This document shows positions 1-35,026 of a stretch of DNA of 35,026 nucleotides, in pieces. Made by a program: the position numbers and the translations under genes. Source of the stretch: Candidatus Levyibacteriota bacterium. GTDB lineage: Bacteria; Patescibacteriota; Microgenomatia; Levybacterales; UBA12049. The notes under the pieces are model-generated. The model worked only from the letters and a program-made list of their open reading frames with translations, did not search any database and was not told the DNA's origin. The DNA lies in NCBI GenBank assembly GCA_027459725.1, contig DAIDHK010000002.1, positions 169,866 to 204,891 on the forward strand, written 5' to 3'. Numbering within the stretch: position 1 is the first letter of the stretch; every line of letters starts with the position of its first letter.

Positions 1-2046
1 GATGGAGTGGGCGTGATCGCTCAAGATATTACAGACAGAAAAGTTATAGAAGAAAACCTGATTCTCACTACAGCCCAGTTTAGTGCTTTGGCAGACAACA
101 TACCCAACCTGGCTTGGATGGCAAACTCGAAAGGTAAAATTTATTGGTACAATTCTAGCTGGTATAGATATACAGGTAAAACAGAACGGCAAATGCAGAG
201 AGAGGGGTGGGAAAAATTAATTGATCCTGCAATTCTACCCATTGTACTAAAGAAGTGGAATTATGCAATAGAACATGGGATATCATTTGAAATGGAATTT
301 CCGCTAAAAAGTAAAAGCGGTAAATTTCATGATTTTTTAACTCAAGTAACACCGGTAAAAGAAAGTAATGGAAAGGTTCTACATTGGTTTGGTACTAATA
401 CTGACATAACAAATCAAAAAAAAATTGAAGAGGCACAATTAAGATTAGTGTCAATTGTAGAATATTCTGATGATGCAATTATCAGTGAGGACCTTAAGGG
501 GCATATTACCTCATGGAACAGAGCCTCAGAAAAATTATTTCAATATAAGAAAGACGAGGTAATAAATAAATCAATCAAAATTATTGTTCCTCAAGACTTA
601 ATAGAACAGGAAAATAAAATCTTTGCTAACCTTCAACGTGGAAAGGCTACGGACCATTTACAAACGGTTCGTCTAGCCAAGGACGGAACAAGAATTAATG
701 TATCATTAACTATCTCTCCAATAAGAAACCCTAAAAATGAAATTATTGGCATATCAAAAATCATTCATGATATAACAGATATAAAAAGAAATGAAGAAAA
801 TTTACACTTTTTAGCCAAAGCTAGTAAAGTTCTTGCATCTTCGCTTGACTATCAAAAAACACTTAACAACCTTACTCAATTAGCTATCCCGCAAATCGCA
901 GATTGGTGCTCAGTTGATATACTGGGTGAGGATTCCAAAGTACAACTCGTTGCCCTCGCGCATAAAGATCCTAAAAAAGTTGCCTGGGCAAAAGAGCTTA
1001 GAGAGCGTCAACCCATTGATCCAAATGCGCCAATAGGTATATCTAAGGTATTAAGAACTGGTAAATCAGAAATTTACCCCCACATTACAGATGAGATGTT
1101 AGTAGCTACTGCTAAAAACAAACAGGAATTACACTTGGCAAGACAATTAGGCCTTACCTCGGTTATGATCGTGCCTATAATCTCAGAAGGAAAACCTGTT
1201 GGAGCTATTTCTTTTGTCACGACTGAATCTCGTAAGAGATATGTACCAGCCGATCTGTCCATCGCAGAAGAAATAGCTAATCGAGCTTCGTTGGCGATAG
1301 AAAACTCTCGATTATACAATGCTGCTCAAAAGGAACTGTTGGAAAGAAAAAAACTAGAAAAACAAAAAGATGAATTTATCGGAGTAGCTTCTCATGAACT
1401 CAAAACCCCAGTTACAAGCATCAAATCTTTTACCCAAATTTTACATTATAAATTAAAAAAAGAAGGCCAAATTGAAGCGGCCAATATGCTCTCTAAACTG
1501 GATGTCCAGATTGATAAACTTACTGATTTAATAGGCGATTTACTCGATGTAACAAAAATAGAAGCAGGAAAGATGGTTTTCAACAAGACTGCTTTTTATT
1601 TCGACGACTTAGTAGAGGAAATTGTAGAGGAAATGCAAATGATTACTGATAAACATAAACTAATTACTAACGGAGAAACAAAAAAAATAATCTATGGAGA
1701 CAGAGAAAGAATAGGGCAAGTTCTTATTAACTTAATTTCCAATGCCATAAAATACTCACCTAATGCTAGTAACATCATTATTACCAGATCTATAGATAGA
1801 AAAAATGTTAAGCTATGTGTAAAAGATTTCGGATTGGGAATACCTGAAGATAAGAGACGTCAGGTGTTCAACCGATTTTTCCGTATTAGCGGTCCAAACC
1901 AAGAAACCTATCCGGGATTGGGCTTGGGCTTGTACATTTCAAGTCAAATTATCAAACGTTCCAAAGGAAAAATTTGGGTGGAAAGTACAGAGAATGAAGG
2001 ATCAGTCTTCTGTTTCTCTCTCCCAATACAAAACCCTAACACATAA
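1..2046 (+). CDS. Sensor histidine kinase, PAS-PAS-GAF-HisKA-HATPase (5' partial)
   Basis: The frame is open to the left edge: bases 1-6 continue it upstream of the GTG at 7, and the first residues (DGVGVIAQDITDRK) are the usual end of a PAS/PAC unit. The real gene therefore starts outside the window and has at least one more PAS domain. Then come two PAS domains (about residues 20-140 and 145-265, each ending in a DIT-type motif), a GAF domain (about 285-440), a HisKA dimerisation domain with phospho-acceptor His near 463 (ASHELKTPV), and an HATPase domain with N box (NLISNAIKYS) and G box (GLGLGLYIS). No membrane segment is visible, so the seen part is cytoplasmic. It ends TAA 66 bases before a lone receiver gene, a likely partner by proximity. 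The kinase role is secure; the signal is unknown. Confidence 0.93.
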   Translation, partial: DGVGVIAQDITDRKVIEENLILTTAQFSALADNIPNLAWMANSKGKIYWYNSSWYRYTGKTERQMQREGWEKLIDPAILPIVLKKWNYAIEHGISFEMEFPLKSKSGKFHDFLTQVTPVKESNGKVLHWFGTNTDITNQKKIEEAQLRLVSIVEYSDDAIISEDLKGHITSWNRASEKLFQYKKDEVINKSIKIIVPQDLIEQENKIFANLQRGKATDHLQTVRLAKDGTRINVSLTISPIRNPKNEIIGISKIIHDITDIKRNEENLHFLAKASKVLASSLDYQKTLNNLTQLAIPQIADWCSVDILGEDSKVQLVALAHKDPKKVAWAKELRERQPIDPNAPIGISKVLRTGKSEIYPHITDEMLVATAKNKQELHLARQLGLTSVMIVPIISEGKPVGAISFVTTESRKRYVPADLSIAEEIANRASLAIENSRLYNAAQKELLERKKLEKQKDEFIGVASHELKTPVTSIKSFTQILHYKLKKEGQIEAANMLSKLDVQIDKLTDLIGDLLDVTKIEAGKMVFNKTAFYFDDLVEEIVEEMQMITDKHKLITNGETKKIIYGDRERIGQVLINLISNAIKYSPNASNIIITRSIDRKNVKLCVKDFGLGIPEDKRRQVFNRFFRISGPNQETYPGLGLGLYISSQIIKRSKGKIWVESTENEGSVFCFSLPIQNPNT

Positions 2047-2099
2047 ATTAATACACTTTTCTTTCCCCTCTCTTACAAAATAGCACTTATACTAATAAG

Positions 2100-2105
2100 T
2101 ATAAT
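2100..2105 (+). promoter_or_regulatory. -10 box of receiver gene
   Basis: TATAAT lies 7 bases before the GTG at 2113. Transcription would start at or next to the start codon, so a leaderless mRNA is predicted. No convincing -35 is seen. Confidence 0.55.
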
Positions 2106-2112
2106 TCTTGCT

Positions 2113-2484
2113 GTGAAAATAGTATCTACTAACAAAAAAATACTTATAGCAGATGATGATCCTGCAATTGTAGAGTCAACGAAATTCATCCTCGAAGAGT
2201 TTGGATATAAGGTTGATTATAGCTACGATGGAAAAATTATATACGATATGAAAGATCACTTCCCTGATCTCATGCTACTTGATATATGGATGTCGGGACA
2301 AGATGGTAGAGATATTTGCAGGTATGTGAAAAAAGATCCTCTTAAAAAATCGATCCCGGTCATCATGATTTCAGCAAGTACTGATATAAAAAAATCTGCC
2401 CTGGCGGTAGGTGCAAATGATTTTTTAGAAAAACCATTTGATATGGATGACTTGCTGGCAAAAATCAATAAATTGCTTAACTAA
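2113..2484 (+). CDS. Stand-alone response regulator receiver
   Basis: This 123-residue protein is a bare receiver domain. It has the acidic pocket (ADDDP, residues 13-17), phospho-acceptor Asp57 (LLDIWMSG), a conserved Ser in ISAS and the Lys of EKPF. There is no output domain, so it probably acts by protein contact or as a phosphorelay intermediate. The GTG start is chosen because a TATAAT lies 7 bases upstream and no Shine-Dalgarno sequence is present. It follows the hybrid-size histidine kinase by 66 bases but has its own promoter. CheY-like function is the family expectation; no chemotaxis genes are nearby. Confidence 0.9.
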   Translation: MKIVSTNKKILIADDDPAIVESTKFILEEFGYKVDYSYDGKIIYDMKDHFPDLMLLDIWMSGQDGRDICRYVKKDPLKKSIPVIMISASTDIKKSALAVGANDFLEKPFDMDDLLAKINKLLN

Positions 2485-2530
2485 GTCAAACTAACTGATA
2501 CCTCTTTCTACCATTTGTTAAAAATTAAGA

Positions 2531-2536
2531 TATAAT
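2531..2536 (+). promoter_or_regulatory. -10 box of methyltransferase gene
   Basis: A perfect TATAAT lies 7 bases before the ATG at 2544, again predicting a leaderless transcript. Confidence 0.55.
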
Positions 2537-2543
2537 ATAAAAA

Positions 2544-3215
2544 ATGGCGCTCAAGTATACTAATCCCCAATTTGATCCTCAAAAATTGAGTATTTATAAT
2601 ATCGACCGTCAAGCAGTTGAGAATGTACCACCTCAGTCTCTAGTTCTTGATGTCGGTTGCGCTACAGGATTTATGGGAAGCTATCTTAAGCAGCACAAGT
2701 CTAATCGAGTGTATGGTTTGGACATTAGGCCTGAAGAAATAAAAATAGCCAAAAGATATTTAGAAGAAGTTATTAAGGGAGATATTGTCGATACAAAAGT
2801 CATAAATGAAATTCTAGAAAAAACGAGACACAAAAAATTCGATGTAATTTTAGCCACTTCAGTCATTGAACATGTTACTGATACAAAGCAAGCTATTAGA
2901 AACATGATAAATATTCTCAAACCCGGAGGATTGCTTATTATAACCACTCCCAACATTGCTCACTGGTCGACACGTTTTAGTCTGCTTTTTGGTAAATTCG
3001 ACTATACTGATTATGGTATCCTAGATCATACACATTTACATTTATTTACCGCTGAAACTTTTAGGAAACTTATTACAAATGAGGGTCTAAAAATAGAAAA
3101 ATTTGCTATCGATGCTGAGGGAGGAGGGTATCCTAGACTCAGTTTAATGCTGGCAAAGCTCTTCCCTAACCTTTTCGCCTATCAGATGTTGATCGTAGCA
3201 AAGAAAGTACACTAA
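2544..3215 (+). CDS. Class I SAM-dependent methyltransferase
   Basis: The protein has 223 residues with a Rossmann-type methyltransferase core. Motif I is VLDVGCATGF (about 34-43), followed by an acidic residue after beta-2 (YGLDIRP). The ATSVIEHV segment and the LKPGGLLIITTPN segment are typical of the Methyltransf_11/23 group, which includes UbiG-like and glycan-modifying enzymes. The C-terminal part (YTDYGILDHTHLHLF) resembles methyltransferases found in cell-surface polysaccharide loci, but no such locus is here, so the substrate is unknown. Its stop abuts the stop of the convergent racemase gene with no gap. Confidence 0.85.
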   Translation: MALKYTNPQFDPQKLSIYNIDRQAVENVPPQSLVLDVGCATGFMGSYLKQHKSNRVYGLDIRPEEIKIAKRYLEEVIKGDIVDTKVINEILEKTRHKKFDVILATSVIEHVTDTKQAIRNMINILKPGGLLIITTPNIAHWSTRFSLLFGKFDYTDYGILDHTHLHLFTAETFRKLITNEGLKIEKFAIDAEGGGYPRLSLMLAKLFPNLFAYQMLIVAKKVH

Positions 3216-4013
3216 TTACAAGTTTACTTTCTTAATTTTACGTTTAATATTCTCTCCCAAAAAACTTGAAGCAATTTCATAAACGGTAGTTGATAAATCT
3301 GTGACGTAAAATTCTCTTTTTCCCTTTATACCTGACAGATTTAATAATTTTTTCTCTGTTAATATTTTTTTTAATATTTCTGCAGTAGGCTTTGCTGAAT
3401 CGACTATCGCTACATGATCTCCCATTACTTTGCGGATTGTCTTTTCCAATAAGGGATAATGAGTGCAACCAAGATGCAAAGTATCAATCCCTTTTAAAGT
3501 TGACAAATATTTATTTGCCAGTAAATACGATATTTCACTATCTGCCAATCCCTCTTCTACTAACGGTACAAACAAAGGGCAGGCCTGAGAAATAATTTCA
3601 ATATTAGAATCTAATTTACTAATTGCTACCGAATAAGCCTTACTACTAATAGTCGCCTTGGTTCCAATTACTCCGACTTTTTTAGTAGTTGTTGTGTTAA
3701 CTATCATTTCAGCTGAGGGATGAATTACGCCAATTATGGGAATGGAAACCATAGATTGTAGCTCTGGTAAACAAGTGGCGCTAATAGTATTACAGGCAAC
3801 AACTAAACATTTAACATTTTTGTCTAATAAAAAATTGACTAATTCTTTGGCGAAAGTAGTAATAACTTCCTTTCCTCTACTGCCATAAGGAACTCTAGCC
3901 GTATCTCCAAGATAGATAATATTTTCCTGAGGAAGTAAACTTACAATTTCTCTCACTACGGTTAAACCGCCTATGCCAGAATCGAAAATGCCAACTGGTA
4001 GTTTATTATTCAT
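3216..4013 (-). CDS. murI: Glutamate racemase
   Basis: Converts L-glutamate to D-glutamate for peptidoglycan in the cytosol. The family signatures are all present: GIFDSGIGGLTV near the N-terminus with Asp11 and Ser12, catalytic Cys74 in VACNTIS, and the second catalytic Cys183 in LGCTHYP. At 265 residues the length is normal. The ATG at 4013 is preferred over the upstream start of the ORF track because the family begins right at the PVGIFDSG strand. A TATAAT on the minus strand (4043-4048) gives a leader of about 25 bases, bracketed by an 11-base inverted repeat. It is convergent with the methyltransferase and stands alone rather than in a mur operon. Confidence 0.95.
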   Translation of the reverse strand: MNNKLPVGIFDSGIGGLTVVREIVSLLPQENIIYLGDTARVPYGSRGKEVITTFAKELVNFLLDKNVKCLVVACNTISATCLPELQSMVSIPIIGVIHPSAEMIVNTTTTKKVGVIGTKATISSKAYSVAISKLDSNIEIISQACPLFVPLVEEGLADSEISYLLANKYLSTLKGIDTLHLGCTHYPLLEKTIRKVMGDHVAIVDSAKPTAEILKKILTEKKLLNLSGIKGKREFYVTDLSTTVYEIASSFLGENIKRKIKKVNL

Positions 4014-4026
4014 AAAATAAACACAA

Positions 4027-4073
4027 AACAACTGTATTCATAATTATATAAATAACTATTACATACAGTTGTT
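4027..4073 (-). promoter_or_regulatory. murI promoter within an 11-bp inverted repeat
   Basis: AACAACTGTAT (4027-4037) and ATACAGTTGTT (4063-4073) are perfect inverted repeats 25 bases apart. They bracket a minus-strand TATAAT at 4043-4048. The dyad could be an operator. It could instead be a hairpin in read-through RNA coming from the RRM gene. Confidence 0.5.
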
Positions 4074-4083
4074 AGTTTAACAA

Positions 4084-4108
4084 TAAAAAACAGATTTAAT
4101 ATCTGTTT
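4084..4108 (-). terminator. Rho-independent terminator of RRM gene
   Basis: On the minus strand AACAGAT-ATTAA-ATCTGTT forms a 7-bp stem followed by a run of T. The stop codon of the RRM gene lies in the loop, so the terminator overlaps the end of the coding sequence. Confidence 0.7.
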
Positions 4109-4431
4109 CGATTATCGTTATATCTTGGTCTGCGGTCTCCTCCACGATTATCTCGTGAACCAAAATCTCTTCTTGGTCTGTCTTCCATAGGTTTAGCTTC
4201 ATTAACCTTGATTGTTCTTCCATCCAATTCTTTATCGTTTAATTCCGCAATTGCTTTTTGTGATTCTTCTTCAGTCGACATTTCGACGAAGCCAAATCCG
4301 CGTGAACGACCAGATTCACGATCAGTGATGACTTTAGCTGAAACTACGTTTCCGGCTTGAGAGAAGAATTGTTGTAAACTTTCGTCAGTTGTGTTCCATG
4401 ATAAACTGCCGACAAATAATTTTTTACTCAT
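4096..4431 (-). CDS. RRM-domain RNA-binding protein
   Basis: A single RNA recognition motif fills residues 3-80, with RNP2 (LFVGSL, 5-10) and RNP1 (RGFGFVEM, 44-51). A short Arg/Gly/Asp/Asn-rich tail (residues 88-111) follows. This is the layout of bacterial Rbp proteins known from cyanobacteria and other phyla, which bind RNA and are often cold-induced. A strong AGGAGG sits 6-7 bases before the ATG, unlike many neighbours. The minus-strand extended -10 at 4542-4550 gives a leader of roughly 100 bases, which would suit post-transcriptional control; that role is an inference. Confidence 0.92.
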   Translation of the reverse strand: MSKKLFVGSLSWNTTDESLQQFFSQAGNVVSAKVITDRESGRSRGFGFVEMSTEEESQKAIAELNDKELDGRTIKVNEAKPMEDRPRRDFGSRDNRGGDRRPRYNDNRNRY

Positions 4432-4541
4432 ACTGTCCTCCTTTCTTACATTATTCGTAGAGACATAGCTGTTTACTGAGGTAACTAACTAATATTAACT
4501 ATCGAGCTACTCAAAAGAGAACAGTATTCTTTACTAAGCTT

Positions 4542-4550
4542 ATTATATCA
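4542..4550 (-). promoter_or_regulatory. Extended -10 promoter of RRM gene
   Basis: The minus strand reads TGATATAAT, an extended -10. It lies about 110 bases from the ATG at 4431, implying a long 5' leader. Confidence 0.5.
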
Positions 4551-4913
4551 TATCTGAGCAAATCATACTTTCCAGACCTATGATCTAAGCTCTAGGGCAA
4601 CTTTCTATACATCTCCTAATTGAGCCTACGGCGCCTCTTTGACTGATCACCTATACAGATAAAAAAAGACCTTTCCCGCAGAGTATATACAATCCCCTAC
4701 AAATTATAGATACACGTCAATATAAAATCACGCATAATAAAAGTTAGCTTCAGTAAGAATACTATCTGTATACCCTTTTTGACTTAAATTTGAGAAAAAC
4801 AATGATACAATTACCCGATAAATCAATCTGTTACTTTTATAATATATAACTTATAAAAAAAGATTTAATCGCATATAAAGCTATCTTAATAACCTAAACT
4901 CAATATTATGCTG
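4551..4913. other. Intergenic stretch, no gene seen
   Basis: Both strands are full of stops and no ORF looks coding. The part around 4590-4640 is less AT-rich than its surroundings (CTACGGCGCCTC) and could hold a small RNA, but no clear promoter-terminator pair was found. Confidence 0.4.
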
Positions 4914-4922
4914 TGCTATAAT
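4914..4922 (+). promoter_or_regulatory. Extended -10 promoter
   Basis: TGCTATAAT is a full extended -10. The ATG at 4933 is 10 bases downstream, so the leader would be only a few bases. Confidence 0.55.
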
Positions 4923-4932
4923 ACATTCCGTT

Positions 4933-6066
4933 ATGCCTAAAATTGAATCGGGAAGCATAAGACTCTCACGTTCTGAGAGAGAAAGTCTTGGGCAGGCTAA
5001 ACTCAGGTTATTAAACCATCTCGATATAATTACTTTACCCGCACGTAGAATAATATTAAGCAATCTACTATTAAAAGGCGTACCAGGCGAGTTAGAATTT
5101 AAAGATCCTAGCTCTGAACCACAATTACAAAAGTTTATAGATGATGGTTACGCTGTTATTGGATTATTCACACATCCTGGACAAAACGAGACTTTGGCAA
5201 TTCCCTCATTGTGGACGAAAAGATTTAAGGGTTCAAGAAAAAAACCAATTCAATTCTCAGTTGCAAATCATATGTTAAATATTCCCGGATTAGAAGGCGC
5301 AGCACGATTTGGAGGAGTAAAGGTAGATAGCATGACAATAGAGGATACACTTGATCATATTGCAAAAAAACGTGCTAAAGAGGCTATTCGTAACCACACA
5401 GAGTATGTTCCAATTTCAACAGATGATATTAAATCTATCGCTACAAGTTTTATTTCTGTAGGAAAATCGTTTGCCCGCGTAATTCAAGAAGGAGGCACAG
5501 CCTTTGAAAACCCGCAACAAGGAAGAAGAGCGTTTCTGGATGAAGAGAAAGAACATTTATATACTAAATCCCCCGAGGAAATACTTAGAATAGTGAAAGC
5601 AGAGCAAGAAAAAAAAGGTACTTTGAGAAAAGTTATTAAACGTAAAATTCAAGAAACAATTTTTATAGCGGCAAATAGAAAGCTAAAACCAGCCAAATCT
5701 AATGTCACGCTGCCTCCTTTTTCTGAAAAAAAGCCTGAGAAGATTGGCACATTTAAGGATGAACCTGTAAAGAAATTTTTACGTTTGACTGCCGGATGGG
5801 TTCAAGAAGAGGGAAAAAGATCTCGAATTCAACATAAAGCGGTGGTTGTCTGCATAAACGTAAAAGCTAATGCTGATTATCGTAAACTTAAAAACCTTAA
5901 CCGACATCACTACACATATACTGTCAGTAACCCAATGACTGTACAAGATTTTCTGGCCAAAGCAGCAGAGGATAAAATCACACCCGATGAACTAGCCTTT
6001 AGAATACTCAACGAAAACGCAGATGAAAGATATAAAGCGCATCATTTCAATCCTTACAGCAGCTAG
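4933..6066 (+). CDS. Hypothetical protein, possible acyltransferase-like
   Basis: A 377-residue protein that I do not firmly recognise. Two segments recall the glycerolphosphate acyltransferase (PlsC-like) layout: an H-x4-E centre (FTHPGQNE, near residue 80) following a hydrophobic strand, and an [14 protein letters not shown] segment near 182-195 that resembles the EGTRS motif. The distance between them is longer than usual in PlsC. The rest is Lys-rich and soluble, with no membrane helix. The last codons share the sequence CTAG with the stop of the convergent lon gene. The acyltransferase idea is weak; that the ORF is real is well supported by length, promoter and amino acid composition. 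Confidence 0.8.
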
Positions 6067-8435
6067 TCAGCTTTATAAGGTTGAGGAACATAGGAGACAC
6101 TACTAGCAGATACTCTTTCTTCCAATCTAGGTTTTAAAGGCTTAGCAAGAGCAATAGCTAAAACTTCATCCATGTGGGAAACAAATTTGAATTCAATATC
6201 TCTTTTAACCTCAGCCGGAATCTCTTCTAAATCCTTCTGATTATCCTTAGGTAAGATTATGGTTTTGATACCTGCTCTATGTGCAGCAATAACTTTTTCT
6301 TTAACACCCCCGATTTCCAAAGCGCGGCCACGTAGAGTAACTTCACCAGTCATAGCTACTTTACGATTCACGGGGATCTTAGTCAAGGCAGATAATATGG
6401 CTGTAGTAATCGCCAAGCCGGCAGATGGACCATCCTTTGGCACTGCTCCTTCAGGTACGTGCACATGTACATCAATCTTCTGGTAGAAATTCTCAGATAA
6501 GCCAAGGGCTTTAGCACGAGTTCTAATGTATGACATAGCTGCAGTCGCTGATTCCTTCATGACATCACCCAACTGTCCAGTTAAGATCATACTTCCTTTA
6601 CCAGGCATCAATGCAACTTCTATAAATAAGATTTCTCCACCTGCTTCTGTCCAAGCCAATCCGGTCGACATACCTATCTCATTTTTCTTTTCGATCAAGT
6701 TCGAACTAAATTTAATCGGACCAAGATAAGTTGGTATTTGTTTACTGGTTATCACAATTTTACCAGTTTTACCTTCTGCTACTTGTTTAGCAATCTTACG
6801 TAGTACACCAGCGATACGTCTTTCCAAGTTACGCACTCCGGCTTCGCGTGTATAGTGATGAATTATGAATTTTAATGCATCATCTGAAAAATTTACCTTC
6901 TTCGGATCCAACCCATTCATATCCATTTGTTTTTTAACTAAAAAATCTTTAGCAATCCTAAACTTCTCATCATGAGTATAACCGGCAAAATTTATAATTT
7001 CTAAACGGTCACGCAAAGCAGGTGGAATAGTATCCAGCATATTGGCAGTAGTAATAAACATTACGTTAGAAAGATCAAATGGCACTTCTAAATAATGATC
7101 AGAAAACTCAGAATTTTGTTCGGGATCCAAAGCTTCTAACAATGCACTTGAGGGGTCTCCACGAAAATCTGCCCCTACTTTATCAATTTCATCGAGCATG
7201 AAAACAGGATTTTTACTGCCTGCATCTTTAATCCCCTGGATAATACGTCCAGGAAGTGCACCGACATATGTACGACGATGACCACGGATTTCTGCTTCAT
7301 CACGAATTCCCCCCAGCGAAACACGAACAAATTTACGACCCAAGGCCTTAGCAATTGAACGTCCGATCGAAGTCTTACCAACCCCTGGAGGTCCCGAAAA
7401 ACAAAGAATTGGACCTCTAGTTTTGCCTGTCAGCTTATGTACCGCCAAATATTCAGTAATTCTTTCTTTTGCTTTATCTAACCCATAATGATCTTCATTG
7501 AGAATTTTCTCTGCTTTTTTGATATCATCATTACTGTTTGTTTCAATGCTCCATGGCAAACTGATCAACCATTCTACATAATTACGAATATAACCAGCCT
7601 CGGGATTGAACTGATTCATGGCATTAAGCTTGCGTACTTCTTTCTTAGCTTTCTCTTCTACATCCTTGGGCATTTTTGCATCTTTAATTTTCACCAATAA
7701 CTCACGGGTCTCACTAGCTTCATCATCATTACCAAGTTCTTTTTCAATTACCTTAAGTCTTTCTTTCAACATAGCCTCACGGGCACCTTTTTCAAATTGC
7801 TGTTGAGTTTTCGAAGCAATTCTTCTTTCCAGCTCCAAAACTTTAATTTCTTTAGCGAGTAGATCAGTTAATTTCTGCAAACGTACCTTAACATCAGTCA
7901 TTTCCAGTAGCTCCTGGCGTTCTTGAGGTTTTAATTCTAATGCTGAGGAAAGCAAATCAGCTAATTCTGATGGTGAATTCTCTGACATTATATTCATGAA
8001 TAACAAAAAATCAGCAGACTTTCCCAAATTCATGGCTCGACGAAATTCATGCGTCAAATGATTACATAAAGCTTCAATTTCAGGAGAAGCAGTATACTCA
8101 TCCGGAACTTCCACTACTCTAGCAAGTAAAAAATTATCATGTGGTTCATATGATAATATTTTTACTCTACTAATGCCCCGCACTTGGGCATTAATCTCTC
8201 CATCTGTACGAATCATACGCTCAATTCTAGCTAGGGTACCTATTTCAAATAGATCGTTATTGGTAGGTTCGTTTAAACGAGAATTCTTCTGCAAAACGAA
8301 TACTACAATTCTTTCATTTATATATGACGACTCTAAGGCAGCTAAACTTTTAGGCCTTCCAAATGTTAAAACAGAGTCAGTATTCGGAAAAATGATTCCA
8401 TCTCTTATTGGGATTATAGCTACGATTCTTTCCAT
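6063..8435 (-). CDS. lon: ATP-dependent protease Lon
   Basis: Cytosolic AAA+ serine protease for damaged and regulatory proteins. The domain order is complete: an N-terminal substrate-binding domain from [13 protein letters not shown], a coiled-coil middle, an AAA+ module with Walker A (GPPGVGKT) and Walker B (VFMLDEIDK), and a protease domain with the Ser of KDGPSAGLA and the Lys of GGVKEK forming the dyad. At 790 residues the length is normal. The ATG at 8435 replaces the upstream start in the ORF track, because the upstream codons lie inside the promoter and Lon proteins begin next to the IPIRD strand. The promoter carries a CIRCE-like operator. It is convergent with the preceding gene. 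Confidence 0.96.
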
Positions 8436-8446
8436 AAATTTTAGTA

Positions 8447-8480
8447 TTAGCACTCTATCATAGGTATTGCTAGATGTCAA
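8447..8480 (-). promoter_or_regulatory. lon promoter with CIRCE-like operator
   Basis: The minus strand has TTGACA (8475-8480), a 17-base spacer and TAGAGT (8452-8457). Over it lies CTAGCAATA-N9-GAGTGCTAA (8447-8473). The right half and the 9-base spacer match the CIRCE consensus exactly (TTAGCACTC-N9-GAGTGCTAA), and the left half matches in 6 of 9 positions. CIRCE is the HrcA operator of heat-shock genes, so HrcA repression of lon is inferred. Confidence 0.75.
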
Positions 8481-8510
8481 CCCTATTTAATCTATCATTC
8501 TATATCAAAA

Positions 8511-8876
8511 TTATTTAATATTATTTTTTACAATATTTATCAGGGATATCATATCAAATGGTTTCTTTAAATAAGCTGAAATATTCATTTTCTTTGATAA
8601 TTTCTCTAAATTTGCATCCGCAGATGAGATAACTATTGGTAATGTCATCATCTGTTTATTTTTTCTCAATTCCTCTACTAATTTTTCAGTATGTAGATGT
8701 TTATAATGAATATCCATAAGGATTAAGTTGGCATTACAATCTATTATTTGTTCTGTAAACAATTTACTATCATCAAATCTTACAACAGTATATCTTTCAC
8801 TCTCCAGAACAATACGCATAACATCAAAAATTGCATCATCATCCTCCACTATAAAAACCTTTTTATTCTTATACAT
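8511..8876 (-). CDS. Stand-alone response regulator receiver
   Basis: A receiver domain of about 121 residues with an EDDD acidic pocket (11-14), phospho-acceptor Asp55 (LILMDIHY), a Ser in ISSAD and the Lys of LKKPFD. There is no output domain. The ATG at 8876 is chosen because the minus-strand extended -10 at 8888-8896 places the transcription start near 8881; the GTG at 8885 in the ORF track would lie upstream of it. It is divergent from the OmpR-type regulator, with both promoters in the short gap, suggesting a shared regulatory region. Confidence 0.88.
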   Translation of the reverse strand: MYKNKKVFIVEDDDAIFDVMRIVLESERYTVVRFDDSKLFTEQIIDCNANLILMDIHYKHLHTEKLVEELRKNKQMMTLPIVISSADANLEKLSKKMNISAYLKKPFDMISLINIVKNNIK

Positions 8877-8887
8877 CTTCTCCACGT

Positions 8888-8896
8888 ATTATATCA
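8888..8896 (-). promoter_or_regulatory. Extended -10 of receiver gene
   Basis: The minus strand reads TGATATAAT, 11 bases before the ATG at 8876. The GGAG that follows it could serve as a short ribosome binding site. Confidence 0.55.
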
Positions 8897-8951
8897 CCTG
8901 TGTAAATGTATAAAGTAGAACTTAATTTACGCTGTACATTATGCAATTTTG

Positions 8952-8960
8952 TGTTATAAT
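8952..8960 (+). promoter_or_regulatory. Extended -10 of OmpR-type regulator
   Basis: TGTTATAAT is a full extended -10 with 15 bases to the ATG at 8976. It overlaps the upstream TTG start proposed by the ORF track, which rules that start out. Confidence 0.6.
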
Positions 8961-8975
8961 TCACTCGCAAAGACG

Positions 8976-9647
8976 ATGGTACAAACAATTTTAGTCGTTG
9001 AGGACGACAAAGGGGTACAAAAATACTTAAGAGAGTTGCTTCTCGATAATGGGTATGGCACTCAGGTATCAGCGGATGGGATAGATGCGCTGGAAAAACT
9101 CAAAAAGATAGAGCCCGATGCTGTAGTTTTGGATCTAGGTTTGCCAAAAATGAGCGGTGAGGCAGTGTGTATGGAAATTCGCAAAAAATATCCTGATCTC
9201 CCAATCATTATTCTTACCGCTAAAGATAGTATTAATAATGTAGTTGAAGGTTTAAATTTAGGCGCAGATGATTACATGACTAAACCATTTGTCGGAGATG
9301 AATTATTAGCTCGTCTTAAAGCTAGATTACGCCATTCAGTCTCATCTGATGAGATTTTACAAGTAGATGACTTGACTCTTAATACAAAAACAATGGAAGT
9401 AAAAAGAGGAAACAAACAAATACAGTTGACTCCTCAAGAATACAAGTTACTTGAATATTTAATGTCAAATAAAACACGTGTTCTTACACGTGAGATGATT
9501 CTTAATCGCATTTGGCTGTATGCTTCTGAGGTGGAGACCAGAGTTGTTGATGTGTATATGGGATACTTAAGGAAGAAAATTGATACTGGTTATGAGAAAA
9601 AACTTTTGAAATCAGTACGTGGCTTTGGTTATATGATGAAGGACTAA
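8976..9647 (+). CDS. OmpR/PhoB-family response regulator
   Basis: Two-domain transcription factor of 223 residues. The receiver domain has VVEDD near the start, phospho-acceptor Asp53 (VLDLGLPKMSG), a Thr in ILTAKD and the Lys of TKPF. The winged-helix domain occupies about 125-223, with LTPQEYKLLEYL and the recognition region ETRVVDVYMGYLRKKI. Family members bind direct repeats as phosphorylated dimers. The ATG at 8976 follows an extended -10 and gives the usual N-terminus. Its kinase cannot be assigned: the two kinases in the window lie 7 kb upstream and 1.2 kb downstream on the other strand. The stop overlaps the stop of the convergent gene. Confidence 0.94.
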   Translation: MVQTILVVEDDKGVQKYLRELLLDNGYGTQVSADGIDALEKLKKIEPDAVVLDLGLPKMSGEAVCMEIRKKYPDLPIIILTAKDSINNVVEGLNLGADDYMTKPFVGDELLARLKARLRHSVSSDEILQVDDLTLNTKTMEVKRGNKQIQLTPQEYKLLEYLMSNKTRVLTREMILNRIWLYASEVETRVVDVYMGYLRKKIDTGYEKKLLKSVRGFGYMMKD

Positions 9648-10867
9648 GGATTATATTGTGGCAGAAACTTAGTTATATCAAGTTCTGTCATAGCTTTTTC
9701 TTCCAAAGGACTAAATACGCAAAAAACATTATTAGGTGATAATCCTAAAACTTCCGTTAAATATACCTGCATTCCTTTCGCTCTCATTCTATGAGTTCTC
9801 GCATCAACACTGGAGTAATCACGATCGTATAGATTTTGGTTATTAGTCGAACTTGATATACCCCAATTACCTACAGGAGGAAGTACTACAGAGCTAAACT
9901 CTTTTTCCAGCCAAGAATCCACATCATTCATTTTAGATGTTAGATGATGATCTTGAATTTTCGATTGCCATAACTTCTTTATAAAACTATCATAATCTCT
10001 ATGTATCTCATCATATTGTTCCTGTCTGGCAAAAGAACTTATTGCCTGTTGAGCTAAAAAAGCACGAAATAGTCTCTTTACTATATCTTCATTATTTGGA
10101 TCCAATAAATCCTTAAGAGCGAGATGAAATTTTTTTTGTGCTATACTCTCAATTGCTCTCAAATCATCAAAAGTAGGCTCGGGTATACCGCTAATTGTAG
10201 TTCTGAATCTTTCTTTTAAATCAGTCTCCAGTGTTAGATAATCTTCTAAATTTGCAGCTTTGGTCGCGTAATCCCGCAAAGCTATTCCTCTTGCAACCAC
10301 ATCTGAAGTAACCATAGGGTGTATAACGGCCATGTGCGGTCCAAAGTTCTTGGCGAAATGTTCAACGACTTTTTGGCCTCTATCTATTTTTCCTGCTTCA
10401 CTACCTTTAATTGCAGCTACATCTGCAATAACCTTCTCAGATTCTGAGAGTGCATGATTGAGTCGGTCAGCATAATTACCGTTGACTCTATCATATTGTT
10501 CAATCCCCCATCTTGTAGTGCCATCTGAATTGCGTCTGGCGCCCATTTCTCTCTCACCAGCTAACAAAGATAATTCGTAGGGTACATGTACTCCAGAGAT
10601 AATTCTGTTAATATCCTGTGCTGTACGTGTTTTGCCACTCAATGGAGGACCGATTACAAAAACAAGTCTTATTTCAGGATTATATAAACAATTTAATAAC
10701 TCTTCGCCTGCCTTTTTCCCTCTTAAATTCCAAAAATTACTTAATATCGTACCCCCAATGACTTCTTGTACCTCTCTATCCAGCATTGTTGGCAAATTTA
10801 AACCATTGGGAACACGCGTACTTCTCTCACCGAATGAATTTATTCTATTTATTTCAAAACTGTTCAT
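9644..10867 (-). CDS. P-loop NTPase of unknown function
   Basis: A protein of 407 residues with one clear Walker A motif (VIGPPLSGKT, residues 71-80) after a hydrophobic strand, as in nucleotide kinases and phosphotransferases. I do not recognise the family; a small-molecule or polynucleotide kinase-like fold is possible from the motif shape and the IADVAAI strand that may be Walker B. There is no membrane segment. The ATG at 10867 overlaps the TGA of the upstream histidine kinase gene as ATGA, so the two are translationally coupled and probably act together. The stop overlaps that of the convergent OmpR-type regulator. Confidence 0.85.
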   Translation of the reverse strand: MNSFEINRINSFGERSTRVPNGLNLPTMLDREVQEVIGGTILSNFWNLRGKKAGEELLNCLYNPEIRLVFVIGPPLSGKTRTAQDINRIISGVHVPYELSLLAGEREMGARRNSDGTTRWGIEQYDRVNGNYADRLNHALSESEKVIADVAAIKGSEAGKIDRGQKVVEHFAKNFGPHMAVIHPMVTSDVVARGIALRDYATKAANLEDYLTLETDLKERFRTTISGIPEPTFDDLRAIESIAQKKFHLALKDLLDPNNEDIVKRLFRAFLAQQAISSFARQEQYDEIHRDYDSFIKKLWQSKIQDHHLTSKMNDVDSWLEKEFSSVVLPPVGNWGISSSTNNQNLYDRDYSSVDARTHRMRAKGMQVYLTEVLGLSPNNVFCVFSPLEEKAMTELDITKFLPQYNP

Positions 10868-12021
10868 ACAAGTTTTGGCAGACACACACTCGCTTCAATA
10901 GCATCTCCAGATGATCTCCTGATCGATATTTTACCATTATGATGCTTAACTATATCTTTTGCTAAATACAAGCCTAACCCCATACCCGTATTCATGTTGT
11001 TCTCGCCCTTATAATACTTTTGGAACAAATGCAATAAATCATCCGGTAATATTGTACCTCTATTTACAATTTTTATTCCAATTTGATTCTTTTTTTGAGT
11101 TAGAACTACTGATAATGGAGACTCTTCATTAGAAAACTTCTCAGCATTATCAAGAATATGGGATATTAAATTGTCAATTTTTTCGGGATCTCCTTTAATA
11201 AAAATTGAATTATCACTTGCGTCGTTAACAAAATTGTATTTTCTTTGACTGTGAATAGCGCTATATCTGGCAATTACACGTTCTATGATAGGAACAACAT
11301 TAAAAGTACTTTTAACATATCTTTGTTTTTTTGAGTTTATTCTTGTAATGTCTAATAACTCGTTGACAATGTATATTAGTCTATGAGTTTGAGCATAGAG
11401 TTCATCTATCCATAATCGTTCTTGAGACTTTTTATGAATAAACCTTTTGTGAAGTAGTTGTATATAACCATGAATGGAAGTTAGAGGTGTTCTAAGCTCA
11501 TGGGCAGCCAGAGATATAAATTTATCACGGGTATCTAATGCTTCAGCCATATCCTGATATGCCTGAGCCTTGTTAATAGCTAGGCTTGCCAGAGACCCCA
11601 TGAAATTTAAAGTATTAATAATCTTGGGGGTAAGTCTCTTTTTCTTTGGAATATTTATGGAAAGAACTCCTATTTTAGTTTTTTCAAAAGTGATAGGAAT
11701 ATATACTATTCCAAAAATATCTAGTCCTTCCAATTCTTTATGATATTTGGAGATCTTATCTATAGGGAGCATAAAAATACTTTCACTCTTGAAAGCTTCG
11801 TAAATAAAACCTTTACGCCTAGCATCTACCTGATATTTCTGTGGAAGAGTGCTATATACCCTTTGGAAGTATTTTCCATTTTTAATATATATAGATCCAT
11901 AAGTTGTCTTGAAAATCCCTGCTGCTACAAATACAATGTTTTTATAAGTTTCATCCAAACTCCTACAGTCCAACACCTTAAGCATCAACTCATTCAACTT
12001 TTCTACATCAACACTACTCAT
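10864..12021 (-). CDS. GAF-domain sensor histidine kinase
   Basis: A soluble kinase of 385 residues. A GAF domain fills about residues 10-155, followed by HisKA with phospho-acceptor His174 (AAHELRTPLTS), the N box (HILDNAEKFS) and the G box (GMGLGLYLA) of the HATPase. There is no transmembrane segment, so the signal is probably internal. It is the first gene of a two-gene unit with the P-loop protein. A promoter TTGAAG-N17-TATGCT is found at 12032-12060, with 10 bases between the -10 and the ATG. No receiver gene is in the unit. Confidence 0.92.
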   Translation of the reverse strand: MSSVDVEKLNELMLKVLDCRSLDETYKNIVFVAAGIFKTTYGSIYIKNGKYFQRVYSTLPQKYQVDARRKGFIYEAFKSESIFMLPIDKISKYHKELEGLDIFGIVYIPITFEKTKIGVLSINIPKKKRLTPKIINTLNFMGSLASLAINKAQAYQDMAEALDTRDKFISLAAHELRTPLTSIHGYIQLLHKRFIHKKSQERLWIDELYAQTHRLIYIVNELLDITRINSKKQRYVKSTFNVVPIIERVIARYSAIHSQRKYNFVNDASDNSIFIKGDPEKIDNLISHILDNAEKFSNEESPLSVVLTQKKNQIGIKIVNRGTILPDDLLHLFQKYYKGENNMNTGMGLGLYLAKDIVKHHNGKISIRRSSGDAIEASVCLPKLV

Positions 12022-12031
12022 TACGTGTCAT

Positions 12032-12060
12032 AGCATAGCATTCAGGGATATTTTCTTCAA
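12032..12060 (-). promoter_or_regulatory. Promoter of kinase/P-loop operon
   Basis: The minus strand has TTGAAG (12055-12060), a 17-base spacer and TATGCT (12032-12037), each with four or five matches to consensus. Confidence 0.5.
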
Positions 12061-12092
12061 GTAAAGTGATTCTATAAATGTATAAAGAAAAA

Positions 12093-12272
12093 TTACTTTC
12101 TTTTATTTTTTTTCTGTCTGGATAGACCGCCTTTACGACCAGCCATCTTTGCCTCCTCACTACTCCACTTGTGAGCAGTACCCTTGGCATGTGCAGCTTT
12201 GCCGCCCTTACTGGCGATACTTCTTTGCTTATCGCTATCCATTGAAGCAAATCCACGATTTTTTATTGCCAT
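12093..12272 (-). CDS. KGG-motif stress-induced small protein
   Basis: A 59-residue ORF not in the track; the 80-residue ORF listed there (12014-12256) is its shadow. The sequence has two KGG motifs (ASKGGKAAH and GRKGGLSRQ) with NRGFASMD at the start and a lysine-rich end, the pattern of the KGG family of stress-induced proteins that includes YciG and fungal Con-10. These are small, basic or highly charged and disordered; their molecular role is not settled. The ATG has an excellent ribosome binding site (AAGGAGG, 3-4 bases upstream). It is a separate gene between the kinase operon and the DsbA-like gene. Confidence 0.88.
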   Translation of the reverse strand: MAIKNRGFASMDSDKQRSIASKGGKAAHAKGTAHKWSSEEAKMAGRKGGLSRQKKNKRK

Positions 12273-12401
12273 AAACCTCCTTTTAGAAAAATTTCATATC
12301 ATTAACAATCATTTTTGTTACAAAAAAAGTAATAACTAATAGTGTCATTTCTGCTTCCATAAATATAACGCAATCATAATACTCATATATAAAAGGTCAA
12401 G

Positions 12402-12420
12402 CAATTCTGTGTAAGAATTG
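12402..12420 (-). terminator. Hairpin downstream of DsbA-like gene
   Basis: CAATTCT-N5-AGAATTG is a perfect 7-bp stem just after the stop at 12438. The T-run on the minus strand (CCTTTTATA) is displaced by several bases, so it may be a weak terminator. Confidence 0.4.
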
Positions 12421-12437
12421 TGTGTGAAGTGAAGAGC

Positions 12438-13121
12438 TTATTTTTTTATCTGAGAATCAATAGCACTTTTTAAATCTGAATACGTGTAATTGCCGATAAA
12501 ATGATGTTGGTTAATATAAAATGTAGGAGTCTCGTTTACCTGTAAGCTATTTCCAGCTGCCTCATCTTTGTTAACTCGGTCTATCACTGCCTTAGAATTA
12601 AGTGCTTTATCGAAATTACTAACATTCAACCCAATCTTTTTGGCATAAGTATCAAAATATGATTTCGGATTAGCGCTGGGAGCCCATGTGTTCTGATTAT
12701 CATATAAAATATCGTGCATTTGCCAAAACTTACCTTGCTCAGAAGCAGCAACAGCTGCCTGGGCAGCGATCATGGCATTTTTATGAATTTGAATTAATGG
12801 AAAGTTACGAAAAACTAAATTCATTTTATTTCCATAGGCCTGCTTCAATTGTTTAACGATTGGATACATTGCTCCACAACCAGGGCATTCAAAATCACCA
12901 AATTCAACAAACGTCACAGGAGCATTGCTTGGACCAGTTTGAAAACTACCCTTAGGATCTAATAAAGCATTGCTTGCTTTGGCAGAATCCAGAAGAGAAG
13001 CAGTAGAAGTAGTTGAAGTTGTACTTCCAATGTTTCCGTTACTCAAAAAGACAGCACCTACAATAATAATAATTAGAGTTACAATTCCGATCCCGGTAAT
13101 TACCTTTGCATCCTGTGACAT
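12438..13121 (-). CDS. Membrane-anchored DsbA-like thioredoxin-fold protein
   Basis: The protein has 227 residues. A short cytoplasmic start is followed by one hydrophobic helix (about 8-28), a Ser/Thr-rich linker, then a Thioredoxin_4/DsbA-type domain facing outward. The active site is CPGC (FECPGCGAMYP), and the cis-Pro region is NETPTFYIN. It probably oxidises or isomerises cysteines in exported proteins. The ATG at 13121 is chosen over the upstream start because TATAAT (minus strand, 13128-13133) lies only 6 bases before it, making the mRNA leaderless. No DsbB or VKOR partner is in the window. Confidence 0.92.
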   Translation of the reverse strand: MSQDAKVITGIGIVTLIIIIVGAVFLSNGNIGSTTSTTSTASLLDSAKASNALLDPKGSFQTGPSNAPVTFVEFGDFECPGCGAMYPIVKQLKQAYGNKMNLVFRNFPLIQIHKNAMIAAQAAVAASEQGKFWQMHDILYDNQNTWAPSANPKSYFDTYAKKIGLNVSNFDKALNSKAVIDRVNKDEAAGNSLQVNETPTFYINQHHFIGNYTYSDLKSAIDSQIKK

Positions 13122-13127
13122 GAATTT

Positions 13128-13155
13128 ATTATACAAAAGTTTTATAACTGCGCAA
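13128..13155 (-). promoter_or_regulatory. Promoter of DsbA-like gene
   Basis: The minus strand has TTGCGC (13150-13155), 16 bases, TATAAT (13128-13133), then 6 bases to the ATG. A leaderless transcript is predicted. Confidence 0.55.
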
Positions 13156-13256
13156 GTGGTAGTTTTACAAGTTGTAGTAGATAGGTACTTTTTTCTACTC
13201 TTTCTTATTACTTAAAGTGTTTACTTTATATTCATTTTTAAATAATGCTTCTATTC

Positions 13257-13457
13257 CTACTCATGAAAATGCTTAATTGCATAAGTTAATATTGTACATG
13301 GCATAGATGCTGGAGAAATTGGAAGTTTATTCTATTTCTTCATATCATTAATTACCGTACTTATTAGAGGCGCATGGATATGATCCTCGACTAAATCGTC
13401 AATACCCTGCTGGCTTGATGAGTTTAACAAAGCGGTAGGCAAATAATATAAATTTAC
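13257..13457 (-). pseudogene. In-frame continuation of the 40-residue ORF, broken by TAG codons
   Basis: Beyond the TAG at 13458 the same frame stays open for 41 codons, then TAG (13332-13334), then 24 codons, then TAG (13257-13259). The segments have protein-like composition (LPTALLNSSSQQGIDDLVED and PASMPCTILTYAIKHF). This could be a decayed 3' part of the gene, or chance. No ribosome binding site or good start is seen for the segments on their own. Confidence 0.25.
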
Positions 13458-13580
13458 CTATTCAAGCACTCCAATATCCCATCCCATCTCAGACAGTGAT
13501 TCTATTACCTTTTCCGCCGGCATTCCGGCTTTCTTGCAAGTATCCAGGTATTTTTTTACCTCCTCAGGTAATGTTTGCAT
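13458..13580 (-). CDS. Small 40-residue protein
   Basis: Too short for the ORF track. It starts MQTLPEEVKKYLDTCKKAG and contains VIESLSEMGWDI, which resembles the short helical motif with a GW turn that recurs in small CPR proteins and at the N-terminus of some membrane proteins. It has a strong promoter of its own: TTGACA (minus strand, 13626-13631), 16 bases, TATATA (13604-13609), giving a leader of about 17 bases with a weak AGG. It lies between the DsbA-like gene and the secreted-protein gene. Function is unknown. The frame continues past its TAG without other stop types for some distance. Confidence 0.6.
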   Translation of the reverse strand: MQTLPEEVKKYLDTCKKAGMPAEKVIESLSEMGWDIGVLE

Positions 13581-13603
13581 AATTACACTTACCTATAAGA
13601 CTA

Positions 13604-13631
13604 TATATACGCAATTAAATAAGTTTGTCAA
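13604..13631 (-). promoter_or_regulatory. Sigma70-type promoter of small ORF
   Basis: The minus strand has a perfect TTGACA at 13626-13631 and TATATA at 13604-13609 with a 16-base spacer, pointing at the 40-residue ORF. Confidence 0.6.
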
Positions 13632-13655
13632 GGAAATACTATATTTTACATGTCA

Positions 13656-13664
13656 TGATATAAT
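13656..13664 (+). promoter_or_regulatory. Extended -10 of secreted protein gene
   Basis: TGATATAAT lies 7 bases before the ATG at 13672, predicting a leaderless transcript. Confidence 0.6.
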
Positions 13665-13671
13665 ATGATTA

Positions 13672-14163
13672 ATGAGGATTAGACGTATATTGGCACTGCC
13701 TTTGTTCATCTTCACTTTCTTTATATCTACTTTTAGTGCCTATGCTGATATGGCAAATATCATAAATAATGTTACTAGTAATAATAATACCTCTGGTAAT
13801 ACAACCAGCGTAAATAACGTCCAAACAAATACAAACTCCAATGGTACAACCAGTACTGATATTAAAATCAATGATAATGGAAAAGTTACACAGTATCATT
13901 CAGATCAACCTGGTAGTGTAAATATTAACTCTGAGAATGGTAATACCCATATACAAATTAATAATAATGAGAGAAACGTAACGATTACTACATCTTCTTC
14001 AGCTACTCCAGATATGAAAAAAATTGAAGAAAAATCTAAGAAAGCAATTAAATCCACACTAAAATTAGATCGTAAAACTTCTTCAGCAAGTGCTGATTTT
14101 AAAATATTTAACTTTGATATTAGACAATTCTTTTATAATCTATTTAATTTTAAATGGTTTTAA
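13672..14163 (+). CDS. Secreted Asn/Thr-rich protein
   Basis: The protein has 163 residues. An Arg-rich n-region (MRIRRI), a hydrophobic core and SAYA-D make a standard Sec signal peptide with cleavage after about residue 25. The mature part (26-110) is very rich in Asn, Thr and Ser with alternating short repeats (NNVTSNNNTSGNTT), likely a flexible or beta-repetitive surface segment. A lysine-rich stretch follows (KKIEEKSKKAIKS), and the end is aromatic and hydrophobic (IRQFFYNLFNFKWF), possibly a membrane or wall contact. No family is recognised. The promoter predicts leaderless expression. Confidence 0.8.
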   Translation: MRIRRILALPLFIFTFFISTFSAYADMANIINNVTSNNNTSGNTTSVNNVQTNTNSNGTTSTDIKINDNGKVTQYHSDQPGSVNINSENGNTHIQINNNERNVTITTSSSATPDMKKIEEKSKKAIKSTLKLDRKTSSASADFKIFNFDIRQFFYNLFNFKWF

Positions 14164-14184
14164 TCTCCATCTGAATAGCTAATG

Positions 14185-14193
14185 TGATATACT
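14185..14193 (+). promoter_or_regulatory. Extended -10 of FKBP gene
   Basis: TGATATACT lies 6 bases before the ATG at 14200, again a leaderless arrangement. Confidence 0.55.
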
Positions 14194-14199
14194 ACTCAA

Positions 14200-14538
14200 A
14201 TGCAAAATAAAAACGACGAACTTATAATCGAAGACATAAAAATAGGCACCGGAACTGCTGTAAAATCTGGGGATCGAGTGGTCATGCACTATATCGGGAC
14301 ACTGGAAGATGGGACTAAGTTTGATTCTTCTTATGATCGGGAACAGCCTTTTGAAACTCCTATAGGAGTAGGTTATGTAATTAAAGGATGGGATATGGGG
14401 GTTCCGGGCATGAAAGTGGGAGGAAAAAGGAAGCTAACTATACCTTACCAATTAGGCTATGGAAAATATGGAGTAGATCCGGATATTCCAGGATTCGCAA
14501 CATTAATATTTGAAGTTGAACTATTACAAATCAAATAA
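14200..14538 (+). CDS. FKBP-type peptidyl-prolyl cis-trans isomerase
   Basis: A single-domain FKBP of 112 residues that speeds up Xaa-Pro bond rotation in folding proteins. The family core is complete: GDRVVMHYIGTLEDGTKFDSS, then VIKGWDMGVPGMKVGGKRKL with the Trp at the floor of the pocket, and the YGKYGVDPDIPGFATLIFEVEL end. There is no signal peptide, so it is cytosolic. There is no chaperone insert as in SlyD. It sits alone between the secreted protein gene and a small convergent ORF. Confidence 0.95.
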   Translation: MQNKNDELIIEDIKIGTGTAVKSGDRVVMHYIGTLEDGTKFDSSYDREQPFETPIGVGYVIKGWDMGVPGMKVGGKRKLTIPYQLGYGKYGVDPDIPGFATLIFEVELLQIK

Positions 14539-14541
14539 TAG

Positions 14542-14658
14542 TTAAGCTAGGGCGTGAAAAAGAAGCATAAGAATTTCAGATACTATGGCCGCAATAGCTA
14601 CTACAGATATTAATATAAAACTTGCCGCTAAATGATTCTGAGCCTTTATTGAATTCAC
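14542..14658 (-). CDS. Possible 38-residue single-helix membrane peptide
   Basis: A GTG-started ORF too short for the track. It begins NSIKAQNHLAA and then has one hydrophobic helix of about 24 residues (SFILISVVAIAAIVSEILML). It ends four bases from the stop of the FKBP gene, on the other strand. A weak AAGGG lies upstream. The hydrophobic pattern supports a real peptide, but there is no further evidence. Confidence 0.4.
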   Translation of the reverse strand: MNSIKAQNHLAASFILISVVAIAAIVSEILMLLFHALA

Positions 14659-14778
14659 ACTTATAATTTACCCTTTAATCCATTAATACAATAAAAAAGT
14701 AATAATACTATCAATTAATTATAATAATTATGCAAGAGTATTCTTAATTTTACCTGAAAGATTAATAAAATCATCTAA

Positions 14779-14807
14779 ATGACAAAAGAGAGAATTTTTA
14801 GTAAAAT
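14779..14807 (+). promoter_or_regulatory. Promoter of tRNA-Gln
   Basis: ATGACA (14779-14784), exactly 17 bases, then TAAAAT (14802-14807). Each hexamer has one mismatch to consensus, and the mature tRNA starts 11 bases after the -10. Confidence 0.7.
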
Positions 14808-14817
14808 AAGCTCAGAT

Positions 14818-14891
14818 TGCTGGATCATCTAACGGTAGGATAGTGGACTCTGAATCCATTCATCTTGGTTCGAATCCAAGTCCAGCAGCCA
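14818..14891 (+). tRNA. tRNA-Gln(CUG)
   Basis: A 74-base cloverleaf. The acceptor stem is TGCTGGA/TCCAGCA with discriminator G and encoded CCA. The anticodon stem is GTGGA/TCCAT, the loop is CTCTGAA with anticodon CTG, and the T arm is CTTGG-TTCGAAT-CCAAG. The CUG anticodon reads CAG. The gene is intact although an element appears integrated at its 3' side. Confidence 0.93.
14829..14891. other. Likely attachment site inside tRNA-Gln
   Basis: The last 20 codons and the stop of the serine integrase gene are the reverse complement of the tRNA from its CCA end back to 14829. Ending an integrase gene inside the tRNA is what is expected if the tRNA is the attachment site. The exact crossover and the second copy are not visible here. 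Confidence 0.6.
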
Positions 14892-16496
14892 CTTACTATT
14901 TATTATAACTTGCTGCTGCTTTCTAAGCACAGAAAAGATTGGATTCTCGGCTATTTTCCATATTTTTCTATCCTTAACATATATCCTTTCAAAGAATAAA
15001 CGAAGGTAATGTCTTTTCAAAAAGTCAGGAGCCTCCATATAGGTTTGAAAAGTGTTGGTCGTTAACGACAAAACTTCATCAATCAATTTATAGTCTAGCT
15101 TTGATTTACGCTCCAGTTCATAAATCTGAGATTCAATTTCATTTATTTTTCCTTCAATTTCAGCTTGGGCTTCTAAAAATTTTTCTTTTGTAAGTTCTCC
15201 GTCTATTCTAAGTTCAAGAAGTCTGCTATTTTTTGTTTTTAACCCCTTTTTACGATTTTCCAATGCTTGAACTTGACCTTGAATATCGCCTTTGCTCTGT
15301 TGTAAGATCTCTTTTACCTTTGCCTTTACTAATTCAATAAATTCTGGCTTAAACTCGAATTTTTTAATATAATTAGCAACTTGTTTTTCTAGCTTTTCCG
15401 TTTCTATATAAGTGCTTTTACATCCTCCTGTTTTATTACAATGATAATAGGAAATTTCATCTCTTTTTTGGGAGTTAAGACCATAATGTTTTTCTGCAGT
15501 AAGCCTTAGATAATCTTCTTCATAAACTACTTTCTTATATCCACTAACTCTTTTTTTACCTTTATGAATAGAACAGTAGGCGATACCTCTTAAAAGGAAC
15601 GTATGCTTTCTTTCTCTGGTTAAAAATTGCCTATGTTGAGCAGATACATAATGGCATAGATCAAATAATTCTTTTGTTGTTAGAGGATTATGTTTTCCAA
15701 TTTTTTCCTGCTTTGGTTTACCCCATTTCATTAGTCCATAATAAAACGGATTGTCAATTATTGCGTTTATACTTTGTGGTGAAATAGGATCACCATTTAT
15801 AGCTACTAATCCCTTCTTGCTCATCATTCTTGCCAAAGTAGCATAAGAATAATTACCAGTTGAATAGAGATGAAACACTTCTGTTATTAAGGGTCCTGTT
15901 ATTAGGTCTACCTCAATAGGGTCTAATCTCCTTTCCAAAGCATCATATAACTTTTGCTTATCAGCAGAGTAAAACTTTTTGCTTAACTGTCCCTCTCTGT
16001 TGATGTTCACATATCCAGGAGGCGCCCATCCAGGCCACCAACTTGCATTCCAACGGCCTAACATCCCTCTTTTAGTTTTTCTACTCAAATCCCGACTGTA
16101 ATAAGCGTTTATTCCAGCCATCATAGAATCCATTAAATATCCTTCTGGACTTTCATCAATCATAGGTTGCATCATTGATACTAATTCTACACCAACTTTT
16201 TTAAGGCTTTGTTTATACAATGCGTGATCAAGTTCGTTTCTGCAAAATCTATCAGTGTGGTATACAAGTACAGCCTGAATTTTTTGTTTTCCTTCTTCGC
16301 ACTCGTTTATCATTTGAAGAAAATCTGGTCTATTGTCTGCTGTCGCACTAATGCCGTCATCAATAAAAAATTTAACGATTTTATATCCGTTTCTTTCAGC
16401 GAATTCACTTATAGCTCTTTTTTGTTGACCTATTGAATAATTTCCCTTTTGTTCCTCAGAGCTTACGCGACAATATCCGAATGCTAGTTTTAACAT
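14829..16496 (-). CDS. Large serine recombinase (integrase)
   Basis: The protein has 555 residues. An N-terminal resolvase domain has catalytic Ser12 (GYCRVSSEEQ), the DRFCR arginines and the SRKTKRG helix. The recombinase domain follows (about 165-290, GWAPPGYVN), then a zinc-ribbon region with spaced cysteines (YCSIHKGKK, YHCNKTGGC), and a long coiled coil (about 430-500) typical of serine integrases. The ATG at 16496 is preferred because it starts one strand before the catalytic Ser and lies just after the stop of the upstream gene. The C-terminus is encoded by the antisense strand of tRNA-Gln. It is probably the integrase of the element to the right. Confidence 0.93.
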   Translation of the reverse strand: MLKLAFGYCRVSSEEQKGNYSIGQQKRAISEFAERNGYKIVKFFIDDGISATADNRPDFLQMINECEEGKQKIQAVLVYHTDRFCRNELDHALYKQSLKKVGVELVSMMQPMIDESPEGYLMDSMMAGINAYYSRDLSRKTKRGMLGRWNASWWPGWAPPGYVNINREGQLSKKFYSADKQKLYDALERRLDPIEVDLITGPLITEVFHLYSTGNYSYATLARMMSKKGLVAINGDPISPQSINAIIDNPFYYGLMKWGKPKQEKIGKHNPLTTKELFDLCHYVSAQHRQFLTRERKHTFLLRGIAYCSIHKGKKRVSGYKKVVYEEDYLRLTAEKHYGLNSQKRDEISYYHCNKTGGCKSTYIETEKLEKQVANYIKKFEFKPEFIELVKAKVKEILQQSKGDIQGQVQALENRKKGLKTKNSRLLELRIDGELTKEKFLEAQAEIEGKINEIESQIYELERKSKLDYKLIDEVLSLTTNTFQTYMEAPDFLKRHYLRLFFERIYVKDRKIWKIAENPIFSVLRKQQQVIINSKWLLDLDSNQDEWIQSPLSYR

Positions 16497-16497
16497 A

Positions 16498-16746
16498 TTA
16501 TTTTTCTGTAAAGGCATTAAATGCCCACCAAAAGTCTTCGTGATTGTCATACGTGCCATCGTTATAAAAATTTGTATATTTACCCTCTTTATCTAATTGC
16601 TTTCCGTAGCTCACTTTAAGATAGACTTTTATATCCTCATCTTTGAATTTAATTGAGCGTATTTTTGTCAAAAACCCCCTTATTTTATGTGTCCTTATCA
16701 TTTGTACCTTTTTATCTTTTCTATAAATTTTTATTGTGTAATTCAT
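16498..16746 (-). CDS. Hypothetical 82-residue protein next to integrase
   Basis: A small Lys- and Tyr-rich, probably beta-rich protein ending in the aromatic NHEDFWWAFNAFTEK. No known family is recognised. Its stop is one base from the integrase ATG, so they are likely co-transcribed and translationally linked. By position it could be a directionality factor or accessory protein of the integrase, but this is only suggested by context. The ATG at 16746 is used; a start two codons earlier is possible. Confidence 0.7.
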   Translation of the reverse strand: MNYTIKIYRKDKKVQMIRTHKIRGFLTKIRSIKFKDEDIKVYLKVSYGKQLDKEGKYTNFYNDGTYDNHEDFWWAFNAFTEK

Positions 16747-16787
16747 GGTCATTCATTTTTATTTTTGGACAGGACAGCCCAACCCAA

Positions 16788-17237
16788 TTACTTGGATTGA
16801 GCTGTTTTCATTCTTAGTTTTCTTGAAGCAAGACCTCTTTTTATAGCTCTGCTCATTGCATCTTTGTATTTCTGAGTCAAACTCCATGCGAGAAATCCCA
16901 CTTCTGGAAAATCTACTTCACTTGCAAATTTGAGAGTGCCTTTATGCTTAGAAAGTTCCTGTACGACTTGATAGATTAGTAGATAATCCCTAGCGATTCT
17001 GTCAGCGCTATAAACAATTAGTGTTTCAAAGGTCTGCAACTTAATTCCTCTCAGAATTTTCTTTAGCCCTAGATTAACTTGCATACCGCTTCCTTGCTCA
17101 CAGACAATATCTACAATCTCGTATCCATTTTGTTGGGCATAGGTAACACATGCCTTGCGTTGTGCTTTAAGGGAAACAAACTTCTCTTTTTTTATGTTTG
17201 TTGCAACTCTGCAATAAATAACCGCTCTTTTGTTCAT
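16788..17237 (-). CDS. Resolvase-domain protein lacking the catalytic serine
   Basis: A 149-residue protein made only of a resolvase N-terminal domain. The motif that should read YxRVS is YCRVAT, with Ala12 at the position of the nucleophile; compare YCRVSSEEQ of the neighbouring integrase. The DRxxR pair is kept (SADRIARD), the Arg of the usual SG...RP segment is replaced (SGMQVNLGL), and there is no DNA-binding domain, recombinase domain or zinc ribbon. Strand exchange is therefore not expected. It might bind the integrase as a regulatory subunit, or be a remnant. The very strong ribosome binding site AAGGAGGTGAT, matching the 16S end over 11 bases, argues that it is expressed. Confidence 0.85.
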   Translation of the reverse strand: MNKRAVIYCRVATNIKKEKFVSLKAQRKACVTYAQQNGYEIVDIVCEQGSGMQVNLGLKKILRGIKLQTFETLIVYSADRIARDYLLIYQVVQELSKHKGTLKFASEVDFPEVGFLAWSLTQKYKDAMSRAIKRGLASRKLRMKTAQSK

Positions 17238-17271
17238 ACATTTATCACCTCCTTTTGCCAGATTTGTTGTA

Positions 17272-17481
17272 TTAACATACTGGACATTTTGGTTTTGGAT
17301 AACTTCCAGTATCTTTTAATTCACTACGAGAAATCCTATTTTCTATTCCAATAAACCCACACTTATTGCATTCAATAAAGGTCAAACCATTTTCAATTAT
17401 TCTCACACACCCATTTTTCTGAGAAAATTTCTTTTGGGTTTCACTGGGAACTCTTAAATAAACTGCTGCGTTTTTAGCCAT
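17272..17481 (-). CDS. Small zinc-ribbon protein with resolvase-like N-terminus
   Basis: The protein has 69 residues. The start (MAKNAAVYLRVPSETQKKF) copies the first strand of serine recombinases but has Pro at the catalytic position, and no resolvase domain follows. The rest is a zinc ribbon with CNKCGF and KCPVC at the very end. The ATG at 17481 is chosen because GGAGGTGA lies 8 bases before it. The C-terminal ribbon is clearly related to the next gene upstream (CSQCGWAGI and YPKSKCPLC), so the two are paralogues. Function is unknown; the recombinase resemblance may be short-range coincidence. Confidence 0.7.
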   Translation of the reverse strand: MAKNAAVYLRVPSETQKKFSQKNGCVRIIENGLTFIECNKCGFIGIENRISRSELKDTGSYPKPKCPVC

Positions 17482-17677
17482 AAAATTGTTCACCTCCGTT
17501 CTTCCATAAGTTTTGATTACATAATGGACACTTTGATTTTGGGTAGCGTTTCCGTTTTCTTATTTCTGTTTTGGAGTAGACAACAAACTTAGAGGCAATA
17601 CTTATTATTCCAGCCCAACCACACTGGCTACAAGTTGCAAAGATGAATTTTTTATTTATATCTGTTATAGTATCCAT
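17474..17677 (-). CDS. Small zinc-ribbon protein
   Basis: A 67-residue protein with one probable zinc site: CSQCGWAG and YPKSKCPLCNQN, about 30 residues apart. It shares the CxxCG(F/W)xGI ... YPK(P/S)KCPxC pattern with the downstream gene and overlaps its start by a few bases, so the two form a coupled tandem pair. There is no known family. Zinc ribbons of this size often bind nucleic acid or a protein partner. It is the first gene of the run leading to the integrase. Confidence 0.7.
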   Translation of the reverse strand: MDTITDINKKFIFATCSQCGWAGIISIASKFVVYSKTEIRKRKRYPKSKCPLCNQNLWKNGGEQFYG

Positions 17678-17718
17678 ACAAATAGGACTCGGTTCACAAA
17701 AATGACCATCCTACGAGT

Positions 17719-17764
17719 AAATAGAGCCTTACTTGGTTTCCAGGCCTGGAGGCTCTATTTTTTT
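17719..17764 (+). terminator. Strong hairpin with nested palindrome
   Basis: AAATAGAGCC (17719-17728) pairs with GGCTCTATTT (17751-17760), followed by a T-run on the plus strand. Inside lies the perfect palindrome TCCAGGCCTGGA (17739-17750). It is a good plus-strand terminator, yet the flanking genes are on the minus strand, where the T-run is weak. Confidence 0.65.
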
Positions 17765-17806
17765 GTTATTTTTATTATATAATACCTCATAGTATTGTTA
17801 CAGCGT

Positions 17807-18670
17807 TTAGTTAAATTCCTTGTATCTACTTTCATTTTCCCAACTAGCCATGTCATAAGAAAAAATTGGTATTTCAATTTTTGCACCATCAGTCTTTTCT
17901 TTTCTGTTATCTGCGTTTTTCAAACGCCAGTCATTTCCTTCAACTCTGATTGGTTTACACATTTCAATAACCCTTGAAGCGAACTTATCTCCTAGTCTAT
18001 TCGCTAACTCCTGAGGAGAGAGATTACTGCTAATAAATGTTGGTAGCCTTTCCTCATATCTATAATTGATAACATCATAAAGAATTTCCTTAGCCCAATC
18101 AGTTGCGCTCTCTGTTCCAATATCATCAAGGAACAAAATTGTGGTGCGCAGTTTTCCCAAAACTATTTCTTGTTCTGTTTGTTCATCATATCCATATTTT
18201 TTACCAAAACTACTTCGGAAGTTCGTTAATAGGGATGAAGTATTAGCCCAAATGATTTTTCGATAGTTATAACCTTTATCAATGAGTCCACAACAAAGAT
18301 CAGTAAGAAGATGCGTTTTCCCAGTACCCGGTTGTCCATATAAATATACGCCTGAATTCCTTAATTCTTCATAGTCCATCGTTTTTACTTTTTCTATATA
18401 GCTGTAAGCATTCTGGTTGTTATTAGTAACAATAAACTTGTCAGTTAACAACCAACGAAGTTTTATTCCTACATCAGAATACTTTGCCAAACGTACCCTA
18501 CACCTTAGATGCTTATCGTATCTAAATTTTTCTATATCAAGGAGATAAGGATATAACTCATTTCTGTCTTGATTTGAAATTCTAATATCATTTGCTAAAC
18601 CAGGCTCAAGAACTTCTAGTGGTTTTCCACATATGCTGCAAATTGTTTTGTTTAGATCAGTATTTTCCAT
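17807..18670 (-). CDS. DnaC-like helicase loader ATPase
   Basis: An AAA+ protein of 287 residues. The N-terminus has a CxxC pair (CSICGKP) and later Cys (HLRCRV), possibly a zinc site. Walker A is GQPGTGKT (about 111-118) and Walker B is ILFLDDIG, with the sensor-type ISSNLSPQEL after it, as in DnaC/DnaI/IstB. It overlaps the end of the phage O-like initiator gene by 14 bases. This pairing is a replication module: the initiator binds the origin and the loader brings the helicase. IstB of transposons is the alternative, but no IstA is present. Confidence 0.88.
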   Translation of the reverse strand: MENTDLNKTICSICGKPLEVLEPGLANDIRISNQDRNELYPYLLDIEKFRYDKHLRCRVRLAKYSDVGIKLRWLLTDKFIVTNNNQNAYSYIEKVKTMDYEELRNSGVYLYGQPGTGKTHLLTDLCCGLIDKGYNYRKIIWANTSSLLTNFRSSFGKKYGYDEQTEQEIVLGKLRTTILFLDDIGTESATDWAKEILYDVINYRYEERLPTFISSNLSPQELANRLGDKFASRVIEMCKPIRVEGNDWRLKNADNRKEKTDGAKIEIPIFSYDMASWENESRYKEFN

Positions 18671-19460
18671 ATTTATTCTCCAAATTTGAATTGGACGTTT
18701 TTTCTCTTGTTGCTCTCATTTTGTTGAAAATTGTATCGGAAAAAAATGTACCAAGGTCAAATCCTAATTTGTCGGCATCTGAGTCTTTTGATTTTGCAAA
18801 TGTTTGAAGCAAAATAGCAATCTCTCGTAATGAATAACCTTGTTCCAGTTTCCGTTTTAACAACATGCCCCATTTGCCCCAACTAGCAGAACTAATTGAT
18901 GGCTCTATATTAAATTTTTCTTTGTAAAGTTTCTTATAATAAGGTACTAACTTTTGAATAGGCGTTTGTTCTTTAGGAGGTACTCCTTTAACTGGTAATG
19001 GATTGTCAGATATATTATTTGTCTTTTGTTTTGTTGTTTTTTCTTGTTCTGTTGTGTTTGTTTCCTCAAATAATGGAAGTGTTATGTCTTGCGATAACGG
19101 TTTGTTATTTGTAGAAATACTATTCTGTGTACTCATATTATTAGTAGCAATAATGTTTTTACTTTTCTCATAGTTCCAGCTATCTGTTTTTTTGTTTATG
19201 CTGTATGTATTGATGCGTCCTTCCTTAGATGTTTTAATAATGTTTTTATTGATCAATCGTAAAAGTGCTGGATGTGCATTTCCTCGGTTTATTCCTGTTG
19301 CTTTCTCAAATTGAGAAAATGATATATGATCTTTTTCTTTATTCCAGCCAGATGTTTTACGAAAAATTACCCAGAGCAATCTCCCTTCATATTCTGATAA
19401 GTTAATGCGTGCAAGCGCTTCTGCAACATTGTTTTCAATCTTAAAAAATCCGTTCTCCAT
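18657..19460 (-). CDS. Phage O-like replication initiator
   Basis: The protein has 267 residues. The N-terminal 95 residues form a winged helix of the phage replication protein O type (ALARINLSEYEGRLLWVIFR, then SGWNKEKDHISFSQFEKATG). A low-complexity Asn/Thr/Ser/Gln linker (about 100-165) and a DnaD/DnaB-like C-terminal helical region follow. It precedes and overlaps the helicase loader gene, as O precedes P or DnaC in phages and plasmids. This gives the element its own replication start. The Asn-rich linker may hold origin repeats, as in lambda, but I saw no clear iterons. Confidence 0.82.
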   Translation of the reverse strand: MENGFFKIENNVAEALARINLSEYEGRLLWVIFRKTSGWNKEKDHISFSQFEKATGINRGNAHPALLRLINKNIIKTSKEGRINTYSINKKTDSWNYEKSKNIIATNNMSTQNSISTNNKPLSQDITLPLFEETNTTEQEKTTKQKTNNISDNPLPVKGVPPKEQTPIQKLVPYYKKLYKEKFNIEPSISSASWGKWGMLLKRKLEQGYSLREIAILLQTFAKSKDSDADKLGFDLGTFFSDTIFNKMRATREKTSNSNLENKYGKY

Positions 19461-19469
19461 ATAAATCTT

Positions 19470-19712
19470 TTACACTTCGTAATCCCTGTGTAATAAATCC
19501 TTCAAATAATCAAAGTTATCGAATAAAAGACGTGGATTTACAGATGCCTGGTTTGTCCAATAATCTTGAAGTGCTTTTCTAAGATCATTACTATCCATGA
19601 AGCAAAACACAATTTTACGAGGATCTGTTTTAATAATTTTTGTGAGAGATATCCCCTTGGTTAGGAGATATGCGCAGGATCGTATATCAGTTGATTTAAA
19701 TAGATTCTCCAT
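19470..19712 (-). CDS. DUF5659-like small protein
   Basis: An 80-residue protein starting MENLFKSTDIRSCAYLLTKGI, with the pattern of the DUF5659 family: an early Asp-hydrophobic helix ending in a Gly turn, a strand with KIVFCF, then LRKALQDYW. The family is common on phages and mobile elements and has no assigned function. The ATG at 19712 fits the family start better than the one in the track. It overlaps the end of the small ORF upstream and lies 10 bases from the initiator gene, so all are one transcript. Confidence 0.75.
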   Translation of the reverse strand: MENLFKSTDIRSCAYLLTKGISLTKIIKTDPRKIVFCFMDSNDLRKALQDYWTNQASVNPRLLFDNFDYLKDLLHRDYEV

Positions 19713-19842
19713 ATTTTTTTTCAATTTGTTGGGCAAGATTGCTGTTTTTCTTGCTCAAGACTTGTTGTATTAAAATCTTTGCTAGGGTTTCCGCTGCCAT
19801 TTCAATTTGTTTTTGAGCATCAATCTGAATCTGTTTTTTCAT
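19696..19842 (-). CDS. Small 48-residue helical protein
   Basis: Too short for the track. It begins MKKQIQIDAQKQIEMAAETL and is helical and charged throughout, suggesting a coiled-coil or binding peptide. It overlaps the DUF5659-like gene by 17 bases, as usual inside tightly packed phage-type operons. No family is recognised. Confidence 0.55.
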   Translation of the reverse strand: MKKQIQIDAQKQIEMAAETLAKILIQQVLSKKNSNLAQQIEKKYGESI

Positions 19843-19903
19843 AAAATAATTAGACTGTTTATGGCCTAATTATTTCAGGAGTGGAAGTGAAAGTCGTGGA
19901 AGA

Positions 19904-20632
19904 CTAGAAAGTTGGAGTTTTCCGAAGCAGTGCCTCGTAGGTTTCAAAACCTTTTCTTATGGTACTTTCGTCATAACAGGTGCAACCCTTTGGCTTTTTC
20001 TTACCTGTTTGATGCCCTTCCGGCATTGGACAATTTAGTGTTTCTTTTTCTGCTATCTCAGCGTATGAAGCGTCAGCTTTGATTGCCTTATACCATTCTC
20101 TATATTTTTTAATTGACGGTTTCTTTTTATTTATGTCCCAAACGAGATTAGTAAATTTATAATTTAGCTCACTATTTTCACTATTTACATTACTCACATT
20201 TCCTAGAATATCTCTATAATCCCTATATGCTTTTAATACATCTTCATCTCTTGCGCCTGGAGAAAGAATAATTCCATAAGTTTCGTCTGGACTGGATTCT
20301 CCATGCTTGTCGTAAAAATCACCTGTTTTATGTACAAGATATGCAGGGGAATAATCATCATTAGTGATCTCATTACGGAATACAACAGCACTAATAACGC
20401 TTCTAAATATAACAGGCAAAAAAAGTCGTTTCCTACTTTTTTCAATCTCCTTATCAATTAATTTAGCCTCTTTTTCACTAACAACCTTAGAATAATCATT
20501 TTTAGAAAGTGGCATTTTAACTTTCAAAGCTGATCTTAGTCTTTCTATTTCCTTGGCAAACTCATCACGATCCACAACCGGAGCAACATCGGTAAAATAT
20601 CTGTCATCATCAATATCAATCTTAATATCCAT
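19904..20632 (-). CDS. Hypothetical protein of the replication region
   Basis: A protein of 242 residues, acidic at the start (MDIKIDIDDDRYF), with a charged helical middle and a Cys-containing segment near the end (CPMPEGHQTGKKKPKGCTC) that could bind a metal. I recognise no family. The ATG at 20632 is preferred because the upstream start lies in poorly coding sequence. It is in the same orientation as the initiator and loader genes and probably belongs to the same unit. Confidence 0.7.
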   Translation of the reverse strand: MDIKIDIDDDRYFTDVAPVVDRDEFAKEIERLRSALKVKMPLSKNDYSKVVSEKEAKLIDKEIEKSRKRLFLPVIFRSVISAVVFRNEITNDDYSPAYLVHKTGDFYDKHGESSPDETYGIILSPGARDEDVLKAYRDYRDILGNVSNVNSENSELNYKFTNLVWDINKKKPSIKKYREWYKAIKADASYAEIAEKETLNCPMPEGHQTGKKKPKGCTCYDESTIRKGFETYEALLRKTPTF

Positions 20633-20672
20633 CTGTTTGAAATTATACCACTTGGACAAGCATTAGTTAATT

Positions 20673-20840
20673 TTATATAGAGGGTTTTTGTAGGTTTAAC
20701 TGCTTGAGCAATTCTATTTCTGAGATAATCCGAAGTGAGTATCTCGCAAAGCACCTTTCAATTTCAATCCTAAACTCTTTTGTTAATTTACCTTGCGTTT
20801 CGGCAAGGCTTAATAGGTCTTTTCTACTAATTCTTTTCAT
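20673..20840 (-). CDS. Small 55-residue hypothetical protein
   Basis: Not in the track; the ORFs listed over this place are shadows. It starts MKRISRKDLLSLAETQGKLT and is amphipathic and helical (FRIEIERCFARYSLRIISEI). It has the same direction and packing as its neighbours, with 40 bases to the next start. No family is recognised. Confidence 0.5.
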   Translation of the reverse strand: MKRISRKDLLSLAETQGKLTKEFRIEIERCFARYSLRIISEIELLKQLNLQKPSI

Positions 20841-20908
20841 GGCACGCCTGTATCACATGAATTGTCTGTTTGAAAATAAGATAGTTATAATTATTATAAA
20901 CTTCGGGG

Positions 20909-21814
20909 TTACTTTTCATAGCTTGTCTGGTTGCATGCTTGATAGTAAGTCTGAAGCTCAGTTTTAAAACCCAGAGAATTCATCTTGTCAAACAACTGCT
21001 GTCCGTTCAAATCTTGCCATTGATCTGGTGTAACAAGAGATAACTGGTCTGGTGTTACTTGAACATAAGTCATTCTCATATATTTGAGATTTTGACATTG
21101 AGGATTTCCAAATGGATCTTTATTGACACCAAATGCTGCAACAGTAATTTCACCTACTTGAGTATTGAGCTTTACTGTTCGTAATGCTCCCAGCACATCA
21201 GTTGTAGCTTGTTCTGCTGCATTGTAATAGCCAGCAGTTAATGGAAATGGTATTGCAGAAAACTCGATGCTTAGTATGCCATTACTTCCAAGATCAGGAT
21301 TTGCTGGAACAATACTAATATCGTGAATAAGAGGTTCTTTCTCATTTGTTCCATATTCAGAGTAATTTACAGTTGGATATTGTTTTGTATCGCCATTTAC
21401 TAACTGCATGTCGGCAAGCAACACTTTGGTTACTGCGTTTTTAACTGCCTGTTTATCTTGGTCTATTGGTGAAAGAGCAGGCGTTGCTGTGGGTTTAGAT
21501 GCTTGTTTGATAGGGACAGTTGTTGCCTGTGCTATTTGCATAGCTGTTGGTTGCGTAGTAGGTATAGACATTGCTGATTTTCCACCATCTTTAGCCTCCA
21601 AAACAATTCCTCCAACCATCAGAAGAACGAATAGTCCTACCACGCTTGATGTTGCAATAATCTTGAACTTTCTTGAGAACTTGGATACTCTATAAAACCA
21701 CCAGAGAATTGTTCCTGGTATTGTTAGATACGGAACAATAAAGGTTGCAGCAATTAGGATAAGGATAATAACGAGAAACTTTTTATCTTTCTTGAGTTTG
21801 TTTATAAGTTTCAT
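20909..21814 (-). CDS. Two-helix membrane protein with extracellular domain
   Basis: The protein has 301 residues. A basic start (KLINKLKKDKK) is followed by two membrane helices (about 13-38 and 52-73), then a Thr/Pro/Ala-rich linker (TTQPTAMQIAQATTVPI), then a folded domain of about 190 residues with two late cysteines (NPQCQN and YYQACNQ) that could pair outside the cell. There is no known family. It is divergent from the XRE regulator; its extended -10 (minus strand, 21838-21846) is next to one of the repeated elements proposed as XRE sites. A surface or exclusion role for the element is possible but unproven. Confidence 0.75.
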   Translation of the reverse strand: MKLINKLKKDKKFLVIILILIAATFIVPYLTIPGTILWWFYRVSKFSRKFKIIATSSVVGLFVLLMVGGIVLEAKDGGKSAMSIPTTQPTAMQIAQATTVPIKQASKPTATPALSPIDQDKQAVKNAVTKVLLADMQLVNGDTKQYPTVNYSEYGTNEKEPLIHDISIVPANPDLGSNGILSIEFSAIPFPLTAGYYNAAEQATTDVLGALRTVKLNTQVGEITVAAFGVNKDPFGNPQCQNLKYMRMTYVQVTPDQLSLVTPDQWQDLNGQQLFDKMNSLGFKTELQTYYQACNQTSYEK

Positions 21815-21837
21815 ATTTGTTAGATAACCTATAGGCT

Positions 21838-21889
21838 ATTATAGCATAAACTTGATGAGTACGCTATATACCATTTGATGAATACGCTA
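21838..21889. promoter_or_regulatory. Divergent promoter region with direct repeats
   Basis: TTGATGAGTACGCTA (21852-21866) and TTGATGAATACGCTA (21875-21889) differ at one base and are 23 bases apart, about two helical turns. The first overlaps the -35 zone of the minus-strand promoter TGCTATAAT. They are likely operators of the adjacent XRE protein. Confidence 0.6.
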
Positions 21890-21902
21890 GAAAATATGGT
21901 AT

Positions 21903-22166
21903 ATGGGAAAATTAACTTTAAGAGCGAATTTATCAGAATCAGAAAACGGAAAGTTAAAAGATGAATTTTCTGGACGTCTTGCAGAAAAACTGAAAGAGCT
22001 ACGATTAAGAAAGGGTATGAAGCAAGACGAATTAGCAAACGCTGCGACAGTACATTTAACATATATCTCTCATTTAGAGGCAGCTAAATATCACCCATCT
22101 GTTTTTGTAATGTGGAAGATTGCTAAAGCACTTGGTGTTAGTATGAATGAACTTACCGACCTTTGA
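21903..22166 (+). CDS. XRE-family transcriptional regulator
   Basis: An 87-residue protein with one helix-turn-helix of the Cro/C1 type covering residues 26-85 (LKELRLRKGMKQDELANAA, then YISHLEAAKYHPS). Size and position beside a restriction-modification operon match controller (C) proteins, which bind their own promoter and that of the endonuclease gene. Two direct repeats lie just upstream, and a related sequence overlaps the hsdR promoter. Repression of the divergent membrane protein gene and timing of hsdR expression are inferred. Confidence 0.88.
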   Translation: MGKLTLRANLSESENGKLKDEFSGRLAEKLKELRLRKGMKQDELANAATVHLTYISHLEAAKYHPSVFVMWKIAKALGVSMNELTDL

Positions 22167-22182
22167 TAGTACAACTCTAATT

Positions 22183-22198
22183 TTCGCGTATATGCGAA
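22183..22198. repeat. Short inverted repeat after XRE gene
   Basis: TTCGC-GTATAT-GCGAA lies in the gap between two convergent genes. It may be a weak bidirectional terminator; its GCGTAT core is shared with the proposed XRE sites. Confidence 0.4.
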
Positions 22199-22231
22199 GT
22201 TAATTAAATTTACTTTCTTCAATCATATTTC

Positions 22232-22648
22232 TTATTCTTTGAAATCTTCTTGTGGATCAAAGGACAAAGTTTTTTCTCGTCTTCCATACAAATCACTCAT
22301 TGTGTTTGAATGGGTTGCAAACCACATAACAAAATCCCTATCATCCTTTGAGAGTCCTCCTGCCTCCTGTTGTCTTCTAGCAATACTCATAAATTCTGTA
22401 AACATAATTTTACAGACAAGGACAGGGATAAAATTTCTAAAATGGGCTATTTTCTCTCCAAATAACCTATCCTCTTTCAGATATTTATAAAATTCTGAGT
22501 TGTGGATTTGGGCTGCTTTCAAAGCCTTATTGATAGATATACCTGTCATTAACCAGGGTTCTAGTTTTGAGAGTATTAGTTGTTTATGATTTTCCTTTTG
22601 CTGAATTGTTAACCAAGGTCTACCGCCTTTGTTTTTACAGTCTGTCAT
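22232..22648 (-). CDS. Terminase small subunit-like HTH protein
   Basis: The protein has 138 residues. It begins with a GGRPW motif, followed by a homeodomain-like helix-turn-helix (INKALKAAQIHNSEFYKYL), the layout of phage terminase small subunits and related DNA-binding proteins. No large terminase, portal or capsid genes are in the window, so packaging is unproven. It could be a stand-alone regulator. A TATAAT on the minus strand (22657-22662) lies 8 bases from the ATG. It is divergent from hsdR, sharing the region that holds a proposed XRE site. Confidence 0.65.
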   Translation of the reverse strand: MTDCKNKGGRPWLTIQQKENHKQLILSKLEPWLMTGISINKALKAAQIHNSEFYKYLKEDRLFGEKIAHFRNFIPVLVCKIMFTEFMSIARRQQEAGGLSKDDRDFVMWFATHSNTMSDLYGRREKTLSFDPQEDFKE

Positions 22649-22656
22649 AGAATTAA

Positions 22657-22714
22657 ATTATATCGTACACGCAAATTTTATTAAGCGACGAATATGCTTA
22701 TTCAGTGGTATAAT
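22657..22714. promoter_or_regulatory. Divergent promoters of hsdR and HTH gene with third XRE-like site
   Basis: On the plus strand TGGTATAAT (22706-22714) is an extended -10 for hsdR. On the minus strand TATAAT (22657-22662) serves the HTH gene. Between them GACGAATATGCT (22687-22698) matches the repeats at the XRE promoter in 10 of 12 positions and covers the -35 place of the hsdR promoter. Confidence 0.55.
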
Positions 22715-22758
22715 TCAAGTAAGAAAACTCGGGAAATTGAGATTGATATTGAAATTAT

Positions 22759-25452
22759 ATGGATAATATAAGTGAAAAAGTAACACGGAAAGAATGGATT
22801 GATGGAAAATTAAGGAAATCAGGCTGGGAAAGCATTGTTCCATACGTTGAAGGATTGGATACTTCCTCTTTTATGAATACCGCAGTTGAGGAGTATCCCA
22901 CTGAAACAGGTCCGGTTGATTACGCACTTTTTAGAAACGGGAAGATAATTGCCTTTGTTGAAGCAAAGAAAATCAATCTTTCTCCCCAAAATGTTCTCTC
23001 TCAAGCGAAGCGTTATGTAAAAGGCACAAAAGAAGGAGTACCTTTTATTTACTCCACCAATGGAGAGCTGATTTGGTTTCAAGACTTACGGATTGATAAG
23101 AGTAGGTCAAGACCAGTCAATGAATTTCATACTCCAAAGGCATTGCATGAGCTTCTCACTATGAATAGAGAAGAAAAACTGTCATGGTTTATACAAAATC
23201 CACCCGACTACACAAAGTTACGATATTACCAAAAAGATGCGATCCAAAGTATTGAACAAGCACTAGTCGACCATAAAAGGTCAATGTTGGTAGCAATGGC
23301 CACAGGCACGGGAAAAACTTTCACAGTTGCTTCCCTTATTTACCGCCTGTTGAAATCTGGAACAAGTAAAAGAATTTTATTCCTCGTTGATAGAAAAGCA
23401 CTAGCAGCTCAAACAGTTATGGAGTTTGCGAGTTATGAAGCAGAAAACGGACTCAAGTTTAATCAAATCTACCAAGTGTATAGCCAAAAATTCAAAATGG
23501 ATGATTTAGGAAGTAATGAAAAATTCGATTTCAATGTTCTTCCAACAACCTATCTTACCAACCCTGACGGAAACCAAGTTTTTGTATATATCTCAACAAT
23601 CCAACGAATGCAAATATATTTATATGGCAGAGAAGGTATGTTTTCAAAAGATGGAGATTATGACCCAGATGACGATGCAGATAAGCTGGATATTCCAATA
23701 AACGCATTTGATACGATCATTGCTGATGAATGTCATAGAGGTTATACTTCGCAGGAAGTCAGTAAATGGCGTGGAGTGCTTGACCATTTTGATGCTATAA
23801 AAATTGGACTTACTGCAACACCAGCAGCACATACCACAAGTTACTTCAAAGAGGTCATTTATCGCTATGGCTACGAACAAGCTGTGCAGGATGGATATCT
23901 AGTTGATTATGATGCGGTGAAAGTTGAATCGGGGGTACGCCTTGAAGGTATAACTCTTAAAGAAGGCGAAGAAGTAGAACAAATTGATCCGTTTAGTGGC
24001 GTGCAACAACTTGATTTACTTGAGGACGAAAGACACTTTGATGTTACGGATGTGGAAAGAAGTATTACTGCTCCTGATAGTAATAAAAAGATTATTGAAG
24101 AATTTGCAAAACACGCCTTAGAGCAGGAAAAAGAACTTGGACGCTTTCCGAAAACCCTTATATTTGCCGATAATGATTTGCCTCACATCTCCCATGCTGA
24201 TCAATTAGTTAATATCTGTCGTGATGTTTTTAATCGTGGTGATGAATTTGTAGAAAAAATTACAGGCTCTGCAACAGTTGATAGACCGCTTACCAGAATC
24301 AAAGAATTTAGGAATCGTCCCAATCCTCATATTGTTGTAACAGTAGATATGCTTTCAACTGGTGTTGATATTCCATCAATCGAGAACATTCTTTTTCTCC
24401 GTCCTGTTAAATCAAGAATCCTGTTTGAGCAAATGCTTGGGCGTGGTACAAGGTTATGTTTTAATTTTCCCAATGGACTCGGTACTGCTGCTAAAACTCA
24501 CTTTACTGTTTTTGACTGTTTTGGAGGGACACTTCTTGAGGCATTTAAGAATAAAACGAGTATTACTCAGGTTACTCCTTTGACACCAACGAGGAAAATA
24601 GAACAGGTCATTGAAGACATAAATAACAATATAGATGTTGAATATAACGCAAGGTGTTTAATTAAAAGATTACAACGAATTGCAAAGAATGTAACATCAG
24701 AAGGGAGAGAGCAATTCGCTAAGTTTTTTGAAAATGGTGATCTCGCTCAATTTGCTAGATCGCTTCCTGACGAGTTGTCAGGCAATCGTGTTAACACATT
24801 ACAACTTCTTGCAGACCCAAAGTTTATCGATTTATTAAATAACTATCCACGACCACCAAAAAGATTTATTCGAGCAATAGAGCAAGAAGATACTGTTACT
24901 TCTGAGTATATTTTCAGAACTACCGATGGCAGAGAATTAAAGCCAGACGATTACATTGCCCAATTTGAAAAGTTTGTTAAAGAAAACCCAGATCACATAG
25001 AAGCAATAGCAATCGTTCTACAAAAACCTGCTGGATGGGGTACAGATGCATTAAGGGAGTTGCGCACTTCTCTTAAAGATAGACCAGAACGATATACAGA
25101 AGAAAATCTAAGGAAAGCATATAAATATCCTCTTGCCGATATTATCTCGATGATTAAGCACGCTGCGAAAGAAGAACCAATGCTTTCAACAAAAGAGCGT
25201 ATTGATCTTGCAATAGAGAAAGTAACAGAAGGAAAGAAACTTACTGATAAACAACATGAATGGATTGAGTTAATTAAAAAACATTTAATTGAAAACCTAA
25301 CTATTGATGCAAATGACTTTGACATCATGCCTATTTTTGTAGATAGAGGTGGAAGTTTCAAAAAGATAAATGAGGATTTCGATAACAATCTCATGGCACT
25401 TATTCAAAATATAAATACTGCGATACCACAAGTCTATGGTTACACAAACTAA
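22759..25452 (+). CDS. hsdR: Type I restriction enzyme, R subunit
   Basis: Translocating endonuclease subunit of 897 residues. The N-terminal PD-(D/E)xK nuclease is visible as VDYALF (Asp54) and FVEAKK (Glu68, Lys70). The SF2 helicase has Walker A (ATGTGKT, about residue 183) and the DEAD box as DECH (about 322), plus the QMLGRGTR motif VI. The C-terminal EcoEI-type domain contacts the methylase. Length and motifs are complete, so it should be active. The leader is about 38 bases with no good Shine-Dalgarno sequence. The end overlaps hsdM by 17 bases. Confidence 0.96.
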   Translation: MDNISEKVTRKEWIDGKLRKSGWESIVPYVEGLDTSSFMNTAVEEYPTETGPVDYALFRNGKIIAFVEAKKINLSPQNVLSQAKRYVKGTKEGVPFIYSTNGELIWFQDLRIDKSRSRPVNEFHTPKALHELLTMNREEKLSWFIQNPPDYTKLRYYQKDAIQSIEQALVDHKRSMLVAMATGTGKTFTVASLIYRLLKSGTSKRILFLVDRKALAAQTVMEFASYEAENGLKFNQIYQVYSQKFKMDDLGSNEKFDFNVLPTTYLTNPDGNQVFVYISTIQRMQIYLYGREGMFSKDGDYDPDDDADKLDIPINAFDTIIADECHRGYTSQEVSKWRGVLDHFDAIKIGLTATPAAHTTSYFKEVIYRYGYEQAVQDGYLVDYDAVKVESGVRLEGITLKEGEEVEQIDPFSGVQQLDLLEDERHFDVTDVERSITAPDSNKKIIEEFAKHALEQEKELGRFPKTLIFADNDLPHISHADQLVNICRDVFNRGDEFVEKITGSATVDRPLTRIKEFRNRPNPHIVVTVDMLSTGVDIPSIENILFLRPVKSRILFEQMLGRGTRLCFNFPNGLGTAAKTHFTVFDCFGGTLLEAFKNKTSITQVTPLTPTRKIEQVIEDINNNIDVEYNARCLIKRLQRIAKNVTSEGREQFAKFFENGDLAQFARSLPDELSGNRVNTLQLLADPKFIDLLNNYPRPPKRFIRAIEQEDTVTSEYIFRTTDGRELKPDDYIAQFEKFVKENPDHIEAIAIVLQKPAGWGTDALRELRTSLKDRPERYTEENLRKAYKYPLADIISMIKHAAKEEPMLSTKERIDLAIEKVTEGKKLTDKQHEWIELIKKHLIENLTIDANDFDIMPIFVDRGGSFKKINEDFDNNLMALIQNINTAIPQVYGYTN

Positions 25453-26860
25453 CATTGTTAATAAATTATGGGGGTTTTGCCACGTCCTACGCCATGATGG
25501 AATGGATTATGGTGATTACGTGGAGCAACTTACTTATTTGTTGTTTCTTAAAATGATTGAGGAAAAAGGTGCAGTAATTCCAAAAGAATACTCTTGGGAT
25601 GTTCTAAAATCAAAATCAGGTACGGAGCTAATTGATTTTTATTCAGAGCTATTGCGAGGTTTAGCAAAACAAGAAGGGTTACTTGGTGCAATTTTCTCTG
25701 AGGCATTATCAAAATTCACAAAGCCTGTAAATCTTAAAAGACTTATTGATCTCATTGATGAAATAGATTGGTCAGGACTTGGTATTGATGTAAAGGCACA
25801 AGCATACGAAGGCTTACTAGAAAAGTCTGCAGCCGAAGGCAAAAAAGGCGCTGGACAATTCTTTACACCTCGTATTCTTATCCAGTCCATAGTCAATGTT
25901 ATGAAACCTGATCCAAGGGTGTCAAAAGATTTTGCTATTACTGACCCTGCTGCTGGTACAGGTGGTTTTCTTCTTTCAGCTTACGAATGGTTCTTGCAAC
26001 AAACTGGGGATGCAATCAATCGTGATGACTTAGAGCGCATAAAGAAAAATACTTACTTTGGTACAGAGTTGGTGGCAAGACCTCGAAGGCTTGCTCTTAT
26101 GAATCTCTATCTACATGGTATTACTGCAAATATCCGCCTTGGAGATAGTATTTACGAACCAGATCATGGTGATAGATACGATGTTGTTTTGACTAATCCT
26201 CCATTTGGTACAAAAGGAGCAAATCAAATACCAGAAAGACAGGATTTTACTGTTGGAACAAGTAACAAGCAGCTTAATTTTATCCAGCATATTCTAACTA
26301 TTCTCAAGCCAGGAGGTCGTGCAGCAGTTGTTTTACCTGATAATGTGTTATTTGGTGATCAGGCAGGAGAAGTTTTCAAAATCCTTATGCAGGATTGCAA
26401 CTTACATACAATTCTAAGACTTCCTAATGGTACGTTTACTCCATATAGCCAAGGAGTTAAGGCAAATGTTGTATTTTTTACCAAAGGTATTTCTACAGAG
26501 AATGTATGGATTTATGATGCTCGTACCAATGTGCCAGGTATAACCAAAAATGATAGACCGCTTACTCATAAACATTTTGAGGAATTTGAAAAATGTTATG
26601 GAGAAAATGCTAACGGACAATCTTCTAGGAAAGAAAGCGAGTCCAAAGAAAATAGATGGAAAATGTTTACCATAAAACAAGTAAAAGATAAAAATTATAA
26701 ACTTGATAGTTTTAAGTGGTTAAAAGATGATGATATAGAAAATGGCGAAGAAATTGGTGAGCCTGAGGAGTTAATAACAGATGCGTTATCTGAGCTAAAG
26801 GAAGCAACAAATAGCTTGGAAAAAATATATGCAGAACTTGAAAATGGAACTGACAAATAA
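25436..26860 (+). CDS. hsdM: Type I restriction-modification methylase, M subunit
   Basis: N6-adenine methylase subunit of 474 residues. It has the N-terminal HsdM helical domain (about 5-130), SAM-binding motif I (DPAAGTGGF, near 170) and catalytic motif IV (NPPFG, near 255). The QFFTPR segment before motif I is the family signature. The C-terminal helices (ELKEATNSLEKIYAEL) are those that bind the S subunit. The ATG lies inside the end of hsdR and its own end overlaps the start of hsdS, so the three are translationally coupled. Confidence 0.96.
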   Translation: MVTQTNIVNKLWGFCHVLRHDGMDYGDYVEQLTYLLFLKMIEEKGAVIPKEYSWDVLKSKSGTELIDFYSELLRGLAKQEGLLGAIFSEALSKFTKPVNLKRLIDLIDEIDWSGLGIDVKAQAYEGLLEKSAAEGKKGAGQFFTPRILIQSIVNVMKPDPRVSKDFAITDPAAGTGGFLLSAYEWFLQQTGDAINRDDLERIKKNTYFGTELVARPRRLALMNLYLHGITANIRLGDSIYEPDHGDRYDVVLTNPPFGTKGANQIPERQDFTVGTSNKQLNFIQHILTILKPGGRAAVVLPDNVLFGDQAGEVFKILMQDCNLHTILRLPNGTFTPYSQGVKANVVFFTKGISTENVWIYDARTNVPGITKNDRPLTHKHFEEFEKCYGENANGQSSRKESESKENRWKMFTIKQVKDKNYKLDSFKWLKDDDIENGEEIGEPEELITDALSELKEATNSLEKIYAELENGTDK

Positions 26861-28127
26861 TGAATCTTCTGAGAAGGTAGAATATCTTCTAAAAGACTGC
26901 GTGGATATTCTGGACAATCAAAGAATCCCTGTGAATTCGGAAGAAAGAAATAAAAGAGTAGGTAATGTTCCTTACTATGGCGCAACAGGACAAGTTGGGT
27001 TAATAGATGACTATATTTTTGATGAAGAGTTAGTTCTGTTGGGTGAAGACGGCGCTCCTTTTCTAGATAAATCAAAACCTATTGCATATATTGTTACTGG
27101 TAAAAGTTGGGTAAACAATCATGCACATGTTTTAAGGGCAAAGAAAGGTATTGCAAACAATCGGTTTATAAAATACTACCTTGATTACTTCGATTATTCT
27201 GATTCTGTAGCCGGAACAACAAGGTTAAAGTTAACACAGTCATCTATGCGTAATATCCCAATAAGATTGCCTTCTTTATCTATACAAGAGAAAGTAGCAA
27301 TGGAAATACAAAACATTATTAGCAATGGTGACGAAGCAAAACAAAAGATACAAAAAGCAAAAAAAATAGTTTCAAAATTCCGTCAAGCAATTCTGACTGC
27401 TGCGGTTACAGGAAAACTTACCGATAATTGGCGAATAGAGAATATACCCATATTTAAAAAGTCTAAATTTTCAGGTAAAAAATTTGATATTGAAGTGTCT
27501 GAAAACACAGATTTATTTGACATACCTGAATCTTGGAAATGGGAGGCAATAGGTAATTATGCAGATATAATTGATCCACAACCAAGCCATAGAACACCTC
27601 CATCTGCTAACGAGGGAGTACCATACATTGGTATGGGAGATATCAATTCTGATGGTTCTATTAACTTCGAGGAATCCAGAAAAGTTTCAGTAGATATTTT
27701 GCAAGAACATAATAAAAGATATCAATTAAAATTGGGAGATTTCATTTTTGGGAAAATTGGAACATTAGGCAAGCCTGTTTTGATCCCTGTCAATCAAAAA
27801 TATACATTATCCGCAAATGTTGTTCTTGTTCAATCAAATCCTTCGTTAATTATTTCTCAATATCTATATTTTTACCTTTCAAGTAAATTAGTAGAGAAAA
27901 TCTTACTAATTGACAGTAGGGCAACATCCCAACCAGCATTTGGTATTAAAAGGTTAAGAACATTTCCGTTACCACTACCCTCGATTGAAGAACAAGAGGA
28001 AATAGTTAAAAGAGTTAATGCATATTTTGAAGTGGTAACTCAGATTGAATATCAAATCAAGAAAGCAGAAGCGAAAGTATCAAAACTTACTCAAGCAATT
28101 TTGGCAAAAACATTCAAGAATAACTAA
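26829..28127 (+). CDS. hsdS: Type I restriction-modification specificity subunit
   Basis: DNA-recognition subunit of 432 residues. Two target-recognition domains are seen: the first from VEYLLKDCVDILD with VPYYGATGQVG, the second from PESWKWEAIGNYADII with VPYIGMGDIN. Each ends in a coiled-coil conserved region (AKKIVSKFRQAILTAAVTGKL and AEAKVSKLTQAILAKTF). Thus it reads a bipartite site, which cannot be predicted by eye. It overlaps hsdM by 32 bases; an ATG at 26844 is an alternative start. Both halves are intact, so the system is probably functional. Confidence 0.94.
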   Translation: MQNLKMELTNNESSEKVEYLLKDCVDILDNQRIPVNSEERNKRVGNVPYYGATGQVGLIDDYIFDEELVLLGEDGAPFLDKSKPIAYIVTGKSWVNNHAHVLRAKKGIANNRFIKYYLDYFDYSDSVAGTTRLKLTQSSMRNIPIRLPSLSIQEKVAMEIQNIISNGDEAKQKIQKAKKIVSKFRQAILTAAVTGKLTDNWRIENIPIFKKSKFSGKKFDIEVSENTDLFDIPESWKWEAIGNYADIIDPQPSHRTPPSANEGVPYIGMGDINSDGSINFEESRKVSVDILQEHNKRYQLKLGDFIFGKIGTLGKPVLIPVNQKYTLSANVVLVQSNPSLIISQYLYFYLSSKLVEKILLIDSRATSQPAFGIKRLRTFPLPLPSIEEQEEIVKRVNAYFEVVTQIEYQIKKAEAKVSKLTQAILAKTFKNN

Positions 28128-28135
28128 CACTCTAT

Positions 28136-28849
28136 ATGACATTATTGCATAATCAAATAAATAGACTATGGCACAACCCTTCATATCTTAAATTTAAGGA
28201 ACATGGGTTTGCGAGACGGATATTTACCTCAAAGGATACAGAAGGATTTTTAAGAACAGGTGCATATCTTATAAAGGAGGCTGAAAAACGCTCCGACACT
28301 ATCATACCTTGGGATGAAAAAAGAAGATATGAAATACTTGCAAATCCACGTCTTGAGAATGCTTTTCTTGCTTTGGGGACAGAATATCTACTAAAAGGGA
28401 TTTTTTTAAGCAAGGGATATGCTATAAACAAACACGAATCATCTGCTCCTCCTGTAAGTTACCCCATTCTCCTTAAAGGAAATAGAGATAAACTTCGGTC
28501 TAATGAAGTACAAGATTTATCTCAAATAATTGCCCATTTGGGTAGAGTAATTGATTTTTCAGAATTCGATAAATCTCAAAAAGATGAAGAAAAGAAAGCA
28601 GTTGCAGAATTAAAAGGAATTCATTCAAAAGGGATTGAGAAGCTGACAATACCTTTCCCTAACGCAAAGCAAATACTTGAATACCTACATTTTAAGAGAA
28701 ATTATGCTTTGCATAGGCCTTTTATAATACCTGAGTTTAGAGGAATTACTCGACACGTTTTTAAGCTCCTTGACTACATAGCTCAAAAAGGTACAGGAAG
28801 AAAAATTGAAGAACTTTCTAAGCTGAATGATACTTCTGGGGAGAAGTAA
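28136..28849 (+). CDS. HEPN-like protein, fourth gene of the hsd operon
   Basis: A 237-residue, helical, charged protein of no family I can name. Near the C-terminus it has FKRNYALHRP: Arg188-Asn189-x3-His193 fits the RNxxxH form of the Rx4-6H active site of HEPN ribonucleases. The start is 8 bases after the hsdS stop with no promoter between, so it is made with the restriction system. It could be a back-up RNase that acts when restriction fails, but this is inference. A non-enzymatic HEPN or a chance motif remains possible. Confidence 0.7.
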   Translation: MTLLHNQINRLWHNPSYLKFKEHGFARRIFTSKDTEGFLRTGAYLIKEAEKRSDTIIPWDEKRRYEILANPRLENAFLALGTEYLLKGIFLSKGYAINKHESSAPPVSYPILLKGNRDKLRSNEVQDLSQIIAHLGRVIDFSEFDKSQKDEEKKAVAELKGIHSKGIEKLTIPFPNAKQILEYLHFKRNYALHRPFIIPEFRGITRHVFKLLDYIAQKGTGRKIEELSKLNDTSGEK

Positions 28850-28855
28850 AATAAT

Positions 28856-29626
28856 CTAAGGCATTGCAATGATCTTTTCCAATTCTTTTGGCAATTCCTG
28901 GAGTTCTGCCTCTTTGCCAAGTGAAAAGTACAGAGAAAATTGTCCAGTAAGAAGACTAAACATATGGAAATTGGCGAACAATGATTGCTCAACCCATTTA
29001 TAATCAGAGGCTATTTTAACAGTAACTTCATTTTTTTCACTTTCAAAGGAAAGATAATCATCAATGCCTCCTGCTGTTGAATGAACTAGATCGTTCTGTA
29101 CTTTATACAAGGTTTTATAAATATGTTCCAAGCTAACATCTCTCGACATCACAGATAAATTAAATTCAGCCCATGTATTTTTTTTATATCCGTATTGTTT
29201 CTGAACTTCTTTTGCACGTTGCTGTATCCGCTCAATAGTATCTTCCGTTTTCCCTTTTTCTTTGAACTTATCAGTAAGCATTTTAGTTTTTTGTTCATCT
29301 TGGAGATAATAAGAAATTGCCTTTTTTCGTATTATCCATTGATAATCTAAATATCTATCTATCCTGCCATCCGTCGAATCACTAAAAATATAAAGCGTAT
29401 TTACAATCAATTCAAATAATGTTCTGGCTAATACAAGGGCATCTTGACCATACCCATGTCTACAAAGCAACAGGATTGCGGCATATGTTTTATACCCTTT
29501 TCCAAAAGCCATTGCTAAATAATGACCCTTTCTTGTATCTGTATACTGACGACCTTCAGTCATTGAATCTGCTAATACTAAAAGTTTTTCATTCAGGGCA
29601 AACAGTTTTTTTATGCGCTCAGTCAT
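28856..29626 (-). CDS. DUF5677-like protein with degenerate HEPN-type motif
   Basis: A helical protein of 256 residues. The segment YAAILLLCRHGYGQDALVLAR followed by TLFELIVNTLYIF is the pattern of the DUF5677 family, often found in defence neighbourhoods. Near the end KVQNDLVHST holds Gln177-Asn178-x3-His182, aligned with RNxxxH of the two flanking genes but with Gln for Arg. It is convergent with the hsd operon and divergent from the next gene. The ATG at 29626 follows a TATTAT 8 bases upstream. Loss of the Arg may mean a non-catalytic partner. Confidence 0.75.
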   Translation of the reverse strand: MTERIKKLFALNEKLLVLADSMTEGRQYTDTRKGHYLAMAFGKGYKTYAAILLLCRHGYGQDALVLARTLFELIVNTLYIFSDSTDGRIDRYLDYQWIIRKKAISYYLQDEQKTKMLTDKFKEKGKTEDTIERIQQRAKEVQKQYGYKKNTWAEFNLSVMSRDVSLEHIYKTLYKVQNDLVHSTAGGIDDYLSFESEKNEVTVKIASDYKWVEQSLFANFHMFSLLTGQFSLYFSLGKEAELQELPKELEKIIAMP

Positions 29627-29634
29627 AAGTAGCC

Positions 29635-29697
29635 ATAATAGTAACACAAATATATTTGGCAGCGATACTTTTGATTCTCTCTATTTGAGTGTATAAT
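29635..29697. promoter_or_regulatory. Divergent promoters between two HEPN-like genes
   Basis: TATTAT on the minus strand (29635-29640) is 8 bases before the ATG at 29626. TATAAT on the plus strand (29692-29697) is 7 bases before the ATG at 29705. Both predict leaderless or nearly leaderless mRNAs from a shared 78-base gap. Confidence 0.5.
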
Positions 29698-29704
29698 CAC
29701 ATAT

Positions 29705-30277
29705 ATGAAAAAGGGTGAGTTGATTGCAAAAATTCAAAAAACCATAGAAGAAATACCAGTTTTTGAATGGTCTAAAGATCGTGCAATAGAATTTATACGA
29801 GAAAAACAAGCAGAGAAACCGGGTGAGGAGCTTCGTGTTACCTATGAAATTGCCGTTAATACAACGGCGTGGCATATTCCTGTTAAAAATGACTCTATTG
29901 ATGAAGCTGTTGAAAGATTAAATCAACTTCCAATTTTTGAAAAATACTATTTATTTGTCTATACGCAATATGAACACTATCTAAGTGATAACGCAAGTCA
30001 AAATGGAGCTGATAAAAATGATATAGAGCTTTTGCGTTACAGAATTGTCAGAAACGTACTTGTTCATAACAATAAAATAGTTTTGCAAAGAGACATAGAT
30101 GAATTTGATCGACTCGCAAAACAATACAATCCAACACTAACTGAAAATGATCTAATGCAAAAGTTTAACTACAGAGCAAACGCTGAGCTTTCTCTCTTAG
30201 AATTTGGACCAGACATGTTATTGAGGTTCAAGAACTTATTGGAAACCGTTATTCCGGATGAAGATATTCCTGAATGA
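29705..30277 (+). CDS. HEPN-domain protein
   Basis: A helical protein of 190 residues. LRYRIVRNVLVHNN holds Arg116-Asn117-x3-His121, the clearest RNxxxH motif of the three neighbours, preceded and followed by helices as in HEPN RNases. No membrane part. Its end overlaps the end of the convergent membrane protein gene by 29 bases. The promoter is leaderless and independent of the hsd operon. Toxin-like RNase activity is the family expectation; no MNT-type antitoxin is adjacent. The partner could be the divergent DUF5677-like protein. Confidence 0.72.
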   Translation: MKKGELIAKIQKTIEEIPVFEWSKDRAIEFIREKQAEKPGEELRVTYEIAVNTTAWHIPVKNDSIDEAVERLNQLPIFEKYYLFVYTQYEHYLSDNASQNGADKNDIELLRYRIVRNVLVHNNKIVLQRDIDEFDRLAKQYNPTLTENDLMQKFNYRANAELSLLEFGPDMLLRFKNLLETVIPDEDIPE

Positions 30278-30995
30278 GAAGTTGTATATTGTCAACTATT
30301 GCATCAGCTTTAGGAAATACTTTACTAAATGCGCTTCTTACCATCTGATGGTCGCTTGCTTGCTTTCCAAATCTGTAGGTACTTAAAGCATCTTGATAAT
30401 CTTTAGAGACTGAAACTATTTTTTCGTATATGTTCCTTGGAATAGACGGTGCGTTTCGTATGGTGTAGTTATGCAATTCTTGTGACGCAACTTCTGCATT
30501 TGATAGTTTGTACCACATTGCTTTTTCTTCGTAGGTTTTTTTTCTTTCTGGCAAAGAGGTTATTGCGAGTATGGCATCTCTATCATCCTCATCAAATCCT
30601 TGTTTCTCTAGTAGAGTTGTGAGTCTTTTGTTGCTATAAGTTGTAATATCGGGGAATTTTTGTAGAGCTGACATTAGGTCATGTATTATTCCCTCCGCAT
30701 CTTTTAATTTTTCCCATATGGTATTTAGGACTTCGAACTCTTTTTCTTGCTGCTTAGTACTTCTTGCTAACAAAGCACCTGTTTTTACTTTGAATAACTC
30801 TAAATCCTTGGCAAGCGTATTTTTATAACTCTCCAAGTCTTTTGAAAACCTGTTACTAATTATTTGGTCAACCCAGCCTTCACCAATTTTCTTAATCCAT
30901 ATAAAAAATCCTAATACAACTCCGCTCCACGTCAATCCAAGAGTTGATACTAACAAAATCCAATAATGAGAAATAAAATCAAATACACCTTTCAT
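30249..30995 (-). CDS. Single-helix membrane protein with cytoplasmic coiled coil
   Basis: A 248-residue protein. The N-terminal part has one long hydrophobic helix (about 8-33, YWILLVSTLGLTWSGVVLGF), followed by a coiled coil (about 45-100, KDLESYKNTLAKDLELFKVK) and a charged helical domain to the end. I recognise no named family. The ATG at 30995 is 2 bases after the stop of the HTH gene, so the two are coupled. The layout of a membrane helix plus a cytosolic sensor-like domain in a defence cluster suggests a membrane effector, but this is inference. Confidence 0.75.
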   Translation of the reverse strand: MKGVFDFISHYWILLVSTLGLTWSGVVLGFFIWIKKIGEGWVDQIISNRFSKDLESYKNTLAKDLELFKVKTGALLARSTKQQEKEFEVLNTIWEKLKDAEGIIHDLMSALQKFPDITTYSNKRLTTLLEKQGFDEDDRDAILAITSLPERKKTYEEKAMWYKLSNAEVASQELHNYTIRNAPSIPRNIYEKIVSVSKDYQDALSTYRFGKQASDHQMVRSAFSKVFPKADAIVDNIQLLIQEYLHPE

Positions 30996-30997
30996 AT

Positions 30998-31537
30998 TTA
31001 TAATGTAGAAGCCGTCCATTCCTGTCCCTTCATGCATTGTCCAGCATTACAGTAAACTTTATTTTCAGAAATTCTTGTTATCTCTCTTATACCTTTTTCG
31101 TCTTTTGTTTCCTCAAAGCGGTTTTGGATATATCTTAAAGCAAACTTTTCTGCTCCCTGTTCACTACCTGGCAAATGAGCGAAATCTTCGAGGTATTCAT
31201 AGGTAACCCAAACATAGTATTCGGTAAATTTATTTTCAGGTCCAAAGGGAATAACTAGGCGCTCTTTCCCTGTCGTATCATAAAAACTCACAATTATTCT
31301 CCATACGTCCACTCCTTGTGCTGCTTGATGGGCGTGGGTAACAACTGCGCGTAAACCCTTTGTCAAAAGAACTTCGAGATTTCGTGATACGAGTGCATCA
31401 AGGTCTTCGAAACGAAATCGTACTGCTCGCTCTAGGGTGTATGTATGCAATTCTCCTTTTTCAACATACCGTTTGACCGTTTCCGGTGATACGCCAAGAT
31501 AGACTGCTGCTTCATCAAGAGTTAAGTATTTTTGCAT
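30998..31537 (-). CDS. MerR/excisionase-type HTH protein with novel C-terminal domain
   Basis: The protein has 179 residues. Residues 3-50 form a helix-turn-helix of the HTH_17 type (LTLDEAAVYLGVSPETVKRYV, then VRFRFEDLDALV). The remaining 125 residues form an unknown domain (WRIIVSFYDTTGKERLVIPF, EYYVWVTYEYLEDF). It is the first gene of a two-gene unit with the membrane protein, with a leaderless promoter. Its sequence is visibly less AT-rich than its neighbours, hinting at a different origin. It may regulate the pair or sense a ligand through the C-terminal part. Confidence 0.8.
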   Translation of the reverse strand: MQKYLTLDEAAVYLGVSPETVKRYVEKGELHTYTLERAVRFRFEDLDALVSRNLEVLLTKGLRAVVTHAHQAAQGVDVWRIIVSFYDTTGKERLVIPFGPENKFTEYYVWVTYEYLEDFAHLPGSEQGAEKFALRYIQNRFEETKDEKGIREITRISENKVYCNAGQCMKGQEWTASTL

Positions 31538-31543
31538 GTTATG

Positions 31544-31552
31544 ATTATATCA
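31544..31552 (-). promoter_or_regulatory. Extended -10 of HTH/membrane pair
   Basis: The minus strand reads TGATATAAT, 6 bases before the ATG at 31537; a leaderless mRNA is predicted. Confidence 0.6.
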
Positions 31553-31614
31553 AATAAGTGGGCAATGTAAAGGTATTAAAAGGGTAAGGGTAGGAGTAAG
31601 GTGACTAATCATAA

Positions 31615-32604
31615 CTAACTTATTTTTTTTACTATTTCTTCATACTCTGGTGTAGGCACAGCGTTACCCGGAAGTATGACCTTCATCGGGTAAGGAAAAT
31701 ATCCATCAACTGCTTGCCAAATTTCTTGACCTTCCAATGGATAATCTTTTATTAGTCTTTCATAAAAGTTTTCAGGGTTTTCAGTTGAAATAATGTAAAT
31801 TTTCATATTACTACCTTTCCTTTCACTCGTTCCATGAAGTGCTTCGTAGATGATTTTGTTAATATAATCATCTCTAAAGCTGTAACCATAAACGACTAAC
31901 TTTATATTTTCTTGAGCTACTGCGGAAGCAAAAAGTTCTCTATACCAGTTAAGTAAAGGTATGGTTTGAATAATTTCAGGCTTGTTTATTCCAATAACTT
32001 TCGCGTTTGAACCATCCTGAGTTTTCCAATTCAATGAACCATGTAACTTAATAAAGCCAAACTTCTCTTTTTCAAATTGGGTTTTGTATTCTTCTAATTC
32101 TGCTGCATTTGGAAGTATTTTTTCTGTTTTGAAATCATTTGCGTTGATATTTCCAGGAGTACCTGCATATTCCATAGACTTTGGGACCAGAGGTTGTCTA
32201 TTGGAATGCTTTTCAAAAAATAAATCCTGATTTAAGGAAAAACAAGCTCCAAAACCTCCGCTACCATCATTTACGAACAGATTTATAAATTCTGTTAGAG
32301 AGCTGGGATTGACGTCAACTGTACTCCAATTTTGTGATAACAGTTTGTCATTCATATTTTGATAGGCTTCTTGGATTACCTTTTCAAGAACTTCAAATTG
32401 TTCTTTCTTTGCTTCTTTTTGAGTATAAAAATTAGAATATGCATTTTCAAAATTAAATTGCTTTTTTAATTCTAGCTTCACATCGCCAGCACCATCTAAC
32501 AAAGGATTATTAAATATCTTTACCCACATATCCCTTGCGAGTAGTCCACCAAAATTCGCAGAGAAGCCAGCTCCTATGAGCAAAATTTTTTTGTTGAATT
32601 GCAT
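31615..32604 (-). CDS. SIR2-like domain protein
   Basis: A 329-residue protein of the SIR2_2 type. The Rossmann glycine motif is at the start (ILLIGAGFSANFGG, residues 8-21), the HG segment is FIKLHGSLNW, and VVYGYSFRDDYIN is the late conserved motif. These proteins use NAD and, in several defence systems, deplete it on infection. There is no fused effector or sensor domain, so a partner may be needed. The ATG at 32604 is chosen over the longer ORF because an extended -10 lies 6 bases upstream. It stands alone between the HTH/membrane pair and the right-hand recombinase. Confidence 0.88.
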   Translation of the reverse strand: MQFNKKILLIGAGFSANFGGLLARDMWVKIFNNPLLDGAGDVKLELKKQFNFENAYSNFYTQKEAKKEQFEVLEKVIQEAYQNMNDKLLSQNWSTVDVNPSSLTEFINLFVNDGSGGFGACFSLNQDLFFEKHSNRQPLVPKSMEYAGTPGNINANDFKTEKILPNAAELEEYKTQFEKEKFGFIKLHGSLNWKTQDGSNAKVIGINKPEIIQTIPLLNWYRELFASAVAQENIKLVVYGYSFRDDYINKIIYEALHGTSERKGSNMKIYIISTENPENFYERLIKDYPLEGQEIWQAVDGYFPYPMKVILPGNAVPTPEYEEIVKKIS

Positions 32605-32610
32605 AATTGT

Positions 32611-32619
32611 ATTATAGCA
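32611..32619 (-). promoter_or_regulatory. Extended -10 of SIR2-like gene
   Basis: The minus strand reads TGCTATAAT, 6 bases before the ATG at 32604, which makes the predicted transcript leaderless. Confidence 0.6.
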
Positions 32620-32794
32620 GCCACAAAGCAGATGTATAATATAGGTGTGGTAAATTACGCCCCCACTCAATGGAGAATAAAGCTAGCAGCTAGCCTCACC
32701 AATACCCATAAATTTTTCCATTTGTAGCCATTTTAATATAGGATATGCGTCCTTTTTTACCCTTCACCTTTATTATATCAATCTGCATCTAAGT

Positions 32795-32812
32795 TTTACA
32801 GAATTGTAAAAA
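32795..32812. repeat. Inverted repeat upstream of small ORF
   Basis: TTTTACA-GAAT-TGTAAAA is a perfect 7-bp dyad 28 bases before the ATG at 32841. It may be an operator or a weak terminator (A-rich to the right). Confidence 0.4.
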
Positions 32813-32840
32813 AAATTAAAGTCGCTAAAATTTTATTGTT

Positions 32841-33026
32841 ATGGACGAGATTGATATTGAGAAAGCGAAAGTAATTCTAGGAGATATAGCAAAAAAGATG
32901 AACGATGACCAATTAAAAGATACATGTGTGGAAGCACAATATCTTGTTGAATCATGGCTGGATGATTATGAACGCTCAATCTTTGAAGGCAAAACCTTAC
33001 GAGAATTATTAGGAGAAAGTATATGA
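32841..33026 (+). CDS. Small acidic protein coupled to serine recombinase
   Basis: A 61-residue acidic, helical protein (MDEIDIEKAKVILGDIAKKM). Its stop overlaps the ATG of the recombinase gene (ATGA), so the two are translationally coupled. There is no known family. An accessory or directionality role for the recombinase is possible. There is no visible Shine-Dalgarno sequence for its own start. Confidence 0.75.
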   Translation: MDEIDIEKAKVILGDIAKKMNDDQLKDTCVEAQYLVESWLDDYERSIFEGKTLRELLGESI

Positions 33027-34477
33027 GAAGTATTCATAAACGAGCTGTACTTTATCTTCGAGTTTCGACAGAAGAACAACTTGATAATTTCTCGCTAGCA
33101 ACACAGGAAAACATTTGTAGAAAGGAGGCTGATAAGCGTGGATACTCCATTGAGAAAATTTTTAAGGAAGAAGGTAAATCAGCAAAGACTATTGCTGGCA
33201 GACCTACACTCATAAAATTACTTGAGTATTGCCGTAAAAATAAAAGAAGAATAGGAGCGTTAATTGTCTACCGACTGGACAGATTATCAAGACAAACTGG
33301 CGACTATCTAGCAATTAGAAAAAAGCTAACTGATATTGGCATTACCATAATTTCAACTGCTGAACCAACAGGAGAATCCCCTACAGAAAAGCTTATTGAA
33401 ACTATTTTGGCTGGCTTTGCTCAACTCGATAATGATATTAGAGCCGAAAGATCAAGAAATGGTATGTACACAAGGTTTATGTCGGGTCTGCCAAATGGCA
33501 ATCCTCCGCCTGGCTACTTGATGGTAAATGGCTATGTAGTAAAAGATGTGAATATCTTCGATCAGCTTAAAAAAGCATGGGATATTATGGCAACAGGTAC
33601 AAAAAGCTCAAGAGAAATGGCAGAGATATTAGACAGCTACAGACTTAAAAGTGGAAAAACAGGCAGGATATACAAATTCACCAAAAAAAATATCTTTCGG
33701 ATTTTTAGAAATAAGTATTATATGGGTGTCATTGTTTCAAAAACCTACCAAAAAGAAGTGCTAGCACAACATGTGCCGATGGTGAGTAAAGAATTGTTCG
33801 ATAAGGTACAAGAAATTGTTGATGGAAGAAATCATAATAAAGCTGAGATTGTCTTACGGAATAGGAATAATGAAGATTTTCCCTTACGCAGATTTGTTAA
33901 GTGCAAAAAGTGTAACCTTGCTTTCTCAGGCAGTTGGAGTAGAGGCAGAGGCGGAAGATATGCCTACTATCATTGTAGGGCAAGATGCAAAAACGCCAAT
34001 GTTAAAATAATGGATATGCACACATCTTTTACTAAGCTTCTTAAAGCAAAGGTAGTAGCACAAGAATATACGGCTTTTTATATGTCTTTTTTTGAAAGCA
34101 TGTACGAGAAAAGACTGACGAGAATAAAACAAAAACAAATACGGACAGCTTCGCAAATTCATAAATTGAGAGATTTACGACAAACACTCATTGAAAAGAA
34201 TCTCTCTGGTATTTATTCAGATGCGGATTTCAAAGAACAGCTAGGCTTGATTGAAGAACAGTTACAAAATATGGCAATCATCAGTAAAGAAGCCTCTCTA
34301 AACAAGTACGCAAAAGACAATGCAAAAGCGTATATCGAGAAGATAGTAACTGATTTACCCAAAGCATACGAGGCATGTGATATTAGGCAGAAGCGTACTC
34401 TCATTAGCCTACTATTTCCTAGAGGCTTAATCTGGAATTATCCAGGGTTAACTGTTAGAAATGAAAATAGCTCATAG
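33023..34477 (+). CDS. Large serine recombinase
   Basis: The protein has 484 residues. The resolvase domain has the catalytic Ser15 (YLRVSTEEQ), DRLSR and the RAERSRNGM helix. The recombinase domain includes NPPPGY and a NKYYMG segment. The zinc ribbon has CKKCNLAFSG and YHCRARC, followed by a coiled coil. All key residues are intact, unlike the resolvase-domain protein at 16788. AGGAGA lies 7 bases before the ATG. It points out of the element toward the right. It is a different lineage from the integrase at the tRNA, so two insertion events or a composite element are likely. Confidence 0.93.
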   Translation: MRSIHKRAVLYLRVSTEEQLDNFSLATQENICRKEADKRGYSIEKIFKEEGKSAKTIAGRPTLIKLLEYCRKNKRRIGALIVYRLDRLSRQTGDYLAIRKKLTDIGITIISTAEPTGESPTEKLIETILAGFAQLDNDIRAERSRNGMYTRFMSGLPNGNPPPGYLMVNGYVVKDVNIFDQLKKAWDIMATGTKSSREMAEILDSYRLKSGKTGRIYKFTKKNIFRIFRNKYYMGVIVSKTYQKEVLAQHVPMVSKELFDKVQEIVDGRNHNKAEIVLRNRNNEDFPLRRFVKCKKCNLAFSGSWSRGRGGRYAYYHCRARCKNANVKIMDMHTSFTKLLKAKVVAQEYTAFYMSFFESMYEKRLTRIKQKQIRTASQIHKLRDLRQTLIEKNLSGIYSDADFKEQLGLIEEQLQNMAIISKEASLNKYAKDNAKAYIEKIVTDLPKAYEACDIRQKRTLISLLFPRGLIWNYPGLTVRNENSS

Positions 34478-34484
34478 CTTTGTC

Positions 34485-34628
34485 TTAGGAGAAAGCTAAC
34501 AAAGGAGCATTTTGCAGTATTTTGATTTCTTCCCATCGTTGCCTTATCAAATCAACCTGAATTGTGTCTTCAAATGCCTTCACAATCTTCTCAAGTGAGG
34601 TTATAATAACGTCAGAACTCGGCAGCAT
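34485..34628 (-). CDS. Short ORF, possible 3' remnant of an interrupted gene
   Basis: A 47-residue frame (MLPSSDVIITSLEKIVKAF, then LIRQRWEEIKILQNAPLLAF) with protein-like composition. It stays open upstream of the ATG to a TAG near the end of the transposase unit, so it may be the tail of a gene cut by the insertion sequence. It is convergent with the serine recombinase gene, 7 bases from its stop. No family is recognised. Confidence 0.4.
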   Translation of the reverse strand: MLPSSDVIITSLEKIVKAFEDTIQVDLIRQRWEEIKILQNAPLLAFS

Positions 34629-34671
34629 TACTAGAGAAGCGTAAGAAGCCTAACAAAAACGGCAGTTAGAG
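34629..34671. mobile_element. Probable end of insertion sequence
   Basis: This short gap lies directly after the transposase stop, where the insertion sequence should end. AAGCCTAACAAAAACGGCAG may be part of its terminal repeat. The other end is outside the window, so this cannot be tested here. Confidence 0.3.
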
Positions 34672-34698
34672 ATTAAAAAAACGTTGGTATAGCAACGT
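34672..34698 (-). terminator. Terminator of transposase gene
   Basis: The minus strand reads ACGTTG-CTATAC-CAACGT followed by seven T. The stem lies in the last codons and the stop codon falls in the T-run. Confidence 0.65.
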
Positions 34699-35026
34699 CA
34701 AGTTTTTTAGTCATACTTACCCCAGTTTTCCCATTTAAGTATCTAAATTTACCTTTGCAATCAGTGAATTTTGTTAATCTTCTCTTAAGGATATATCCGT
34801 TGAACCATAACTTAGCATGAGTAAGTGATTGAAACGAACGGAGTGAGAAAAGTCTTGCTTCAAGATGCCCGTTGAGTTCTTCAATCATATTAGAAGTAAT
34901 CGGTGCTTGCGGGAAACCACGATACGCAAGCAGTTCTGGTTTGTACTTCTCAATGTTAGTTAAGACGGATAAGCAGATAGGATCATGATGATAATTCTTG
35001 TAAAGAGCAAATAGTTTTTTGTTTAT
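34673..35026 (-). CDS. DDE transposase, C-terminal part (runs off the right edge)
   Basis: The track shows only the part from an internal ATG, but the frame stays open to the window edge for 46 more codons, so the gene begins beyond 35026. Visible are PITSNMIEELNGHLEARL, where the Glu is likely the last catalytic residue of a MULE/IS256-like DDE domain, and the basic SFQSLTHAKLWFNGYILKRR tail with FTDCKGKFRYLNGKTG. No premature stop is present in the seen part. The exact IS family is not certain. Confidence 0.75.
   Translation of the reverse strand: MNKKLFALYKNYHHDPICLSVLTNIEKYKPELLAYRGFPQAPITSNMIEELNGHLEARLFSLRSFQSLTHAKLWFNGYILKRRLTKFTDCKGKFRYLNGKTGVSMTKKLDVAIPTFF

Follow-up and report, generated by a model that had tools for sequence, protein, structure and literature searches.

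The window analysed here, a 35,026-nucleotide stretch of a Candidatus Levyibacteriota genome, encodes a serine-recombinase catalytic domain that lacks the nucleophilic serine, hereafter called the pseudo-resolvase, and a large serine integrase that lies downstream of it on the same strand (Table 1). The genome carrying the window is 1.5 Mb in size, and those sampled from the phylum are 0.3–2.0 Mb. Upstream of the integrase, and on its strand, are an ORF of 84 amino acids, the 149-amino-acid ORF of the pseudo-resolvase, two zinc-ribbon ORFs, and DnaC-like and O-like replication genes. The preliminary description placed the pseudo-resolvase directly beside an active integrase. A Ser-bearing integrase is indeed encoded on the same strand, but the two genes are not immediately adjacent because the 84-amino-acid ORF intervenes, and the likely start of the integrase at 16496 abuts the stop of this ORF.

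The integrase reading frame ends within the tRNA-Gln gene, which means that the last integrase residues are tRNA-encoded. tRNA genes are typical attachment sites for integrase elements. A second copy of the tRNA-Gln 3' end, which would delimit the element, was found neither in the window nor in the genome. The Ser-bearing integrase on the far side of the window belongs to a clade different from that of the tRNA-side integrase. In the zinc-ribbon ORF directly upstream of the pseudo-resolvase, the N-terminus AAVYLRVPSETQ recalls the beta-1/nucleophile motif of resolvases, except that Pro occupies the place of the nucleophile; this likeness may be due to chance or may represent a fused relic.

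Table 1. Positions of the pseudo-resolvase gene and the surrounding features in the window
Feature	Position	Strand	Remarks
Pseudo-resolvase, 149 aa	16788-17237	-	Serine-recombinase catalytic domain and helix E; Ala12 replaces the nucleophilic Ser
Shine-Dalgarno sequence AAAGGAGGTGAT of the pseudo-resolvase	17244-17255	-	12-base match; 6-nt spacer to ATG
84-aa ORF in the pseudo-resolvase/integrase interval	16498-16752	-	Candidate directionality factor
Large serine integrase	14829-16559	-	Catalytic Ser intact, YCRVSSEEQ; likely real start 16496
tRNA-Gln (CTG)	14818-14891	+	Probable attachment site of the element
Small zinc-ribbon ORF directly upstream of the pseudo-resolvase	17272-17478	-	Probably same operon
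Second small zinc-ribbon-like ORF	17474-17677	-	–
Type I restriction-modification system (R, M, S)	22759-28127	+	Beside the element's replication genes
Second large serine integrase, Ser-bearing	33023-34477	+	Far side of the window

Catalytic domain of the pseudo-resolvase

The 149-amino-acid product, which starts MNKRAVIYCRVATNIKK, matched PF00239 with an E-value of 1.1e-15 over profile positions 1–105 of 145, exceeding the gathering cut-off. Three claims made earlier about this protein were borne out. In the alignment with the neighbouring integrase, YCRVAT is opposite YCRVSS, which places Ala at position 12; the DRxxR residues are retained as DRIAR; and the C-terminal domains are missing, PF00239 being the only domain found and the ORF ending after helix E. 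Among the phosphate-contacting active-site arginines of the window copy, Arg10, Arg80, and Arg83 are present and the equivalent of resolvase Arg45 is missing. Helix E is homologous to that of the neighbouring integrase (YKDAMSRAIKRGL versus YSRDLSRKTKRGM). A domain search found no helix–turn–helix or other DNA-binding domain in the 149 amino acids.

The structure predicted with AlphaFold has the resolvase topology (pLDDT 80, pTM 0.67), with a predicted helix at residues 112–147, and matches serine recombinases in the PDB. The best solved relative was the N-domain of TP901-1 integrase (3bvp; sequence E-value, 2.7e-7; fold TM, 0.71–0.77), and IS607-type TnpA was also among the best. Thus, the pseudo-resolvase shares with the large serine integrases (TP901-1, Bxb1, phiC31; PF00239) the fold, Tyr8, Arg10, Gln26, Arg80, Arg83, and helix E, but differs from them in having Ala for the nucleophilic Ser and in lacking the recombinase, zinc-ribbon, and coiled-coil domains. 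The catalytic domains of IS607-family TnpA and the YneB-like resolvases matched weakly in sequence and fold, with scores below the curated cut-offs (44.7 vs 175 and 42.6 vs 110 bits), and IS607 TnpA has a DNA-binding domain of its own (PMC6188088). In phiC31 Int, the S12A variant is inactive (PMC5737554). Because the protein is by descent a member of the serine recombinase superfamily, yet fails the defining catalytic feature, we classed it as an integrase-linked pseudoenzyme variant. The window copy is strongly divergent (32% at best; end branch, 1.64), and this divergence, together with the missing Arg45 equivalent, means that it could be further along in function loss than its relatives.

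The start codon is preceded by a strong Shine-Dalgarno sequence, as had been noted, although the match spans 12 bases rather than the 11 first given and is therefore slightly better. The matches at the starts of the integrase and the 84-amino-acid ORF are three bases each.

Relatives in other bacteria and their linkage to integrases

Single-sequence searches of 60 relatives and 374 genomes of the class found no stand-alone homologues, the matches being full-length Ser integrases or fragments, and single-sequence scans of genome_contigs and viral_contigs also found no relatives of the 149-amino-acid protein. A 151-amino-acid YCRVAT protein was found in a gut phage scaffold (L022), 14 nt behind an integrase. 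An Ala-specific search, in which DNA was scanned for a pattern encoding IYCRVA at the normal spacing, identified L054 (Lachnospiraceae), L059 (Bosea), and L066 (an alphaproteobacterium), all beside an integrase; the other matches were mostly due to chance, as were the IMG/VR pattern matches L050 and L051. Protein searches around the genomes of the members found in this way yielded 11 further members. When a 14-member profile was compared with 287 genomes of the phylum, four further loci were detected in three genomes (L204, L205, L206, and L208), and all of these proteins from the window's own phylum had Ala and were encoded upstream of, and on the same strand as, a Ser integrase. Several other candidates were rejected: L103 contained no recognisable resolvase ORF, both tandem recombinases of the Streptococcus phi-m46.1-type phages retain Ser, the 'recombinase small subunit' of AcaML1 is not resolvase-like, and the Acetobacter plasmid matches were ordinary Ser recombinases with longer ORFs.

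None of the 20 intact catalytic-domain-only proteins, i.e., the window copy and 19 relatives from the same phylum, Clostridia, and Alphaproteobacteria, had Ser at the nucleophile position. Ala occurred in 18 of them (17 of the 19 relatives) and Asp in two. The preliminary description had held that homologues with Ser would indicate a recent point mutation; with the nucleophile lost in 20 of 20, such a mutation is not the general explanation. Four of these proteins were the window copy and the three obtained with the Ala-specific pattern, whereas the remaining 16 came from searches that placed no condition on the nucleophile residue, and these comprised 14 with Ala, two with Asp, and none with Ser. 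Meanwhile, Ser was present in all 126 full-length integrases (ORFs of ≥400 amino acids in which the position was readable). Small Ser-bearing ORFs, checked for a C-terminal half, proved to be contig-edge cases, integrases broken by a frameshift or insertion, or complete recombinases of ~190–260 amino acids, a sorting that leaves aside the less clear cases L211 and L121. The remaining active-site residues were mostly retained among the 20 proteins (Tyr8, 20/20; Arg10, 19/20; Gln26, 18/20; the Arg45 equivalent, 19/20; Arg80, 17/20; Arg83, 20/20), a pattern that indicates selective nucleophile loss instead of decay. A shift of the nucleophile to a neighbouring Thr or Ser was rejected because the next residue varies among the copies (T, S, N, Q, Y, A, or G). 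The two members with Asp are Clostridial (L191:2303-2671 and L194:2235-2582).

The expectation that the protein always occurs beside an integrase held for 16 of the 20 proteins, which were encoded on the same strand as a large serine integrase and within about 0.7 kb of it, but not for the other four. Among the latter, L179 lies at a contig end, and L181, L182, and L184 had no integrase within about 5–7 kb, 7–14 kb of DNA being examined around these four loci. The integrase was overlapped or was ≤63 nt away in L059, L066, L177, L180, L185, L189, and L208, and the spacing was similarly close in L022, L054, and L087. An odd C-terminal tail is common to L181 and L182. Two alphaproteobacterial pseudo-resolvases with no nearby integrase (L214:7267-7734 and L215:7619-8086) both carry the conserved C-terminal tail SFWNSLPWFTKLKFWIFGRL, and perhaps have a different function. 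Both gut modules of integrase and pseudo-resolvase (L054:5972-6604 and L022:1496-2110) adjoin a truncated TndX-type recombinase gene, and the two truncations fall at almost identical positions, which could mean that the target site lay within a recombinase gene.

In a phylogenetic tree of 67 catalytic domains, constructed with the nucleophile position masked, the pseudo-resolvases required about 7–9 label changes, at least four of which were forced by well-supported branches. A single pseudo-resolvase clade was rejected (AU p = 9e-5), and a single clade for the five pseudo-resolvases of the phylum was weakly rejected (p = 0.04). The L208 and L059 proteins grouped with the domains of their own neighbouring integrases with modest support (96/78 and 81/58, respectively); the window copy was placed without support, and long branches limit the inference of origins. 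The natural reading of these sequences is that the catalytic domain was repeatedly duplicated and then lost its Ser. The repeated emergence of nucleophile-less copies in bacteria that are not related to one another, in most cases next to a working integrase, suggests an undescribed control of mobile DNA. No description of natural nucleophile-less serine-recombinase partners was found in the literature searched, which was largely without subscription papers and preprints.

Possible roles beside the integrase

The prevailing view is that serine integrases require no partner other than a directionality factor, and such factors are hard to find because they have no common sequence. Regulation of an integrase by a dead copy of its own catalytic domain would, if confirmed, amount to a new principle in the control of mobile elements, one that can be recognised from the sequence, and would also provide ready-made off-switches for the integrases used in genome engineering. 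The independent, repeated loss of the same residue makes the regulation hypothesis directly testable.

The dead active site, the strong Shine-Dalgarno sequence, and the linkage favour a regulator of the neighbouring integrase, and because it has no DNA-binding domain, the protein most likely acts via protein contact. We give roughly even credence to the reading that it is a pseudoenzyme regulating its integrase by direct contact, with restraint likelier than the setting of direction. The idea proposed at the outset, that a dead subunit poisons or steers integrase tetramers, is plausible. The pseudo-resolvase would be made in excess and would bind the integrase of its own element at the catalytic domain, thereby determining whether integrase dimers or tetramers form and become able to cleave. 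In the favoured version, i.e., restraint, mixed complexes would be unable to cut all strands, which would keep the integrase inactive once integration is complete, or until the action of an excision factor, for which the 84-amino-acid protein is a possible candidate; the replacement of Ser by Ala would render the free catalytic domain safe. Contact via helix E cannot hold for all members because several Clostridial members end before this helix. For the class as a whole, we tentatively propose that these proteins are recurrent, convergently evolved integrase partners, each of which may hetero-oligomerise with its cognate large serine integrase and thereby switch or gate recombination.

It is unlikely that the pseudo-resolvase is the recombination directionality factor (RDF) of the element, which would bind the integrase and activate attL × attR excision. 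RDFs activate attL × attR and inhibit attP × attB recombination, and to our knowledge none of them is a recombinase domain. The gene does sit in the integrase operon and, like phiC31 gp3 and Bxb1 gp47, encodes a small protein that is thought to act on the serine integrase encoded with it. Known RDFs are very diverse and hard to identify, bind the integrase directly, and include unrelated proteins such as gp3 and gp47 (PMC5737554). However, gp3 is reported to bind the zinc domain of phiC31 integrase, not its catalytic domain (PMC5814800). The 84-amino-acid ORF also argues against this role. An ORF with 67% identity to it lies directly before the integrase in the related genome G004, in an element without a pseudo-resolvase, and homologues also occur in G018 (41%) and, weakly, in G005. 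Absence from related elements, which the preliminary description had counted against its own proposal, was thus observed in part: the closest related element, L220, which is of the same family, contains the 84-amino-acid gene and the integrase but no pseudo-resolvase. The pseudo-resolvase is therefore an optional accessory that lacks the consistent association with an integrase type expected of an RDF, and the 84-amino-acid gene, which accompanies the integrase where the pseudo-resolvase is absent, is the better candidate for the directionality factor. In L204, L205, and L206, small ORFs likewise lie between the pseudo-resolvase and the integrase, one of them with a helix–turn–helix that looks excisionase-like by eye.

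Similarly doubtful is a role as an activating or architectural subunit, comparable to the accessory-site subunits of Tn3 or gamma-delta resolvase, in which the protein would join the synapse by docking on the catalytic domain of the integrase but would itself cut nothing. The likeness to the accessory-site subunits of Tn3, gamma-delta, and Sin is that non-cutting subunits control cutting ones via the catalytic domain, and the inactive S10A catalytic domain of Tn3 resolvase is functional at the accessory positions (sites II and III), although not at the crossover site (PMC9943657). The pseudo-resolvases have also kept the fold and the active-site arginines, and the members without helix E leave other faces for contact. 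Nevertheless, the known accessory subunits are ordinary active resolvases with DNA-binding domains, whereas the pseudo-resolvase is a separate gene product, dead by sequence, with no such domain for its placement at an accessory site. Furthermore, the well-studied large serine integrases are not known to need a partner of this kind.

The probability that the protein is a decaying fragment of a duplicated integrase appears low. The two members that group with their neighbours' domains do so as tandem duplication would predict, and the window copy has lost the Arg45 equivalent. The pseudo-resolvases also evolve faster than the integrases, the dN for L177/L180 being about 0.4 and that of their integrases 0.16. 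However, the reading frames are open, and in the two pairs of relatives compared (L177/L180 and L181/L182, the window copy not being included), dN was about 0.4 and dS, which is near saturation, was 1.3–2.4, giving a dN/dS of about 0.2–0.3; this is well below 1 and indicates protein-level constraint in both pairs. The same single residue was lost each time while the rest of the active site was kept, the truncations lie near the same domain border, and the Shine-Dalgarno sequence is near-perfect. In contrast, Ser is retained in the true fragments encountered here, and those that arose by frameshift are still followed by the C-terminal half, whereas in the window no C-terminal half precedes the separate integrase.

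An action on the integrases of other elements, as immunity or the exclusion of competitors, is very improbable: the genome has at least five further loci for large serine integrases, and a dead catalytic domain could also meet the catalytic domains of foreign integrases, but nothing observed points to a foreign target, and the class is tightly linked to a neighbouring integrase.
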